A stretch of 64,000 nucleotides of DNA from Enterocloster aldenensis (GTDB lineage: Bacteria; Bacillota; Clostridia; Lachnospirales; Lachnospiraceae). Shown here piece by piece: positions 1 to 64,000 of this stretch. Each line of letters starts with the position of its first letter. Position 1 is the first letter of the stretch. Under the pieces are notes generated by a model that worked only from the letters and a program-made list of their open reading frames with translations, was not told the origin of the DNA and ran no database searches. Both the position numbers and the translations under genes were made by a program. Location of the stretch: the NCBI RefSeq assembly GCF_003434055.1, contig NZ_QVEX01000018.1, positions 1 to 64,000 of the forward strand, in the 5' to 3' direction.

Positions 1-620
1 TCTTCCCCAAGCCTATAATCCACTGTCGCTGCAAGGTCCTTGGTCTGCCCCTCATCCACAAGATACCAGTAAACCACTTTATCTCCGTTATTTACCAGAC
101 CCGGAAGGCTTTCTACTTTCTTACCATTAATTGTAATTTTAACCAGCTTCCAGCCTTTGTACGTCTTTGCGGTCACGCCATCGGTGCTCAGCGTATCCGG
201 CTGTAATACCTGGACCGTTGCATGCAGGTCGATGTGGTCCCCGGTCTGGATTTCTCCCCCAAGCCTATAATCCCCCGTCGCCGCAAGGTCCTTCGTCTGC
301 CCCTCATCCACGCTGTAGTTGTAGATGACCGCATCACCGTTGTTCACGGTTGCCGGCAGGCTTTCCACTACCTCACCGTTGATTGTTATGCTACTCAGCT
401 TCCAGCCTTTGTACGTCTTTGCGGTCACGCCATCGGTGCTCAGCGTATCCGGCTGTAATACCTGGACCGTTGCCTTCAGGTCAATATGGTCACCGGTCTG
501 GACCTCTTCACCAAGCCTATAATCCACCGTCGCCGTAAGGTTTTTGGTCTTATCCACATCCACTACAAACTTGGCATAATAGGTGGTTCCATCTACCCAT
601 ACATTATCCGATTCCTTTGT
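1..620 (-). repeat. 252-bp tandem repeats inside the surface-protein gene
   Basis: The string aagcctataatcc recurs at 9, 261 and (as aagcctat) 513, and gtacgtctttgc at 159 and 411, giving a period of exactly 252 bp (84 codons). At least two copies plus part of a third are in the window and the array continues past base 1. Copies are nearly identical in DNA over long blocks, which suggests recent duplication or homogenisation. Confidence 0.9.
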
Positions 621-3600
621 CGGTATAAACATCTCACCGCTTACTATTTTTTGTGTACAGGAAAAATCATAATACCAACCATCAAATTTATATCCTTCAT
701 CAGCCACTGCCCTCGAGCCTTGTGCCTTTCCCGTTGCAGGTGCTAAAGTTTCATTTAATTTGCTTACATGCCCACCATCTTTTGCTACATAATTAATAGT
801 AACATTACTATCTTCTTCAAAATGTGCTGTATACGTAGCAGCTACATTCAATCCCCCTACTTTAGGTGGTACATAGGTCACTTCGGTACTTACTTCTTTC
901 CCTGAAGCATTCGTCCATCTCACAAAATGATATCCTGCATTCTCTATTGCAGTCGACCCTTGAGCAACGCCTGTCACCGGTGCGAGATTCTCATAGTTTC
1001 TACTTACATGTCCTCCCACCGATGCTGCATAATTAATCGTGACATTACCCTTCTGCCGCCAAATAGCAAATAATTCAGTATTATCATTTATTGATATTGT
1101 TTTATTAGTTCCTTCCCTGGTATATGTCGGATAACTTGCATCTTTATTTTCATCCCAACCAAGGAAATCATATCCGGCTCTGCTGGGTATCGTATCAAAA
1201 CGAACATTTACAACGCTTCCTGCCGCATATTCATTACTTCCAGGAACATTAATATCCCCACCGTTCGGATTATATCTTAATTCGAACTTTTCATTGTCCC
1301 GGATGACACCGTCAACATTCCAATATGTTCTTCCATTTGCCTCTTCTCTGAACTTAATTACATACCACTCAATGCGCTGAGTTGCCGGGTTATAATTCAG
1401 TTTACCGTTTAAAACAGCCTTAATCTGTGCATCAGTCGGCTTAGACTGCAGATTAGCAGCAACATTGTCAAGATTATTGTTAACCGAAACAGGTGTTTTT
1501 AATGATCCCTGTAGAGTTTTTGCAGAGGATAATGGGTAATACAGACTGGCTCCATACCCAGCTGGTTCATATTGGATTTCTCCATCTATCCTTATATAAA
1601 AATATGCAGTATTCCTACTGTCGGTCCCATCTTCATCTATCCAGATTGCGTATAGAACTGCCCCTTCCTTTATTGAACTATCAGACGGTTCTATTTTAGG
1701 GATATATACTGATCCCTTTCCAGATGGATCGGTAGACCATCCAACAAATGTTTTACCGTTATTTGAGATACCAACATCTTCCGGTTCTGGCAAGGTTATC
1801 TTTCCATCGCTCAAAGAAAGCGACGTAGGACCACCACTTCCCCCATTTGCATGAAATGTTATCAACGGCGCCCTATACCAAAAATGTAGTTGCGTAATTG
1901 GATTTGAATATCTATTTCCACTCTTGGTTTGGTATAAAGTACCGTCCTTATAATAAACCGTGCCTATACTTGTAGAATTGTATGACGCTCCTATTGTTGC
2001 TTTATCAAATCTATAAGTTGAAGTAAGCCCCATTTTCCCGATTATATCAGACGCTAAATCAGAAATCTTATGTGCCTCTCCATTTGAAGTCCACAAATCA
2101 AATCCGTCATTAACACTTCCCAATTCAGCCCCAGTAGCTGAGTTCATAACATACACATTCAATTCAGCTGATGTAAAATATCTCTTAAATGTAATCGTAT
2201 ATACAGAAAAATGATCCGCTTCGAAGGATATAGACTTTATACTTGCTCCGTCTGCAACATCAACTGCTTCGGATACAGATTCAACAGAAACAACATCCCC
2301 ACTGGTTATATCTGCCTGGGCCACTTCTTCTTTAGTAGTCTCTACATACATGACCTCAACCACATCTGCATCTTTACTGTTTTCTTCAATCGGAGTACCT
2401 GTAAAAGTAACTTGAACAGAACCACTCCAAATCTGATCATCCAGTTTATTTCCATCTGCATCCAGCAAATCTATATTGTAAGAAAGGGCAGCTAATACTT
2501 CTTGCTCTTCTCCCTCAATATTTTCTTTTACCGCATCCTCAATACCATACACTACGCTGGCAACCGCCTGAACCCCTGCCGGAAGAACGCCTTCATCAGC
2601 CTGTATATGGATTACAGTACCGTCTTCCATAACAATAGGATCAAACACGACCGCCGGATGCTCCCCAGTCTCCGTCATATAGACTTCAATCTCCTGCTCC
2701 TCATAAATCTCAGGAACAGAATACCATGCGGTTTGTGAACCATCCTCATTGTCCGTAACGGAATCTACTGAAAGGATTTCCCCATTCGCAGTCACACTCT
2801 CAACTGCATACCCAATCTGGTTCTTAACACCAAAGCTTAACGCCTGGCCTTCCTCAACGCCTCTTGGTCCTTCAACGATACGGGCGCTGGCTTCCGGGTA
2901 GATGGCATAAGAAATCTTATAGCCCTCAAAGTCATCCAAAGCTTTCAGCTGGTTGATGGTAGTCACATAAACCTTAGCAGTGGAACAATAACCGATTCCA
3001 ACCAAATCGTTTGTTCCTGCCGCAGAAACATTATCATCTTTTGCAGGTGCCTCGGTTGGCTTAGCCTCCGACGGTGAAGCCACATCCGGAACCGTCTGTG
3101 CCGGTGTCTCAGTCGCGCCTTCGTCCGCAGAACCGCTCTCACTCTCAGCGGGCGCTGCCGTTGTCTCATCCGTACCAGGTATAGTTGTCTCGCCGTCAGC
3201 CGCTGTAGTGGTTTCATCAGTTGAATCCTGAGTAGGCTCAGTGGAATCAGTAGGATCTGCTGCTTCTGTTGACTCCTCCTTACTTGGTGCCTCAGTTTCT
3301 TCGGACGTTGCCGCCTCTTCCTTGGTGGGAGCCTCTGTCTCCTTTGGCTCTTCCTCTTTCTCAGGTTCCGGGGCTTCGGTCTCTTCCTTGGCTTCGGTTT
3401 CTTCCTTAGCTTCCGTCTTGTCTGCCGCGTCCCCATTCTCATTATCCGCAACCATTGGTGCATTGTGACGGATGATGGATGCCACAGGCTCATTTACTTC
3501 GGCTTCAGGTGCTTCCGTTTCAGGTGCTTCTGTCTTCTCCGGCTCGGCTGCTTCCTGAGTTTTTTCCTCAGCAGCTTCCGTTGTTGCCGGTTCTTCTGTC

Positions 3601-4454
3601 TGAGCCTCTGTCTGGCTTTCTTCCGGAGCAGTTGTTGTCTCATCCGGCAAGGTTGCCTGAGTCTCATCCGCAGCCTCCGTTGTTTCATCCGGAACCGTGG
3701 CGGATTCCTCCGGAGCTGCTGTGGTCTCATCTGCCGCATCTGTTGAGCCGTCCGGTGCTGCCGTGGTTTCGTCTACAGCCGGCGCCGTGGTCTCAGCCTG
3801 GCTCCCGGTCTCTGACGGTGCTGTGGTCTCATCTGCGCCAGGCCCATTAGTGTCTTCCGGCAACGGTGCAGGTTTTTCTACTGGCTTGGAAATGAGATTC
3901 ACTTCCTCATCGCCATAAGCAGCCTCATAACTCTTTACAGTAACCCGCTTGGTCTTCTTGACCTTTTCTGTGCCGTCATCCATCCTTGTGATTTCAGTGG
4001 TACAGCTGATGGTATCTTCTCCATTATTGATATATAAGAAGATAATCTCTTCATCGCCGGTTACCATATACATGTCGTCAGCATCTTCCGGCAGCCGTAC
4101 GAACACCCTTAATTCTGCGTCCATACTTCCGCCATCCGGATCAGGGAATGCTTCATAGATTTTCCCCTCCCCAAAGAAGAGTTTCTCAAATTCAGCAATC
4201 TTTCCATTGGTGAAATCGAGATCCCCTGCCGTCACTTCATTGCCATCGGCTATTGCTTCATCAATGGCTTTGACAAGCTGTGAACCGCTCATCGAGAAGG
4301 TGACGGATTCTGACGATGTGGCTGCAAGGGCCGTATTCATATCCGCACCGACATTGGTTAGGATCATGGCTGCTGCAAGCACGAACGCCAGAAGTCTTTT
4401 TTGAGCACTGTACACTGTCCGCGACAATGCCCTAGACCTTTTTCTTCCTTCCAT
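1..4454 (-). CDS. Large secreted repeat-containing surface protein (partial, C-terminus outside window)
   Basis: Open from ATG 4454 to the window edge, about 1484 codons without a stop. An SD-like AGGAGAATAAGT precedes the start. The N-terminus is a basic, hydrophobic signal peptide (LLAFVLAAAMILTNVGA) with likely cleavage near TALA-A at about residue 45. From about residue 185 to 475 is a Thr/Glu/Ala/Pro-rich stalk (ETTAAPEES-type repeats). Later come InlB/Listeria-Bacteroides-type repeats (FHANGGSGG, FELRYNPNGGDINVPGS, GYDFLGWDENK) and two VTINYxAxxGGHVS repeats with GYxFxxW motifs. From about residue 1290 a near-identical 84-residue repeat begins and continues past the edge. Inference: exported wall-associated adhesin. 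The anchor, which would be C-terminal, is not visible. Confidence 0.85.
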   Translation of the reverse strand, partial: MEGRKRSRALSRTVYSAQKRLLAFVLAAAMILTNVGADMNTALAATSSESVTFSMSGSQLVKAIDEAIADGNEVTAGDLDFTNGKIAEFEKLFFGEGKIYEAFPDPDGGSMDAELRVFVRLPEDADDMYMVTGDEEIIFLYINNGEDTISCTTEITRMDDGTEKVKKTKRVTVKSYEAAYGDEEVNLISKPVEKPAPLPEDTNGPGADETTAPSETGSQAETTAPAVDETTAAPDGSTDAADETTAAPEESATVPDETTEAADETQATLPDETTTAPEESQTEAQTEEPATTEAAEEKTQEAAEPEKTEAPETEAPEAEVNEPVASIIRHNAPMVADNENGDAADKTEAKEETEAKEETEAPEPEKEEEPKETEAPTKEEAATSEETEAPSKEESTEAADPTDSTEPTQDSTDETTTAADGETTIPGTDETTAAPAESESGSADEGATETPAQTVPDVASPSEAKPTEAPAKDDNVSAAGTNDLVGIGYCSTAKVYVTTINQLKALDDFEGYKISYAIYPEASARIVEGPRGVEEGQALSFGVKNQIGYAVESVTANGEILSVDSVTDNEDGSQTAWYSVPEIYEEQEIEVYMTETGEHPAVVFDPIVMEDGTVIHIQADEGVLPAGVQAVASVVYGIEDAVKENIEGEEQEVLAALSYNIDLLDADGNKLDDQIWSGSVQVTFTGTPIEENSKDADVVEVMYVETTKEEVAQADITSGDVVSVESVSEAVDVADGASIKSISFEADHFSVYTITFKRYFTSAELNVYVMNSATGAELGSVNDGFDLWTSNGEAHKISDLASDIIGKMGLTSTYRFDKATIGASYNSTSIGTVYYKDGTLYQTKSGNRYSNPITQLHFWYRAPLITFHANGGSGGPTSLSLSDGKITLPEPEDVGISNNGKTFVGWSTDPSGKGSVYIPKIEPSDSSIKEGAVLYAIWIDEDGTDSRNTAYFYIRIDGEIQYEPAGYGASLYYPLSSAKTLQGSLKTPVSVNNNLDNVAANLQSKPTDAQIKAVLNGKLNYNPATQRIEWYVIKFREEANGRTYWNVDGVIRDNEKFELRYNPNGGDINVPGSNEYAAGSVVNVRFDTIPSRAGYDFLGWDENKDASYPTYTREGTNKTISINDNTELFAIWRQKGNVTINYAASVGGHVSRNYENLAPVTGVAQGSTAIENAGYHFVRWTNASGKEVSTEVTYVPPKVGGLNVAATYTAHFEEDSNVTINYVAKDGGHVSKLNETLAPATGKAQGSRAVADEGYKFDGWYYDFSCTQKIVSGEMFIPTKESDNVWVDGTTYYAKFVVDVDKTKNLTATVDYRLGEEVQTGDHIDLKATVQVLQPDTLSTDGVTAKTYKGWKLSSITINGEVVESLPATVNNGDAVIYNYSVDEGQTKDLAATGDYRLGGEIQTGDHIDLHATVQVLQPDTLSTDGVTAKTYKGWKLVKITINGKKVESLPGLVNNGDKVVYWYLVDEGQTKDLAATVDYRLGE

Positions 4455-4873
4455 ACTTATTCTCCTCTCTTGATATTTCTTTTCCAAACATAGGATAAAT
4501 TTCAACTATCTGGAACAAGTATATCAAACGACAGTTACAAACGGGTTACAATTTAAGAAAAGTTAAAATTTTTCTTAAATTATTCCTGCCCATTCCTAAC
4601 CTCTGTAATAATAATAGCAAACACGGCGTTACAAGGGGCGTTACTTCATGCAGCTTTTTTGTTACTATTTCCATTCTCCTTCTCAATATTAGTTTTTAGT
4701 TTATAACCAATTTTGTATTTTGGGACGCACATCAATCATAAATTGTCGAATAATATCCCGAATTTCTATAATGAGATTTTTTCTCGTTCATTATTGCATT
4801 TTCCCCTCTTCCTATGGTACAATAGAACCATTGATCTTGATGAGTTTTTTTCTCTCAGAAAGCGAGGTATCCC
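4455..4873. promoter_or_regulatory. Divergent intergenic region with direct and inverted repeats
   Basis: A 419-bp AT-rich gap between the divergent surface-protein and ATPase genes. GTTACAA occurs at 4534-4540 and 4545-4551 (11-bp step), and GGCGTTAC at 4625-4632 and 4637-4644 (12-bp step). A perfect 12-bp inverted repeat is at 4550-4561 / 4570-4581. Repeats stepped by about one helical turn are typical of response-regulator sites, but no regulator can be named. No gene was found here. Confidence 0.4.
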
Positions 4874-6067
4874 ATGCTGGTTCAGCTTACATTGAAGAAT
4901 TTTAAGATATTCAAGGAGGAAACCCTGTTGGACTGTATTCCCGGCCCAATTAATGAGCATAAGGCATCCCTGATAAAGGATCCGCTGGATGGCGAACAGT
5001 TCCTCCCTGTCATCTCCATCTACGGACCAAACAGCAGCGGTAAGTCTACGGTCCTGCAGGGACTCACATACCTGTCCGCCCTTATCACGTCCCCGGCATC
5101 ACCATCATCCATGCCGGCTGCCCCCCAGCAGCTTTCATACTGCATGGACCCAGCCTGCAGCGGCATTCCCACTGAGTTTGATGTCCTGTTCCGCCATAGC
5201 GGATTCCTGTTCCGCTATCAGCTTCATCTCTGCAAGGGAATCATCAGGGAAGAGAATCTTTTCTACGGCCGGCTTGGCAAGGATGATGCCGGCATCCTTT
5301 TTAATAGGAAGGAATCCGAATTTCATTTAGGGAAAACCGTGCCGCCGGTCCAGATTGGACAGCTCCCTTCAGACCGTCCTCTCCTTCTGCTTTTGTTCCA
5401 TTCCCTGAACCGCGCTTCAATACCCTGCGAATCCGTGCAGGCTGCATTTTCCTGGTTCCGGGATATCCATTTCCTGTCCCCGGATTGCCCGGACAGCCCA
5501 GCCTTCCCGCAGCTCTCCCATGAGCCGGACATGCAGGCTGCGATATGTTCTGCGCTGCAGGCCATGGATTTGGATATTACCGGTTACAGGACCATTAAAA
5601 AGGAAGGAACGGATGAAACGCAATTATTGATTACACATACTCCTGCAGCCTCTACCAGCTATGAATTACCCTTTAGCGAGGAATCAAGGGGAACCAGAAA
5701 GCTTTTGTCCATCCTGCCGGACATACTCATCAGCCTGAAGGAGGGGCATCTGGTTGTGGCGGATGACCTGGATTCCCTGCTGCATCCCCACCTGCTCCGG
5801 TACATAACCAGCCTTTATACGAGACACGAGAAAAATCCTCACGGTTCCCAGCTTATATTTACCAGCCATAATACGGCCATCCTGATGCCCACCGTACTCA
5901 GGCGGGATGAAATATGGCTCTGTTCCCGCCCCACCGGAGAAGATGCACAGCTCTATCCACTTTCATGGTATAAAAAAGAAAACGGCCTCATCCCGCGAAA
6001 CGATGAGGCCTATGGCAAGCAATATCTGGAAGGGCGTTATGGCGCCAGCCCTAAGATATCCAGATAA
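4874..6067 (+). CDS. AAA family ATPase of the OLD/RecF-like (AAA_15/AAA_21) type
   Basis: A 397-residue SMC/RecF-like ATPase. It opens with the typical LTLKNFKIFKEE strand and has Walker A GPNSSGKST at residues 51-59. The Walker B region VVADDLDSLLHP lies near residue 293, with the second acid Asp rather than the common Glu. An H-loop (LIFTSHNTAIL) follows near residue 330. There is no TOPRIM nuclease domain, and no RloB- or nuclease-like partner next to it. SD-like gcgaggt precedes the ATG. It converges on the BTAD gene with a 13-bp gap. Family members often act in phage defence or DNA metabolism; the role here is unknown. Confidence 0.8.
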   Translation: MLVQLTLKNFKIFKEETLLDCIPGPINEHKASLIKDPLDGEQFLPVISIYGPNSSGKSTVLQGLTYLSALITSPASPSSMPAAPQQLSYCMDPACSGIPTEFDVLFRHSGFLFRYQLHLCKGIIREENLFYGRLGKDDAGILFNRKESEFHLGKTVPPVQIGQLPSDRPLLLLLFHSLNRASIPCESVQAAFSWFRDIHFLSPDCPDSPAFPQLSHEPDMQAAICSALQAMDLDITGYRTIKKEGTDETQLLITHTPAASTSYELPFSEESRGTRKLLSILPDILISLKEGHLVVADDLDSLLHPHLLRYITSLYTRHEKNPHGSQLIFTSHNTAILMPTVLRRDEIWLCSRPTGEDAQLYPLSWYKKENGLIPRNDEAYGKQYLEGRYGASPKISR

Positions 6068-6080
6068 TATTCAGTTTCTG

Positions 6081-7298
6081 TTACAGCAGGCTTTCAGGCA
6101 TTACCTGATAGTTCAGTTTCACCCGTCTTCCCCCATCCCACAGATGGAGGTTCCTGTCAATACGTTCGAAAATCCTGAGACAGTATTCCTGGGAGGTGCC
6201 GTTAAGCATCACCAGGTACTGGCTGGGATTGTAGCAGGTAAACACATCCCCTTTCCTGATTGAATTGCCGATGGCTTCATGGAGCTTGGAGGATGCTGCC
6301 TTTAAAAGTTCCCCGCCGGTATCCAGCGGCTTCCCTTTGGAATCCAGCAGGGTGCAGCACAGAAGCACATTGGTGAAATCAATCCTCTCAGACATGCGGA
6401 CCAGCAGCCGGTAACAATCGATGAATGCGGGATAGGAACAATAATATGGGCCGTTCACCCTGTCCCTCTCATGGAGACTGTCCCTTATATCCTTAAGCGT
6501 ATCCGAGGTATAGCGGATCTGGCCGCTCATGGTCCTGAACCGTTCCAGCATTTTCTCAGATGGCGGCAGTCCCTGTTCCTCAAAGTACTGGGTCACGGCC
6601 TGGTCATATACCTGCATTGCATCCTTGAAGCGTTTCATGGCAATAAGACAGTCAATCTTCATAATCTGGCATTCTTCATAAGGATACAGGTCACAGGCAT
6701 CAGAGGCCAACTCCAGCAGGTCCGTGTATTCCCGGTTATCCTTCATGATATAATATGCCATCCTGAGACAGTCAAAGTACAGTTCCTGATACCGGACCCC
6801 AATGATGGATACCCACTTTTCTCCTGCCAGCTGGGCCATGAACTCCCCCTGGTATAACCCGCACGCCTTTTTTAAAAGGGATTCATCTCTTTGTTTCAGC
6901 GCTTTATGGGCCGTTATCTCAAAGTCCTTTGCATCAATATACACAGGCACCCCTCCTCCGTCCCACCGGTATATGCCGCTGTCCGTGCGTATGTATTCAT
7001 GCTCCGGCAGGCCACAGCCCTCCAGGGTCTTCCGCAGCCTAAACACTGCCGCCCTCAGGCTGCCGGATGGATTGGTATTCTCCCCATTGCCATAAAGCAT
7101 GTCCAGAAGCTCTTCCCTGAGTACGCCCTTATCCCCTGCGTATAAAAGAATCAGGAACAGCTGGAGCATCTTCCCCTGGGGATTCCCCATCAGCGGCATG
7201 GGCTTCCTGTTGTACTCCACCATGACTGTTCCCATCATAAATACAGTTATGCCTTCATGCTCCATCCCAGGTACATAGGCGTCCTGCTCTGTATTCAT
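6081..7298 (-). CDS. BTAD-domain transcriptional regulator with GGDEF-like C-terminal domain
   Basis: A 405-residue protein. Residues 15-115 resemble the OmpR-like winged helix of SARP/AfsR regulators (LFLILLYAGDKGVLREELLDMLYG, then LRAAVFRLRKTLEG). Residues about 120-260 are a helical BTAD region. The last ~120 residues (SIRKGDVFTCYNPSQYLVML then RIFERIDRNL) look like a degenerate GGDEF/cyclase fold without the GGDEF motif. Start supported by AGGGGGATACGAT before the ATG. A perfect 7-3-7 inverted repeat lies just upstream. Expected role: DNA-binding regulator that may sense a ligand or partner through its C-terminus. Targets are unknown. Confidence 0.8.
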   Translation of the reverse strand: MNTEQDAYVPGMEHEGITVFMMGTVMVEYNRKPMPLMGNPQGKMLQLFLILLYAGDKGVLREELLDMLYGNGENTNPSGSLRAAVFRLRKTLEGCGLPEHEYIRTDSGIYRWDGGGVPVYIDAKDFEITAHKALKQRDESLLKKACGLYQGEFMAQLAGEKWVSIIGVRYQELYFDCLRMAYYIMKDNREYTDLLELASDACDLYPYEECQIMKIDCLIAMKRFKDAMQVYDQAVTQYFEEQGLPPSEKMLERFRTMSGQIRYTSDTLKDIRDSLHERDRVNGPYYCSYPAFIDCYRLLVRMSERIDFTNVLLCCTLLDSKGKPLDTGGELLKAASSKLHEAIGNSIRKGDVFTCYNPSQYLVMLNGTSQEYCLRIFERIDRNLHLWDGGRRVKLNYQVMPESLL

Positions 7299-7321
7299 AT
7301 CGTATCCCCCTGCACAATAGC

Positions 7322-7338
7322 GTTATATTGCATATAAC
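7322..7338. promoter_or_regulatory. Palindromic operator candidate upstream of the BTAD regulator
   Basis: GTTATAT-TGC-ATATAAC, a perfect 7-bp inverted repeat with 3-bp spacer, 24 bp upstream of the regulator start. Placement suggests autoregulation; this is inference. Confidence 0.4.
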
Positions 7339-7394
7339 ACCATTGTACATTATTTTACGCCATTTATCTACAAATCTTTCCAATTTTCCTCCAT

Positions 7395-8726
7395 CTACCA
7401 CTGCTTTCCCCTCATAAACCAAAAATAATAGGGAATTTCTACCAAAAGCATGACGCTCCATCCGATGGCACAGGCATATGCCACGCCCTGCATTCCAATC
7501 CCAGGCGCCAGAAGGTATACAAACACCACCCGCAGGCCGGTCTGGACAAACGTCCCCAAAAGCGTTATGCTCATATTCCCCATGCCGCGGAAAAATCCCT
7601 GGATTCCATTGGTAAATGCAGGAAATATGTAAAATACTGCCATAAGTGCCAGATAACTGCTGCCCAGCTTCACAATCCCCTCATTGCCCGCGGTGACGAA
7701 CAATCCCATCAGCGGCTTTTTGAACAGCGTGATGATAAGTCCGATGCATACCCAATAAAGGAATTCCAGCCGCAGGCCGTGGCAGAACCCTTTCCTGATA
7801 CGCTCCCTTTTCCCGGCTCCCCTGTTCTGTGCCACAAAGGTGGTTATCCCATGGGAAATGCTCTGCTCCGGGGTAAATGCATAATCGTCTATCCTGTTTA
7901 CCGCATTAAATGCAGCAATCAAATCCACACCCAGGGGATTAATGGCGCCCTGGATCAGCAGCTTCCCAACGGGCTGGCAGGACTGCTGCAAAGCGGTCAC
8001 GCTTCCGTATCTCAAGGTCTGCCTGAGAAGTAGGCGGTCCATGGTGAATTCCCCTTTACCAAGCTGCAGCATGGGAATCTTCCTATATACATAGATGATG
8101 CAAAGGATTGCGGAAGCTGCTTCTGCAATCACGGTGGTGATGGCGGAGCACACAATCCCAAATCCAAGGCCGCCAATGAATATCAAATCCAGGACCGCAT
8201 TTAATATAGAGGAAAATGCAAGAAATTTAAGAGGGGTCTTGGAATCGCCCACACTTTTTAACGCGGCCGACACAGCGTTATAAAAATAAGTAAAGGGCGC
8301 GCCTAAAAATATGATGGACAGGTATGTGGAGGCCATTCCAAGGATTTCATCCGGCACATTCAGGGCAGAAAGAAGCGGACGTGAGAAAAAAGCTCCAAGA
8401 ATGGCAACAATGACTGAGAAATAGCAGCCGAATATAACCGTGGTGGACATCTCCCGTTTTAGCTTATCATGCTGCCCTGCCCCGTAGAATTCACTCATCA
8501 GCACGGAAGCACCCATACAGATACCGGAAATGCCCAGGATGACAATGTTCATGACCGGACTGGCCGTGCCTTCCGCGGCCAGGGCCTGCTTCCCAATGAA
8601 ACGGCCCGCTATGATGGAGTCCACTGCATTGTACGTGAGCTGGAACAGATTGCCCAGTATAAGCGGAACTGAATAACGGACCAGATGTTTTGTTATATTT
8701 CCTTCTGTCATGTTTACAGCAGCCAT
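7395..8726 (-). CDS. MATE family multidrug/cation antiporter
   Basis: 443 residues, about 12 hydrophobic segments. N-terminal MTEGNITKHLVRYSVPLILGNLFQLTYNAVDSI is a typical MATE TM1 with the LxNxxQxxYNxxD signature, and the second half begins with the internal repeat (ATALQQSCQPVGKLLIQG). Length is normal for the family. RBS AAGGAGAG lies 6 bp before the ATG. Expected role: Na+- or H+-driven drug or metabolite export at the cytoplasmic membrane. It lies directly downstream of greA on the same strand (50-bp gap). The substrate cannot be read from sequence. First of three MATE genes in the window. Confidence 0.93.
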   Translation of the reverse strand: MAAVNMTEGNITKHLVRYSVPLILGNLFQLTYNAVDSIIAGRFIGKQALAAEGTASPVMNIVILGISGICMGASVLMSEFYGAGQHDKLKREMSTTVIFGCYFSVIVAILGAFFSRPLLSALNVPDEILGMASTYLSIIFLGAPFTYFYNAVSAALKSVGDSKTPLKFLAFSSILNAVLDLIFIGGLGFGIVCSAITTVIAEAASAILCIIYVYRKIPMLQLGKGEFTMDRLLLRQTLRYGSVTALQQSCQPVGKLLIQGAINPLGVDLIAAFNAVNRIDDYAFTPEQSISHGITTFVAQNRGAGKRERIRKGFCHGLRLEFLYWVCIGLIITLFKKPLMGLFVTAGNEGIVKLGSSYLALMAVFYIFPAFTNGIQGFFRGMGNMSITLLGTFVQTGLRVVFVYLLAPGIGMQGVAYACAIGWSVMLLVEIPYYFWFMRGKQW

Positions 8727-8765
8727 GATTGTCTCTCCTTAAGATAACCTTATCTCTTATCATGA

Positions 8766-8791
8766 AACTGCGCAGTTAAAAACTGCGCAGT
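8766..8791. repeat. Duplicated palindrome overlapping the greA stop codon
   Basis: AACTGCGCAGTT occurs twice (8766-8777 and 8780-8791) separated by AA. Each copy is itself a perfect palindrome. The right copy encodes the last greA codons and the left copy overlaps its stop. It can fold as a 12-bp hairpin between greA and the downstream MATE gene, acting as a terminator or processing site. Confidence 0.6.
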
Positions 8792-9279
8792 TTATCGTCC
8801 TCTCCGCCAGTGCTTTTGTCAATGGCGCGGATTTCCACATCATAACCAAAGCGGTCATCCACTTTCACATGTACCCTGTCCCCCACCTTGTGCCTGCGGA
8901 TTGCCTTTCCCAAGGGCGAGTCAATGCTGATCAGCCCCCGAAGGGAATTTCCCCTTACCGTTGTTACCAGCTTGTATTGTTCTGTCTCGTCGTCATCCGG
9001 TATGTATAGCTCCACGGTGTCTCCCAAGCCTACCTCATTGTCCTTGGACTCATCGGAAATAATCCTGGCTGTCTTTATCATCTTCTCCAGATAACGGATA
9101 CGGCTTTCATTGCGGTTCTTGTCCTGCTTTGCGGCCTTGTATTCAAAGTTCTCGCTCAAATCCCCATGGGCCCTGGCCTCCTTAACCGCTTCCAGCGCTT
9201 CCTTTCGGACCACCAGCTTGCGGTACTCTATCTCCTCCTGCATTTTCTCTATATCACTTTTTGTCAGATTATCATACAT
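8776..9279 (-). CDS. greA: Transcription elongation factor GreA
   Basis: A 167-residue GreA/GreB protein. The N-terminal coiled coil carries the conserved tip motif (ARAHGDLSENFEYKAAKQDKN, whose Asp/Glu acids act in RNA polymerase). The C-terminal FKBP-like domain has SPLGKAIRRHKVGD. It stimulates transcript cleavage by backtracked RNA polymerase, releasing stalled complexes. The C-terminus has a short extension (STGGEDDKLRSF) whose codons fall within a duplicated palindrome. Length is slightly above the ~158 of typical GreA. Function confident from family. Confidence 0.93.
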   Translation of the reverse strand: MYDNLTKSDIEKMQEEIEYRKLVVRKEALEAVKEARAHGDLSENFEYKAAKQDKNRNESRIRYLEKMIKTARIISDESKDNEVGLGDTVELYIPDDDETEQYKLVTTVRGNSLRGLISIDSPLGKAIRRHKVGDRVHVKVDDRFGYDVEIRAIDKSTGGEDDKLRSF

Positions 9280-9363
9280 CCTGATTACTTCCCTTTCCGG
9301 CTGACCTGCCCTTCCCGATCAGCTGCTTTTTATTATATTCCATATTCCAGCCCTTTGGCGCAC

Positions 9364-10482
9364 CTATTGATATCCACGCATCTGGTTGCTGCTTTTTAGT
9401 TCATACACAGCGCCTGGTGCCAGGCCGTCAAGGTCCATATGTTCCCTGTGAGGATTTCCCTCATCAAAATATGTTTTCATGATACGTTCCACTTCCTGAT
9501 TGGCCGTATCCTTGAAGCACCGTCTCACCAATGCCTGAGGCATGAGGCCGGTCACTGCCAGGTCCACCTTGTACCAGTTCCCATCCGCCTGCACATAGAC
9601 GAACATATGGTCCTTGTCATTATCATCCGGGGCACAGAAGCTGTTAAGGCCGGTTGCCCTGGCCAAAAGCTGATAAGCCACTGACATGCCTTCGCATACC
9701 GCCTTGTGGTTCACAAGACAGCCATACGCTGTAAATGACGGGTCCCCGCTTGTGTCCTCACCGGCAACAAACCGGTTATACAGGGTTTTATCATACGTAC
9801 AGTTGGAGGCAATATAGAAAGCCGCGTTCTGGGCGCGCTCCAGTTCGCTGACCGTGCGCCATTGGAAACTGCCCAGATAATCCCGTATCACAATAGCCAG
9901 GGCATTGCGCTGCTGCTTATATGTGTCGCTTCCCACTGCTTCCTGGTACAGGGCTGTCTGGGCAAGCACCAGCAGGCTGTCTCCGTCCGCTGCATTTTCC
10001 CCTGTCCCAATCTGGTCCGTATCCTTGCCGTACAGCGCTTTGCACAGGTCGTCCGACAAGCCGAAATAATTATAAAGGCTGTATTTCCCATCCTGTCTCA
10101 GGCGGCGTTCCATAATGGGCCCGCCCTTCTTGTTATGGCCCATGACCGCATCTGCGTACTGCAGCCCGGCTTTATCTACATAGTCCTTTAGCGGATAATT
10201 GGCATCATATGAGGCATAGGGGTCATCGTTTACCCACGCCCCGTCCTCCCCCAGCCGGTATCCGTCCGGCGTAAGGGTATCTGACAGCATGTGGCCATTG
10301 GCATCAAAATAATACCATCTGCTGTCCAGGTCCTGAAACCATCCTTTTGCAAAGGAACCGTCGTCATTCCTGTATTTCCACTGTCCGCTTTCTGATATCC
10401 AGGTGCCTGCATAGGATGCGGTTGATAAACTGATGCTTAGAGCGGCTGAAAACGCTAATATTTTCCAAAAACGTCCCTTCAT
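9364..10482 (-). CDS. Secreted transglutaminase-like protein with cell-wall-binding repeats
   Basis: 372 residues with an N-terminal signal peptide (WKILAFSAALSISLSTASYAG, cleavage near residue 25). Residues 27-90 contain choline-binding-type repeats (GTWISESGQWKYRNDDGSFA, GWFQDLDSRWYYFDANG). A transglutaminase/protease-like core follows with a candidate triad Cys263 (HKAVCEG), His292 (KDHMFVYV) and Asp307 (WYKVDLAV). Expected location: exported, held non-covalently on the cell wall. Substrate unknown; such proteins may cross-link or cleave wall or surface proteins. The repeat module resembles that of the CAP-domain gene at 44.8-45.6 kb. Confidence 0.8.
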   Translation of the reverse strand: MKGRFWKILAFSAALSISLSTASYAGTWISESGQWKYRNDDGSFAKGWFQDLDSRWYYFDANGHMLSDTLTPDGYRLGEDGAWVNDDPYASYDANYPLKDYVDKAGLQYADAVMGHNKKGGPIMERRLRQDGKYSLYNYFGLSDDLCKALYGKDTDQIGTGENAADGDSLLVLAQTALYQEAVGSDTYKQQRNALAIVIRDYLGSFQWRTVSELERAQNAAFYIASNCTYDKTLYNRFVAGEDTSGDPSFTAYGCLVNHKAVCEGMSVAYQLLARATGLNSFCAPDDNDKDHMFVYVQADGNWYKVDLAVTGLMPQALVRRCFKDTANQEVERIMKTYFDEGNPHREHMDLDGLAPGAVYELKSSNQMRGYQ

Positions 10483-10783
10483 ATGGGTATCACTCCTGCC
10501 TTTTATAAATTGTTTATGTTTACTTAAGTTTCTTTAGTGATTCTTTAGCGTATGCTCAAATTTTAGTCACATTTTCCCTGTATAGTATTACTTGTAAGGT
10601 GATAGACCTTTTACTATACAGGAAGACACTTTTTCATACCTATGGCCGGCAGCACCCCTTCTGCCGGCCCCCTCCATTTTATATGACGGATGTGGCCTGG
10701 ACATGCAATGGCAGTGCATGTTTGGTCACATTCTTTTTTTGCCGGCATATTCTATAGGGAATAAACCCTTTCAGGAGACCATC
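10483..10783. other. Intergenic region with two inverted repeats
   Basis: About 300 bp between divergent genes. A 9-bp inverted repeat ggccggcag / ctgccggcc lies at 10644-10652 / 10661-10669 without a following T-run. TATAGTA (10580) and TACTATA (about 10611) flank an AAGGT/ACCTT stem, giving a bulged hairpin upstream of the superoxide dismutase gene. No small gene was found. Confidence 0.35.
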
Positions 10784-11290
10784 ATGGATAACCAGTCTGT
10801 CACTCCTGCCGACGTCTTTGCAGATTTACTGCGCTTTGGCGCGCCTGCCGCTGTTGCCTGGGTAAAAGGCGGAGCATCCGCCCCCGCAATCAGCGGACTT
10901 GTTAAGTTCTATCAGACTCCCTACCAGGGCGTGCTGGTGGAAGCTGAGATTTTTAACCTTCCTAATAAGAATGTGGCTGGCTCTTCGAATTTCTATGCCA
11001 TGCACATCCATCAGAACGGCGACTGTTCAGATAATTTCGCCAAAACCGGAGAACATTATAACCCAACCAATGCAGCACACCCCAATCATGCAGGCGACCT
11101 GCCTCCTGTGTTAGGCAATGAGGGGTACGCCTGGACGGCCTTTTATGACAAACGTTTCGGCATTGATGAAATTATCGGCAGGTCTGTCATCATCCACAGC
11201 CAGGCCGATGATTTCCGCAGTCAGCCTTCTGGTGATTCCGGAAGCAAAATAGCCTGCGGTACCATTATAAAAGCGGATTATACAGGCTAG
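10784..11290 (+). CDS. Superoxide dismutase, Cu/Zn family
   Basis: 168 residues from ATG 10784, chosen because TCAGGAG lies 6 bp upstream; an in-frame ATG at 10703 has no good RBS. Metal-ligand pattern is intact: His74-Ile-His76, His91 (HYNP), His99 and His102 with Asp105 (HPNHAGDLP), and His138 (SVIIH). Cys81 and Cys158 could form the structural disulfide. The active-site Arg near the C-terminus (usual GPRLACG) is replaced: the segment reads SGSKIACG. No signal peptide, so probably cytosolic, unlike most bacterial SodC. Expected role: superoxide dismutation; activity needs proof given the missing Arg. Confidence 0.82.
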   Translation: MDNQSVTPADVFADLLRFGAPAAVAWVKGGASAPAISGLVKFYQTPYQGVLVEAEIFNLPNKNVAGSSNFYAMHIHQNGDCSDNFAKTGEHYNPTNAAHPNHAGDLPPVLGNEGYAWTAFYDKRFGIDEIIGRSVIIHSQADDFRSQPSGDSGSKIACGTIIKADYTG

Positions 11291-11370
11291 GGTATGTTTT
11301 GCAACCCATTCCATTATGAACCGGGCCGCGGTTTGGTCCGGTTTCCTAAAAGTATAGCACACTTTCCTTT

Positions 11371-12339
11371 TTAATACAATTTGAACCCTGCGCCTTCTGC
11401 AATGTCCAGTTCTGAGAAAATGCGTCCCACCACGGCTTCGTATTCGGTCAGATGCTGGGCTTTTTTTATTTTCTTTCCATATGTCTCAGAGTCAGCGAAT
11501 ATCTGGATCATGGAAGCCCATATCTCCTTCATCTTGAATAAAACATTCCTGTCGCCTGACATAATTCCCCGGTATCCCTGGTACAGGAGCTGATGAAACT
11601 CCCGGAGCTGTTTCTTATCCACGGGCCGGCCTGTCTTTATCTCGCCTGCCAGCCCGGGATTGGCTATGATTCCACGGCCCAGCATCACCTCATCCAGTTC
11701 CGGATATGACTGGGACAGCCGTCTGAAATCATCCGCAGTGAATATATCCCCATTGTAACAGACACGGTTTGTGCTGTTCTTAAGTCCATGCCGGAACATT
11801 TCCCAATCCGGGGTATTCCTGTAGTAATCCGTGCGGAGCCTGGGATGTATGATCAGCCGTTTCAGATGATACTGATTGTAGATATCCAACAGACCGTAAA
11901 ATTCATCCGGCGTCACCATGCCCAGCCTTGTCTTTACCGAAAGCTCCATGCCCATAACCTCAAGCTGCTCCGTTACAGTGCCCAGAAATGAATCCAGCCT
12001 GCAGGTCAATGCCAGGAACCCGGCGCCTTTGTGCTTGGACACCACGGTTCCTGAGGGACATCCCAGATTCAGGTTCACTTCTTTATAACCATAGTCTTTG
12101 AGTATCCTGGCCACGGTAAGGAAATCTTCCGCCTGGTTGGTCAGTATCTGCGGCACCACACGAAGCCCCTGGTTGTGTTCCGGCAGGATATCGTTCATCT
12201 CCCTGGAGCTTAAACAGCCTCTGGCCTTGGGTGAGATGAAGGGGGTATAATATAAATCCATGGGGGTAAAGCAGGTGTTGTATGCATTTCTATAGATATA
12301 TCCTGTAAGCCCCTCCATGGGGGCCATGTAAAATTCCAT
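11371..12339 (-). CDS. tRNA-dihydrouridine synthase
   Basis: 322 residues from the ATG encoding MEFYMAPMEGLTGYIYRNAY; the reading frame is open upstream to 12546 but that extension lacks family similarity. Dus signatures: MAPMEGLT (FMN site), NLNLGCPSGTV with the catalytic Cys, KTRLG, IIHPRLRTDYY, VCYNGDIF and VMLGRGIIANPGL. It reduces specific uridines of tRNA with NADPH and FMN. A stand-alone gene downstream of the lipoprotein gene, from which it is separated by a terminator. Confidence 0.92.
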   Translation of the reverse strand: MEFYMAPMEGLTGYIYRNAYNTCFTPMDLYYTPFISPKARGCLSSREMNDILPEHNQGLRVVPQILTNQAEDFLTVARILKDYGYKEVNLNLGCPSGTVVSKHKGAGFLALTCRLDSFLGTVTEQLEVMGMELSVKTRLGMVTPDEFYGLLDIYNQYHLKRLIIHPRLRTDYYRNTPDWEMFRHGLKNSTNRVCYNGDIFTADDFRRLSQSYPELDEVMLGRGIIANPGLAGEIKTGRPVDKKQLREFHQLLYQGYRGIMSGDRNVLFKMKEIWASMIQIFADSETYGKKIKKAQHLTEYEAVVGRIFSELDIAEGAGFKLY

Positions 12340-12476
12340 ATAAACTGTTCCATCCGTTTCTTCTATATTCGTTATTGAACCTGCCGCTTCCATCCATCCT
12401 ATATGGCAGGGCGTAACAGATTCAGTATAGCATATTCCATCCATTTCAGGAACCTGAATCGTACGGTTCCTGTCAA

Positions 12477-12524
12477 GCAAAAAGTGCCCCGGACATGTGT
12501 GGCATCCACATGCCGGTGCACTTT
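12477..12524 (-). terminator. Rho-independent terminator of the lipoprotein gene
   Basis: On the minus strand AAAGTGC-ACCGG-CATGTG pairs with CACATG-TCCGG-GGCACTTT and is followed by TTTTTG. It begins about 20 bp after the lipoprotein stop codon at 12543. Confidence 0.7.
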
Positions 12525-12542
12525 GGTGCGCTTTGGTACACT

Positions 12543-14801
12543 TCAATCATCCCACTGCAAAGACTCCACGAACATCTGATATGCCTCCAGGTCCTTCTCA
12601 TCCTCCACTCCTGCCAGGAACTGTCTGGACAGTTCTATCATACGGTCATTTTCCTCATCCGGGATAAAGTACCGGATGAATGTGGACCGGACCGTCATCA
12701 GGCCGTTGCCTGTATGGATTACAAGCTTAATTGCCTTCCTGCCATCCAGCAGGATGTCCTCTGCGGTTTCCACCGTGAACTCATCTTCCCCTATGTCATA
12801 ACCGTATTCTTTCATGGTGGAATCGTACACATCCTTCATCCACTGCCCAAAGGCGGCAGCTTTGTCATGGTCCTTAAAGGCCGTGTACCCTTGCGTATCT
12901 GTTTCCCCCATATAGATACTGTATGGTTCATAGCCGTCTTTATCAAAGCATCCCAGCAATACCGCATCGCCAAAACCGTGTATCTCATAATAGTATCCCT
13001 GGTCCTCATTTTCCTTCAGGTCAATATGGAATCCATACTCTGCATTATGAAACACAGAACCGTCAATATAGGCCCTGTCCAGGTAATCCCATCCGGGGTC
13101 AAAGCCACTGTTGGCATCGTCCCCAGGATTCCCTTTGTCATCCTGTCCGCTCCAATCCCAGTCCCGGGGCACCGCATCTGCAAATTGGCTGCCGTCGTGC
13201 TGGAAAAATACAGCCACGTCTTCATCCACCACCTGTATCCCGGCAGCATTATAAAATGAAAGCGTACCCAGATACGGATAACCGTCCCTGCAGTCAGAAA
13301 GCAGAAGCATCCCTCCTGCATACGGCTCGCACTGGACAGCATTTCCACAGAAAACCTTGGATGAACCGGCTGTGGTAATCCTCATAAGGTCAGGCGCCGC
13401 GCCGCCCTTTTCCTGAAATATAAAATACTCTCCGCCGCTGCCTCCCACCTGGCGCAGTGTCTCCGGATCAACATCATCAAGGATCCTGGTTCCTTCATAA
13501 TATAATGTATGTTTCCCTGAGATGCTGTCTGTGTAAAAGGCTTTGCCGTCCTTTTCATCAATCAGGTAAAGGTCTGTTCCATGTGCAACGCATTCCGGCG
13601 ATTGGCTCAGCTGTCCGGAGGACAGTTTATATCTGTACAGCCAGCTTTCCTCGGCCTGGCAGGAACCGTTGAGTTTTGACACGGTCAGATAGATACCGTC
13701 ATCCGTGCCCGTGATACTCTTATAATACCCGTCCAGCCAGTCCTCCGGCATGTCCGGAACCGCAAATACGGAAGAAATCCCGTCCACGGCCGCATACAGC
13801 GTTTCTTTTCCAACCGGGCCGGACTGGTAGATAATCATGGACTTCCCGTCCAGCCAGTCCGGTTCGCGTATGTATTCCCATACCATGGATACCTGGTCTG
13901 ACAGCAGCTCCTTCTCCCCTTCAGAGGAATAGTACAGGGAATTCCTTCCCTCCTTTCCATAGACAAAGGTGTATAGGCTGCCGGTATCCGGGTCCAGATA
14001 ATAACTTCCTGCCTGGTCCTCTTTTGTGAGGACCGGCTCCCTGGTTCCATCTTTTCCTATTTTAAGGAGTTCATAGTAAAACCCATCTCCGTCCTCAACC
14101 GTGCGCTCCCCATAGATAATGCTGCAATCCTCATTGGCATCTGCATAATTCATCTCATCAGCCAGGAAGACTTCCTTCCCGTCCTCAGCCATGTACAGAT
14201 CCTGAATCCATTCATCATCCATTTTTGTAAAACAGATGACGGAACCGTCTTTGGAAGGAAAGAAATTGTACAGGCCCGAAGCCTCCAGCTTCTTCCCCTG
14301 CTCCGGCGTGTAGGAATACAGGTCATACTGTGGGCTGGAAGGTTCCCCTGATTTACTTTCTACTTGAAACAGCAGTTTATTGCCGCACATGACGGTGTTG
14401 GCATAGCCCTCATAAATCAGTTGGGATGTGCCGGCCTCACTGTTGACAGCTGCCAGCATTGCATCATCACCGGACCGGTCCCCCTCTGTCTCAAACTGAA
14501 AGACAAGGAAACTGCCGTCTTCAGCCAGGCTTACATCATGGTAATCCTTGAGATTGGCCTTCTCCCCCACTCCTTCCATGACAAGGGACGGGTTCTTTCC
14601 GGCCTCCATGGGCCGGTTTACATCCGCACGCATGAGGTCCGCATCTTTTATGTAATAGACATAGGCTGGATTTTGGACGGAATCTGTCCCGTCCTGCGCA
14701 GCGCAGCCGCCTGCCGCCAATGCGGCGCAGGCTGCCAGCAGTAATAGCCGCCTTATCCTGCCATGATTCCTTCCCACTTGCTCTTTACTATATCCTTTCA
14801 T
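12543..14801 (-). CDS. Large predicted lipoprotein, beta-propeller-like, unknown function
   Basis: 752 residues from ATG 14801, which has AGGAGGAGATGT directly upstream; the longer frame to 14852 is less likely. N-terminus is basic, then RLLLLAACAALAAGGC-AAQ, a type II signal with lipobox LAAGGC near residue 34. The body has repeated beta-strand blocks with Asp/Gly turns (LYSYTPEQGKK, YYLDPDTGSLYTFVYGKEG, LYRYKLSSGQLS), as in DPP/TolB-like propellers. The last ~140 residues form another domain (TVETAEDILLDGRKAIKLVI). Expected location: outer face of the membrane. Function not recognised. Confidence 0.75.
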   Translation of the reverse strand: MKGYSKEQVGRNHGRIRRLLLLAACAALAAGGCAAQDGTDSVQNPAYVYYIKDADLMRADVNRPMEAGKNPSLVMEGVGEKANLKDYHDVSLAEDGSFLVFQFETEGDRSGDDAMLAAVNSEAGTSQLIYEGYANTVMCGNKLLFQVESKSGEPSSPQYDLYSYTPEQGKKLEASGLYNFFPSKDGSVICFTKMDDEWIQDLYMAEDGKEVFLADEMNYADANEDCSIIYGERTVEDGDGFYYELLKIGKDGTREPVLTKEDQAGSYYLDPDTGSLYTFVYGKEGRNSLYYSSEGEKELLSDQVSMVWEYIREPDWLDGKSMIIYQSGPVGKETLYAAVDGISSVFAVPDMPEDWLDGYYKSITGTDDGIYLTVSKLNGSCQAEESWLYRYKLSSGQLSQSPECVAHGTDLYLIDEKDGKAFYTDSISGKHTLYYEGTRILDDVDPETLRQVGGSGGEYFIFQEKGGAAPDLMRITTAGSSKVFCGNAVQCEPYAGGMLLLSDCRDGYPYLGTLSFYNAAGIQVVDEDVAVFFQHDGSQFADAVPRDWDWSGQDDKGNPGDDANSGFDPGWDYLDRAYIDGSVFHNAEYGFHIDLKENEDQGYYYEIHGFGDAVLLGCFDKDGYEPYSIYMGETDTQGYTAFKDHDKAAAFGQWMKDVYDSTMKEYGYDIGEDEFTVETAEDILLDGRKAIKLVIHTGNGLMTVRSTFIRYFIPDEENDRMIELSRQFLAGVEDEKDLEAYQMFVESLQWDD

Positions 14802-15010
14802 ACATCTCCTCCTGTTTCCGTGACGGAAATCCTGGTCTTCCTTATCTGCCATGAGGAGGAAATCCCGGTCTGTGGCAGACCGTCCTTGCCTCCCTGCCGG
14901 GAACCGGGATTAAAAAACCATACCGCCCCTGTCCGTCAGCCATGGCGCCTGAGTATATTATAACAATAATCAACAGGATTTTCCATGGGCAGCTGCAGGA
15001 GGATGATTTT

Positions 15011-15043
15011 AATGCCCCCGGTGTAAATACGCCGGGGGCATTG
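15011..15043 (-). terminator. Terminator of the 2-oxoacid oxidoreductase operon
   Basis: tgcccccgg (15013-15021) pairs perfectly with ccgggggca (15032-15040). On the minus strand the stem is followed by TTAAAATC, a weak T-run. Lies 17 bp after the CoA-transferase stop. Confidence 0.7.
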
Positions 15044-15056
15044 TGGTGTATATTTG

Positions 15057-16382
15057 TTATAACAGCAGTCCCGCTTTACCGGCCTGAGCCGTTAATTCAT
15101 CCCGGAACCTGGGATGGGCGATGCTGATAAGGAGTTTTGCCCGTTCCTTTACGGTCCTGCCGCTTAGGCGGACAATACCGTACTCTGTTGCCACATAGTC
15201 CACGTCATTCCTGGACAATGTGACTGCCGTACCGGGTCCATGGGATAAACAGATTTTTGACAGCGTGCCGTTTTTGGCGGTGGAGGCCAGGGCAATGATG
15301 GATTTGCCGCCCGTGGCATGGATTGCGCCGGTTACCGTGTCAACCTGACCGCCGCTTCCGCTGTACTGCATGTATCCGATGCTTTCTGAGGACACCTGGC
15401 CCAGCAGGTCGATTCCCATGGCAGTGTTCACGGATACCATTTTGTAGTTCCGGGCAATGACATTGGGATTGTTGACGTAGCTGCAGGGATTCATGGCAAC
15501 ACAGGGGTTGCGGTCCATGAAATCGTACAGTTTCCGGGAACCGCGGCTGAAGGCGCCGATGATAATCCCCCTGTTTATGTTTTTCCTCTGTCCGGTCACC
15601 ACACCGGCCTCCACCAGTTCCAGTATGCTGTTGGTTATCATTTCCGTGTGCACGCCCAGGTCCTTTTTGTCCAAGAATGCATGGGCTACCGCATCCGGGA
15701 TTGCGCCGATTCCAAGCTGGATGGTGGAACCGTCCTCCACCAATTCGGCCACGTAACTGCCAATCTGTTTTTCCACTTCCCCGAAAGGAAGCGGATCCAT
15801 GGTTTCAAGTGGGTGGTCATACTCGTAAATGCCGTCAGCCTCGCTGACATGTATCTCATTGTTGCCGTAAATCACCGGAAGGCTTGGCACAACCTCCAGA
15901 AATATCTTTTTTGCCGAATTGCGGAAATCCGTTTCATTGACATTGGAAAGGGAAGTCCTAAAGTATCCGGTCCGCTCATCCATGGGACAGACAGCCGCCA
16001 CATATACGTCAAGGCCTCCCCTGGCCTGAATCATTTTCATGCCCTGGCTGTGATAATGGGTGGGCACATAGTCCACCCGGCCTTCCTGAATGTATCCGCG
16101 CTCGTCCTTGCAGAGCACGAAGCCTGACAGCGTCCTGATTTTTCCTTTGCACGCCTGGCTTTCCAGGAACTCAAAGTCACCCTTTTTATAGGTTGTGCCG
16201 TAAAAAAAGTCGATTCCCTGTTTCAGCCTTGGGGCAATTTTATGGATATTTTTATAAAATAACAAAGGCGCGTTCACACCGCCGCTGGTGGCCACGAAAT
16301 CGCGGTCCCGGATTGCTGCCAGGACATCGTCCACCGTGCATTGTCTGGCCTTATACGCTTCCAGATACCGGTTCATCGGCAC
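15057..16382 (-). CDS. Acetyl-CoA hydrolase/CoA-transferase family protein
   Basis: 441 residues, normal for the Cat1/4-hydroxybutyrate CoA-transferase family. GIGAIPD (224-230) and HTEMI with candidate catalytic Glu247 match the family; the C-terminal GxGGQ-like segment is SGSGGQVDTVTGA. The start overlaps the end of the gamma-subunit gene by 10 bp, so translation is probably coupled; an ATG two codons later is also possible. Placed last in the oxidoreductase operon, it would pass CoA from the acyl-CoA product to another acid (for example acetate), releasing the carboxylic acid. That role is inferred from context. Confidence 0.88.
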   Translation of the reverse strand: MPMNRYLEAYKARQCTVDDVLAAIRDRDFVATSGGVNAPLLFYKNIHKIAPRLKQGIDFFYGTTYKKGDFEFLESQACKGKIRTLSGFVLCKDERGYIQEGRVDYVPTHYHSQGMKMIQARGGLDVYVAAVCPMDERTGYFRTSLSNVNETDFRNSAKKIFLEVVPSLPVIYGNNEIHVSEADGIYEYDHPLETMDPLPFGEVEKQIGSYVAELVEDGSTIQLGIGAIPDAVAHAFLDKKDLGVHTEMITNSILELVEAGVVTGQRKNINRGIIIGAFSRGSRKLYDFMDRNPCVAMNPCSYVNNPNVIARNYKMVSVNTAMGIDLLGQVSSESIGYMQYSGSGGQVDTVTGAIHATGGKSIIALASTAKNGTLSKICLSHGPGTAVTLSRNDVDYVATEYGIVRLSGRTVKERAKLLISIAHPRFRDELTAQAGKAGLLL

Positions 16383-16936
16383 TCACCCGCCTCCTTTATT
16401 TTCCTCACCACATCAGCTCCGGCCTTGAAGGCCCTGCGGTTTAATTCAATCAGCTCCGGCTTCCTGCCCAATTTGTGCATGGCGATTTCCTCCGCCCGGT
16501 CAAGGGGAATGGTGTTTACAAGGGCCATATAGGCTCCGAACATGATTACATTGGCCACCTTCCGGTTCCCCAGGTCGTAGGCCATGTTGTCAATGTCCAC
16601 CTGTACAATCTGGATGTCGTCCCGATCCACAGCGGAAACATCCACAATGGAACTGTTGACAAGAAGGGTCCCGCCCGGACGCAGCCTTGGCAGGAAGTCC
16701 ACCATGGACGGCTGGTTCAGGGCGCACAGCACATCCAGCCTGCCTGAGGTGGGGGAGCCTATCATACGGTCGGACTGGATGACCGTACAGTTGGCAGTTC
16801 CTCCCCGCTGTTCAGCGCCGTAGGACGGGAAAAATGTGGCATTCAGGTCCTGCTCCATGGCACATTGGCCGATTAACTTCCCAATCATCATGACACCCTG
16901 CCCGCCAAATCCGGCAATCATTAAACGGTTAATCAT
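16373..16936 (-). CDS. 2-oxoacid:ferredoxin oxidoreductase, gamma subunit
   Basis: 187 residues with the POR gamma-domain signature MIAGFGGQGVMMIGKLIGQ at the N-terminus and SYGAEQRGGTANCTV near residue 40. Its start overlaps the beta-subunit stop by 4 bp (ATGA-type overlap), consistent with coupled expression. With the alpha and beta subunits and the ferredoxin it forms a complex that oxidatively decarboxylates a 2-oxoacid to acyl-CoA, reducing ferredoxin. Cytoplasmic. Confidence 0.9.
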   Translation of the reverse strand: MINRLMIAGFGGQGVMMIGKLIGQCAMEQDLNATFFPSYGAEQRGGTANCTVIQSDRMIGSPTSGRLDVLCALNQPSMVDFLPRLRPGGTLLVNSSIVDVSAVDRDDIQIVQVDIDNMAYDLGNRKVANVIMFGAYMALVNTIPLDRAEEIAMHKLGRKPELIELNRRAFKAGADVVRKIKEAGECR

Positions 16937-17682
16937 TTCTCCACCTCCCCGTTGTCCTTGCAGATACCCAGCGGGAATTCCTTCATCACCTGATCCTGAA
17001 GCATCTTCACGCTCTCAAGGGGCGACAGGCCCCAGTTGGTCGGGCAGCTGCTGAGCATTTCCACAAAGGAAAACCCCTTGTTGTCAATCTGGTTCTCAAA
17101 TGCCTTTCGAAGGGCATCCTTGGCCTTTTTGATATGGGCCGGGGTATCAAGGGCAAACCGCCCGGAATACGCCACCCCTTTCAGTGTTGCCACCAGTTCC
17201 GCCATGTGCATGGGATAACCGGTCAAATCCGGGTTCCTGCCTTCCACACAGGTGGTGGTCTTCTGGCCAATGAGTGTGGTCGGGGACATCTGGCCCCCGG
17301 TCATGCCATAGTTACAGTTGTTAATATAGAAAACACATATGTTCTCGCCACGGTTTGCAGCGTGCATCACCTCTGCAAAGCCAATGGAACTAAGGTCCCC
17401 ATCCCCCTGGTATGTAAATACGATTGATTCCGGATGACAGCGTTTTAATCCGGTGGCATAGGCCGGGGCACGGCCATGGAGGGCGCAGCCCTGGTCAATG
17501 GCAATACACGGGGAACTATTGTTGGCACACCCTATGGGCTGGATGACCACTGCCCGGTCCCCGATTCCCAGTTCATCAATTACCTGCATGCAGATTTTAA
17601 TAAAGGTGCTGTGCATGCAGCCCGGGCAGAATTTATTGTTTGAAATATCAAGGCTTTCCGGCCTGCTGTATACTTTTTCCAT
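16933..17682 (-). CDS. 2-oxoacid:ferredoxin oxidoreductase, beta (TPP-binding) subunit
   Basis: 249 residues from the ATG giving MEKVYSRPESLDISNNKFCPGCMHS, preceded by AAGGAGAG; the frame stays open upstream inside the alpha gene. NKFCPGC is the usual start of beta subunits. The TPP/Mg site reads QGDGDLSSIGFAEVMHAANRGENI with the GDGD...N pattern, and NCNYGMTGGQMSPTT is diagnostic of Kor/Vor beta chains. Only 4 bp from the alpha gene. It binds thiamine diphosphate and catalyses the decarboxylation step. Confidence 0.92.
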   Translation of the reverse strand: MEKVYSRPESLDISNNKFCPGCMHSTFIKICMQVIDELGIGDRAVVIQPIGCANNSSPCIAIDQGCALHGRAPAYATGLKRCHPESIVFTYQGDGDLSSIGFAEVMHAANRGENICVFYINNCNYGMTGGQMSPTTLIGQKTTTCVEGRNPDLTGYPMHMAELVATLKGVAYSGRFALDTPAHIKKAKDALRKAFENQIDNKGFSFVEMLSSCPTNWGLSPLESVKMLQDQVMKEFPLGICKDNGEVEK

Positions 17683-17686
17683 TGTT

Positions 17687-18748
17687 TCACTCTCCTTTTG
17701 CAAGTCTGATTGCACATCTGACCACTTCATCCGAATCCACAATCACACCTCCTGTGGTCAGGCAGGTATGGATTGGCAGGTGGTCCCCCACGGCCAGGCG
17801 GACGTCTTCTGCCATCAGAGCCGGGATTGCCATCTCCACATCCAGAATGAACCTGACTTTCCCTATCAGCTTCCTGAATGCCTCTGCGGGGAACGGATTG
17901 GTGGTAATGGGGCGTACCAGTCCCGCCTTGTAACCGGCTTCACGCAGTTCATCCACACAGGTATGGCAGATACGGCCGCAGGAGCCATATGCTGTCAGCA
18001 CAAAGTCCGCGTCCTCTGTCATATATTCCTCCGCCATGACCTCATCCCTTTTCCATCCCTCGTAAATCCCAGCCCACTCCTGGGCCTTCTTCATCTGCTG
18101 TTCCTCCACAAAGGATGCATTGAGCACGATATTAGGTTTTCCGCCATGGTATCCCTTTCCGATTACCGCCCACTCAGGTGTCTTTGGCGGCTCCTGCGGC
18201 TCTGGCAGGGTCACTGCCTCCATCAATCCGCCCACAAGGCTGTCAGCAAATACGAAAACAGGCATGCGGTACTTCTGGGTCACCTGGAATGCCTTGGTCA
18301 CAAGGTCCACTGCCTCCTGGATGGTTGCCGGTGCATAGTTGATGGTCTGATATCCGCCATGGCCCGAAGCCCGGTTAATCTGAAAATAGTCGGACTGGGC
18401 CGGCTTCATGACGCCGGTGCCGGGGCCGGCCCTCATGATATCCACGATTACCGATGGCACCCGGGCAGCTGCCAGGGATGAAATCCCTTCTGCCATCAGG
18501 CTGATTCCCGGACCCGAGGTGGATGTCATGGCCAGGGTGCCTCCTGCCCCTGCCCCGTAAACCATGTTAATGGATGCAACCTCGCTTTCACCCTGGACAA
18601 ATATCCCGCCTGCCTTTGGCAGGGCCCGTGACAGATACTCCGGCACCTCGCTCTGGGGTGTAATGGGGTAACCGGCATAAAACCGGCAGCCAGCCCTGAC
18701 AGCTGCTTCTGCAATGGCTTCATTGCCTTTCATAAATTTTCTTTCCAT
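17687..18748 (-). CDS. vorB: 2-oxoacid:ferredoxin oxidoreductase, alpha subunit (VorB/KorA type)
   Basis: 353 residues from the ATG giving MERKFMKGNEAIAEAAVRAG. The opening GNEAIAEAAVRAGCRFYAGYPITPQSEVPEYLS is typical of alpha chains annotated as VorB (3-methyl-2-oxobutanoate) or KorA (2-oxoglutarate). VMTSTSGPG-like and MRAGPGTGVMKPAQSDYF motifs are present. Substrate cannot be fixed by eye: branched-chain 2-oxoacids or 2-oxoglutarate are the main options. Gene order ferredoxin-alpha-beta-gamma is the classic four-subunit arrangement. Confidence 0.9.
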   Translation of the reverse strand: MERKFMKGNEAIAEAAVRAGCRFYAGYPITPQSEVPEYLSRALPKAGGIFVQGESEVASINMVYGAGAGGTLAMTSTSGPGISLMAEGISSLAAARVPSVIVDIMRAGPGTGVMKPAQSDYFQINRASGHGGYQTINYAPATIQEAVDLVTKAFQVTQKYRMPVFVFADSLVGGLMEAVTLPEPQEPPKTPEWAVIGKGYHGGKPNIVLNASFVEEQQMKKAQEWAGIYEGWKRDEVMAEEYMTEDADFVLTAYGSCGRICHTCVDELREAGYKAGLVRPITTNPFPAEAFRKLIGKVRFILDVEMAIPALMAEDVRLAVGDHLPIHTCLTTGGVIVDSDEVVRCAIRLAKGE

Positions 18749-18806
18749 CACTGTTCTTCCTTTCCTGTGCATTTATACAATGATAAATCCATCCTCTTCT
18801 TTCTTT

Positions 18807-19010
18807 TTACTTAAATACTTCAATGACACAATCCGGACATACCTGGGCGCACATGCAGCAGGCAATGCAGGATTCCGGGCGGGCGTCCACCACATAGCGG
18901 TATCCCTTTTTATTGATTCCTTCCCCTATTTCCAGGACCTGTCTGGGGCATACGTCTACGCATAGTCCGCAGCTTTTGCAGCTCTCCCTGCTGATTTCAA
19001 GTTTTGCCAT
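18807..19010 (-). CDS. 2[4Fe-4S] ferredoxin subunit of the 2-oxoacid oxidoreductase
   Basis: 67 residues with two clusters: Cys11-14-17-21 (CKSCGLCVDVCP) and Cys48-51-54-58 (CIACCMCAQVCP). RBS AAGGAGAGGAAG lies upstream; a GTG two codons earlier (19016) is an alternative start. This is the delta/ferredoxin subunit that carries electrons from the catalytic subunits to soluble ferredoxin. It lies 58 bp upstream of the alpha gene. Confidence 0.92.
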   Translation of the reverse strand: MAKLEISRESCKSCGLCVDVCPRQVLEIGEGINKKGYRYVVDARPESCIACCMCAQVCPDCVIEVFK

Positions 19011-19107
19011 AATCACACTTCCTCTCCTTTTTTATAAAGTTTCTTTGTTTGGATCATGCGTTCATGTTTTCATGTTTAAATCATGTTTCCATGTTTGAAC
19101 CATGTCT

Positions 19108-19773
19108 TCATACATATAGTTTGTCTACAAAGGTATCCAGTTCCAGCATCGGGACGTTTATCTGTTTTCTGACCCGGCTGGAAAATGTTTTGGAAACAGC
19201 CAGACACTTAATGCTTAAATCCAATTTGGCAAGCTCCTGTTCCAGTCTCCTGTAATATCCGGCAATCAGTTCCGCTGTTGTGTATCCGCCCATGTAAGGA
19301 TTGGCGATTACTTCCAGCCGTCCTGCCGGGACACGGGCTGAAACCATGATGGCGTCCAGGCTTTCCCTAATCTCCCCCACTGTGCCTGAAAATGCGCGGC
19401 AGGGATTGATTACATAGTAATAACGGGCGGTCTTTCCTGCCAGCAGTCCGGCAAACTGTCCCATCATGGCTGCGCCTGCCGCGTTCCCGCCTGCATCAAA
19501 TACACACCGGACCCCTTCGTCCTTTAAAAGGGCGCTGACCCCCATAGGCACCAGGGGGGAATCCCACAACTCCTGGTTTTCTGCCATATGTACCTGTCTT
19601 TTCTCTAGTAAGGATGAAAAATCCCTGGCCCGGAACAAACACTTTGTCTGGTCCATGTCTATCAGATACACTGGTTTTTCATCTTTTTCTGCCAGAAGGA
19701 TCGCTATGTTGGCGGCTATTTCTGTTTTTCCGCTTCCTGCTTCCCCAAGCAGTACAATATTGTGTATATCCAT
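19108..19773 (-). CDS. P-loop ATPase heading the 2-oxoacid oxidoreductase operon
   Basis: 221 residues. Classical Walker A GEAGSGKTE at residues 10-18, followed by ANIAILLAEKDEKPVYLIDMDQTK, the layout of SIMIBI (MinD/CooC/ParA-like) NTPases, but without the deviant KGGxGK lysine. VRCVFDAGGNAAGAAMM resembles their switch region. No DNA-binding or membrane segment. It is the first gene of the operon, ahead of the ferredoxin. Inference: an accessory protein, perhaps for cofactor insertion or complex assembly. Exact function not recognised. Confidence 0.7.
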   Translation of the reverse strand: MDIHNIVLLGEAGSGKTEIAANIAILLAEKDEKPVYLIDMDQTKCLFRARDFSSLLEKRQVHMAENQELWDSPLVPMGVSALLKDEGVRCVFDAGGNAAGAAMMGQFAGLLAGKTARYYYVINPCRAFSGTVGEIRESLDAIMVSARVPAGRLEVIANPYMGGYTTAELIAGYYRRLEQELAKLDLSIKCLAVSKTFSSRVRKQINVPMLELDTFVDKLYV

Positions 19774-19833
19774 ACCCCTTTCTCCATTTTCTTTTTTAAT
19801 TCAGAGCCGCGGCTTGTTTGGATGATGCCGTGC

Positions 19834-19880
19834 TTTACGTTTGCGAGACTGATTGTAGCACACTGTTTTTCGGAATGCAA
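19834..19880 (-). promoter_or_regulatory. Promoter and operator candidate of the oxidoreductase operon
   Basis: On the minus strand TTGCAT (19880-19875), 17 bp, TACAAT (19857-19852). The 12-mer CGCAAACGTAAA (plus strand tttacgtttgcg, 19834-19845) begins 6 bp after the -10 box, at about the transcription start. The same 12-mer recurs beside the divergent transporter promoter. Confidence 0.6.
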
Positions 19881-20038
19881 GTAATTTTTGATAATTTTTA
19901 CTAATTTTACATCATATTTTTATGCATATTATCTAATAAATTAAAAATAAAACGGAAATACCTATCATTTATGCTTAAAATATAACCATAATATACGTGA
20001 TATATACGTGTTTTATAAGCTTATTGCACAAAACCCTA

Positions 20039-20093
20039 TTGACTTATTTCAATACAGGGATTACTATGGGTGCATGGAGTTTTTACGTTTGCG
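20039..20093 (+). promoter_or_regulatory. Promoter and operator candidate of the DASS transporter gene
   Basis: TTGACT (20039-20044), 17-bp spacer, TACTAT (20062-20067). The 12-mer TTTACGTTTGCG at 20082-20093 sits 14 bp after the -10 box, in the early transcribed region. Two copies of TATACGTG lie in the same intergenic region near 19993-20010. The rest of 19774-20130 is AT-rich with no gene. Confidence 0.6.
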
Positions 20094-20130
20094 CGTCCTA
20101 CCAATATAAAATATCAGGGAGAGGTTTTTC

Positions 20131-21528
20131 ATGAAATCTGCAAATATTAAGAAATATGTTTTGAGCATTCTATGTATATTGATTGGGCTGGCCATCGGAC
20201 TGAGCCGTCCCCCAGGGGAACTGACCGTTGAAAGCATGCGCTATCTTGGCATCTTCATGACAGCTGTCCTTCTGCTGATCCTTCAGCTTTATCCGGCTCC
20301 CCTTGTTGCGCTGTTTGCCTGTATTGCTTTTGTTACCTTCCATGTGTGTACTTTCCCGGAGGCATTCTCGGCCTGGAGCGGGGATACCATGTGGACCGTT
20401 ATCCTGATGATGATTTTTGCCACAGGTATAGCAAAGACAGGGCTGATTGACCGTATTGCATTTAATACACTAAAGTTTTTCCCGGCTACATATACCGGTA
20501 TGGTGGTTGCAATCATGGCCACCTCCACCATCCTGTCGCCCATCGTGCCCAATTCCTATTCAAAATGCGCGGTGCTGGGCCCATTTGCCGCTTCCGTGGC
20601 CAAGGCTAATAACATTGAAAAAGGCAGCAAAGCTGCTGCCGGACTGTTCTGTGCCTTTTTTGTGCCTGCTGCCATCCACACCATGGCATTCCTCACCGGA
20701 AGCGCCATGACCTTTGTATTAATCGGCATGATGGGGGAAGGTTATTCTTTTAGCTGGTTTGGCTGGTTCATGTGCTGTTCCGTGTGGTTTGCCGTTAACC
20801 TGGTACTGACCTTCCTGTTTATCCTGGTATATTACAGGCCAAAGGAAAAGCTTAACATATCCAAGGACCTGATTAACCGTAAGATTGCTGAATTAAAGCC
20901 CATGAACAGCGATGAGAAAGCCGCATCCGTCATCCTTATCCTGTCCATACTGCTTTGGATTACCGGCTCCTATACGGGTCTGAAACCATATACGGTGGCA
21001 GCCCTTGCCTTCTGCGCCATGTTCCTCAAAGGGATCTTTACCATGAAGGATTTTCAGGACATGGTGCCCTGGGGCGGGCTGATAACCCTGGTTGCCTCCC
21101 TGCTGTCCATCTCAGCCCTCCTTGGCGTGGTTGGGGTCAATCACTGGCTGGCAAGTGTGGCCGCACCTGTCATTATCCGGTTCGTGCCCAATGTATATGT
21201 GTTCATCATTCTTCTGTGCGTGACTACATACCTGCTGCGTTACCTGGAATGTACCGGACTTGCCACACTTGCCATCATTGCAGCCATCTTCCTGCCAATC
21301 GGGGTTCCTTTGGGAATCCATCCCTTCATCACCCTGTTTGCAGATTACCTGGCAATGCTGGTGTGGAACCTGTCTTTCCATAATCCATATTATCTGCAGG
21401 CCGAGGCTGTTGTGGATGGGCTGGTGACCCATAGGAACGTGGTATCCATGTCCTACGCCTATATGGTCATCCATGTATTAGGCCTGATTGCAAGCGTGCC
21501 GCTGTGGAGATACCTGGGAATGTGCTGA
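20131..21528 (+). CDS. DASS-family sodium-coupled carboxylate/anion symporter
   Basis: 465 residues with about 12 hydrophobic segments; length and pattern fit the divalent anion:Na+ symporter family (SLC13/CitT-like). SPIVPNSYSKCAVLGP in the first half resembles the SNT-type substrate/Na+ motif, and a paired segment recurs in the second half (LECTGLATLAIIAAIFLPIG). RBS CAGGGAGAGG is upstream. It lies divergent from the oxidoreductase operon and upstream of an FCD regulator, so the likely cargo is a di- or 2-oxo-carboxylate feeding that operon. This is inference from context. Confidence 0.88.
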   Translation: MKSANIKKYVLSILCILIGLAIGLSRPPGELTVESMRYLGIFMTAVLLLILQLYPAPLVALFACIAFVTFHVCTFPEAFSAWSGDTMWTVILMMIFATGIAKTGLIDRIAFNTLKFFPATYTGMVVAIMATSTILSPIVPNSYSKCAVLGPFAASVAKANNIEKGSKAAAGLFCAFFVPAAIHTMAFLTGSAMTFVLIGMMGEGYSFSWFGWFMCCSVWFAVNLVLTFLFILVYYRPKEKLNISKDLINRKIAELKPMNSDEKAASVILILSILLWITGSYTGLKPYTVAALAFCAMFLKGIFTMKDFQDMVPWGGLITLVASLLSISALLGVVGVNHWLASVAAPVIIRFVPNVYVFIILLCVTTYLLRYLECTGLATLAIIAAIFLPIGVPLGIHPFITLFADYLAMLVWNLSFHNPYYLQAEAVVDGLVTHRNVVSMSYAYMVIHVLGLIASVPLWRYLGMC

Positions 21529-21614
21529 TTCATTGATTAATGATTGTATTTTCATATCCATCCCTATATAATTAGGATATTACCGGTCTTTGACCGAGCT
21601 GGGGGTTTGACGCT

Positions 21615-22319
21615 ATGACAGATACAATTACTGCTATGGGGAACGATTTGAAAAATTACGCTTATAACATAATGAAAGAACACCTGATAAATTGTACCTA
21701 TGCGCCTGGAAGCATTTTGAATGAAGCACATCTCACCGCGGGCCTGAAACTCAGCCGCACCCCGGTGCGGGAGGCAGTCAGCCGTCTGGAAAGCGAAGGC
21801 TTTGTGAAGGTTATTCCTAAAAAGGGAATCTACGTCACTGATATCCTTTTAAGCGATGTGCTGCAGATTTACCAGATACGCATGGAATTTGAACCCACCA
21901 TCCTCCGCCTGGCTGCTTCACGGCTTCCCAAGGAGGAAATCCAATACTTCTGCCAGAGATTTGAACACGGGGAGCCGGATGAGACAATCATGGACCGCAT
22001 CCAGCTGGATACCGCCATGCATCTGTTCATCATAGAACACTGCGGAAACCGCTACATGGTGGATGTCATGCACCGTGTTTATGATATCAGCAGCAGGATT
22101 GTTTATTTTGTCCATCAGAACCACGCCACGGTCCATGTTGAAGCCGGAGAGAACCTGGAAATCTTAAAACTGCTGCTGGAGGACAATGTGGACACTGCCA
22201 CGGAAAAGATGAAGGTCCATATAGAGCACTGCCGGATGGCGGCGCTGAACTATTTTTATACAATCCCCCAGGCAGCGCCGGCGCAGACTTATCGGGAAAA
22301 GTTATACAAAAAGCAGTAA
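21615..22319 (+). CDS. GntR-family transcriptional regulator, FadR/FCD subfamily
   Basis: 234 residues. N-terminal winged helix (AYNIMKEHLINCTYAPGSIL, then LKLSRTPVREAVSRLESEGFVKVIPKKGIYV) is textbook GntR. C-terminal all-helical FCD domain contains candidate metal/ligand residues (Asp in LDTAMHLFIIEHCGNRYM; later His in VHIEHCRM). FCD proteins usually sense organic acids. It follows the DASS transporter on the same strand (86 bp) and is the obvious candidate regulator of the divergent transporter and oxidoreductase promoters. Confidence 0.92.
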   Translation: MTDTITAMGNDLKNYAYNIMKEHLINCTYAPGSILNEAHLTAGLKLSRTPVREAVSRLESEGFVKVIPKKGIYVTDILLSDVLQIYQIRMEFEPTILRLAASRLPKEEIQYFCQRFEHGEPDETIMDRIQLDTAMHLFIIEHCGNRYMVDVMHRVYDISSRIVYFVHQNHATVHVEAGENLEILKLLLEDNVDTATEKMKVHIEHCRMAALNYFYTIPQAAPAQTYREKLYKKQ

Positions 22320-22357
22320 GGCATGGTATCATTATCAAACACGCCTGACTGTGTAAA

Positions 22358-22398
22358 TGGAAAGCCGTAAATCCAATTCAGGATTTACGGCTTTTCCA
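22358..22398. terminator. Bidirectional terminator between GntR and hydrolase genes
   Basis: aaagccgtaaatcc (22361-22374), loop aattca, ggatttacggcttt (22381-22394): a perfect 14-bp stem with A/T flanks on both sides, serving the convergent genes. Confidence 0.85.
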
Positions 22399-22400
22399 TG

Positions 22401-23105
22401 TCAGCCTGTCTGCAGGCAGTTTTCCATCCAATGATATAAAAAGTCCAATTGCTCCTGCGTATGGAACCAATGCTCACCATGTTGAAAGACAGTCAGGCTG
22501 CAATTAAATTCCTGGGCAAACTTCTCTACAACACTGCGTTCAATCAGATGATCGCTGCTGCCATATAATATGTGCGTGGGCGCCTCCCATCCGGCAGCCG
22601 GGCGGCTCCTGGTATACGCCAGATACTCCCATGAAAGCGTCTGTCCAAAGGAAGTCTGAATCACCTGTTCACGCCTTAAGCGCCCTTCTGACACATCAGC
22701 CTGCTTCATCATGTTCAGGATCAGGCGTTCCATGTCAAGTACAGGTGATACCAGCAAGCATTCTTCCAGCCACCCGCTTTCAAAGCCCAGCAGGCTGAAC
22801 CATGCCCCGATGCTGTTGGCGCACAGCGAAACATGCGTCCAATGGGACCGTATGTACTTCATGACGGACAACAATTCAGGAACCGCGCACCATGGGACAA
22901 AGGAATCTGCTTCCGCTTTCCTTTCCCCGTGTCCGGGCAGGTCAATGCTTAGGACCTGGCATGAATGACGGCTGGCTATGCCTGCAAATGCTTCGGCTTC
23001 CTCCTTATATCCGCCCTGACCGTGTACGTACAGGTATACTTTCGTGGACGGGTCGCCCCAGATAATTGCAGGAATCTGCATGATAGATATTTTTTGGGTT
23101 TTCAT
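22401..23105 (-). CDS. Alpha/beta-fold hydrolase
   Basis: 234 residues. Oxyanion-loop HGQGG at 28-32, then SIDLPGHGE, and a nucleophile elbow at Ser98 in CANSIGAW, where the first Gly of GxSxG is Ala. Acid Asp in ILYGSSDHLIE and a C-terminal His in HGEHWFH complete a plausible triad. No signal peptide, so cytosolic. It is divergent from a TetR-type regulator with palindromic sites between them. Substrate unknown; possibly an ester or lactone linked to the regulator's ligand. Confidence 0.85.
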   Translation of the reverse strand: MKTQKISIMQIPAIIWGDPSTKVYLYVHGQGGYKEEAEAFAGIASRHSCQVLSIDLPGHGERKAEADSFVPWCAVPELLSVMKYIRSHWTHVSLCANSIGAWFSLLGFESGWLEECLLVSPVLDMERLILNMMKQADVSEGRLRREQVIQTSFGQTLSWEYLAYTRSRPAAGWEAPTHILYGSSDHLIERSVVEKFAQEFNCSLTVFQHGEHWFHTQEQLDFLYHWMENCLQTG

Positions 23106-23164
23106 TCTGTTCTCCTGTCTGTTTTCTTAAGGTAGCTGCAATGCTATCTTATTGATGCAAAAAC

Positions 23165-23319
23165 TAACTATAGTAGTTATAAAACTAATATCATTAGTAT
23201 TATACAAAAATATATACCAACTGTCAATATTGCAGGTACAACATTCAGCTAAATGTTATGCCGGTTGGCTAATATTTATTGACTCGGCTAATACCCATTG
23301 ACGCCGCTAATATTATTAG
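23165..23319. promoter_or_regulatory. Cluster of palindromic TetR-type operator candidates
   Basis: Three inverted repeats with 3-bp spacers: TAACTA-TAG-TAGTTA (23165-23179), ACTAAT-ATC-ATTAGT (23184-23198) and CTAAT-ATT-ATTAG (23307-23319). The first two are centred 19 bp apart. GGCTAAT...ATTGAC is also directly repeated between about 23264 and 23303. All lie between the divergent hydrolase and TetR genes. Confidence 0.65.
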
Positions 23320-23363
23320 TTAAACTACTAAGGAGAGTCATTTCAGATAAGTGAGGAACCGTC

Positions 23364-23924
23364 ATGCGTGTTACGAAAACTGCCGTAGTGCAGACCGCTT
23401 CAGATATAGCCGACAAAAAAGGACTCAGCAGCCTTTCCTTAAAAACCGTTGCTGAGGCATTGGATATCCGTACCCCATCACTCTATAACCACATAGAGGG
23501 TTTAGATGACCTGCTGCGGGAAGTAGCCCACAATGGAATGAGGACCATGAATGAACGGATGTACCGTACCGCCATAGGCAAATCCGGGGACACGGCCATC
23601 CGATACGTTGGTATCGAGTATCTTAACTTCATGATAGAACATCCGGGGGTTTATGAGACCATCCAATGGGCCACATGGCACGGTAATGAAGAAACTGCAA
23701 AAATTTATGAAGATTATACCAATCTTCTGACCACCCTTATCCTTTCCATTCACCTAAAGGCGCCAAAAGTGGAGGACATATTAAATCTTCTCACAGGTAT
23801 GTTACATGGTTATGCCACCCTGCAGCTCCGTTCTGCCTTTATAAGGCCGGAGGAAACAAGAAATGGTCTTTGCGATGCCATGGATACGCTTCTTCTGGGC
23901 ATCCATCAGAAATATGACCGATAG
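23364..23924 (+). CDS. TetR/AcrR-family transcriptional regulator
   Basis: 186 residues. N-terminal HTH of the TetR type (VVQTASDIADKKGLSSLSLKTVAEALDIRTPSLYNHIEGLDDLL). C-terminal domain resembles the WHG/TetR_C_33 family (YLNFMIEHPGVYETIQWATW). It is divergently transcribed from the alpha/beta hydrolase, and the gap contains three short palindromes, so repression of the hydrolase and of itself is likely. Its stop lies 17 bp from the stop of the convergent MATE gene, leaving little room for a terminator. Confidence 0.9.
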   Translation: MRVTKTAVVQTASDIADKKGLSSLSLKTVAEALDIRTPSLYNHIEGLDDLLREVAHNGMRTMNERMYRTAIGKSGDTAIRYVGIEYLNFMIEHPGVYETIQWATWHGNEETAKIYEDYTNLLTTLILSIHLKAPKVEDILNLLTGMLHGYATLQLRSAFIRPEETRNGLCDAMDTLLLGIHQKYDR

Positions 23925-23941
23925 ATGCCCAGGCATTTGGA

Positions 23942-25348
23942 TTATGACAGGTTGGTTTCAGGCTGCCGGCCAGGGAAACCTGTTTTTTGCTGCTGCCTGT
24001 TTTTTGCTGCTGCCTGTTCTTTATGTAAATGGGCCGCCATGCACACGGTAACAATCCCGGAAAGCACATCCGCAGCGGGCTGGGCGTACAGAACCCCGTC
24101 AAGCCCCCAAAACATAGGGAGGACCAGGATGACAGGCACAAAGCAGATGCCCTGTCTGCATGCGCCAAGGATGCAGCCTTCCTTTGCTTTTCCCAACACA
24201 AGTAACAAGAAGGAATATACCGTATATAAGCCAAAAAGCATGAAAGAAAGACCGTTTGCCCTCAATGCCATGGCCCCCACACGTACCATTTCCATATCGT
24301 CTTTTGTAAACAGTGACATGATGTGGGTGGAAAATATGGCTGCCAAGGATCCGAATATCACGCAGAACGCGGTGGACCAGAGTATGGAGGTCCTGATTGC
24401 CGCATGCAGACGGTCAAACTTTTTAGCCCCGTAGCTGAATCCGGCAATGGGCTGGAAGCCTTTTAAAAATCCGAATACAATCAGACTGCCCATGGACATG
24501 ATCTTAGTGAGCGGTCCCATGGCGGCAAGGGCGGAGCTTCCGTAATCCTTGGCCGCATCGTTCATCATACTGATTGAAAGACTGGTCAGCAGCTGAAAAA
24601 CCAGTGTGGGAATCCCTATCTTCAAAATCCCGGACATGATTTCTTTAGAAAAATCACACGCTTTCACACTAAAACTAAACACGCTCTTCCTTCGGAAGAT
24701 ATAACGCACATAGACCAATGTGGAAACCATTTGTGATATGGCTGTAGCAATGGCCGCCCCGGCAACCCCAAGATCCAGCACATAGATGAATACAGGGTCT
24801 AATACCACATTCAGGGCTGCGCCTGCCATCAATGCGCACATAGCTGTTTTGGCTGCGCCCTCGCTTGACACAATATTATTCATGGTAACATTAAATACAT
24901 TGAAGATTGAAAATGTGATATAAATGCCGGAATACGTCATCGCATAGGGCATGACATCCTCCACTGCCCCAATCTGTTTCAGGATTGGCTTTAGGAAAAT
25001 CATGGAGCAGCAAATAACAATTGCCCCGATGGAAATGCTGCTGTATACAGCGGTGCTGGCCACTTTGTCGGCACTATCCCTGTCCCCGCATCCAAGAAGC
25101 CTTGAAAGACAGGCAGCAGCGCCATTTCCAAACAACAGGCCAAGCCCCACCACAATCTGTCCAAGAGGAAAGGCCACCGTGATTGCTCCCATCTGGTTGG
25201 TGCCCAGGCCCCCCACAAAATAGGTGTCCACCAGATTATAGAGTGCGTTAATCAGCATACCAACCATGGTTGGAAGGCCCAGCGCCACAAGTGCTTTTGG
25301 GATTGGCGCACTCCCCAGCAATTCCATTTTTGTGTTACATCCATTCAT
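23942..25348 (-). CDS. MATE family efflux transporter (DinF/NorM-like)
   Basis: 468 residues from ATG 25348 (AAAGGAGAGTTAAAC just upstream; an in-frame ATG six codons earlier is within the RBS region). Opens IPKALVALGLPTMVGMLINALYNLVDTYFVG and has about 12 hydrophobic segments. The polar C-terminal tail (KEQAAAKNRQQQKTGFPG) is encoded partly by a 17-bp tandem repeat, which is not a multiple of three. Divergent from a PadR regulator with a long inverted repeat between them, a common layout for regulated drug pumps. Confidence 0.92.
   Translation of the reverse strand: MNGCNTKMELLGSAPIPKALVALGLPTMVGMLINALYNLVDTYFVGGLGTNQMGAITVAFPLGQIVVGLGLLFGNGAAACLSRLLGCGDRDSADKVASTAVYSSISIGAIVICCSMIFLKPILKQIGAVEDVMPYAMTYSGIYITFSIFNVFNVTMNNIVSSEGAAKTAMCALMAGAALNVVLDPVFIYVLDLGVAGAAIATAISQMVSTLVYVRYIFRRKSVFSFSVKACDFSKEIMSGILKIGIPTLVFQLLTSLSISMMNDAAKDYGSSALAAMGPLTKIMSMGSLIVFGFLKGFQPIAGFSYGAKKFDRLHAAIRTSILWSTAFCVIFGSLAAIFSTHIMSLFTKDDMEMVRVGAMALRANGLSFMLFGLYTVYSFLLLVLGKAKEGCILGACRQGICFVPVILVLPMFWGLDGVLYAQPAADVLSGIVTVCMAAHLHKEQAAAKNRQQQKTGFPGRQPETNLS
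23980..24013. repeat. 17-bp tandem repeat at the 3' end of the MATE gene
   Basis: cctgttttttgctgctg at 23980-23996 and again at 23997-24013, with a partial third copy (cctgtt). Gain or loss of a unit would shift the frame of the last ~20 codons only. Confidence 0.8.
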
Positions 25349-25384
25349 GTTTAACTCTCCTTTCACTTGACACGTGATTAAAAA

Positions 25385-25434
25385 TATAGTAGTATAAATT
25401 ATAGTATCTTGTCGTTGTGGATTATACTACTATA
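25385..25434. promoter_or_regulatory. Operator candidate between MATE and PadR genes
   Basis: Perfect 13-bp inverted repeat: TATAGTAGTATAA (25385-25397) and TTATACTACTATA (25422-25434), with a further TATAGTAT between them. AT-rich dyads such as this are typical PadR-family sites (often ATGT...ACAT, which is not seen here). Confidence 0.55.
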
Positions 25435-25473
25435 CTTTATACTATTTGTCAATCATAAAAACAGGAGGGAATC

Positions 25474-26007
25474 ATGGCAGCCATAGATTTAGTTGTATTG
25501 GGCATGATAAAAAAACAGCCCTTAAGCGCCTATGACATTCAGAAATTAGTCGAGTACCGCAACATTTCCAAATGGGTAAAAATCAGCACACCATCCATTT
25601 ACAAAAAGGTAATTCAATTGGAGGAAAAGGGGTATATCAGAAGCAGTTCCGTAAAAGAAGGAAAAATGCCGGAGAAGGCGGTCTATTCATTGACAGACGC
25701 CGGGGAAGAAAAATTTGAATGTCTTATGCATGAGATTGCTTCCCAGCCCATTCACTTTTTTCTGGATTTCAATGCCGTGATTGTGAATCTGTCCAGTCTT
25801 TCGCCAGAAAGCCAGAGGTCCTGTCTGGACAGTATTGAGGAAAATGTAAAAACCCTAAAGGCCTATCTGGAAGAAAACATCCGTGAAAAAGAAACAGCGC
25901 CAAATATTCCGCAAACAGGCATGGCTGTTTTACAGCAGCAATATGCATTGGCGCAGTCAATTGAAACATGGATTGCTTCGCTAAAGGATAACAATCCGCA
26001 TACATGA
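25474..26007 (+). CDS. PadR-family transcriptional regulator
   Basis: 177 residues. The N-terminal winged helix matches PadR (LVVLGMIKKQPLSAYDIQKLV, then STPSIYKKVIQLEEKGYI and KAVYSLTDAGEEKF). The C-terminal helical part is the dimerisation domain (PadR_C/Vir-like). RBS ACAGGAGGGAATC precedes the ATG. Likely represses the divergent MATE pump and responds to a pump substrate. Confidence 0.92.
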   Translation: MAAIDLVVLGMIKKQPLSAYDIQKLVEYRNISKWVKISTPSIYKKVIQLEEKGYIRSSSVKEGKMPEKAVYSLTDAGEEKFECLMHEIASQPIHFFLDFNAVIVNLSSLSPESQRSCLDSIEENVKTLKAYLEENIREKETAPNIPQTGMAVLQQQYALAQSIETWIASLKDNNPHT

Positions 26008-26127
26008 TATGGACTTACTTTTTGCAGGAATGTAACTCCGGGGAATTGCGGTTCTCCGGGATGGGACAGGGGGATAAAAGCAGCAGTCTCATGGTTGGAT
26101 AGGGTCTGGGGATTCCTTCATCCATGC

Positions 26128-26853
26128 TTACTCCGTAATCCGGCTGATTCCCATATCAATATACGGATAACCGCCAAATTCCTGCTCAATTGCTTCACTG
26201 GCCAGGTTGAACCAGCTTATACAGTTATCCAATATGATGGCATCGCTGGTAATCACATGATCCTGCTGTTTTAACACGGAATCCACGTTGTGTATGGTAA
26301 CTGCCTGGACCTCATAATCAAAGTTTTCCAATAATTCCATAATCCTATCTTTCAGCCTGCCTGAATTAGAAACCGGTGAATCCAGGTAAAAAACAGCTTT
26401 GCGGATCTGGTTGGATTCCAATACCTTTCCAATCCGTGTGATTGCCATGTCCGTTTTATCAATTAAGCGGTAGGTTCCCCTAAGTCCAGCCAGGTCCCTT
26501 ATGGTCCCATCCATGCATTTTAACAGCGGGGAGCCTGAGAACGCCACTTCCATGGTTATGATGAGGTTGAAACCGTCAATATTTACCGTGCAGCCTTCCA
26601 GGCTGCCTTTTAATTCCTTATCCATCCTTAACCGGATTTTTTCTTTTGGTGAGATGGCCCTTACCAGGGCCAGCCGCTGCCTTTCAGACAATAAATAATG
26701 GTTTCCCACAAATACGGAGGCGCTCTTGATAGGATATCCCCGGTTCAGCAAATAGTACAGATTACTCCCAGCAGCAAGCAGCTTCTCCATCCCGTCTTCG
26801 GAAAATTCCCTTTTGTCGCTGGGTACGTATCCTCTTTGAACCATCTTCCCCAT
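26128..26853 (-). CDS. DUF434 domain-containing protein
   Basis: 241 residues. The N-terminal part (PSDKREFSEDGMEKLLAAGSNLYYLLNRGYPIKSASVFVGNHYLLSERQRLAL) matches DUF434. The C-terminal half (NIDGFNLIITMEVAFSG, AVFYLDSPVSNSGRLKD, DAIILDNCISWFNLASEAI) resembles a nucleotide- or RNA-processing-like alpha/beta domain usually found with it. AGGAGGATTGAAGG precedes the start. Function is not established for the family. Stands alone. Confidence 0.8.
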   Translation of the reverse strand: MGKMVQRGYVPSDKREFSEDGMEKLLAAGSNLYYLLNRGYPIKSASVFVGNHYLLSERQRLALVRAISPKEKIRLRMDKELKGSLEGCTVNIDGFNLIITMEVAFSGSPLLKCMDGTIRDLAGLRGTYRLIDKTDMAITRIGKVLESNQIRKAVFYLDSPVSNSGRLKDRIMELLENFDYEVQAVTIHNVDSVLKQQDHVITSDAIILDNCISWFNLASEAIEQEFGGYPYIDMGISRITE

Positions 26854-27062
26854 CCTTCAATCCTCCTGATCAGATGTTTTCATGCTCTTGAATTTCATTT
26901 ATGTCATAGGTGTTTTATTTAGAAAGCTCCCGCTTTAGCGGCTTACTCCTTGAAACGGTGAAGGGCGGTTTTTCAAGGGTTTGAGGGGTATTTGCGCGCT
27001 ATTGGTGTGCTACTCTGCCACACTGAGGGCTGCTCACTACCACATCAAAATTTTTAAACCAA

Positions 27063-27091
27063 TAGACATTTTGTTTCTTTATAGCTATACT
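27063..27091 (+). promoter_or_regulatory. Peptide promoter, unit 1
   Basis: TAGACA (27063-27068), 17 bp, TATACT (27086-27091). Start expected near 27098, giving a leader of about 35 nt containing CTTTCC-agca-GGAAGG, which can pair and hide the SD. Confidence 0.6.
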
Positions 27092-27133
27092 TAATATGCT
27101 GTTGACTCTTTCCAGCAGGAAGGAGGTGTACTT

Positions 27134-27220
27134 TTGGAATACATAATCGCTTTTCTTATCTCTATTGCGGCAGGTATAGTCTGCTACTATATTTGCAAAT
27201 GGCTGGATAGAGATAAGTAA
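27134..27220 (+). CDS. 28-residue hydrophobic peptide, type I toxin candidate, copy 1
   Basis: TTG start 7 bp after AGGAGG. The product has one hydrophobic span (IIAFLISIAAGIVCYYI) and a charged tail KWLDRDK. The arrangement (strong SD, single membrane span, terminator, convergent antisense promoter) is that of TxpA/BsrG-type toxins. Not recognised as a named family; toxicity is inferred. Confidence 0.65.
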   Translation: MEYIIAFLISIAAGIVCYYICKWLDRDK

Positions 27221-27262
27221 TCAACGGCCAGCCTAAGTTATTCCTCTTTAAAAGGAAAATAG

Positions 27263-27294
27263 AACCCCCAGAGAGCTGCAACTCTCTGGGGGTT
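27263..27294 (+). terminator. Terminator of peptide copy 1
   Basis: aacccccagagag - ctgcaa - ctctctgggggtt, a perfect 13-bp stem, but followed by cg rather than a long T-run. Lies in the presumed sense/antisense overlap. Confidence 0.75.
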
Positions 27295-27339
27295 CGTCTG
27301 TGTACCATTGGAACACAATCGCTTTTCTTTGCTAATACT

Positions 27340-27368
27340 ATATTAAGGCAAAAAGAAGAAAATGTCAA
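27340..27368 (-). promoter_or_regulatory. Antisense RNA promoter, unit 1
   Basis: On the minus strand TTGACA (27368-27363), 17 bp, TAATAT (27345-27340). It would start an RNA near 27333 running through the terminator and peptide gene on the opposite strand. Confidence 0.6.
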
Positions 27369-27596
27369 TAGCGTGCCGTGGCAATTGAACCTTATTCCTA
27401 CCACAGAAATTTTTTATAACCTCGAAAAGCCTTATTTTATGTAGTTTCCCTTAGAATTTTCCCGCTTTTGCGCTCTCACAAGGGAAACGGTGAGGGCTGG
27501 ATTTTCATGGGTTTCAGGGGTGGTTGTGAGCTATGAGTGTGCTACTTGGCACTATTGACGACAACTCATTCCCACTCTTTATTTTATAGATTGGCA

Positions 27597-27625
27597 TGGA
27601 CATTCCACTACTTAACAGCTATAAT
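27597..27625 (+). promoter_or_regulatory. Peptide promoter, unit 2
   Basis: TGGACA (27597-27602), 17 bp, TATAAT (27620-27625), the same spacing as in units 1 and 3. Confidence 0.65.
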
Positions 27626-27667
27626 TAAATTGCTGTTGACTCTTTCCAGCAGGAAGGAGGTGCCATC

Positions 27668-27754
27668 ACGGAATACATAATTACTTTTCTTATCTCTGTT
27701 ACGGCAGGTATTGTCTGCTACTTTATCTGCAAATGGTTGGACAGAGATAAATAA
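27668..27754 (+). pseudogene. Peptide copy 2, without a standard start codon
   Basis: Reading frame for (T)EYIITFLISVTAGIVCYFI...KWLDRDK is intact to TAA 27754, but the start position is ACG, preceded by ATC and GCC. No ATG, GTG or TTG lies in frame after the SD GGAAGGAGG. Either weak ACG/ATC initiation or a silenced copy. Confidence 0.6.
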
Positions 27755-27798
27755 TCGACAGCCAGCCTAAGTTACTCTACTTAAAAAGGAGGAAAAGA

Positions 27799-27828
27799 AA
27801 ACCCAGAGAGCTGCCACTCTCTGGGTTT
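27799..27828 (+). terminator. Terminator of peptide copy 2
   Basis: aaacccagagag - ctgcca - ctctctgggttt followed by tt. Perfect 12-bp stem. Confidence 0.8.
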
Positions 27829-27871
27829 TTGCTATGCCAAACGGACATAACTACTTTTCTTTGCTAACATT

Positions 27872-27900
27872 ATATTAAACCAAAATAACTAAAATGTCAA
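27872..27900 (-). promoter_or_regulatory. Antisense RNA promoter, unit 2
   Basis: Minus strand TTGACA (27900-27895), 17 bp, TAATAT (27877-27872). Confidence 0.6.
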
Positions 27901-28132
27901 GAAACACGTATCAATTTCTTTTTGTTCCAACCATCAAATAATTTCATCATCACCGAAAAGCCTTATTTTATCGGTGTATTCCTAGAATTTCCCAGCTTTA
28001 GCGCTCTCCTCAATGGAAACTGTGGAGGCTGGATTTATAAGGGTTTTAGGGGTGTTTGTGCGCTATAAGTGTGCTACTGTGCCGTGCTGATTGCTACTCA
28101 GAACTCTTTGCTGATTTTAGTATATAAAACAA

Positions 28133-28161
28133 TGGACAGCCTTCCATCAAGGCGATATAAT
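28133..28161 (+). promoter_or_regulatory. Peptide promoter, unit 3
   Basis: TGGACA (28133-28138), 17 bp, TATAAT (28156-28161). Confidence 0.65.
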
Positions 28162-28203
28162 AAAATTGCTGTTGACTCTTTCCAGCAGGAAGGAGGTGAC
28201 ATA

Positions 28204-28290
28204 ATGCACTACATAGATTCATTTCTCATTTCTGTCATGGCTGGTATAGTCTGCTACTATATCAGTAAATGGTTAGACAGAAAAAAATAA
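28204..28290 (+). CDS. 28-residue hydrophobic peptide, type I toxin candidate, copy 3
   Basis: ATG start 6 bp after GGAAGGAGG. Product MHYIDSFLISVMAGIVCYYI plus the tail SKWLDRKK: one membrane span and a basic end. The most intact copy. A longer in-frame ATG at 28069 lies upstream of the predicted promoter and is not used. Function inferred from layout only. Confidence 0.7.
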   Translation: MHYIDSFLISVMAGIVCYYISKWLDRKK

Positions 28291-28331
28291 CAGCAGCTAG
28301 CCTGGGTTATCCCACCCTATAAAGGAAAAAG

Positions 28332-28363
28332 AATCCCCAGGAAGCTGCAACTTCCTGGAGATT
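28332..28363 (+). terminator. Terminator of peptide copy 3
   Basis: ccaggaag - ctgcaa - cttcctgg core stem with partly paired flanks, followed by attt. Compared with copies 1 and 2 both stem arms have changed together, keeping pairing. Confidence 0.75.
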
Positions 28364-28409
28364 TGCATTTGTGACACAATGCACATAAATTCATTTCTCT
28401 GCTACTACT

Positions 28410-28438
28410 ATATTAAACCAAAATAACTAAAATGTCAA
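28410..28438 (-). promoter_or_regulatory. Antisense RNA promoter, unit 3
   Basis: Minus strand TTGACA (28438-28433), 17 bp, TAATAT (28415-28410). Confidence 0.6.
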
Positions 28439-28518
28439 GAAACACATACAAAATGCTTTTTCGTTCCAACCATCCAAAAATGGTTTGACCTCTCAAAGCC
28501 TTATATTATAAGGATTCT

Positions 28519-29529
28519 TTAGAATTTTCCAGCTTTAGCGCTCTCCTCAATGCTAACCGCAATCGCAACCGTCATACCAACCATTGGGTTGTTGCCTGCG
28601 CCGATAAGGCCCATCATCTCAACGTGTGCAGGTACGGAAGAAGAACCGGCAAACTGTGCATCGGAGTGCATACGGCCCATGGTATCGGTCATGCCGTAGG
28701 ATGCAGGACCAGCTGCCATATTGTCAGGATGCAGGGTACGGCCTGTGCCGCCGCCGGATGCAACGGAGAAGTATTTCTTACCCTTCTCAACGCATTCCTT
28801 CTTGTAGGTACCGGCTACCGGATGCTGGAATCTGGTTGGGTTGGTGGAGTTGCCGGTGATGGATACGTCAACACCTTCCTTCCACATGATGGCAACGCCC
28901 TCTGTTACATCGTTAGCGCCGTAGCAGTTAACCTTTGCCCTTAAGCCCTCGGAGTAGGACTTTCTCCACAGTTCCTTTACTTCGCCTGTGTAGTAATCCA
29001 TCTCTGTCTCTACATATGTAAAGCCATTGATTCTGGAGATAACCTGTGCAGCGTCCTTGCCTAAACCGTTCAGGATGACGCGCAGTGGTTTCTGACGGAC
29101 CTTGTTAGCCTTCTCAGCAATACCGATAGCGCCCTCTGCAGCTGCAAAGGACTCATGGCCTGCCAGGAAACAGAAGCAGTCTGTGTTCTCTTCCAGAAGC
29201 ATCTTTCCTAAGTTACCATGGCCCAGACCAACCTTACGCTGATCCGCAACGGAGCCTGGGATACAGAATGACTGAAGGCCTTCTCCGATTGCAGCAGCAG
29301 CGTCAGCAGCTTTCCTGCAGTCCTTCTTAATAGCAATTGCAGCACCTACTATGTATGCCCAGCAAGCGTTCTCAAAGCAGATTGGCTGGATCTTCTTAAC
29401 CTGATCATAAACGTCCAGGCCTGCATCTTTGGTAATCTTCTCAGCTTCTTCAATAGAAGCAATGCCATAGCTGTTTAATACAGAATTGATTTTGTCAATT
29501 CTTCTCTCATATGATTCAAATAATGCCAT
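28519..29529 (-). CDS. GGGtGRT protein
   Basis: 336 residues. The family's namesake motif appears as SVASGGGTGRTLHPDN near residues 255-270. The protein is rich in small residues and ends SAKAGKF. RBS AGGAGGAATAAGAAG precedes the ATG. It lies 27 bp downstream of a NifU-like scaffold gene, a pairing I recall from anaerobes, suggesting a role in iron-sulfur or related cofactor chemistry. The family is uncharacterised. The last ~30 bp of the gene are duplicated in the adjacent tandem units. Confidence 0.88.
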   Translation of the reverse strand: MALFESYERRIDKINSVLNSYGIASIEEAEKITKDAGLDVYDQVKKIQPICFENACWAYIVGAAIAIKKDCRKAADAAAAIGEGLQSFCIPGSVADQRKVGLGHGNLGKMLLEENTDCFCFLAGHESFAAAEGAIGIAEKANKVRQKPLRVILNGLGKDAAQVISRINGFTYVETEMDYYTGEVKELWRKSYSEGLRAKVNCYGANDVTEGVAIMWKEGVDVSITGNSTNPTRFQHPVAGTYKKECVEKGKKYFSVASGGGTGRTLHPDNMAAGPASYGMTDTMGRMHSDAQFAGSSSVPAHVEMMGLIGAGNNPMVGMTVAIAVSIEESAKAGKF

Positions 29530-29556
29530 CTTCTTATTCCTCCTATTCGGTCTTCA

Positions 29557-30249
29557 TCATTCTTTACGTGGGTCGATAATCTTAACAGCGTCAGCAACGC
29601 GGCCGTACTGGCCTTTTGCTTTTTCCCATGCTGTGTTAGGATCGTCGCCCTTCTTGATGAAATCAGTCATCTTGCCAAGGCTTACGAACTGATAACCAAT
29701 GATCTGATCTTCTGCATCCAGTGCAATACCGGTCACATAACCTTCAGCCATTTCCAAATAGCGGGGACCTTTTTTCAGTGTTCCGTACATGGTTCCAACC
29801 TGGGAACGGAGGCCCTTGCCTAAGTCTTCCAGACCAGCGCCTACAGGAAGTCCATCCTCAGAGAAAGCACTCTGTGTTCTTCCGTAAACAATCTGAAGGA
29901 ACAGTTCCCTCATAGCAGTATTGATTGCGTCACATACTAAATCTGTATTTAAAGCCTCTAAAACAGTACGTCCTGGCAGGATTTCTGCCGCCATGGCTGC
30001 GGAGTGGGTCATACCGGAACATCCGATGGTCTCAACCAGCGCTTCCTGAATGATACCTTCTTTTACGTTCAGTGTCAGTTTGCAGGCACCCTGCTGAGGA
30101 GCACACCAGCCCACACCGTGGGTAAGGCCGGAAATGTCTTTTATTTCTTTTGATTTTACCCATTTTGCTTCTTCCGGAATTGGAGCAGCGCCATGATGAA
30201 CGCCCTGTGCAACTGTGCACATCTCTTCTACTTCATGTGAATAAATCAT
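29557..30249 (-). CDS. NifU/IscU-like iron-sulfur cluster assembly scaffold
   Basis: 230 residues. Conserved Cys occur in GVGWCAPQQGAC and in ETIGCSGMTHSAAMAAEIL, the latter like the IscU/NifU CSGMT-type cluster site. Longer than IscU (~130), with an extra C-terminal region (GYVTGIALDAEDQIIGYQFVSLGKMTDFI). RBS GAAAGGAGTTTTAACAC. First gene of a two-gene operon with the GGGtGRT gene. Likely role: carries or delivers a cluster to a partner, possibly the GGGtGRT protein. Confidence 0.8.
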   Translation of the reverse strand: MIYSHEVEEMCTVAQGVHHGAAPIPEEAKWVKSKEIKDISGLTHGVGWCAPQQGACKLTLNVKEGIIQEALVETIGCSGMTHSAAMAAEILPGRTVLEALNTDLVCDAINTAMRELFLQIVYGRTQSAFSEDGLPVGAGLEDLGKGLRSQVGTMYGTLKKGPRYLEMAEGYVTGIALDAEDQIIGYQFVSLGKMTDFIKKGDDPNTAWEKAKGQYGRVADAVKIIDPRKE

Positions 30250-30366
30250 GTGTTAAAACTCCTTTCAAAAATGAATTTGATCAAGTACAGTGCCCATTCG
30301 TTAAATTTATCACATCATACTTGGTTCTATTCTCTCACAAAATACGACATTTTACAAGCATATTTT

Positions 30367-31725
30367 TTATTTTTGGGTCCCCCACCCACGCATCATACGC
30401 TGGAATACAATAAAGAAAATAATCCCCTTCACAATGCTCGATATGGTAAGGGCCCACCAGATACCGTTAAGCCCCAGGGCTGTCCCGCCCAGGAGAATGG
30501 CCAACGGGATACGGGCAGCTGTAAGGATGATGGTGATTACAGAAGCCTCCATGGTCTTTCCCATACCTGACATGGCGCCCACTGTCATCAGTTCCACACA
30601 CATGAACATTTCCGAAAAACCAATGATGCGCAGGTAATCCGCTCCAGCCGGTATGACCTCCGGTTCATGGATGAACAGGCTGAATATGGGGACTGCCCCG
30701 AAAATCAGTAGCAGGGTCGTAAACATTCCCCAGATAAACATGATTCCCGCCGCCTTCATATAACCTTTTTTCACACGTTTTAAATTGCCGGCCCCGTAAT
30801 TCTGTCCCACAAATGCATTGATTGCCGAACCAAAGCCCTCTGCCGTCATCCATGAGATGGACTCAATCTGTCCACCCACCCTTTGGACCGCCACGGCCGT
30901 GTCTCCCCACGATGTGACAAACCGTGTCAGTATCATGGAAATGCTGCAATAAAGCATACTCTGCACAGCGGACGGAAAGCCAATCCGTATCATGGTCTTT
31001 ATATTGGACAGTGGCGTGGGGTTCCATATGCGCATCTGGGCTGCCAGCACCGGGTCCTTTTTCATGGATAACACAAGCACCAGGCTCACAATGAACTGGG
31101 CTGAAACCGTGGCAGCCGCTGCCCCTGCAACCCCAAGTCCCGGGATTGGTCCCAGACCAAAAATCAGAATGGGATCCAGGATAATATTGGCCCCCATTCC
31201 AATACAGTTTGCCATCAAAGGGGTCCTGCTATTGCCCGAAGCCGTATATAGGCCGGTCAGGGTCTGTCCGATAAATGCAAATACGATGAACCCACAGGCA
31301 ATCCTCAGATATGTAATGGCATCCGCAACCACCTGCGGGGAATTAAGATGGAAAAAGCCAATCAGCGGATCTGCCAGCAGATTCGTCAGCAGCCCATATG
31401 CAGCTGCCAGCACAAGGGCCAGCTGAAGCGCTCCCTTTCCATATTGTATGACTTCCCTGCGGTTCCCTTCCCCATAGGCATGGGCAGACTTTACCTGTCC
31501 TCCCATCCTTGCCAGGGTCACCACACCGGAAGACAGCCAGGTATACATGGCGGCAGCTCCCACTGCCGCCACCGCATCGCTTCCCACCATACCGATCCAT
31601 GCCATGTCTGTCAGGTTATATGCTGTCTGGACCAGGGATGTGGCCATAATAGGAACAGCCAGTTCCGTCAGGGATTTCAGGATATTGCCATTTAATAAAT
31701 CTATATTCTTCTTCACAAACTTCAC
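30367..31725 (-). CDS. MATE family efflux transporter
   Basis: 452 residues, about 12 hydrophobic segments, opening IDLLNGNILKSLTELAVPIMATSLVQTAYNLTDMAWIG, a classic MATE N-terminus; second half repeat begins IRIGFPSAVQSMLYC. Start is GTG 31725; a GTG three codons later has the better-placed AGGTGA and is an alternative. Third MATE gene in the window and not closely similar by eye to the other two. Upstream lies an unusual 20-bp-period repeat array. Substrate unknown. Confidence 0.92.
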   Translation of the reverse strand: MKFVKKNIDLLNGNILKSLTELAVPIMATSLVQTAYNLTDMAWIGMVGSDAVAAVGAAAMYTWLSSGVVTLARMGGQVKSAHAYGEGNRREVIQYGKGALQLALVLAAAYGLLTNLLADPLIGFFHLNSPQVVADAITYLRIACGFIVFAFIGQTLTGLYTASGNSRTPLMANCIGMGANIILDPILIFGLGPIPGLGVAGAAAATVSAQFIVSLVLVLSMKKDPVLAAQMRIWNPTPLSNIKTMIRIGFPSAVQSMLYCSISMILTRFVTSWGDTAVAVQRVGGQIESISWMTAEGFGSAINAFVGQNYGAGNLKRVKKGYMKAAGIMFIWGMFTTLLLIFGAVPIFSLFIHEPEVIPAGADYLRIIGFSEMFMCVELMTVGAMSGMGKTMEASVITIILTAARIPLAILLGGTALGLNGIWWALTISSIVKGIIFFIVFQRMMRGWGTQK

Positions 31726-31875
31726 CTATCGCTATTGTATTTTCATAATTTCAACCACTACTATACTATCTTTCGTCTTTATATGCAATATGGAAAGTAT
31801 ATGTCTTAATATAGCGGACAGCCGGATTATATTTATATAGCGCCCGGATTAAGTTTGTCCTTGGGTGTTGGCTTC

Positions 31876-32106
31876 TCTTAATTTATGATGTTCTCCCCCT
31901 TAATATATGGCACTCCCCTACTGTATGGGGTTCTTCTCCCTAATACGGCCCCTCTCCTTCTTAATATATGACCTTTCCTCTCTTCATGTATGGCCTTCCT
32001 ACTCTTAACATATGGCTTCCTCCCTATATATCGCCTTCCTACGCTTAACATATGGCTTCCTCCCTATATATGGCCTTCTTCCGCTTATCATATGGCTTCC
32101 CTCCTC
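31876..32106. repeat. Degenerate 20-bp-period purine-rich array
   Basis: Read on the minus strand the unit is about GGAGGAAGCCATATATTAAG. The clearest part has 40-bp spacing (plus-strand ccttcct/ccttctt at 31994, 32034, 32074), each made of two 20-bp halves, and it decays leftwards to about 31876. It begins directly after the stop of the giant gene (32107). The period is not a multiple of three, so coding is unlikely. The rest of 31726-32106 holds the MATE leader and no gene. Confidence 0.75.
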
Positions 32107-35100
32107 TTAACTTCCTCCACTTAATAGTGCCTGGATAATCAAACGTTCCTTCCTATTAATACAGGTGGATAGGGTGACCAGCTTTTCATTTCCCTCCGGA
32201 GTGATTCCGGTATCATAGATGGATGATTCCTTCATCTCTTGCAGATAACCCGCCCATTCTTCCATAAGAAGGTTGGTTTTATAGGCGCCTGCATCATTTT
32301 CACTTCTAATCTGGCAGGAAAAGATGGGGCACTCTTTCCATTTTCCCTGATAGAATATCCAAACTGCCGGATTTTCAAGGTAAAATGACTTTTCCCTGTA
32401 TTTCTTAAGCCCTGCAAACATGGAACCGTCCTTCATGTTATGCCCGTACAGGACTGTGTTGTCTGCTGCCAGAGGTATGCTGCTGCAGTCGGCAAAGATG
32501 CTGCCGTTTATCTGCTCCTTCATGAAAAAATCATGGGTCAGGTAATATTGATTGTCTTCATGCTGTACCACAGGATAATCAATTGCGGTTCCCGGGATGG
32601 ACAGCCAGAATTTATACCCGGGATTCTGCACTATCAGCTCCGGCTCATTAATGGAGGATGATGGGGGCTGTATCTGCGTTTTTAGCTGCTCCGCTTGTGG
32701 TGTCTCCTGCTCCTCTGAATCCACTTTTTGCGTCTCCGGCGGACTCTGCTCCGCTTTGGGCAGCCCTGACAGTTCTGGCTCCACTTCAGGAAGCTCCACC
32801 CCCTCCGGCTCCGCCTGTGCCTGCGTATTCTTATACGCGATTTCCCTCACTGTGCGGTATGTATTCTTTCCATTTATATAAGCAGTCCCCATTTTAACAA
32901 AAACCGCAAAACATATCATGAATCCGGCAAAAAACAGGATGGACAGCAATCCACTGGCCCGCTTAAGTTCAATCCTTAACCTGCCATTCCTGTATCTGCG
33001 CCGTATCCAAACGAAGAAAACACATACCGCCGTTATCACCGCGGCCAGGATTACAGCCGCATGTCCCGGCATCACCATTTCCCTGTGCGCCACGCTGGCA
33101 CCAGTAATTCCTGGGTCCCTTTCCCCGCCCTCATGCACACCGCTGCCCCCAAACACGCTCCTGTTCACTTCACCGCTGTATACAGCCGTACAGTCTGCAA
33201 CCATACGGCTGCCCTCTGCATTCACATCCCTGTACCATACGCCGTCTTTCTCATAAGGCTCCCCCTCCCACTGAAGACGCTCTATCCTGTATGCCTGACT
33301 GTCCAGTCCGGCCTGGGCTAATAGATTTTCCTTCAAATGTCCCGGGAATTCTTCTCCTTGAAGTTCAACCAGGTCATCTTCCAGCAGATACCCGTCAGAC
33401 CCATAGTCCAGGACTGTCACATCCAGCCGGAATCCGTTTTCCCATCGCCTATTTGTAAAATGATAGTCTGACAGGGGAAGCAGGACCTTCCTTTCCTGCC
33501 CCGTTATTGGATCCTGTGCCCATATCCAGGCGGCTTGGGGGATTGGCTCCACTGCCTCCATCCCGGGATATATGATTTCATCTGAAACATAGATGGTCTC
33601 AGAAGCCGCTATTCCGGCTTCTTCCCCTTGCTGCGCCGCCATGGTGTTATTTGGTAATATAAGTCCTGCCAGGACTAATATCAGGATGACTGCCGCTGCC
33701 TTTTTTCCACGCGGCCATTTAAAACCCTTTTTCACATGCAGGCTGACAGCAAGACCGGCCAGGCAGAAAAGCCCAAGGACAGCCACTGCTAAAACGGGCA
33801 TATTGTCTCCGGTCCGGACTTTATGCTTTGGCCCTGTCCCAAAATGGAAGGTACCATTTCCAAACCGGCTTTTCACCTTATATACAGCCGTAATCCGCCC
33901 AATCCGCTTTACCGGTTTCTTTTCTTTCCAGTTATAAAGTGTGGTATTACCCCGCACCTGACCGTCACTGTCCACGGTAAACACATAGCTGGTATCCGCT
34001 GCCGTATATCCTTGCGGCGGTATCACCTCACTTATGGAATAGGTTTCGGGTCCAGGTGGATGATACGTGATTATACCGTCTGCATCCGTCACTCCGTCAA
34101 ATACCGCCTGGTCCGGTTCCTGCACACTCCGGATACGTAAACCAGCTCCCTCAAGGGGCTGCTTGGTATCGCCATCCAGTTTCGTGATTTCTATACGTTT
34201 TTCCTGGTTGACAATCTGATATCCGCCGCGGATGATGTCAGCTCCCTTTACCGTAAAGCTGTGGATTGCCGGATTCAGCGCGTATCCCGGAGGCGCTTTG
34301 GTTTCTTTGAATGTATAGGTGCCGTCCGCAGGCTTTTTTATACGGAAGCTTCCATTGAAATCACTTATGGCTGTGCCCATTGCATTTCCCTCCTGGTCAT
34401 AGAAGGTGAACTGCGCCCCTTCCACCGCCTTTCCTGATGTATCTGTCTTTTTAAAGGAAATGTATTCCGGCCTTGGCTTTGGTGTGTCATCCCCACCGCC
34501 GGATGAGGAAGCTGCCCGGTTGGCAAAATAGAATACCTGGGTGGTATGGGTGCTGTCCGTCACCGTGATTTCCATGTCTTCTGCCATCCTGTATCCTGGC
34601 GGGGCCTGGATTTCATGAATGATATAGGTTCCCGGCTCAAGGCCATGGAACCTGCGGCCTCCTGATTCCTCCGATGTCCATTCCTGTATGATTTCACCGC
34701 TATCCTTTCGAATCAGACGGAGCCTGGCGCCGGCAAGCAGTGTATTGGTCCCGTCTTTTATTTTACAGATATCCGCCATTGTTGAATAGTTGCGCATCTT
34801 CAGGTGAAGTACTTCTTCCATGCCATCTGTTATGGTGAATTCCATGGGTTCAGCCAGGATTTTGAAGCCTTCCGGTCCTTCTATCTCTATGAGACGGTAA
34901 TGGCCGGCCTGCAAATCCCTGGTGGAATGTCCCTGCCGTCCGGTTATCCACTGGTCTATTATCTCCCAGTCCCCCGGGGTTCCATCTTTCCTCCGCTCAA
35001 TCCGCAGTACTGCGCCTTCCAGCATTTCCTCTGTGTCCCCCAGCAGCTTGTCCGTAACCACGCGGTTGGAATCATTGGTTGGCTGATACTCCAGTTCAAT

Positions 35101-38100
35101 TAACGGGGTTTCCTCATCCCTGTACCCGAACTGGAATTCATATGGTTTCAGGTTCAGCATATGACCGGCCGCTGCCTTGGTCTCCCTGCACACATAGGTG
35201 TATGGCTGGAAATCCCCTTCCCTGTCCATATAACCAATGGGCTTGGGCTGGAACAGGGCCTGTCCCCGGGTGTCGGTTACCACGGTTTCACACAGCCGTC
35301 CCGTGGTCTGGTTGGTTAACTGGAATTCAACTCCCTGCAGCTTTTCTTCCGGCCGGTCCGTATCGCTTTTGACTATCTTAAGGATTCCGTCCGGGATTTC
35401 ATCTGTCATCCCTGTTTTCTGGATTATCCCTGTATCAGCAACTGTAAAGGGTATGTCCACCGACTGAAGGAAGCCGTATGGCGTTGTTTCTTCCCTTAAG
35501 ATATAGTCGCCTTCCGGTATATACGCTATGATATGGGGTCTTAAGTCCCCTGGTTTAAATCCCTCAGGAATCCTGCCTCCTGCCTGGTCCTCCTGGGTAT
35601 ATCTCCCGTCCAGGCCGCTGATCCACGATGCTTCTATATCCTGGTATCCACCTTCTATGGCGGGCTGATGGAGAATCAGCGGCGTATCTGAGATGTCCCC
35701 CTTTTCATCCACCGGATAGACCGTGAGTTTTGCCCCATGGACTTCCTTCCCGCCAGTGATATTTACCTTTGAAACCTCCATTCTCAAAGGTTCATCGCCC
35801 ATCTGCGCGTACTGTATCCGTTCCAGGTGGCCTATGTCTTCAATGGTTATCAGAATTGGATCTGATGTGGCATAACCTTCCGGATTACGGGACTCTGCCA
35901 GGACGTAATATCCCACAGGAAGATATTCAAGACGTGTGGTCCCATTTTCCGTATAATAATAGCGTCCCTGGTAGGTATTGGGAATCGGTTGGAAATCATA
36001 GTCGTATTTCATGATTGCATGGTTCCCTGCTGCGTCCGGTGTTACCCTGCCGGTCGCAGCTACCTCCTGTGCATCCTGATACGTGGCTGCACGGAACGTA
36101 AATATGCCTGCCCCGGCATCGAATTGAGGTATGCCGTCCTTTATCAGCGGATGGCCCTTGTCATCCAGACGGGCGCGGTACAGGGTCAGGTACGCCTCGC
36201 TGTCTTTGTAAATGGTATCTTTGTTCTGCGTGTCATATTTCCAGATATCAATGGCGGTAAAATCATCTTCCATCTCAAAGCTCTGGACATTTCCGGTTTC
36301 TTCTATATGAATATTGACATCTGCCGACTGCACATAACCCTGTTCATAGGGACAGGCGGTCTCTTCCAGAACATAATACCCAACAGGTATATGGTCAATC
36401 CAGTGAGGCTGGGGGGTTGGGATTGGCTGGCCGTTCCCATCCAGTTTGAGATTCCCATTATCATCATACAGGCATCCGCTTATCCAGCTGGCGTACACCT
36501 CCCCCTTTTCATAATGTCCGTATTCGTCCTGGACCGGGCTTTTGTCATCACTTAGCCTGGCACGGTATAACGTCATGACCGCGCCCTGGATTTCCTTCTG
36601 GGTGCGCACATCTATTTTTGCAAATGCTGTCTTGGTATATTCATTCTGCATGAAATATTTCTGTACCTCGTCCGTGTCATGGAGCACCAGGCCCATATAC
36701 TTTGACTGGATATATCCCTGTTCATACGGCACCCGTTCCTCCTGAAGGATATATGCCCCAAAAGGAAGACGGGCAATGGAGTGGACAGCCCCGGCAACTT
36801 CTTCCTTTCCATGGGGATCCGTGCTGTTGTCTGTTATCCAGGATTCTTCCTTTGTGACCACGTTTCCGCCCGTATAGTATACCGGCAGTCCATTTTCATC
36901 ATCTTCCGTGCTCTTGTTCTCATAAATGGTCTGTCCGCTTCCGGTTCCGTCATCCACCACCTGGATGGACTTTACCAGTTCTTTGTTCCCCTCCTCATCC
37001 GTGGTGTATGCCAGCATGCGGCCATAATCATCATAAACATAGGCCATGCCGGTATTAGGATCCGCATAACACAGATGATTCCCCCGCTCATCCAACACGG
37101 ACAGCCGGCCTGTAACCGGATCTGGCCGTGTGGAGGTCTGGTCAAGGTCATAATAATAAAGGTTGACCGGTTCATTGGGCACAATGACCGTGTCCCATAC
37201 ATCCGCGGCAGCAGGCCCGCTGTCCTGGCCAATGATACGGATTTCCCTGTGGGTGCCTGTATTTGTATCCTCTATGGCCGTTACCCTGCCATCTTCCCTT
37301 TGAACTGTTATCCCTTTATATGTGTTTCCGTCAAGCGTTTCTATCTCCACGGCCCTGTAAAGGGACAGCCTGGCTCCTGACACGGGTATGTCAAACCGGA
37401 TGCCCTTTCCGGAAAAGGTTCCATCCAGCTGATAGAGCGGCTTCACGCCTGCCATGGACTTTAACAGCTTCTCACTTCCCTCTACAATATGTTCTGAAAA
37501 TCCATCCAATGCCTTGGTTACATAGCCATGCCACTCCCCGCTTTCAGGATGAAAGGAAATATCCCTCACATCACCTCTGGCCTCCAGTTTCTCCCTGCGC
37601 CCGTGAACCTGATAAATCAGCAGGTCGCCTTCATCATTGACCGTGATATCACGGTCGAAACCACCGCTAAGCTCTGTCTGCCCCTGGGCGTCTGTCCTTT
37701 GGAGGACGTTCTGGTTCCCAACCATGGAGTCCCCGTCCTCTACCTTATGTATCTCCAGTCTGGAAGGGTAATCTTCCACCATTACCTGGCTTACTGTCTC
37801 CGTCCGGAATCTGTCGGTCTCACCGGATACCGGGATTGCATACTGGTATTTTGCTGCTCTCCGCGGTTCCCAGCCGCTGGTTGTCCCATCCGCATTTCTC
37901 TGCTCCCTGTAATAGGTCACATCATCTGAGTATATTTCAAAGGCCGCGGGACGGCTCCGGGTGTAACCCTTTGGGGCCTGGACTTCTACCAGTACATAGG
38001 CGCCCGCGCCCAGGGGCTGGTACATTTCAATATATCCAACCGGGACTTTCTGCACCTGACCGTCCTTGGTTATCTCCCGGATGGTGGAATACGCCCTGAA

Positions 38101-41100
38101 AATGCCGGTCTCATTTCCATCCTTATCATACTGCCTGATTAACTGGCTTTCATCATATTGGGGGATTCCCTCCTTGTCCAGCCGGATGGGCAGGTCATCC
38201 TCCGCCCCGTTGTCCTGTCCAACCCTTGGATACATGATTGGATTGCCGTCCGCATCCGCCACGGTGTTTCCTTCCCAGTCCACCGCCTCCCCAAACAGCA
38301 CGTCCCCTGTTCCGGCAGCCGCGTTCATGCCGCTTTTGTCCACATCACGTTTGGCAGCGTAAATCCGGAACAGGGCGCCGTCATGGATGATGTTATCACC
38401 GGTCTCCGCGTCCAGCTTTTCAATCCTCAGCCTGGAACTGTAATATGCATCCTCAAAATCTTCCTGGGCAAATGCAACAAAGTTAAAATCTTCCCCGCTT
38501 CCTGACGGAACAAGTGTCTCCACGCTCCCATCATCCGGGTTCACCCTGTCCACTGCCGGGGCCAGCACGGTCCAGGGCACCAGCATAGGCGCATATTTCC
38601 CGTCAATGGCTGTCTGCATTCCGGACATTACGGGTACGTTGTCCCTTACCTCCATCTGACCGCTGTCTGTCTCATATCCGTCATAGACTACCTTGTCCAT
38701 CATCCCGGCATCCTCGCTTTGGGAAGTGTATCCACGATAATAGGCTTTTACCGTGTCATTGTTTCCATCCATGTATTCCGGATTGTAAGGTTCTTTGGAC
38801 GTAAGGCTGTGGCCGGGTCTGGCATCCCTGTCCAGTCCATACTTATATACCTCAAAATCCCCGTCCTGTCCGTGTGCCTGGATGATATGGGTTTCCTCAT
38901 TAAAACGTATCTTGTACTTTCTTATCAGTTCCTCTGGGGTGTCTGTGCTGTCATACCTGTAATAAGGACTTCCTGTCTGGTCATTTACATCTGTTTCACC
39001 GGTATTGGCGTCCTGGCTTATATCCGGGATAAAGGGAAGGGTGATTTCCTTTGGGTAATCCTTATTAAAATGACGGTTTGCCAGCTCTTTATCCACATCC
39101 GCAGGCGTCTGTTCCGCTATGACATAGGTGCCGTAGGGGAGCATGATGGAATGGTTGTAATAATCATCCTTGCCATTCTTTGTATTACACTGCAGCGTGG
39201 TCCTGTCACCGTCCGCACCTCCGCCCGGGTCCTTATCCCAGGCAATTGCCAGACGCTGGTCCAGACCTGCAAAAATATCCAGATAAGCGGCAGCCTCGCC
39301 CTCTGCCTTTAAAAGTGCCCGTTCATAGGCCGCATCACTATTTAACCCTGGTTCTGCTGCAAGTATTTCCTTCTTATACCCATCTATGTCATAGTAATCA
39401 ATTGCAAACTGCCTGAGCACTCCGGCCGGATAAGTTCCCCGTGTCTTTTGGTCTGCTGCATACATGGCATCAAAGAATTTTGTATAATTATATGTTCCAT
39501 CCGCTGCCCCGTCCATTGGTTCCAGCAGACGGCGGCCGCCGGCCGCCGCTGGCGGAAGATATAGTTTCTGTACGTCACCCCGAAAGCCTTCCCTGCCTAT
39601 GTATTCGGAAATAATGGTTCCGGACTCATCCACGTAAATATTTTCCAGGTTACTTTTTAAATATGCCTTAAATTTAAACTGGTTTAATATCTTTGTGCCC
39701 TGAGAACTGCTGCCCCCGCGAAACAGACCCAGAAGCACGGTCAGCGGGTCATTGTGCAGGGAACCATATGTGTTGACCCCATCATAAGATGTCTGGGAAA
39801 TGTCTTTTGTGACTTTAATGGATTGTTTGATGACCCGCTGCAGGACCTGGACCGGCTTAGTCAGCGTACCGCCATCCTGTATGGGCTGGGTCTGACCTGG
39901 ATAAACCAATGCCTGGAGTACGATGTAACTGCCTGCATCCATGGCCGGAAGGGATGCATGAACACTGACACCTGCTCCTGCCACATCCGTAAGATACTGG
40001 TTATAGGGCATTTCCATCCCATTATGGTCAATGGTCTTCCTGGATGTTACTGCCCGGTACACAGTCCTCACGGACCGTGTTTCCCTATCCCAGTCCGTTG
40101 TATTTTCCACATGGATTGTATAACTGCCATTGTCCGCATCATGGCTTGCCTCCAGGGGCATCAGCCGTTCATACTCGTGTGATACTTCCTCTTCCGTATA
40201 ATGAAATACACGCTCCATGACAGGGATAGGGTTTCCGGAACCGTCTGTCAGGATTTCCCCTTTAACGTACGTCTCATATACGGGTTGGTATATGACTTTA
40301 ATCTGTTTTTCAATCTCACCGCCATATGCGATTGTGTGGGTGATTGCCTTTTTTTCTTTGACGGACACGGTTTTGCCGGACAGATTGAATTCACCTTTCT
40401 GATATTCTATCCAGTACCTTACCTGGTCAGCCGGGCCTCCGTCCATGGCAGCTGTCTTTTGGACATAAAGACGCTGGTTTGCAAAATCATATATGGCAGG
40501 ATAATCCTCACTGGATGCAGAATAATCATATTGAAGACGGGCGCAGTATTCCCCATCTTTTTGATAAATGGATTCCACGGTTCCGCAGTCATAAAAGTTA
40601 TGGGCGGTAAACCAGTCCAGGATTTCCGCGGCTGCCTTGGCATTGGTATCCCCGGACAGATTCAGGTCAATCCAGGGGGAATCATCCTTGACAGGCTTAT
40701 ACTTTAGCTGGGCTAACATTCCATTGACCTGCACGGCCAGGTAATCCCCGTTTAGGGGCTGCCCCCATTGACTCATGTCATCCGGCGCTGCCGTGCCGCT
40801 TGGATAGGAAGCTGTCCTGAACCGGTAGTAAAGGGTTTCCCCATAGGGAACCTGTTTATCAGGACCGCTGTCCGTGGCCGTATCCGGCTTCATGAACGGA
40901 TTTCCATCCGGCCCTGTTTTGTATTCCCCTCCCTTGGCAGTCTGATAGACCGGATTCCCATATTCATCCAGCTTTGGCTGAAGGGAACTACCGGTAATAA
41001 TCTGCTCCCTTTCATTCCTGCTTTCCGTGTCCACACGGTAAAAATCAGTGCCGGCAGGATAACCGCTGATAATGATGTCATAACCGTTTTCAGTCTTGAA

Positions 41101-44100
41101 GTTTTCCACCATGAACTCGTTCCAGGAACCGTCCGCATTCATGTTGTTATAATCCGATAGCCCGCCGGTTATCCATGCCTGTCCTGCTTCCCTTACCGTG
41201 GTCATTCCGGTCTGGGTACGGTTGCTTTCTGCAAGGGAAATGCCGTTAACAGACAGCTCATACCCTTCGGAACGGCTCAGTTCTTTTATATAATAATTTC
41301 CCAGTAACAATGGCCGTCCTATCCATTGATTGCCGTTGGCTGCCATATTATCCGGATATGTGACGGTGCCAAAACCTTCGCTGGAGGATGTGATGGATGA
41401 ACCGTCATACAGGTTCCCGGCTCCCGTGCCGCCCTCCGCCGGTTTTATGTTGCCGTCCCCGTCCAGCCGGGTTGCGGGTTGCTCCGTGCAGGCCAGGAAG
41501 GAGGCGTCCCCGTTCTTATCCGTTGCGGCAATTGACACTATATCGTTTTGATTATAAATGATTCCCGACTTTCCATCCGGATGTATGATGTCCTGGGCTG
41601 CAAACAGGCCATATACGGCTCCTTCCAGGGATGCATCCCCCTGGGTCTGCCCAAAACTGCTGTCCATATCCGCCTTATACAACTCCAGGTCACGTTTATT
41701 GATGTGGATGCGTCCTTCGGTACGGTGATCCCACACCTTGAATGTGTAAAGGATAAGACCCGGATTCCCATAGGCCGAAACGTCGATGGAATCCAGGCTG
41801 TCATCCATGAAACCGGGAAGGAAACCTGATATGGCATCACTGTCCTCACGGGAGAATAGTGATGTCAGGAAACGTGTCAGCGCATTCCCTTTGTCCTGTG
41901 GATCCGGATTTTGTTCCCCAAGGCTTATGTCTGTTTCAATTGATGGCCGGATGGGGTTTCTTGTATATTCATACGTTTCATAGGATTCCCCCTGGTTTTC
42001 ATCCTCTTCATCCGTGTCCTCATCCTTATCCGAATCCTCTTCTTTATCCGAATCGTCTTCTTCATCCGGATTGTCTTCTTCATCCGTTATCATCACATCA
42101 TCTTTTGGTTCTGATGATGCGTTATTATCCGTTGCAATGGAGGACGACAGAATCGTCTTGTCCCTGGCTGTTTTTGAAACAGCAGGGATTTCCTGACTTT
42201 TGCATGTAAATCTGATGGGATTCTGTTTACTATCATTGAGATTCAGGGTACCACGACCTTTGCTTGCGGCAGTACCGGAAAGATGATTTTGATTTTTGGA
42301 ATGTGCATTGTCACGATTTTCACTTTTCGAAACTCTGGTATCCTCACTTTTAGATTGAGGATTCCGGGCATCCTGACCTTTACGCCCGGAACCCTGGATA
42401 TCCTGATTTTCATTGTTGGAACCTCCTGATTTTTGTACCGTGCTTTTCACATGGCTGTTGGTTCTATCCGTTTTTGAGTTTCCGTTTTCTTCAATATCAG
42501 GGATTCCGTTTTCCTTGGTTCCCTGGTTTCTACTTCCGCTTCCCTCGGTTACCTGGGTTCCACTTCCATTTTCCTCAGTTCCCTGATTCCCACTTCCGCT
42601 CTCCCCAGTTCCCTGGCTTCCTCCTCCATTTTCCTCGGTTCCCTGATTCCCACTTCCGCTCTCCCCAGTTCCCTGGCTTCCACCTCCACTTTCCTCGGTT
42701 CCCTGATTCCCACTTCCGCTTTCCCCAGTTCCCTGGCTTTCACCTCCATTTTCCTCGGTTCCCTGATTCCCACCTCCGCTTTCACCGGTTCCCTGGCTTC
42801 CTCCTCCATTTTCCTGTCCGTTTTCTGCGCCATCCTGTCCATTACTCCCAGCAACGCTGCTCCCTTCAATGACATCATCTGCAGACGGTTCGGTCCCAAC
42901 CGGTTTTCCCTCACCTTTTTCTTTTATTACATCCACAATGCTTCTCTGTCCATCCAGATCCTGCTCCTGCGCCTCCGGCACCGGGTACGTATAAAACCGT
43001 AAGCCGCCCATCTTGTCCATGGCATGATAGACAGGATCCAGTATATGGTTAACCATACCGGCTTTGTAATATCCGGTTACCACATTTCCGCCAGCCTGGG
43101 CAGAGGTAAGAATCACGGTTTCTATCTCTTTGTCATCATGATGTAACCCATGTAATATATAACCTGTCCTGGCAGTCTTCTCCTGCATATGATAGCTGTA
43201 TTCCAGATTGATATAATTCTCATAGGTCTGGTCCCGGTCCTCCAGCATGGCCTGCATGGCTTCCGGGTTCTGGCCGTGGTCATCCTCATTATCATTCTGC
43301 ACATGGAAATCACAGGTGGCTGCGCACAATTCCTGCTCTGCCATCCACTGCCCGCGCAGGCGTTCATTTTCTTCATCGCAGCTGCAGTCTTCACCTTCCT
43401 CTTCTCCATCCCCGCCCTCATGGGTGCACTCAATCCACTCCGGGGCAGGATGGCCCATACAATAAGTCTTACTGTAATCGTATTGCCTGACATCACTATG
43501 GCTGGCCTGACCGCCTATATCTGTATTGATGGTATCACATATATAGCCGGTTTCCGGCTCCGGCAGCATGCGGTTTAAATATACTTCTCCTGTAGAACCG
43601 TCAGGCTCACCCTCCGTATATCCGTCTGTGTTTATCTGGGAAAAATCAAAATCTTCCCAGACATAAAAGGCGGTCCCTTCCAATGGTTGGTTTGTCTCAG
43701 CACAATATTTTTCAAGATCAATGTTATAATTGCTCTCAAATGTTTCGGAATGACGGTATAATTCAAGCTGCGCTCCGCCATCGGCGCTTCCCGGTGCATC
43801 CGGTTCCACCTCAAAGGATGCGCCGGACGGACTATGGCCAAGGTCCAATCGTCCCATCTGTACCTGCAGTCCTGACGGCGGGTTAAAGATATAGGCAAAA
43901 TATTTGTTTTCCACGCCTGGTATATCAGCTGAGGTGATTGTTCCTTTGGGTTCTTGGGAACCGTTGTATTGGAATGTGATACTGTTTCCATCTTCCGACA
44001 ATTGGTACGTCCAATCGGTATCAGGAAAGGACCATGTGGTATTTCCCAGCTGACGGCATGTGCTTATATCCAAGGTCAGCTCATAATGTCCATCTTTCAG

Positions 44101-44721
44101 GGACATTCTCTGCCTGGAACCATTCCATGACGGAAGGGTTCCATTGCCCGCGTCGTAATCATCCATTCCCTGGATGACGGAATCCTTCATGCTTTGGTAA
44201 TATGTCATAACCCCAGGATTGCCCATGACAGCGGCAAACTTTTCCATGGCCTGTTCCTGGGCATCCCAGTCATCCTCGTATCCGGCAAGACAACCCCAAT
44301 AATAAACCTGCACCACACCATAACGGGACGCATCCGGGAAAGGCCCTTCCCACAATAGCCATTCATATGCCAGCACCATGGATAAATACCGGTCAAATGA
44401 ACCGATATACGGAACTGACTGCCCTGGCCGGACTTCATACCGGGTATATGCGCAAGCGGTTCCATCCCATAACTTTTTGCCCGGCTCCAGGCAGAATGTA
44501 GCGCCGCCGTAAGCTGAACCTACCTGGTAAAAACTCATGGAATTATGTGTTTTCCCAAACACATTCAGTGGTTTTCCCTGAAAAACATAATACCTGGGTA
44601 TGATATTGGCCACATCCATATCAGCAGCTTTTGCTGACAATGAAATCATGATGGATGACAGCAGGAATACCACTGCCAGCCACAAGGATAATGGGCGCTT
44701 TATACTCTTAATCCGTTTCAT
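32107..44721 (-). CDS. Giant thioester/Cna-B adhesin fused to a class B sortase
   Basis: One uninterrupted 4204-codon frame, RBS GGGAGGAAGAG. Signal peptide 1-33. Thioester-type domain about 40-250 with Cys77 (FCLEPG) and Gln138 (VVQVYYW). Gly/Glu/Asn-rich repeats 636-734 and an acidic stretch about 875-920. Cna-B/SpaA-like domains from about 1000, the clearest starting near 2097, 2700, 2822, 2982, 3110, 3220, 3315, 3420 and 3509 (E-box KETKAPPGY). Sorting-type motif VRTGDN 3635-3640, hydrophobic 3641-3661, basic HVKKGFKWPRGKK, second hydrophobic 3675-3690 (MAA-QQ cleavage candidate), about 190 exposed residues, a TM at 3888-3907, another near 3922-3946, then a class B sortase (about 3960-4204) with His4094 (YGHNM), Cys4187 (TLSTC) and Arg4193. 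Probably surface-exposed; self-anchoring is inference. Confidence 0.9.
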   Translation of the reverse strand: MKRIKSIKRPLSLWLAVVFLLSSIMISLSAKAADMDVANIIPRYYVFQGKPLNVFGKTHNSMSFYQVGSAYGGATFCLEPGKKLWDGTACAYTRYEVRPGQSVPYIGSFDRYLSMVLAYEWLLWEGPFPDASRYGVVQVYYWGCLAGYEDDWDAQEQAMEKFAAVMGNPGVMTYYQSMKDSVIQGMDDYDAGNGTLPSWNGSRQRMSLKDGHYELTLDISTCRQLGNTTWSFPDTDWTYQLSEDGNSITFQYNGSQEPKGTITSADIPGVENKYFAYIFNPPSGLQVQMGRLDLGHSPSGASFEVEPDAPGSADGGAQLELYRHSETFESNYNIDLEKYCAETNQPLEGTAFYVWEDFDFSQINTDGYTEGEPDGSTGEVYLNRMLPEPETGYICDTINTDIGGQASHSDVRQYDYSKTYCMGHPAPEWIECTHEGGDGEEEGEDCSCDEENERLRGQWMAEQELCAATCDFHVQNDNEDDHGQNPEAMQAMLEDRDQTYENYINLEYSYHMQEKTARTGYILHGLHHDDKEIETVILTSAQAGGNVVTGYYKAGMVNHILDPVYHAMDKMGGLRFYTYPVPEAQEQDLDGQRSIVDVIKEKGEGKPVGTEPSADDVIEGSSVAGSNGQDGAENGQENGGGSQGTGESGGGNQGTEENGGESQGTGESGSGNQGTEESGGGSQGTGESGSGNQGTEENGGGSQGTGESGSGNQGTEENGSGTQVTEGSGSRNQGTKENGIPDIEENGNSKTDRTNSHVKSTVQKSGGSNNENQDIQGSGRKGQDARNPQSKSEDTRVSKSENRDNAHSKNQNHLSGTAASKGRGTLNLNDSKQNPIRFTCKSQEIPAVSKTARDKTILSSSIATDNNASSEPKDDVMITDEEDNPDEEDDSDKEEDSDKDEDTDEEDENQGESYETYEYTRNPIRPSIETDISLGEQNPDPQDKGNALTRFLTSLFSREDSDAISGFLPGFMDDSLDSIDVSAYGNPGLILYTFKVWDHRTEGRIHINKRDLELYKADMDSSFGQTQGDASLEGAVYGLFAAQDIIHPDGKSGIIYNQNDIVSIAATDKNGDASFLACTEQPATRLDGDGNIKPAEGGTGAGNLYDGSSITSSSEGFGTVTYPDNMAANGNQWIGRPLLLGNYYIKELSRSEGYELSVNGISLAESNRTQTGMTTVREAGQAWITGGLSDYNNMNADGSWNEFMVENFKTENGYDIIISGYPAGTDFYRVDTESRNEREQIITGSSLQPKLDEYGNPVYQTAKGGEYKTGPDGNPFMKPDTATDSGPDKQVPYGETLYYRFRTASYPSGTAAPDDMSQWGQPLNGDYLAVQVNGMLAQLKYKPVKDDSPWIDLNLSGDTNAKAAAEILDWFTAHNFYDCGTVESIYQKDGEYCARLQYDYSASSEDYPAIYDFANQRLYVQKTAAMDGGPADQVRYWIEYQKGEFNLSGKTVSVKEKKAITHTIAYGGEIEKQIKVIYQPVYETYVKGEILTDGSGNPIPVMERVFHYTEEEVSHEYERLMPLEASHDADNGSYTIHVENTTDWDRETRSVRTVYRAVTSRKTIDHNGMEMPYNQYLTDVAGAGVSVHASLPAMDAGSYIVLQALVYPGQTQPIQDGGTLTKPVQVLQRVIKQSIKVTKDISQTSYDGVNTYGSLHNDPLTVLLGLFRGGSSSQGTKILNQFKFKAYLKSNLENIYVDESGTIISEYIGREGFRGDVQKLYLPPAAAGGRRLLEPMDGAADGTYNYTKFFDAMYAADQKTRGTYPAGVLRQFAIDYYDIDGYKKEILAAEPGLNSDAAYERALLKAEGEAAAYLDIFAGLDQRLAIAWDKDPGGGADGDRTTLQCNTKNGKDDYYNHSIMLPYGTYVIAEQTPADVDKELANRHFNKDYPKEITLPFIPDISQDANTGETDVNDQTGSPYYRYDSTDTPEELIRKYKIRFNEETHIIQAHGQDGDFEVYKYGLDRDARPGHSLTSKEPYNPEYMDGNNDTVKAYYRGYTSQSEDAGMMDKVVYDGYETDSGQMEVRDNVPVMSGMQTAIDGKYAPMLVPWTVLAPAVDRVNPDDGSVETLVPSGSGEDFNFVAFAQEDFEDAYYSSRLRIEKLDAETGDNIIHDGALFRIYAAKRDVDKSGMNAAAGTGDVLFGEAVDWEGNTVADADGNPIMYPRVGQDNGAEDDLPIRLDKEGIPQYDESQLIRQYDKDGNETGIFRAYSTIREITKDGQVQKVPVGYIEMYQPLGAGAYVLVEVQAPKGYTRSRPAAFEIYSDDVTYYREQRNADGTTSGWEPRRAAKYQYAIPVSGETDRFRTETVSQVMVEDYPSRLEIHKVEDGDSMVGNQNVLQRTDAQGQTELSGGFDRDITVNDEGDLLIYQVHGRREKLEARGDVRDISFHPESGEWHGYVTKALDGFSEHIVEGSEKLLKSMAGVKPLYQLDGTFSGKGIRFDIPVSGARLSLYRAVEIETLDGNTYKGITVQREDGRVTAIEDTNTGTHREIRIIGQDSGPAAADVWDTVIVPNEPVNLYYYDLDQTSTRPDPVTGRLSVLDERGNHLCYADPNTGMAYVYDDYGRMLAYTTDEEGNKELVKSIQVVDDGTGSGQTIYENKSTEDDENGLPVYYTGGNVVTKEESWITDNSTDPHGKEEVAGAVHSIARLPFGAYILQEERVPYEQGYIQSKYMGLVLHDTDEVQKYFMQNEYTKTAFAKIDVRTQKEIQGAVMTLYRARLSDDKSPVQDEYGHYEKGEVYASWISGCLYDDNGNLKLDGNGQPIPTPQPHWIDHIPVGYYVLEETACPYEQGYVQSADVNIHIEETGNVQSFEMEDDFTAIDIWKYDTQNKDTIYKDSEAYLTLYRARLDDKGHPLIKDGIPQFDAGAGIFTFRAATYQDAQEVAATGRVTPDAAGNHAIMKYDYDFQPIPNTYQGRYYYTENGTTRLEYLPVGYYVLAESRNPEGYATSDPILITIEDIGHLERIQYAQMGDEPLRMEVSKVNITGGKEVHGAKLTVYPVDEKGDISDTPLILHQPAIEGGYQDIEASWISGLDGRYTQEDQAGGRIPEGFKPGDLRPHIIAYIPEGDYILREETTPYGFLQSVDIPFTVADTGIIQKTGMTDEIPDGILKIVKSDTDRPEEKLQGVEFQLTNQTTGRLCETVVTDTRGQALFQPKPIGYMDREGDFQPYTYVCRETKAAAGHMLNLKPYEFQFGYRDEETPLIELEYQPTNDSNRVVTDKLLGDTEEMLEGAVLRIERRKDGTPGDWEIIDQWITGRQGHSTRDLQAGHYRLIEIEGPEGFKILAEPMEFTITDGMEEVLHLKMRNYSTMADICKIKDGTNTLLAGARLRLIRKDSGEIIQEWTSEESGGRRFHGLEPGTYIIHEIQAPPGYRMAEDMEITVTDSTHTTQVFYFANRAASSSGGGDDTPKPRPEYISFKKTDTSGKAVEGAQFTFYDQEGNAMGTAISDFNGSFRIKKPADGTYTFKETKAPPGYALNPAIHSFTVKGADIIRGGYQIVNQEKRIEITKLDGDTKQPLEGAGLRIRSVQEPDQAVFDGVTDADGIITYHPPGPETYSISEVIPPQGYTAADTSYVFTVDSDGQVRGNTTLYNWKEKKPVKRIGRITAVYKVKSRFGNGTFHFGTGPKHKVRTGDNMPVLAVAVLGLFCLAGLAVSLHVKKGFKWPRGKKAAAVILILVLAGLILPNNTMAAQQGEEAGIAASETIYVSDEIIYPGMEAVEPIPQAAWIWAQDPITGQERKVLLPLSDYHFTNRRWENGFRLDVTVLDYGSDGYLLEDDLVELQGEEFPGHLKENLLAQAGLDSQAYRIERLQWEGEPYEKDGVWYRDVNAEGSRMVADCTAVYSGEVNRSVFGGSGVHEGGERDPGITGASVAHREMVMPGHAAVILAAVITAVCVFFVWIRRRYRNGRLRIELKRASGLLSILFFAGFMICFAVFVKMGTAYINGKNTYRTVREIAYKNTQAQAEPEGVELPEVEPELSGLPKAEQSPPETQKVDSEEQETPQAEQLKTQIQPPSSSINEPELIVQNPGYKFWLSIPGTAIDYPVVQHEDNQYYLTHDFFMKEQINGSIFADCSSIPLAADNTVLYGHNMKDGSMFAGLKKYREKSFYLENPAVWIFYQGKWKECPIFSCQIRSENDAGAYKTNLLMEEWAGYLQEMKESSIYDTGITPEGNEKLVTLSTCINRKERLIIQALLSGGS
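42520..42815 (-). repeat. 60-bp (30-bp half-unit) repeats encoding a flexible linker
   Basis: The 60-bp unit repeats about 4.5 times in exact register (tcctcggttccctgattccc at 60-bp steps). Each encodes two 10-residue blocks, SQGTGESGSG and NQGTEENGGG. Low-complexity linker in the giant adhesin, prone to length change. Confidence 0.85.
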
Positions 44722-44808
44722 TTTATACTCTTCCTCCCAAATAAAAAACCATGGACTGCTTATAAAAATGCAGCGCCATAGTTCTTCTAATCATTATTAA
44801 GTAATGTG

Positions 44809-45639
44809 TTATTTTATGTATAGCTGGGACACATCATATCCATATTCCGTTATATATACGCCTACTCCTGTTTCTTTCCATTTGGAATCCAGCATATTCT
44901 TCTTATGCTCAGAAGAATTTAACCAGCCATCCACTACTTTCTTCGCAAAATCATGGACCGTATGTGCATTTAAATAACCGCGTCCGGCTAAGTTTTCTCC
45001 GGATGAGGAATGTGTGGCCGTTATCACGGTATTATAATACCTTCCATCGGGCCTGGTATGGGAAAAGGTCCTGTTCACCTCCTCAGCCCTCACCATTGCA
45101 TTTTCCATCAGTTCATCATTCATGTCCAATGCATTCCTGCCCCTGGATTCCCTTTCTTCATTCACCAATTCCCAAATCACATACGCCAGTCCATAAGGGG
45201 CCAAATCTTCCAAGGGATTGGCCTGATTGGATACAGCTGTCCTGTTTTCCTCCAATTGGCTTTCTAATCCATCTGCCCAAGCCCCATCATATGCCCAGTC
45301 AGCTCTTTCCCCATGGATTGCCATGCCCGGATAATAATCCCTGCCTTCAGGTAATACGGTCATGCATACCATGCCATTGTACAGCGCTGCCCCATCCCCG
45401 TTAACCCTTACCCCCTGGTCAGCCGGGTTCAATGACAGATAGCCGTTTCCATCAAAACAATAATTCTCCGCAATACCATCATGGTTCCCATCAACCCAGG
45501 CCCATGTCAAGAACGGATAACTCCCGTCGTCATTCTGCCACCAGCAGCCATTACCGTCCTCCATCCACTGCCCCGCATAAACCGGCGGCGTCATTATCAA
45601 TGCTGCTGCCGCGGTTAATATGGCCAGACGTCTTACCAT
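44809..45639 (-). CDS. Secreted CAP-domain (SCP/PR-1-like) protein
   Basis: 276 residues. Signal peptide RRLAILTAAAALIMTPPVYAG, then a cell-wall-binding-type repeat (QWMEDGNGCWWQNDDGSYPF, NYCFDGNGYLSLN). A CAP domain (about 155-276) shows VNEERESRGRNAL, FSHTRPDG, GENLAGRG and WLNSSEHKKNML, with the His/Glu residues of the conserved cavity. Extracellular, wall-associated. It is upstream of the giant adhesin gene on the same strand, 87 bp apart, and may be co-expressed. Function of bacterial CAP proteins is poorly known. Confidence 0.88.
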   Translation of the reverse strand: MVRRLAILTAAAALIMTPPVYAGQWMEDGNGCWWQNDDGSYPFLTWAWVDGNHDGIAENYCFDGNGYLSLNPADQGVRVNGDGAALYNGMVCMTVLPEGRDYYPGMAIHGERADWAYDGAWADGLESQLEENRTAVSNQANPLEDLAPYGLAYVIWELVNEERESRGRNALDMNDELMENAMVRAEEVNRTFSHTRPDGRYYNTVITATHSSSGENLAGRGYLNAHTVHDFAKKVVDGWLNSSEHKKNMLDSKWKETGVGVYITEYGYDVSQLYIK

Positions 45640-46208
45640 AATCCCATCCTCCCTTTCGTTTCAAACAATGAATCAATGTATGAATAAACCAACTCCGCAT
45701 CTATGGCTTTTTCTTATTCATTTTCAATCCATTAAAATGGAATGCGCCTAATAAAGGAAAAATAAACAGCCGCTGCCGCCCATTCCATCCATACAATTGA
45801 AAACATCCATTGTCAAGGTTCAGTTATCTTTGCTGCTCCCTGCATACCTGCCCTGGTTACATACATGGAAATACTATTTTGAAAAAAGTAGAAAACCTAG
45901 ATTTAAATCCGATATCATCAGACATCTTAAATCCAAAGACCATTGCCTCCCTTCCTCCTGCTTATTCCTTCATTATCAACAATGTGAATATGGGCCGAAC
46001 CGGCCAGCCAAACGGAACAATCCTTTGTCCCATAGAAACTTCCACAGAGAACTCTGTGTGAATGAATATAGAATAGCACACCTGCAATCCCCAAGTCAAG
46101 GCCAACATTTATTTTTTTCTAAAACTATTTTCCCAGCTATTCCCGCCCTATTTCCTGTTCCGATATACCGCCCCACCCCCATGCCTCCCACCGCAATCTT
46201 TCCACCAC
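45640..46208. other. Gene-free region upstream of the CAP-protein gene
   Basis: About 570 AT-rich bases with only short frames lacking RBS or family features. It must hold the CAP gene promoter, but no clear site was recognised. Confidence 0.5.
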
Positions 46209-46254
46209 AAAAAACCGGTACCCAGATGCCTGCACAGCACCCGGATACCGGTTT
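46209..46254 (-). terminator. Terminator of the nfnAB operon
   Basis: On the minus strand AAACCGGTA ... TACCGGTTT forms a 9-bp outer stem around a GC-rich 25-base inner segment and ends in TTTTTTG. Lies about 33 bp after the nfnB stop. Confidence 0.7.
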
Positions 46255-46286
46255 AAAACCTTCTATCCTATAATCATGCGTTCAAT

Positions 46287-47672
46287 CTATTTCCCCTGAA
46301 GGAACTCATCAATACCCCTTGCTCCTGCGCGTCCTGCCTCCATGGCAAGGATTACGGTTGCAGCGCCTGTAACGGCATCACCGCCCGCATACACGCCTTC
46401 CTTGGTGGTCTTTCCATTGGCTTCATCAGCAATGATGCATTTCCACCGGTTGGTCTCAAGGCCTTCCGTGGTGGAGCTTATGAGCGGGTTGGGGGATGTT
46501 CCCAGGGACATGATGACTGCATCCACATCAATGGTGTAGTCGGAGCCTGGTATCTCCACCGGTCTGCGGCGCCCGGATGCGTCCGGCTCGCCCAGTTCCA
46601 TTTTCCTTACAACCATGCCCTTAACCCATCCATTGTCATCGGTGAGGATTTCCACAGGGTTGGTCAGAAGGTTGAAAATGATTCCCTCTTCCTTTGCATG
46701 ATGCACTTCTTCCACACGGGCGGGAAGCTCTGCCTCACTTCTTCTGTATACAACATGCACTTTTGCGCCAAGACGGAGGGCTGTCCTGGCAGCATCCATG
46801 GCCACGTTTCCGCCGCCCACGACCGCTACCTTCTTGCCCAGGTAAATCGGGGTATCATAGTCATCCCTGAAAGCCTTCATCAGGTTGCTTCTGGTCAGGT
46901 ATTCATTGGCTGAAAATACGCCGCTGGCATTCTCGCCCGGGATTCCCATGAACTTGGGAAGTCCTGCGCCGGAGCCGATGAACACGGCCTTAAAGCCCTC
47001 TTCATCCATGAGTTCGTCAATGGTCACTGACTTTCCAATGATGACATTGGTCTCAATCTCAACGCCCAGCTTTTTCACGTTCTCAATCTCAGGGCGAACA
47101 ACCCCGGACTTGGGAAGACGGAATTCCGGGATACCGTATGTAAGCACGCCGCCCGGCTCGTGGAGCGCCTCAAATATGGTCACCTCGTATCCCATCTTAG
47201 CCAGGTCGCCTGCGCAGGTAAGTCCCGCGGGGCCGGAACCGATGACGGCAACCTTTAAGCCGTTGGTCTTCTCAGGCTTTGCAGGCACGAATCCATTTTC
47301 CCTGGACCAGTCTGCCACAAAACGCTCCAGCTTTCCGATGGAGATTGGCTCGCCCTTGATGCCGCGGATACATTTTCCTTCACACTGGCTCTCCTGGGGG
47401 CATACACGGCCGCAGACAGCCGGCAGCGCGCTGGACTCTGCGATGGTGTTGGCCGCATCCTCGAACTTGCCGTCCTTTACTTCTGCAATGAACTTGGGTA
47501 TATTGATTGCAACCGGACATCCCTGGATGCACTTTGCATTCTTACAGTTGATGCAGCGCTGTGCCTCTGCCTGGGCCTCCTCCTGGTTGTATCCAAGACA
47601 TACTTCCTCAAAATTAGCTGCCCTTACCTTCGGGTCCTGTTCCCTTACCGGTATCTTCTTTAATACGTCCAT
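46287..47672 (-). CDS. nfnB: NADH-dependent ferredoxin:NADP+ oxidoreductase, large subunit (NfnB; GltA/GltD-like)
   Basis: 461 residues. N-terminal Cys motifs for two [4Fe-4S] clusters (CINCKNAKCIQGCPV; CGRVCPQESQCEGKC), an FAD site VIGSGPAGLTCAG near residue 146 and an NADP site VAVVGGGNVAMDAA near 286. Often annotated as homotetrameric glutamate synthase small chain (gltA), but pairing with the FAD/[2Fe-2S] subunit immediately upstream, with one shared base (TAATG), identifies NfnAB. The complex couples NADH and reduced ferredoxin to make NADPH by electron bifurcation. Cytosolic. Confidence 0.9.
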   Translation of the reverse strand: MDVLKKIPVREQDPKVRAANFEEVCLGYNQEEAQAEAQRCINCKNAKCIQGCPVAINIPKFIAEVKDGKFEDAANTIAESSALPAVCGRVCPQESQCEGKCIRGIKGEPISIGKLERFVADWSRENGFVPAKPEKTNGLKVAVIGSGPAGLTCAGDLAKMGYEVTIFEALHEPGGVLTYGIPEFRLPKSGVVRPEIENVKKLGVEIETNVIIGKSVTIDELMDEEGFKAVFIGSGAGLPKFMGIPGENASGVFSANEYLTRSNLMKAFRDDYDTPIYLGKKVAVVGGGNVAMDAARTALRLGAKVHVVYRRSEAELPARVEEVHHAKEEGIIFNLLTNPVEILTDDNGWVKGMVVRKMELGEPDASGRRRPVEIPGSDYTIDVDAVIMSLGTSPNPLISSTTEGLETNRWKCIIADEANGKTTKEGVYAGGDAVTGAATVILAMEAGRAGARGIDEFLQGK

Positions 47673-48562
47673 TATTCCTCACCTCCGCAATTTCCGCATC
47701 CGCCGTGGTGTGTTGCGCCCTCGCGCAGCCTTAAAATAGCCCTGCCTTCTTCTGTCTTATACATCAGCTGGCGCTTCATGGCCTGGTCAAAATCCACCAG
47801 GTGTCCGTCAAACTCAGGTCCGTCCACGCATGCGAACTTCACTTCCCCGCCAACGCTCACACGGCAGGCGCCGCACATGCCGGTTCCGTCCACCATGATC
47901 GGGTTAAGGCTGACAATGGTGGGGATGCCCAGTTCCTTGGTGAGTCTGCACACGAATTTCATCATGATCATGGGACCGATGGCAACACAGACATCGTACT
48001 TCTTACCTTCATTTTCAACCAGGTCCTTGATGACCTCGGTAACCATGCCCTTGCGCTCATAAGAACCATCATCTGTTGTTATGTAAAGATTGCCTGCAAC
48101 TGCCTTCAGCTCATCTTCCAGGATTAACAGGTCCTTTGTCTTGGAACCTTCAATCACATCTACATCAATGCCATGTTCCTTCATCCATTTAACCTGTGGG
48201 TATACAGGAGCAGAACCAACGCCGCCGGCCACGAAAAGGTAGCGTCTCTTCTTCACTTCTTCCAGGTCTTCCTTAACGAACTCGGAAGGCTGGCCCAGAG
48301 GTCCCACAAAATCCTGGAAATAATCCCCGGCCTTAAAGCCTGCCATACGCTCGGTGGAAGCGCCCACTGTCTGGAATACAATGGTAACAAGCCCCTTCTC
48401 CCTGTCGAAATCACAGATGGTCAGCGGAATCCTCTCTCCTGCTTCATCCATCTTAACGATTACAAATTCACCTGGCTGGCAGGCTCTGGCTACACGCGGT
48501 GCTTCCACGTCCATCAGATAAATCTTGTCTGCCAGGCATTCTGCCTTAACAATCTTGTACAT
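47672..48562 (-). CDS. nfnA: NADH-dependent ferredoxin:NADP+ oxidoreductase, small subunit (NfnA)
   Basis: 296 residues of the PyrK/ferredoxin-NADP reductase type. FAD-binding RIPLTICDFD near residue 64, pyridine-nucleotide site FVAGGVGSAPVYPQ near 110, and a [2Fe-2S] cluster region DGTGMCGACRVSVGGEVKFAC near 220-240. The C-terminus adds an unusual CGNCGGEE tail. It may be annotated as sulfide dehydrogenase or dihydroorotate dehydrogenase electron-transfer subunit; operon with nfnB favours NfnA. Confidence 0.9.
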   Translation of the reverse strand: MYKIVKAECLADKIYLMDVEAPRVARACQPGEFVIVKMDEAGERIPLTICDFDREKGLVTIVFQTVGASTERMAGFKAGDYFQDFVGPLGQPSEFVKEDLEEVKKRRYLFVAGGVGSAPVYPQVKWMKEHGIDVDVIEGSKTKDLLILEDELKAVAGNLYITTDDGSYERKGMVTEVIKDLVENEGKKYDVCVAIGPMIMMKFVCRLTKELGIPTIVSLNPIMVDGTGMCGACRVSVGGEVKFACVDGPEFDGHLVDFDQAMKRQLMYKTEEGRAILRLREGATHHGGCGNCGGEE

Positions 48563-48597
48563 GGTTCTCCTCCTGATTTGTTAAAATGTTATATTCG

Positions 48598-49512
48598 TTA
48601 ACCTACCTCAATGGTATAGCTCCTGCTCCAGCTATCCCATCCAGGCAGGGAAATGATACCTTTCCTGTCCTTTAATTCACCCTTGCAGCCATCTGAGGCA
48701 CAGAGTCCGTACCAGGGCTCCAGGCAGACAAACGGGTGGGTCTCCTCCATGGTCCACACACCCAGATATGGGAAATCATTGCATCCCATGGTAACATATG
48801 GCCTGCCGTCCAGAAGCAGGCTCACACTGCTGACCTGGGCGTCATCAAACATATAGGTAAGGGCTGTGTCAAAGAACCCTTTTGTCAGAGGCGTCCTTCC
48901 CTCCTGAAGCTTAAGCGTGCCCTGCAGTTCCCCTGACTCATAACCTTCCGGCGTGGGCGCAAGATAATGAAGGCTGTCCTGGTGCTGCCCTTCCCTGCAG
49001 CCTTGGCGGTTAAATTCAAAGGTGAAATCGTAAATGCTCCGGCCCTCCGGTACCTGGAACGCGGGATGCCCTCCAATCATGAACAGCATTTCCCCGGAAT
49101 CCTGGTTGGTCACCTTCCACATCACCGTAATGGTGCGGCCTTCCAGCCTGTGTCCAATCTCCAGTTCAAAATGGAATGGATATTTGGCAAATGTCTCAGG
49201 CGTGTCCTTTAATTTAAACCAGCACTCATCCATGTCGCACAGCACCGGTTCAAACTCCATGTCCCTGGCAAATCCATGCTGGGTGGGCATGGCATACTCT
49301 TTTTCTTCATGGATATATCTGCCCTCGTAGCATTTGCCCACAAAAGGAAAAAGGACAGGCGCATGACGGTCCCAGACAGCCGGGTCCGCGCCCCAGAGGA
49401 TTTCCCTGCCGGCCTTTTTATCATAAATCCTGGTCAGTTCCGCCCCGTGCCTTGCCACTGTAACTAAAAGGTCATCATTTTCCAATGTAAATAATGTTCC
49501 ATCCTGCTTCAT
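48598..49512 (-). CDS. Aldose 1-epimerase family protein
   Basis: 304 residues. A galactose-mutarotase-like beta-sandwich: LTRIYDKKAGREILWGADPAVWDRHAPVLFPFVGK, PTQHGFARD with the conserved His, IGGHPAFQVPEG with the second His, and CLEPWYG near the C-terminus. This subfamily resembles LacX/YeaD-type proteins whose sugar is often unknown. The gene lies 35 bp upstream of nfnA on the same strand and could be read through into it. Cytosolic. Confidence 0.88.
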   Translation of the reverse strand: MKQDGTLFTLENDDLLVTVARHGAELTRIYDKKAGREILWGADPAVWDRHAPVLFPFVGKCYEGRYIHEEKEYAMPTQHGFARDMEFEPVLCDMDECWFKLKDTPETFAKYPFHFELEIGHRLEGRTITVMWKVTNQDSGEMLFMIGGHPAFQVPEGRSIYDFTFEFNRQGCREGQHQDSLHYLAPTPEGYESGELQGTLKLQEGRTPLTKGFFDTALTYMFDDAQVSSVSLLLDGRPYVTMGCNDFPYLGVWTMEETHPFVCLEPWYGLCASDGCKGELKDRKGIISLPGWDSWSRSYTIEVG

Positions 49513-49651
49513 ATGGATTCCCCCATCCTGCTTGTGAGAATTTACTCTTACCCAAGCTTTATATTATCATTTTCTGCATCATGTTACAACTGGTTTTTCA
49601 AATATTTCTAAAAATTTTTTAGATTTTAGTCGTTATATACAATTTTTTTGG

Positions 49652-50143
49652 TTATTTCTTCCTTTGGAACTTCTGGAACGTGTAGCACAGATCAAAATAC
49701 GTCTGTTCATCACTCTCCCCGGTCATTTCCCACGCCCCATCTTTTTCCAGATTACTGAAAAATGTATCTGCGTCATAGGTATAGTCAATACGGGTCACAT
49801 GGACCGTGTCCACATAGGGCAGGAACTGCTCATATATGCTCAGCCCGCCAATGATATATATATCATCCGTATCATAGGCAGAGAGCACCTCCAAGGCCTG
49901 GTCCAGGCTGCCGCACACCCGTGCCCCTTTCACCTTATAATCCCTGTTCCCGGACAGCACCACGTTCACGCGGTTTCCCAGCGGCTGGGCTCCCGGCAGG
50001 CCTTCCAGGGTTTTCCTGCCCATGACCACCACCTTGCCCGCTGTTTCCCGCATCAGCATCTGCTGGTCAGCCGGTATGGTCACCAGACCGCGTCCGTCTT
50101 TTCCAATGGCCCAGTGCCGGTCGGCCGCCACAAGGATGTTCAT
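49652..50143 (-). CDS. Dihydrofolate reductase, divergent second copy
   Basis: 163 residues. Retains Asp26 (IPADQQML), the NADPH motifs VVVMGRKTLEGLPG and IYIIGGLSIYEQFLPY, and TRI near position 120. The helix after Asp26 reads QQMLMRET, lacking the aromatic Phe found at that place in the neighbour (MKYFRETT). Its start overlaps the stop of the upstream dihydrofolate reductase by 4 bp. It reduces dihydrofolate to tetrahydrofolate with NADPH if active; the altered folate pocket could change substrate or antifolate response. Confidence 0.88.
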   Translation of the reverse strand: MNILVAADRHWAIGKDGRGLVTIPADQQMLMRETAGKVVVMGRKTLEGLPGAQPLGNRVNVVLSGNRDYKVKGARVCGSLDQALEVLSAYDTDDIYIIGGLSIYEQFLPYVDTVHVTRIDYTYDADTFFSNLEKDGAWEMTGESDEQTYFDLCYTFQKFQRKK

Positions 50144-50637
50144 AGTCCCTGCCTCCTTGTATAGACTTTAAATTCATAGGTAATCCCATTGTATTCCTGC
50201 ATCTGGCTGGTGCTTGTGACTTCCCATTCCCCGGTCCTGTCCAGGTCCACAAAATCCGTATCAGCCTCAAAAACATGATGGATACAGGTTACATATGCCT
50301 TATGACAATATGGAAGGAATTCCCTGTAAACCATCCCTCCCCCTATAATGAATATATCCTCTTCAGGATACTGTTTCAGGGCCTCAAGCACCTGGCCCGC
50401 ATCATGGCAGACCGTCACTCCCCCGGGACAGTAATCCCGGTTCCCGGTCAGGACAATATTGACCCGGTTCTTCAGGGGTTTTCCATCCGGAAAGCTTTCC
50501 AATGTCTTTCTTCCCATGACAACCACTTTTCCTCTGGTTGTCTCCCGGAAATATTTCATATCCCCCGGAAGATGGGTCAGAAGACCACCGTTCCTGCCGA
50601 TTCCCCACTTCTCATCCACTGCTACAATCAGATTCAT
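50140..50637 (-). CDS. folA: Dihydrofolate reductase
   Basis: 165 residues. Canonical features: WGIGRNGGLLTHLPGDMKYFRETT with Asp26, VVVMGRKTLESFPDGKPLKNRVNIVLT, and IFIIGGGMVYREFLPYC. First gene of a two-gene operon of dihydrofolate reductases and divergent from thyA, 195 bp away. Placement beside thymidylate synthase fits recycling of the dihydrofolate that ThyA makes. Of the two copies this is closer to the family consensus. Confidence 0.92.
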   Translation of the reverse strand: MNLIVAVDEKWGIGRNGGLLTHLPGDMKYFRETTRGKVVVMGRKTLESFPDGKPLKNRVNIVLTGNRDYCPGGVTVCHDAGQVLEALKQYPEEDIFIIGGGMVYREFLPYCHKAYVTCIHHVFEADTDFVDLDRTGEWEVTSTSQMQEYNGITYEFKVYTRRQGL

Positions 50638-50832
50638 CTATAGCCTCCTGTCCTTGGTCATGTTTGGAACATGCCTCAGACCGTCCTTAAGTATCCGGCA
50701 TGTTCCAGATTCAAACAAAAAGATTATAGCACGAATTGCCATGGAAAGAAAGATTTTCTATGTTTTATCATTGTACTTCAAGGGCAACCTCTGCTATAAT
50801 AGGCTCATTATTTGACTTAAGGAGAGATGTGC

Positions 50833-51663
50833 ATGAGTTATTCAGATCAGATATTTATACAGAATTGCAGGGATATTTTAGATAACGGCGTGTGGGATAC
50901 GGATTACGATGTGCGCCCGGTCTGGGAAGACGGCACGCCTGCCCATACCATCAAGCGCTTCGGCATTGTGAACCGCTATGACTTATCAAAGGAATTCCCG
51001 GTCATTACCCTTAGACGGACCGCTTTTAAGTCAGCGGTTGACGAGCTGCTGTGGATATGGCAGAAGAAGTCCAACAACATCCATGACCTGAACAGCCACA
51101 TCTGGGATTCCTGGGCGGATGAGGACGGCTCCATCGGCAAGGCCTACGGTTACCAGCTGGGCGTCAAGCACCACTATAAGGAGGGGGATTTTGACCAGGT
51201 GGACCGGATTCTCCATGACCTGAAGCACAACCCCTTAAGCAGGCGCATCATGTCCAATATCTATAACCACCACGACCTTCATGAGATGAACCTGTACCCA
51301 TGCGCCTACAGTATGACCTTCAATGTTTCCGGCCGCACCCTGAACGGCATCCTGAACCAGCGCTCCCAGGACATGCTCACAGCCAACAGCTGGAATGTGT
51401 GCCAGTACGCCATACTGCTCCACATGTTTGCCCAGGTCAGCGGCCTTATGGCAGGTGAACTGGTCCATGTGATTGCAGATGCCCATATCTATGACCGGCA
51501 TATCCCGATGGTGGAGGAGCTGCTGAAAAAAGAACCTTATCCAGGACCCACCCTGGCCATGGATACGTCCGTAACAGACTTCTATCAGTTCACCACATCC
51601 AGCTTCCGCCTGGAGAATTACCGGTATCATGCATTTGAACATAAGATTCCTGTTGCAATCTAA
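50833..51663 (+). CDS. thyA: Thymidylate synthase
   Basis: 276 residues from ATG 50833 (AAGGAGAG upstream; the ATG at 50827 is too close to the SD). Catalytic Cys in NLYPCAYSMTF, phosphate-binding Arg in LNQRSQDML, and the C-terminal IADAHIYDRHIPMVEELL. It methylates dUMP to dTMP using methylene-tetrahydrofolate, producing dihydrofolate for the divergent reductases. Cytosolic; followed by a strong terminator. Confidence 0.95.
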   Translation: MSYSDQIFIQNCRDILDNGVWDTDYDVRPVWEDGTPAHTIKRFGIVNRYDLSKEFPVITLRRTAFKSAVDELLWIWQKKSNNIHDLNSHIWDSWADEDGSIGKAYGYQLGVKHHYKEGDFDQVDRILHDLKHNPLSRRIMSNIYNHHDLHEMNLYPCAYSMTFNVSGRTLNGILNQRSQDMLTANSWNVCQYAILLHMFAQVSGLMAGELVHVIADAHIYDRHIPMVEELLKKEPYPGPTLAMDTSVTDFYQFTTSSFRLENYRYHAFEHKIPVAI

Positions 51664-51679
51664 TCGTTAAACGCCAAGA

Positions 51680-51728
51680 GCGCTGTGCGGCCGCAAGGGT
51701 AACCCCCCAAAGAGCACAGCGCCTTTTT
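51680..51728 (+). terminator. thyA terminator
   Basis: gcgctgtgc (51680-51688) pairs with gcacagcgc (51714-51722), then ctttttat. Confidence 0.85.
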
Positions 51729-51839
51729 ATCATACAGCCGTCCCTGCAGTGAACAGCACATTCCTTACCTCCCACAGGGCACGCCATGTCTGGTCTTTTA
51801 TGTCCCCGGCCATTGGATTCAGTCCCATCCTGTCTCTTT

Positions 51840-52784
51840 TCAGAAAAGTCCTTCATTCTTTTGTTCCAGCACCTTGATGGCATGATAGAACATCTCATTA
51901 TACGGGGTGGGCACCCCCAGTTCCCGTCCCATGCGGATCATCGTGCCCCCAAACATCTCCACTTCCGTCATGCGTCCGGCCTCGATATCCTGAAGAGTGG
52001 ATGGTTTATTCCCCGGCGGCACCGTCCCAAGGACCCGGACCTGTTTTTCCATGTCCTCCTCTGTCAGGCTGATTCCTTTTTTCCGTGCAACAGCAATCAC
52101 CTCACGCATCAGGGCTTCCCGGATAAAGTTGGCATCCCCGCTGACGCGCCATGCACCATAGGAAATGCCCAGCACGGCCGCGCTCTGGTTTTCACTGACA
52201 TTGCACATATACTTAAACCAGATGGCCCGCTCCATGTCCTCCGGAACCACACAGCGGATACCTGCCGACTCAAACAGTTCCTTCAAAACCCGTACCCGCG
52301 GCGTGATTATCCGGTTCCTCTTTTCCCCGAATTCAATCCGGGCAGCGTCAGGCTTAAAGGAGGCCTGCCCGTCCTTCATGACAACGCTGACCTTGGCCAG
52401 GGAATATAAAAGGTTGTCCCAGCCATAGACGGACGCCACCATGTCCTCTGCCTCCACTCCATTTAGCGGAGCCATGATAAGGGTATCCGGGCCGATCTGG
52501 TTCTTCATATCCTTGATTGCCTGGGAAAGGGCCGGGAATTTTGTGATGATAATGGCCAGATCCGGATAATCCCCACCGCAGTCCTGGTCCGGGGGAACGA
52601 TATGGAAATGATGATTCACACCATTAACCGTGACTCCCTCCCTTTCCAGCCTATCCTTTCTTTCCCCTCCTGCAATGATACGCAGCCTGTCTCCCAGAAC
52701 CTCCTTAAGCTGGAAGGCAAAAAAGCTTCCGATTGCCCCCAGCCCTATGATGGAAACTGTTTTGATTGGTTTATAATCAGTCAT
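51840..52784 (-). CDS. Ketopantoate reductase family protein (2-dehydropantoate 2-reductase-like)
   Basis: 314 residues. N-terminal Rossmann motif GLGAIGSFFA at 14-23, then LRIIAGGERKDR, and the ApbA/PanE core (IMAPLNGVEAEDMVASVYG). C-terminal helical domain with the catalytic-Lys region WFKYMCNVSENQSAAVLG and KPSTLQDIEAGRMTEVEMFGG. Would reduce a 2-oxoacid such as ketopantoate with NADPH. No pan genes nearby, so the true substrate may differ. It lies 19 bp downstream of addA on the same strand. Confidence 0.88.
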   Translation of the reverse strand: MTDYKPIKTVSIIGLGAIGSFFAFQLKEVLGDRLRIIAGGERKDRLEREGVTVNGVNHHFHIVPPDQDCGGDYPDLAIIITKFPALSQAIKDMKNQIGPDTLIMAPLNGVEAEDMVASVYGWDNLLYSLAKVSVVMKDGQASFKPDAARIEFGEKRNRIITPRVRVLKELFESAGIRCVVPEDMERAIWFKYMCNVSENQSAAVLGISYGAWRVSGDANFIREALMREVIAVARKKGISLTEEDMEKQVRVLGTVPPGNKPSTLQDIEAGRMTEVEMFGGTMIRMGRELGVPTPYNEMFYHAIKVLEQKNEGLF

Positions 52785-52802
52785 GACCCCATCCCCTTTC
52801 TA

Positions 52803-55800
52803 TTACACTTCAATGCCCTGCTGAAGGGCCAGTGAATAAATCACACGCTCCTTCACCTTTTTGCCCGTAAGCTGGGTCAGGGCCCGCTCATAATAATCCA
52901 GCTGGACCCGGTAACGCCGGGCCAGCATGGCCGCCCCCTGCTCCCTGTTTCCCTTTGGCACATGGTCTGTCTTATAATCAATGAGTACCAGGCCGTCCGG
53001 CTCTTCCAGATAGGCGTCAATGATTCCCTGGATTAAAACCAGTTCATCGGAATCCCCGCGCCCCATATCCCTGGCCGGTATGCCGATGATAAACTGCTGT
53101 TCTTTGTGGATACGCCCCTCTGCCTGGGCCCTGGCCATGCGCCTGCCAAGGGGGCTTTCAAGAAACGCCCATATATCCCCGGCGCGGATGAACCCTCTGG
53201 TTTCCTGGTTCAGATATCCCTGTTCCACCAGCGCATCAAGGGCCGCCTCTGTTTCCTCCGGACTTTTGATATCCTGGAAGGATATGTGTTCCAGCGCAGC
53301 GTGGTAGGCAGTTCCCCTCAGTGCGCCGCGGCTGGGTGTTCCCGGCTGGTCCTGGCCGGAATCCGGACCTGCCTGTCCTTTTGGCCCAGGCCTCTTTTCC
53401 GGCCCTGCACCCAGGTACCCTGTTCCACGGTCCGGCTGCTCCAGGAATTCCGGCACCGCGCCCTCCGTCCCCACATCCCCGGTTCCGATTGCCTCCTCAG
53501 ACCGTCCGATCTGGCTTTGTTTCTTAAGTTCTGAAACAGATACCATGGCATACAGTCCCGTATCATCCATATGGGGATACCTGTAATTCACTGCTGCTTC
53601 CAGCCGTTTTCCAAATTCCCTGTCATAGACCTGGTCTTTGTCCACGGACAGCAGATCCTCCTTTGTCATCTGCCTCACTATCTGGCGTCCCACTTCCTCC
53701 CCTACCAGATCCCTGACCTGAACACATTGCAGCTGCAAATGGCTGTCCGGGACAGCTGGTCTGGCCATCAGAAGCCAGTCCAGGCAGGAGCCTGCCGACG
53801 ACAGGATTGTATAGGGAATCTGGCCGTCCACTGCCAGGCTGTCCTGCCATTTTGCCAGCTTGGCCTCCAGGGAGCGGTCCGTGGCAGTCATGATCAGCTT
53901 TTCCTTGGCACGGGTCATGGCAACATACAGCACGCGCAGCTCCTCGCCCATGGTCTCAAGCTCCATACGCCGCTTCAGCGCCTGTTTCTTAAGTGTGGGT
54001 GCTTTCACCCTCAGATCCAGGTCCAGGTAATCAGCCGCCACCCCCAGGTCCGCATCCAACAGTATCCGGCCATAGGCGTCCTGCTTATTAAAACGTTTCC
54101 CCATACCGGACAGGAATACCACCGGGAACTCCAGGCCTTTGCTCTTATGGATACTCATGATGCGGACCGTATTATCCTGTTCGCCTGCCGTGGCCGCCTC
54201 CCCGAAATCCGTATCAAACTTTTTAAGCCTCTCAATGTAGCGTACAAAATGAAACAGGCCCTTATAGCTGGTGGCCTCATAGGCAGCCGCCTTTTCCACC
54301 AGCATATCAAGGTTACCCCTTCTGGTCTCGCCTGCAGGCAGGGCAGAAACATAATCATAATACCCGCTGTCCCTGTATACACGGTACAGCAGCTCATGAA
54401 TTGGAAGGTATCCGGCTTCCCTGCGCAGCGTTTCTAAAAGCCCGGACAGGCAGGACAGCTTTTTCCTGATGGATGCAGCTGCTTCTTCGGGCACCTTTTG
54501 AACCGTTTCAGAATCAGGCTCCATCCACATGGACCAGGCCCCGTACACACCCCTGTCCTGTCCTTTTTTACTGTTTTTCTTAAACGCAGCCACCATCCAG
54601 GCCATTTCCTCATCACTCATGCCCACTATGGGAGAGCGCATCACGGCTGCCAGTGGAATGTCCTGCATGGGATTATCAATCACTGACAGCAGGCTCAATA
54701 TGGTCTCCACCTCCACGGTGTTAAAATACCCGGTCCTGGTCTGGGCGCTGGCAGGGATTCCCTCGTTCATAAGCACATTGACAAAGACTTCCGACCATCC
54801 GGTCATGCTGCGCAGGAGGATTACGATATCCCCCAGCCTGGCCCTGCGGTATGCCTCTTTTTCCTTGTCCCATACCAGCAGTCCCTTGTCACTGCTGACC
54901 AGTTCCCGGATACGCCTGGCCGTCATCCTGGCTTCCAATTCCCTTGCAGTGTAATCCATGGCGTCCTCATCCAGCTGTTTCAGTGACCCGGACCCGGTAT
55001 CCGCCAGCAGCAGTTCCGAAGGAGTACCTGCGGACAGGGCGCTGCCTCCCTTTTCCCAGTCCATTCCAATGACCGTATCCGGCCCCGCGTCCTTGAATAC
55101 GGCCCCCGGATACAGGGCCGTATCCTTTGTATATGTGATTCCGCCCAGATTCTTTGTCATTATCTGGTAAAATACATCATTGATACTGGTGAGCACCGAC
55201 TCCCTGCTGCGGAAATTCTGCTGAAGCTCAATCATCTGGTACTGGCTGTCCGCAGATGCATAGGATTCATATTTTTCCATGAATAATTCAGGGCGGGCCA
55301 GGCGGAACCGGTAGATGCTCTGCTTCACATCCCCTACCATGAACACATTGGGATGCCCGTACCGTTCCCTGGAAATGCTGGTTATCAGGGCTTCCTGGAC
55401 ATAGTTGCTGTCCTGGTACTCGTCCACCAGGATTTCTTCATACTGACGGCTCAGTTCATCCGCCACCGGGGACGGACGCCGGGCAGCAGCCGGGTCCTCC
55501 CCTTCTTTCCAGTCCGGATCCTTCTCTAAAAGCACTTCCAGGGCCAGATGCTCCAAATCATTAAAATCCAGCACGTTCCGTTCCTTTTTTGCCGCCCTGT
55601 ATTCATTATCAAACCGTTCTGTCAGCTCCAGCAGCTTGTGTATCACCACCCTGGTCCCCCGGATGCTTTCCACCACCTCATGGGGGCTCTGGGAACCGTA
55701 AAGCTCCCTGCATCTGCCCAGGGCCTTCTTGACCCGGTCGCGGCAGGCCGTGACAAAGGATTTCTTGTCCCCGTCAATCTCCTTACTGCGGATGGAAGCC

Positions 55801-56654
55801 AGACGGTCAAAACTCATATTAATAAGACCCTGGTACAGCTGTTCATACCGGCCTTCACGGGCAGCGGCCCCGATTGCCTGGATTTTCATCCTGTCACCCA
55901 TAAGCATGGGCTCGTATGCCAGTGGTCCGTTTTCCTCCCTGCACACCTCAAGGGCCCTATCCAGCTGCCCGCCAAGTTCTTCCATCTGCCGGGCCGTATC
56001 CTGAAACAGGAACCTCATCCAGGGGCTTTTCTCCATCTCCTCTAGATTCTCTTCATCCAGCTCCTGCCTGCATTCTTTAAGCCAAAGGAAAGGCCATGGA
56101 TGGCTCTGGGAGAACTGCCATGCCTGAAGTATCACATCCTCGATTCCCTTGTCGGACTTCCCGCGGCCAAAGTGTTCCACGAAACCGGTAAATGCCTCAT
56201 CGCCTTCCTCATAACAGGTTTCCAGCATTTCCCCCATCACATCCCCCCTTAAGAGGGATAACTCCCCTTCATCCCCGATACGGAAGGAGGGGTCTATGTC
56301 CAGGCTGTTAAAATGGCTTCGGATGATATTCAGGCAGAAGCTGTCAATGGTGGTAATCATGGCCTGGGGTATCAGGGCTGCCTGAAGCCACAGATGCTCA
56401 TCCTCAGGATGCTCCTTAAGCTTTTTCTCCACAGCCGCCCCAATCCGTTCACGCATCTCAGCCGCAGCCGCATTGGTAAAGGTCATTACCAGCAGCTGGT
56501 CAATATCCAATGGATGGTCACCCTCGCTTATCATCTGGATGATACGCTCCACCAGGACCGCGGTCTTGCCGCTGCCGGCTGCAGCGGACACCAGAAGGTT
56601 CCGGTTCCTGCTGTCAATTACCTGCTGTTGTTTTTCAGTCCATTTTACTGCCAT
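52803..56654 (-). CDS. addA: Helicase-exonuclease AddAB, subunit AddA
   Basis: 1283 residues from ATG 56654 (GAGGAGAACG upstream; overlaps the addB end by 20 bp). UvrD-type helicase: Walker A AAAGSGKT at 24-31, ILVDEYQDSNYVQ (motif II), MVGDVKQSIYRFR, IMSIHKSKGLEFPVV and LYVAMTRAKEKL. C-terminal RecB-like nuclease with LVLIDYKTDHV. A low-complexity Gly/Pro/Gln stretch near 1120 links the parts. With AddB it resects double-strand breaks and degrades foreign DNA. Confidence 0.95.
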   Translation of the reverse strand: MAVKWTEKQQQVIDSRNRNLLVSAAAGSGKTAVLVERIIQMISEGDHPLDIDQLLVMTFTNAAAAEMRERIGAAVEKKLKEHPEDEHLWLQAALIPQAMITTIDSFCLNIIRSHFNSLDIDPSFRIGDEGELSLLRGDVMGEMLETCYEEGDEAFTGFVEHFGRGKSDKGIEDVILQAWQFSQSHPWPFLWLKECRQELDEENLEEMEKSPWMRFLFQDTARQMEELGGQLDRALEVCREENGPLAYEPMLMGDRMKIQAIGAAAREGRYEQLYQGLINMSFDRLASIRSKEIDGDKKSFVTACRDRVKKALGRCRELYGSQSPHEVVESIRGTRVVIHKLLELTERFDNEYRAAKKERNVLDFNDLEHLALEVLLEKDPDWKEGEDPAAARRPSPVADELSRQYEEILVDEYQDSNYVQEALITSISRERYGHPNVFMVGDVKQSIYRFRLARPELFMEKYESYASADSQYQMIELQQNFRSRESVLTSINDVFYQIMTKNLGGITYTKDTALYPGAVFKDAGPDTVIGMDWEKGGSALSAGTPSELLLADTGSGSLKQLDEDAMDYTARELEARMTARRIRELVSSDKGLLVWDKEKEAYRRARLGDIVILLRSMTGWSEVFVNVLMNEGIPASAQTRTGYFNTVEVETILSLLSVIDNPMQDIPLAAVMRSPIVGMSDEEMAWMVAAFKKNSKKGQDRGVYGAWSMWMEPDSETVQKVPEEAAASIRKKLSCLSGLLETLRREAGYLPIHELLYRVYRDSGYYDYVSALPAGETRRGNLDMLVEKAAAYEATSYKGLFHFVRYIERLKKFDTDFGEAATAGEQDNTVRIMSIHKSKGLEFPVVFLSGMGKRFNKQDAYGRILLDADLGVAADYLDLDLRVKAPTLKKQALKRRMELETMGEELRVLYVAMTRAKEKLIMTATDRSLEAKLAKWQDSLAVDGQIPYTILSSAGSCLDWLLMARPAVPDSHLQLQCVQVRDLVGEEVGRQIVRQMTKEDLLSVDKDQVYDREFGKRLEAAVNYRYPHMDDTGLYAMVSVSELKKQSQIGRSEEAIGTGDVGTEGAVPEFLEQPDRGTGYLGAGPEKRPGPKGQAGPDSGQDQPGTPSRGALRGTAYHAALEHISFQDIKSPEETEAALDALVEQGYLNQETRGFIRAGDIWAFLESPLGRRMARAQAEGRIHKEQQFIIGIPARDMGRGDSDELVLIQGIIDAYLEEPDGLVLIDYKTDHVPKGNREQGAAMLARRYRVQLDYYERALTQLTGKKVKERVIYSLALQQGIEV

Positions 56655-59600
56655 CGTTCTCCTCTTCCTCCACCGGGGATATTTGCGCCCAGATATCCTC
56701 AGGCTTAAGCCCGGCCAGCCTGCGGTAGCCATAACCGGCTGTCTTGGTGTCAAAACCGCATACAGCGTGGTACGGACAGTAGTCACAGGCTGTCCTGGCC
56801 GTCTGCTTATAAGGCTTCAGGTCAATATTCCCCTTCAATATATCCTGCCCGGCTTCCCTAAGCTTATGATTGACAAACCTGCGCAGGTCCTCAAACCTCC
56901 TGGTACTGGCAACGCTGGAGCGGCTCTCCTGGACATATCCATCCTTGATAGCCACGGGTATCACATCCGACTCTTTCTGGATATCCTTGTCCAGATGGCT
57001 GATAATATCCAGTTCGCTGTTCACCAGCCCGTCCATCCTCAGCTGGCGCAGGATCTGCTTCTCAATCTCCTCCACCGTCATCCCCTCCTGCCTGTCGGCC
57101 AGAGGGTCGTTGATATGATAATAGAAAATGCCGGCAGGGACCACTTCCTTATCCGGATGGTTCCTCTCTTCCATCTCCACGGCAGCATCCATATAGACCA
57201 CCAGCTGCAGCTGCAGTCCATAGTACAGGGCGGCCAGGTCAAAAGCAGTGGTGCCTGATTTGTAATCAATGATTTTCACATATACGTGTTCCCCGTCCTC
57301 ACACAGATCCATCCGGTCAATCCGCCCCCGAAGCATAAGTTCCTCATCCTCGGAAAGACGGATGCGCATGGCCTTCAGGTTATCAATGGCTGAAAAGGAG
57401 ACCTCAAATCCCGTGGGCTCAAAATCACCCTTCTTCACCTGCTCGGCCAATGCCCATATGGTCCTGTCCGTAATCCGTTCCACCCTGCCAGCCAGGTAGG
57501 CGTTGCGCGCCGAACTGGCCATGATGGTATTGCCGTACTCTTTTGTGACCCGGGCAACGCATTCCTTTACCAGCTGTTTCCGGCCTTCCTCGGTCAGGCC
57601 GCGCCAGTCCTGTTTCCTCTCCTTCATCACTGCAAAGCACCTGTCAATGGACTGGTGGAACAGGTTGCCCATATCCACTGCCGCCAGCTCATATTCCTGC
57701 CGTTCCATCAGTTCCAGGCCGTATTTGAGGAAATGGGCGTAGGCGCAGGATGCAAACTGCTCCAGCCGCGTGACACTGCCCTGAAGGGACTGACCGTAAA
57801 GCGCCCTGGCAGCCGCCCGCCCTATCCCCCTCTCCTCATAGGAATAAAAGGCCGCGTCCACCAGCTGCTTTACCTTTTCCCTGTGCCCGTCGGAACAATA
57901 AAAATAACGGTACAGTTCCATGAATGCATTTTCCTCTGCATCCCGGCCCTCCGGCGCCTTGGCGTTTTCGCCTTCCTTCTCCTCCCGAAGCTTCCTCAGG
58001 CCGTCTATGAGCCGTTCCCTTCCGTCCCTGACCGTGCGTACAGGCCAGTCCACTAAACCTTCATCCAGCACGGGAATTCCCGGGAACAGCTTTTGTACCT
58101 CGCCAATCAGGCTGGATGGCCTCTGGCTCTTGCCCTCCGAGGACATGCCCGCATAGGTCAGCACCAGACGGCGGGAGGGTTTTGCCATCATCAGGTACAG
58201 GTAGAACTTCTGGATGCATCCATCCTCCCTGGCCGTAGGCGCCAGTTCCATGTTAAATTCCTTAAACACCGCCCTGTCCCTGTCCGTGAGAAGGCTGGCG
58301 CCACTTTTCCTTTGGGGAACCGTACCTTCATTGACACCCACAAAGAAAAGTACCTTCACATCCTCCAGACGGCTTCTTGTGATATCCCCCACCATGACCT
58401 GGTCAATGGTGGCCGGTATGACGCCCACCTTGATTTCCCCAAAGCCTGCATCCAGGATTTGGGAATAATTCTTCATATCCGTCTTTTCAGCGCCCAAAAG
58501 GCCTTCCAGACGCCCCAAAAGCTCCAGCACCCTGTCATATACCTGGGAATACTCCCTGGCCAGGTTCTCATCCCCCGGGTTGCCCCTCTCACGGAAAAAT
58601 CCACTGTAATCCTCCAGCTTTCCCCGCAGCCCCATGCGCTCCAGATATTCCCTGAGCGCGGCGGTCACGGACCCAATGGTGGCCCCCTCTTCCTTAAACG
58701 CTTCCCTGAGCGGGCGGAGGGGTTCAAGGATCCACTGCCGGTACGCGTTCAGTTCCTTAAGGTTCAGCTTCTCACTGCCCCGGCAGGGCTTTTCCCACTG
58801 GGATTCCCAGCGCTTCCAGCCCCGGATGCCCAAGGCCCTCACATAATTCTCCAGCCGGTCCGTCATCTGTCCGGTATGTTCCCTGGAACCGTCAAACACC
58901 GCGGTATCTTCCGAACGTCCGGCGTTTCCGGAATCCGGCATATTTCCAGGCCCCGGCATGTCCCCGGCCTCCGGCACCCCCTCATTCCCTTCCCGGTCAT
59001 ACACAAGTCCTGTCTTCAGGTACCGGAACACACTCTCGTAGGAAAAATCCCGGATTGTCTCCAGGGCAGCCCGTATCAATTCCACCAGGGGATTTTCCAT
59101 AATGCTTTTCTTATCATCCAGGAAATACGGGATTCCCGCCTCATCAAACTGATGGGACAGCTCCCTTCCATAGGAAGCCAGGTCCCCTGTAATCACGGCC
59201 GCATCCCGGTAACGCAGTCCTTCCTCCTGAACCAGCTGTTCTATCCGGCTGCACACATAGGAAGCCTCCCCGGCAGGGCCGCGGCTCTTATATATCACCA
59301 CATGGTCTGCGGGCCTGTCCCAGACAGTTCCATAATATCGGTACAGGTTCTGCTCCAGGAAATCCAGGTCCGGGCTTTCCACAAACCGCCATGCCGGCCT
59401 GCGGCTGCAGATAACATCCGGTTCCTTGGCAATCCCATGGCGCTTTGCCATACAATCCAGCCTGCACACCGTATGCTTTCCCATGTAGAACAGATGCTGG
59501 ATGCTGCCCTCCTGATAGGCATTGGCCCTCGGGTCAATGGTCACGGAGCACAGCACCTTCCTGGCATGAAGCAGGAACAGCTCCACCAGCCTGTACTGCA

Positions 59601-60225
59601 CCGGTGTAAATCCTGTAAAACCGTCCAGAAGGATGACGCTGTCCCTGAGGATTTCCCATTTTGGCAGTTCCCTGCACAGGATATCAAGTATTTCCTCTGC
59701 CGTGATATAATGCTCCTCTATATACTGCCTGAACCCGCTGTAAATCAGCTCCAGGTCCTTCAGTTTCTGCTTCAGCAGGGGGTTACCTGCCTCCCTCATC
59801 ACTTCACTGAGCATATCCGGCGTAATGCCATACTGGTATAATTCAGATATCTGGGATTTCAGCTGGTTGATAAAACCGGACTGTTCCAGATGATGGCCGT
59901 ACAGACCCAGCTTTGAACGTTTCATGCCAGCCACCTTGCGGATGACCATGGACTTGCCCATGTCGTCCAGCACCACGGGAAGGCTGATGCCCAAATCCTC
60001 AAACACCCGGTAAGCCAGGCGCTTAAAGCTCAGGATGTCAATATTCATCACGCCGTGCCGCGGATGAAGGCGTATGATTTCCTTTTGGGTCTGCATGGTA
60101 AACTGCTCCGGCACCACCACCAGATACTGTGTGTCCGGATGCTCCATGGACTCCCTGATTGCCGTCTCATACAGGTATCTTGTCTTTCCTGAACCGGCTC
60201 CTCCCAATATGAACTGTAATGCCAC
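56635..60225 (-). CDS. addB: Helicase-exonuclease AddAB, subunit AddB
   Basis: 1196 residues from GTG 60225, preceded by AAGGAGAGATAAAA; the ATG at 60255 would fall ahead of that RBS. Walker A LGGAGSGKT at 7-15. Inactive-helicase body, then a C-terminal nuclease with VKIIDYKSGTT. Four Cys for the [4Fe-4S] cluster: one in FASCAYAHFL and three in CDYCPYHAVC. A Gly/Pro/Asp-rich insert near residues 415-455 is probably a species-specific loop. Operon and coupled translation with addA. Confidence 0.95.
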   Translation of the reverse strand: MALQFILGGAGSGKTRYLYETAIRESMEHPDTQYLVVVPEQFTMQTQKEIIRLHPRHGVMNIDILSFKRLAYRVFEDLGISLPVVLDDMGKSMVIRKVAGMKRSKLGLYGHHLEQSGFINQLKSQISELYQYGITPDMLSEVMREAGNPLLKQKLKDLELIYSGFRQYIEEHYITAEEILDILCRELPKWEILRDSVILLDGFTGFTPVQYRLVELFLLHARKVLCSVTIDPRANAYQEGSIQHLFYMGKHTVCRLDCMAKRHGIAKEPDVICSRRPAWRFVESPDLDFLEQNLYRYYGTVWDRPADHVVIYKSRGPAGEASYVCSRIEQLVQEEGLRYRDAAVITGDLASYGRELSHQFDEAGIPYFLDDKKSIMENPLVELIRAALETIRDFSYESVFRYLKTGLVYDREGNEGVPEAGDMPGPGNMPDSGNAGRSEDTAVFDGSREHTGQMTDRLENYVRALGIRGWKRWESQWEKPCRGSEKLNLKELNAYRQWILEPLRPLREAFKEEGATIGSVTAALREYLERMGLRGKLEDYSGFFRERGNPGDENLAREYSQVYDRVLELLGRLEGLLGAEKTDMKNYSQILDAGFGEIKVGVIPATIDQVMVGDITRSRLEDVKVLFFVGVNEGTVPQRKSGASLLTDRDRAVFKEFNMELAPTAREDGCIQKFYLYLMMAKPSRRLVLTYAGMSSEGKSQRPSSLIGEVQKLFPGIPVLDEGLVDWPVRTVRDGRERLIDGLRKLREEKEGENAKAPEGRDAEENAFMELYRYFYCSDGHREKVKQLVDAAFYSYEERGIGRAAARALYGQSLQGSVTRLEQFASCAYAHFLKYGLELMERQEYELAAVDMGNLFHQSIDRCFAVMKERKQDWRGLTEEGRKQLVKECVARVTKEYGNTIMASSARNAYLAGRVERITDRTIWALAEQVKKGDFEPTGFEVSFSAIDNLKAMRIRLSEDEELMLRGRIDRMDLCEDGEHVYVKIIDYKSGTTAFDLAALYYGLQLQLVVYMDAAVEMEERNHPDKEVVPAGIFYYHINDPLADRQEGMTVEEIEKQILRQLRMDGLVNSELDIISHLDKDIQKESDVIPVAIKDGYVQESRSSVASTRRFEDLRRFVNHKLREAGQDILKGNIDLKPYKQTARTACDYCPYHAVCGFDTKTAGYGYRRLAGLKPEDIWAQISPVEEEENDGSKMD

Positions 60226-60322
60226 TTTTATCTCTCCTTCAATCTCACGGGACAATGAAAATCTCTCATATTTCCCTAATTGCCATCATAAGCTTTAACA
60301 AACTATCTTAGAGGTCCTGACT

Positions 60323-60760
60323 ATGAGCTCTAAAACCAAAATTGTGGTGCTGCGGATGAAAGAAATCATCTACACCGCAATCTTCGTAGGCCTTGCAATC
60401 CTTTTAGTTACTCTCTGCTTCATCATGTTCCGGCCAAAGAAGGACACCGCTGCAGTCTCCGCACAGGCAGCTGCCTATGTCCCAGGCGTATACAGCGCAG
60501 CCCTTACCCTTGGCAGCGAGAATGTGAACGTGGAAGTAACCGTGGATAAAGACCGAATCAATTCCATTGACCTGGTTCCCTTAAGTGAAGCTGTCACCAC
60601 CATGTATCCCCTGATGCAGCCCACGCTGGACGATCTGGCCAGCCAGATCGTAAGCACCCAGTCCACAGAGAACCTTACATATCAAAGCGCCTCACGTTAT
60701 ACCTCAACCGCGCTTTTAAATGCCATTAACACGGCGCTGGATAAAGCGAAGATCGATTAG
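60323..60760 (+). CDS. Membrane-anchored FMN_bind-like protein
   Basis: 145 residues. One N-terminal membrane span (IIYTAIFVGLAILLVTLCFIMF), then an external domain with YVPGVYSAALTLGSENVNVEVTVDKDRINSIDL and ending SASRYTSTALLNAINTALDKA, which matches the FMN_bind pattern where a Thr in (G)ATxTS is flavinylated; here the segment is SRYTS. Divergent from addB. Expected role: extracellular flavin carrier or an inactive relative. No ApbE is in the window. Confidence 0.65.
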   Translation: MSSKTKIVVLRMKEIIYTAIFVGLAILLVTLCFIMFRPKKDTAAVSAQAAAYVPGVYSAALTLGSENVNVEVTVDKDRINSIDLVPLSEAVTTMYPLMQPTLDDLASQIVSTQSTENLTYQSASRYTSTALLNAINTALDKAKID

Positions 60761-60817
60761 CAGCATCACCTGCCTGTAACATTCCTCAGATATCCAGCCA
60801 TATACGCTCCGACAACC

Positions 60818-60855
60818 AAAAAAGCCGCTGCCCCAACTTGTGGGGCAGCAGCCCT
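60818..60855 (-). terminator. Terminator of the 98-residue membrane protein gene
   Basis: On the minus strand GCTGCTGCCCC - acaagtt - GGGGCAGCGGC then TTTTTT. Confidence 0.9.
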
Positions 60856-60864
60856 CTTTTGCTG

Positions 60865-61161
60865 TCATTCATGACTGCGGAACTTCCTGCTCTTAAACAC
60901 ATACACGTGGATGAACAGGGTGGCGCCAAACACAGCCAGCAGGATTGCCTCCACCGTGCCTGGAAGGCGGTTGGCACCCACGCCGAAGCTGCACGCAGCA
61001 TCGGCCGTGAATACCCACTTCTCAACCCTGAACACCTTATCCAAGTCGTAATCTTCCTTTTTTGTGGACCCCACAAACATAAGGAAATCCTTCCCTGTGA
61101 ATAAAGCGATTCCTTCTGCCAGGCACAGGGCCCCCATGAACATATACAATAAATCCATCAT
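60865..61161 (-). CDS. Small membrane protein, unknown function
   Basis: 98 residues with two hydrophobic segments (LLYMFMGALCLAEGIALFTG and AILLAVFGATLFIHVYVF) around a charged loop (STKKEDYDLDKVFRVEKW). RBS AAGGAAGA close to the ATG. It sits 6 bp downstream of nrdD and ends at a strong terminator, so it is probably the last gene of the nrdD transcript. Family not recognised. Confidence 0.7.
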   Translation of the reverse strand: MMDLLYMFMGALCLAEGIALFTGKDFLMFVGSTKKEDYDLDKVFRVEKWVFTADAACSFGVGANRLPGTVEAILLAVFGATLFIHVYVFKSRKFRSHE

Positions 61162-61167
61162 TCTTCC

Positions 61168-63582
61168 TTATGCTTTTGCGGTTTCTGCCGGTTCCTGCTC
61201 CACAAACTTCCTGATGTTGGACGCATTGGCAAACTTCTGCACGATTCCATCCCTTACAATCACCAGGGTAGGCGCCTGCATGATGCTGAACTTTTCAGCC
61301 AGCTCCGGGTGCTCCTCCGCATCTATGATCTGGTAATCCCATCCCTTTAGGAATTCCTTGGCGGACCTGCAGTTTGGACAGGTCTTGGTAGTGAACAGGT
61401 AAAGCTGGGCCGGCGCCGCTGCCTTCTGGGCGCTGCCTGTCTGGTTTCCAGCAGCAGCCTGCTTTGGCTGTCCGGCAGCCGTAATCCTGGACACGCCGTG
61501 CTTTAACCTGGAATGGCTGATATCATAGTTGGTGCGGTCCTTGTACTCCTGGGACTTTCCTTCATTCCAGTTCTGGACCGGACGGTAGTATCCGGTTATC
61601 CTGCTGTATACCTCTGCCTTCTCCCCGCAGATCGGACAGGTAAAATGCTCGCCGATCAGGTACCCATGGCTCTTGCAGATGGAATAGGTGGGTGACATGG
61701 TGTAGTACGGCAGCTTATAATTCTCAGCAATGGTGCGCACCAGGTTGGCTGCCGCCTTCCAGTCAGGCAGCTTCTCTCCCAGGAAAGCGTGGAACACGGT
61801 GCCGGACGTGTACAGGGTCTGCAGCTCATCCTGGATGTCCAGGGCATCAAACACATCGGCCGTGTAATTCACGGGCAGATGGGAACTGTTGGTATAGTAA
61901 GGTGTCTCGCCCTCTGCGCCGGCGGTGATAATCTCCGGATAGCGCGCCTTGTCATGCTTGGCCAGACGGTAGGAGGTGGATTCAGCCGGGGTTGCCTCCA
62001 GGTTGTACAGGTCGCCGTACATCTCCTGGTAATCAGACAGCCGCTCCCTCATGTGGTTCAGCACATCACGGGTGAATTCCTGGCACTCCCTGTGGGTCAT
62101 GTCCTTCCTGACCCACTTTGCGTTCAGTCCGGCCTCATTCATGCCCAGAAGGCCGATGGTGGAAAAGTGGTTCTCAAATGTTCCCAGATACCGTTTGGTG
62201 TATGGGTACAGGCCCTGGTTCAAAAGCTTGGTGATGACTTCCCTCTTGGTCTTTAAGGAACGGGCGCAGATATCCATCATGTGGTCCAGCTTCCCGTAGA
62301 AATCAGCCTCATCCTTGGCCAGGTATGCAATCCTTGGCATGTTAATGGTAACAACCCCCACAGAGCCGGTGCTCTCACCGGCGCCAAAGAAACCGCCGGT
62401 CTTCTTGCGCAGTTCCCTCAGGTCCAGACGGAGGCGGCAGCACATGCTTCGCACATCGCTTGGCTGCATGTCGCTGTTGATGTAGTTGGAAAAGTACGGC
62501 GTACCGTATTTGGAGGTCATCTCGAAGAGAAGCCGGTTGTTCTCCGTGTCAGACCAGTCAAAATCATTGGTAATGGAATAGGTAGGAATGGGATACTGGA
62601 ACCCGCGTCCGTTGGCATCGCCCTCGACCATGGTCTCGATGAATGCCTTGTTGATCATATCCATTTCCTTCCTGCAGTCCTTGTACTTAAAATCCGTCTC
62701 CCTGCCGCCCACAATGGCATTCATCTCAGCCATGTCATCCGGGACCGTCCAGTCCAGGGTGATATTGGAAAACGGAGCCTGGGTTCCCCAGCGGCTGGGG
62801 GTGTTCACGCCGTAGATAAAGGACTCGATGCACTTCTTTACCTCGGGGTAGCTTAAATTGTCAGCTTTAACAAAAGGGGCAAGGTAGGTGTCAAAGGATG
62901 AAAATGCCTGGGCCCCGGCCCACTCATTCTGCATGATTCCAAGGAAGTTGACCATCTGGTTGCACAGCACGGATAAATGCTTTGCAGGGGATGAGGTAAT
63001 CTTACCTGTAATGCCCCCAAGGCCTTCCAGCAGAAGCTGCTTTAAGGACCATCCGGCACAGTAACCGGTAAGCATGGACAGGTCGTGGAGATGGATGTCA
63101 GCATTGCGGTGGGCTTCGGCAATCTCATGGTCATAAATCTCGCTGAGCCAGTAATTGGCAGTGACCGCCCCTGAGTTGCTTAAAATCAGTCCTCCTACGG
63201 AATATGTAACCGTGGAGTTTTCCTTCACGCGCCAGTCCTCCACCTTGACATAGCTGTTGACCACATCCTTGTAATCCAGGATGGTGCTGTTCATGTTCCG
63301 TATCTTTTCCCTTTGTTTTCTATATAAAATGTAGGCCTTGGCCACATCCGTATATCCGGTCTGCTCCAGGACGTGCTCCACACTGTCCTGTATCTCCTCA
63401 ACGGAAATCATACCTTCTTTCATCTTATCCTGAAAATCTGCAGTTACCCTTAAAGACAGCAGCTCCAGAATCTCGTTATTGTAATCTTTTTTCGTTGCTT
63501 TGAATGCCTTTTTGATTGCTTCCGTAATCTTGTTCAGACTGAACTCAGCATTCTCACCATCCCTTTTTACCACCTGAATCAT
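61168..63582 (-). CDS. nrdD: Anaerobic (class III) ribonucleoside-triphosphate reductase with fused glutaredoxin-like domain
   Basis: 804 residues from ATG 63582 (AAAGGAGCAAGCGGT upstream). N-terminal ATP cone (VVKRDGENAEFSLNKITEAIKKAF), central glycyl-radical enzyme core with MCCRLRLDLRELRKKTGGFFG, Zn-type CPICGE, and the glycyl radical in SRITGYYRP at Gly664. After a low-complexity linker comes a thioredoxin-fold domain (about 715-804) with TKTCPNC (Cys735, Cys738) and the cis-Pro QAPTLV. It makes dNTPs anaerobically; the fused domain probably supplies reducing thiols. No nrdG in the window. Confidence 0.93.
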   Translation of the reverse strand: MIQVVKRDGENAEFSLNKITEAIKKAFKATKKDYNNEILELLSLRVTADFQDKMKEGMISVEEIQDSVEHVLEQTGYTDVAKAYILYRKQREKIRNMNSTILDYKDVVNSYVKVEDWRVKENSTVTYSVGGLILSNSGAVTANYWLSEIYDHEIAEAHRNADIHLHDLSMLTGYCAGWSLKQLLLEGLGGITGKITSSPAKHLSVLCNQMVNFLGIMQNEWAGAQAFSSFDTYLAPFVKADNLSYPEVKKCIESFIYGVNTPSRWGTQAPFSNITLDWTVPDDMAEMNAIVGGRETDFKYKDCRKEMDMINKAFIETMVEGDANGRGFQYPIPTYSITNDFDWSDTENNRLLFEMTSKYGTPYFSNYINSDMQPSDVRSMCCRLRLDLRELRKKTGGFFGAGESTGSVGVVTINMPRIAYLAKDEADFYGKLDHMMDICARSLKTKREVITKLLNQGLYPYTKRYLGTFENHFSTIGLLGMNEAGLNAKWVRKDMTHRECQEFTRDVLNHMRERLSDYQEMYGDLYNLEATPAESTSYRLAKHDKARYPEIITAGAEGETPYYTNSSHLPVNYTADVFDALDIQDELQTLYTSGTVFHAFLGEKLPDWKAAANLVRTIAENYKLPYYTMSPTYSICKSHGYLIGEHFTCPICGEKAEVYSRITGYYRPVQNWNEGKSQEYKDRTNYDISHSRLKHGVSRITAAGQPKQAAAGNQTGSAQKAAAPAQLYLFTTKTCPNCRSAKEFLKGWDYQIIDAEEHPELAEKFSIMQAPTLVIVRDGIVQKFANASNIRKFVEQEPAETAKA

Positions 63583-63680
63583 ACCGCTTGCTCCTTTCAA
63601 ACCTTCACTCACTTGCAATGCGCGGCCCTCTCCCATACAGGAGCGAGCCACGAACCCATTATAGCAGACAGCAGTCAAAA

Positions 63681-63726
63681 ACACAATATCTATGTATAAC
63701 ATTTTGTGTTAAACTAGATATTGTGT
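63681..63726. promoter_or_regulatory. Pair of NrdR boxes upstream of nrdD
   Basis: acacaatatctatgta (63681-63696) and aaactagatattgtgt (63711-63726), both close to the NrdR consensus acaCwAtATaTwGtgt. Start-to-start distance is 30 bp, about three helical turns, as expected for paired NrdR sites. Predicts repression of nrdD by NrdR. Confidence 0.8.
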
Positions 63727-63809
63727 CTTATTATCTGTACTTATAACACTTTTGATAAATGACCGCAAAGCCTTATTCTATCAGGGTTTTGAAAAATGCC
63801 CCTGCCGCC

Positions 63810-64000
63810 TCACCCTTTATCGTCCGAATAAAGACCTGCAAAAAGTTCTGCCGGCACATATGCCTTCACAGCCACACCGTCGTCCCTGTACTCCTCCTCC
63901 AGCAGCTGGCCATACCTGCGGATGGTCTGGATCCGCCCTGTCTGGGAATAGGGGAATACCTTTTCAAGGAAAATGCGCCTGCTGCGTATGATGGTCCTGA
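63810..64000 (-). CDS. hflX: GTPase HflX, C-terminal part (partial)
   Basis: Enters from the right edge and stops at TGA 63812-63810, giving about 63 codons. The visible end reads RTIIRSRRIFLEKVFPYSQT, then GRIQTIRRYGQLLEEEYRDD and GVAVKAYVPAELF, which fits the C-terminal domain of ribosome-splitting GTPase HflX. The GTPase domain is outside the window, so the call rests on this tail. Confidence 0.65.
   Translation of the reverse strand, partial: RTIIRSRRIFLEKVFPYSQTGRIQTIRRYGQLLEEEYRDDGVAVKAYVPAELFAGLYSDDKG

Follow-up and report, generated by a model that had tools for sequence, protein, structure and literature searches.

Introduction

Sortases and the surface proteins that they process are normally encoded by separate genes, and the pairing of an enzyme with its substrate is guesswork. 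Some bacterial polyproteins are cut at an internal signal sequence, one example being fbcH of Bradyrhizobium, a cytochrome b/c1 precursor. Here we describe a giant frame in a 64,000-nucleotide stretch of Enterocloster aldenensis DNA (the window, meaning the whole stretch analysed) that unites an adhesin, an exposed domain (ExD) and a class B-type sortase. An adhesin-ExD-sortase fusion with an internal signal peptide was not found in the open-licence literature when its titles and the starts of its abstracts were searched for exact terms. As far as that literature shows, the combination appears to be new, while every part except the ExD is of a known kind.

Results

Organisation of the giant frame

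The frame (Table 1) holds no internal stop in any of its 4,204 codons, bearing out the preliminary description of it as uninterrupted, and GGAGG lies 11 bases upstream of its ATG. Pfam recognises nine SpaA/Cna-B stretches (302 bits), where about ten Cna-B-like domains had been proposed, and one sortase domain at residues 4040-4199. Hydropathy (window 17, threshold 1.7) detects an N-terminal segment at residues 11-27, which together with the SpaA stretches gives the protein the make-up of an adhesin, and further segments only at the four places TM1 to TM4, in agreement with the second signal-like segment and two additional membrane spans described earlier. The sorting motif, its helix and its basic residues are also present, with Thr3637-Gly3638 exactly where first placed, but they are internal: 564 residues follow the motif, so that the signal does not lie at the C-terminal end. 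The ExD has no family match in the libraries searched.

Table 1 Features of the giant frame in the window
Feature	Residues	Position	Strand	Remarks
Whole open frame: adhesin, ExD and class B-type sortase		32107..44721	-	4204 aa
N-terminal signal peptide	about 1-33	44623..44721	-	hydropathy
Head region with Cys77 and Gln138	about 35-300	43822..44619	-	thioester-like by motif only
SpaA/Cna-B-type domains	about 2238-3591	33949..38010	-	Pfam
Sorting-type motif VRTGDN	3635-3640	33802..33819	-	
TM1, sorting-signal helix	3643-3659	33745..33795	-	hydropathy
TM2, internal signal peptide	3675-3691	33649..33699	-	hydropathy; corresponds in place to the N-terminal signal segment of stand-alone ExD genes
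Predicted signal peptidase I site T3693-M-A3695/A	3693-3695	33637..33645	-	cleavage inferred
ExD	3708-3857	33151..33600	-	mostly beta; without family match
TM3	3888-3904	33010..33060	-	hydropathy
TM4, sortase membrane anchor	3926-3942	32896..32946	-	hydropathy
Class B-type sortase domain, His4094/Cys4187/Arg4193	4021-4204	32107..32661	-	stop codon included

The head had been called thioester-type. Its Cys77 and Gln138 are in place, and their equivalents are kept in 15 of 15 chosen heads (P0059, whose start differs, lies outside the set), but comparison with Pfam, NCBIfam and PDB sequences yielded no thioester family or structure; the head may thus be termed thioester-like by motif only. In the sortase all three catalytic residues are present and the fold is nearest to solved SrtB structures (C. 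perfringens 5yfk, C. difficile 4ux7, S. aureus 4lfd), as a class B assignment would have it, but the best-scoring family, the NCBIfam class B sortase model TIGR03064, gives 132.3 bits for the whole protein and 140.1 bits for the tail alone, below its cut-off of 153.75, and we therefore name the domain class B-type.

Directly upstream of the frame, at 44809-45639 (-), is a gene for a CAP-domain protein. Genomes G001 and G004 have an equivalent gene in this position and G003 has a weak match, whereas none was found in G002. Elsewhere in the window, two tandem dihydrofolate reductase genes with a 4-base overlap (49652-50637) both have counterparts in G001, G002 and G003, and 27091-27305 (+) matches the Streptococcus sRNA family SpF66_sRNA of Rfam with 45.1 bits, the cut-off being 42.

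Conservation in relatives

A search with the tail (residues 3640-4204), in which candidates were limited to 0.55-1.75 times the full length of the query and which therefore finds giant proteins only, matched 59 giant relatives at 95% to 31% identity, with at least 97% of the tail covered in 54 of them; among genome contigs, the middle domain was detected at 14 loci. The same fusion thus exists in related genomes, where the preliminary description had suggested looking for it. Fused frames occur in Clostridiales bacterium 1_7_47 (L001), [Clostridium] clostridioforme AGR2157 (L003) and Clostridium sp. 1001271st1 H5 (L004), as well as in the complete genome of [Clostridium] asparagiforme (L006), and neighbouring genes on both sides are common to G001, G002 and G003. 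These relatives point to an Enterocloster-type member of the Lachnospiraceae. In the database one of them is called 'SpaA isopeptide-forming pilin-related protein'; such frames are thus already annotated, but no sortase is mentioned in the visible part of the name. Many relatives are near-copies, and grouping at 80% identity reduces the 63 triple-fusion frames (7 loci and 56 proteins, some sharing a genome) to 16 representatives. The TGD motif is kept in 63/63 of this redundant set.

When the window is compared with L001, the join (residues 3641-3698) aligns without gaps at a dN/dS of about 0.27, and the sortase is the best conserved of nine segments compared (89% identity, dN/dS 0.10). Interrupted frames were seen at L002, L005, L007 and L058. 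The six frames examined have in common no internal start that is provided with a ribosome site; this and the conservation of the fusion make a stop, a frameshift or separate internal starts for the sortase part, any of which would speak against a single product, appear unlikely in the window frame.

The catalytic Arg is replaced by Tyr in 39 of the 57 triple fusions of the redundant set with a readable TLSTC-type motif (6 of the 63 lacked one and were left out) and in 4 of the 16 representatives. These sequences form an E. clostridioforme-like clade (with L003, L004, P0010, P0025 and P0050 among them) to which P0053 is to be added, and they keep His, Cys and the TGD motif; the substitution may therefore have weakened or abolished the sortase in this group. 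The L006 sortase has a low-complexity stretch inside its match and a long branch.

Membrane layout

Hydropathy was profiled in 16 relatives. All 13 triple fusions among them have four tail helices, and 11 have the N-terminal signal segment (P0005 and P0051 show none at the threshold used). P0060, which has no sortase, shows two tail helices. P0058 and P0059 join adhesin to sortase with a single helix between and no ExD, a layout that, taken literally, would put the sortase in the cytoplasm, at odds with a four-helix scheme. Charges and cleavage sites were tabulated for 15 of the 16 representatives, L006 being left out with one helix detected on each side. Mean net charge was +6.2 and +4.1 for the inner loops and -0.1, -1.7, +0.2 and +1.9 for the outside segments; the basic inner loops would place the sortase outside, where it is needed to act.

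A signal-peptidase-type site follows TM2 in 15/15 representatives, whereas the identical rule fits TM1 in 4/15, TM3 in 7/15 and TM4 in 8/15. The rule is loose, as the TM4 ends that pass it demonstrate, and the TM2 site could therefore be a relic. Stand-alone ExD frames start with a signal segment at the place corresponding to TM2, and 28 of 32 carry such a site when a wider scan window is used; the internal hydrophobic segment of the giant frame accordingly corresponds to a signal peptide and has its site.

Origin of the fusion

Relatives carry the parts separately, in pairs and together, which supports the earlier proposal of a three-gene cassette and suggests that the giant frame arose by end-to-end fusion of adhesin, ExD and sortase genes. 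Adhesin, ExD and sortase are three separate frames in L089; in L051 adhesin and ExD are fused, with a separate sortase nearby; and P0071 (Lacrimispora, 149 kb contig) is an ExD-sortase protein without adhesin that has its own signal segment. Separate sortases of the same clade also exist, and their frames overlap the adhesin frame in L096 and L099-L101. The Hungatella-type adhesin-ExD fusions L008-L014 had no sortase match within the loci; the Thr of the sorting motif is absent in 6 of these 7.

In a set of 397 genomes of the family, 34 are matched by the ExD profile. Among 48 ExD frames at 47 loci (L045-L091, of which some share a genome and some reach contig ends), classed by stop-to-stop frames, 17 are part of a long frame. 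This long frame is a triple fusion at L045, L055 and L091 and the interrupted one at L058; in eleven cases it has SpaA matches but no sortase, and at L069 and L073 it has neither. A further 14 are separate and overlap a SpaA frame or lie within 130 bases of it, one of them following the triple fusion of L045, and 17 are separate without a nearby SpaA frame. By eye, the separate ExD of L047, L049, L050, L052 and L082 is near a conserved polysaccharide deacetylase-like frame; G002, G003 and G127, genomes among these cases, carry a triple fusion as well.

A smaller fusion of adhesin and class B sortase, of 1644-1670 aa, was found in other genomes at L092:4389-9392 (+), L093:4172-9184 (+), L094:4084-9063 (-) and L095:4234-9168 (+). 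It resembles the giant frame in combining a SpaA-type adhesin, a TGD motif (VPQTGDD-type in L092 and L095) and a class B sortase in one frame, and differs in having no ExD. Two helices lie between adhesin and sortase in L093, L094 and L095, the second being under the threshold in L092, and the L094 and L095 sortases exceed the TIGR03064 cut-off. Frames neighbouring L092 and L094 look mobile-element-like by eye. In the sortase tree, which like the single-origin test was built from rows of at least 140 residues, these sortases form their own branch (100/100), and the class would most simply have arisen as a separate fusion. A single origin of the triple fusion was not rejected (p 0.098).

Discussion

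The explanation that we favour, and regard as somewhat probable, is a surface polyprotein, produced by end-to-end fusion, that is cut by signal peptidase I and by its own sortase, with the adhesin moved to the cell wall. The N-terminal signal peptide would export the adhesin and TM1 would halt transfer; TM2, a retained internal signal peptide, would re-start export with the ExD, and TM3 and TM4 would return the sortase to the outside. A cut by signal peptidase I behind A3695 would release ExD-TM3-TM4-sortase as an enzyme in the membrane, and cleavage of T3637-G3638 by the sortase would let the giant adhesin pass to the cell wall. If both cuts take place, one gene would yield one adhesin and one dedicated sortase. 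The fusion and its conservation are observed directly, as are the layout, the catalytic residues, the motif and the kept TM2 site; how the chain crosses the membrane, the two cuts and the order in which they occur, and action of the enzyme in cis or in trans, are matters that we infer. It is the constant site after TM2, the invariant TGD motif, the basic inner loops and the signal segment of stand-alone ExD proteins that lead us to read the product as a polyprotein. A fuller proposition, in which signal peptidase cuts the internal signal peptide, the built-in sortase anchors its own adhesin, the ExD is a dedicated accessory and adhesin-sortase fusions had more than one origin, seems to us evenly poised between right and wrong. 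In G001 all nine SpaA matches fall within the fused frame, no PF00746 anchor reaches its cut-off and two sortases, one of which is the fused one, exceed theirs; the adhesin is the obvious substrate there. In the set of five genomes the remaining four all carry additional SpaA frames and additional sortases, so that the enzyme need not be dedicated in them.

The first suggestion, that the enzyme is tethered to the substrate on which it acts, remains an apt description of the primary product, but the TM2 site and the sorting motif suggest that the two are cut apart. That the chain should stay uncut, with the sortase working while still joined and either anchoring its own adhesin or linking neighbours, we consider unlikely: the single open frame is kept across many relatives, the geometry may allow it and the TGD lies only a few residues from TM1, yet the signal-peptidase-type site present in every representative predicts a cut and P0071 is the enzyme half occurring alone. 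Rather less likely still is that operon genes were joined by mutation, the halves working in trans and the gain being fixed stoichiometry at most. Relatives with separate genes or partial fusions, and the overlapping adhesin and sortase frames already noted, would suit such an event; the whole layout of four helices, motif and site is nevertheless kept down to the lowest identity found, and the idea is itself hard to tell from the polyprotein.

We think it very improbable that the sortase part is a decaying, non-working remnant. The change of Arg to Tyr in one large clade, the low-complexity stretch and long branch of L006 and the interrupted frames could be taken that way, but His, Cys and Arg are all present in the window and its sortase is the most conserved segment in the comparison with L001. 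An assembly or sequencing artefact joining separate genes has a negligible chance of being the explanation; we found no evidence supporting it, and the recurrence of the join in many contigs and several isolate genomes, one of them complete, refutes it for the family.

In this frame enzyme and likely substrate have been tied together by evolution, and since they share one chain, a candidate target motif can be read from that same chain. The frame also offers a bacterial polyprotein with predicted, testable cuts, and draws attention to a domain that often lies beside giant adhesins and is described by none of the libraries searched.

Compared with class B sortases (SrtB), the sortase here stands at the C-terminus of its own likely substrate. 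Other sortases of the family, fusions apart, sit in frames of about 140-580 aa among the matches listed: the best PF04203 matches listed in 299 family genomes are in frames of 137-579 aa, the fused sortases scoring lower, and with a clade-specific model in 397 genomes the matches listed are in frames of 205-466 aa except for those of 4322 and 4078 aa and the four of 1644-1670 aa. With Cna-B/SpaA surface proteins and pilins the frame shares the signal peptide, the repeated SpaA domains and the TGD motif with helix and basic residues, but here the chain continues past the sorting signal through three more helices, the ExD and the sortase. The fbcH precursor is likewise one frame with an internal signal peptide and a predicted signal-peptidase cut into two membrane proteins; in the frame described here, however, one of the two products is the predicted processing enzyme of its partner.
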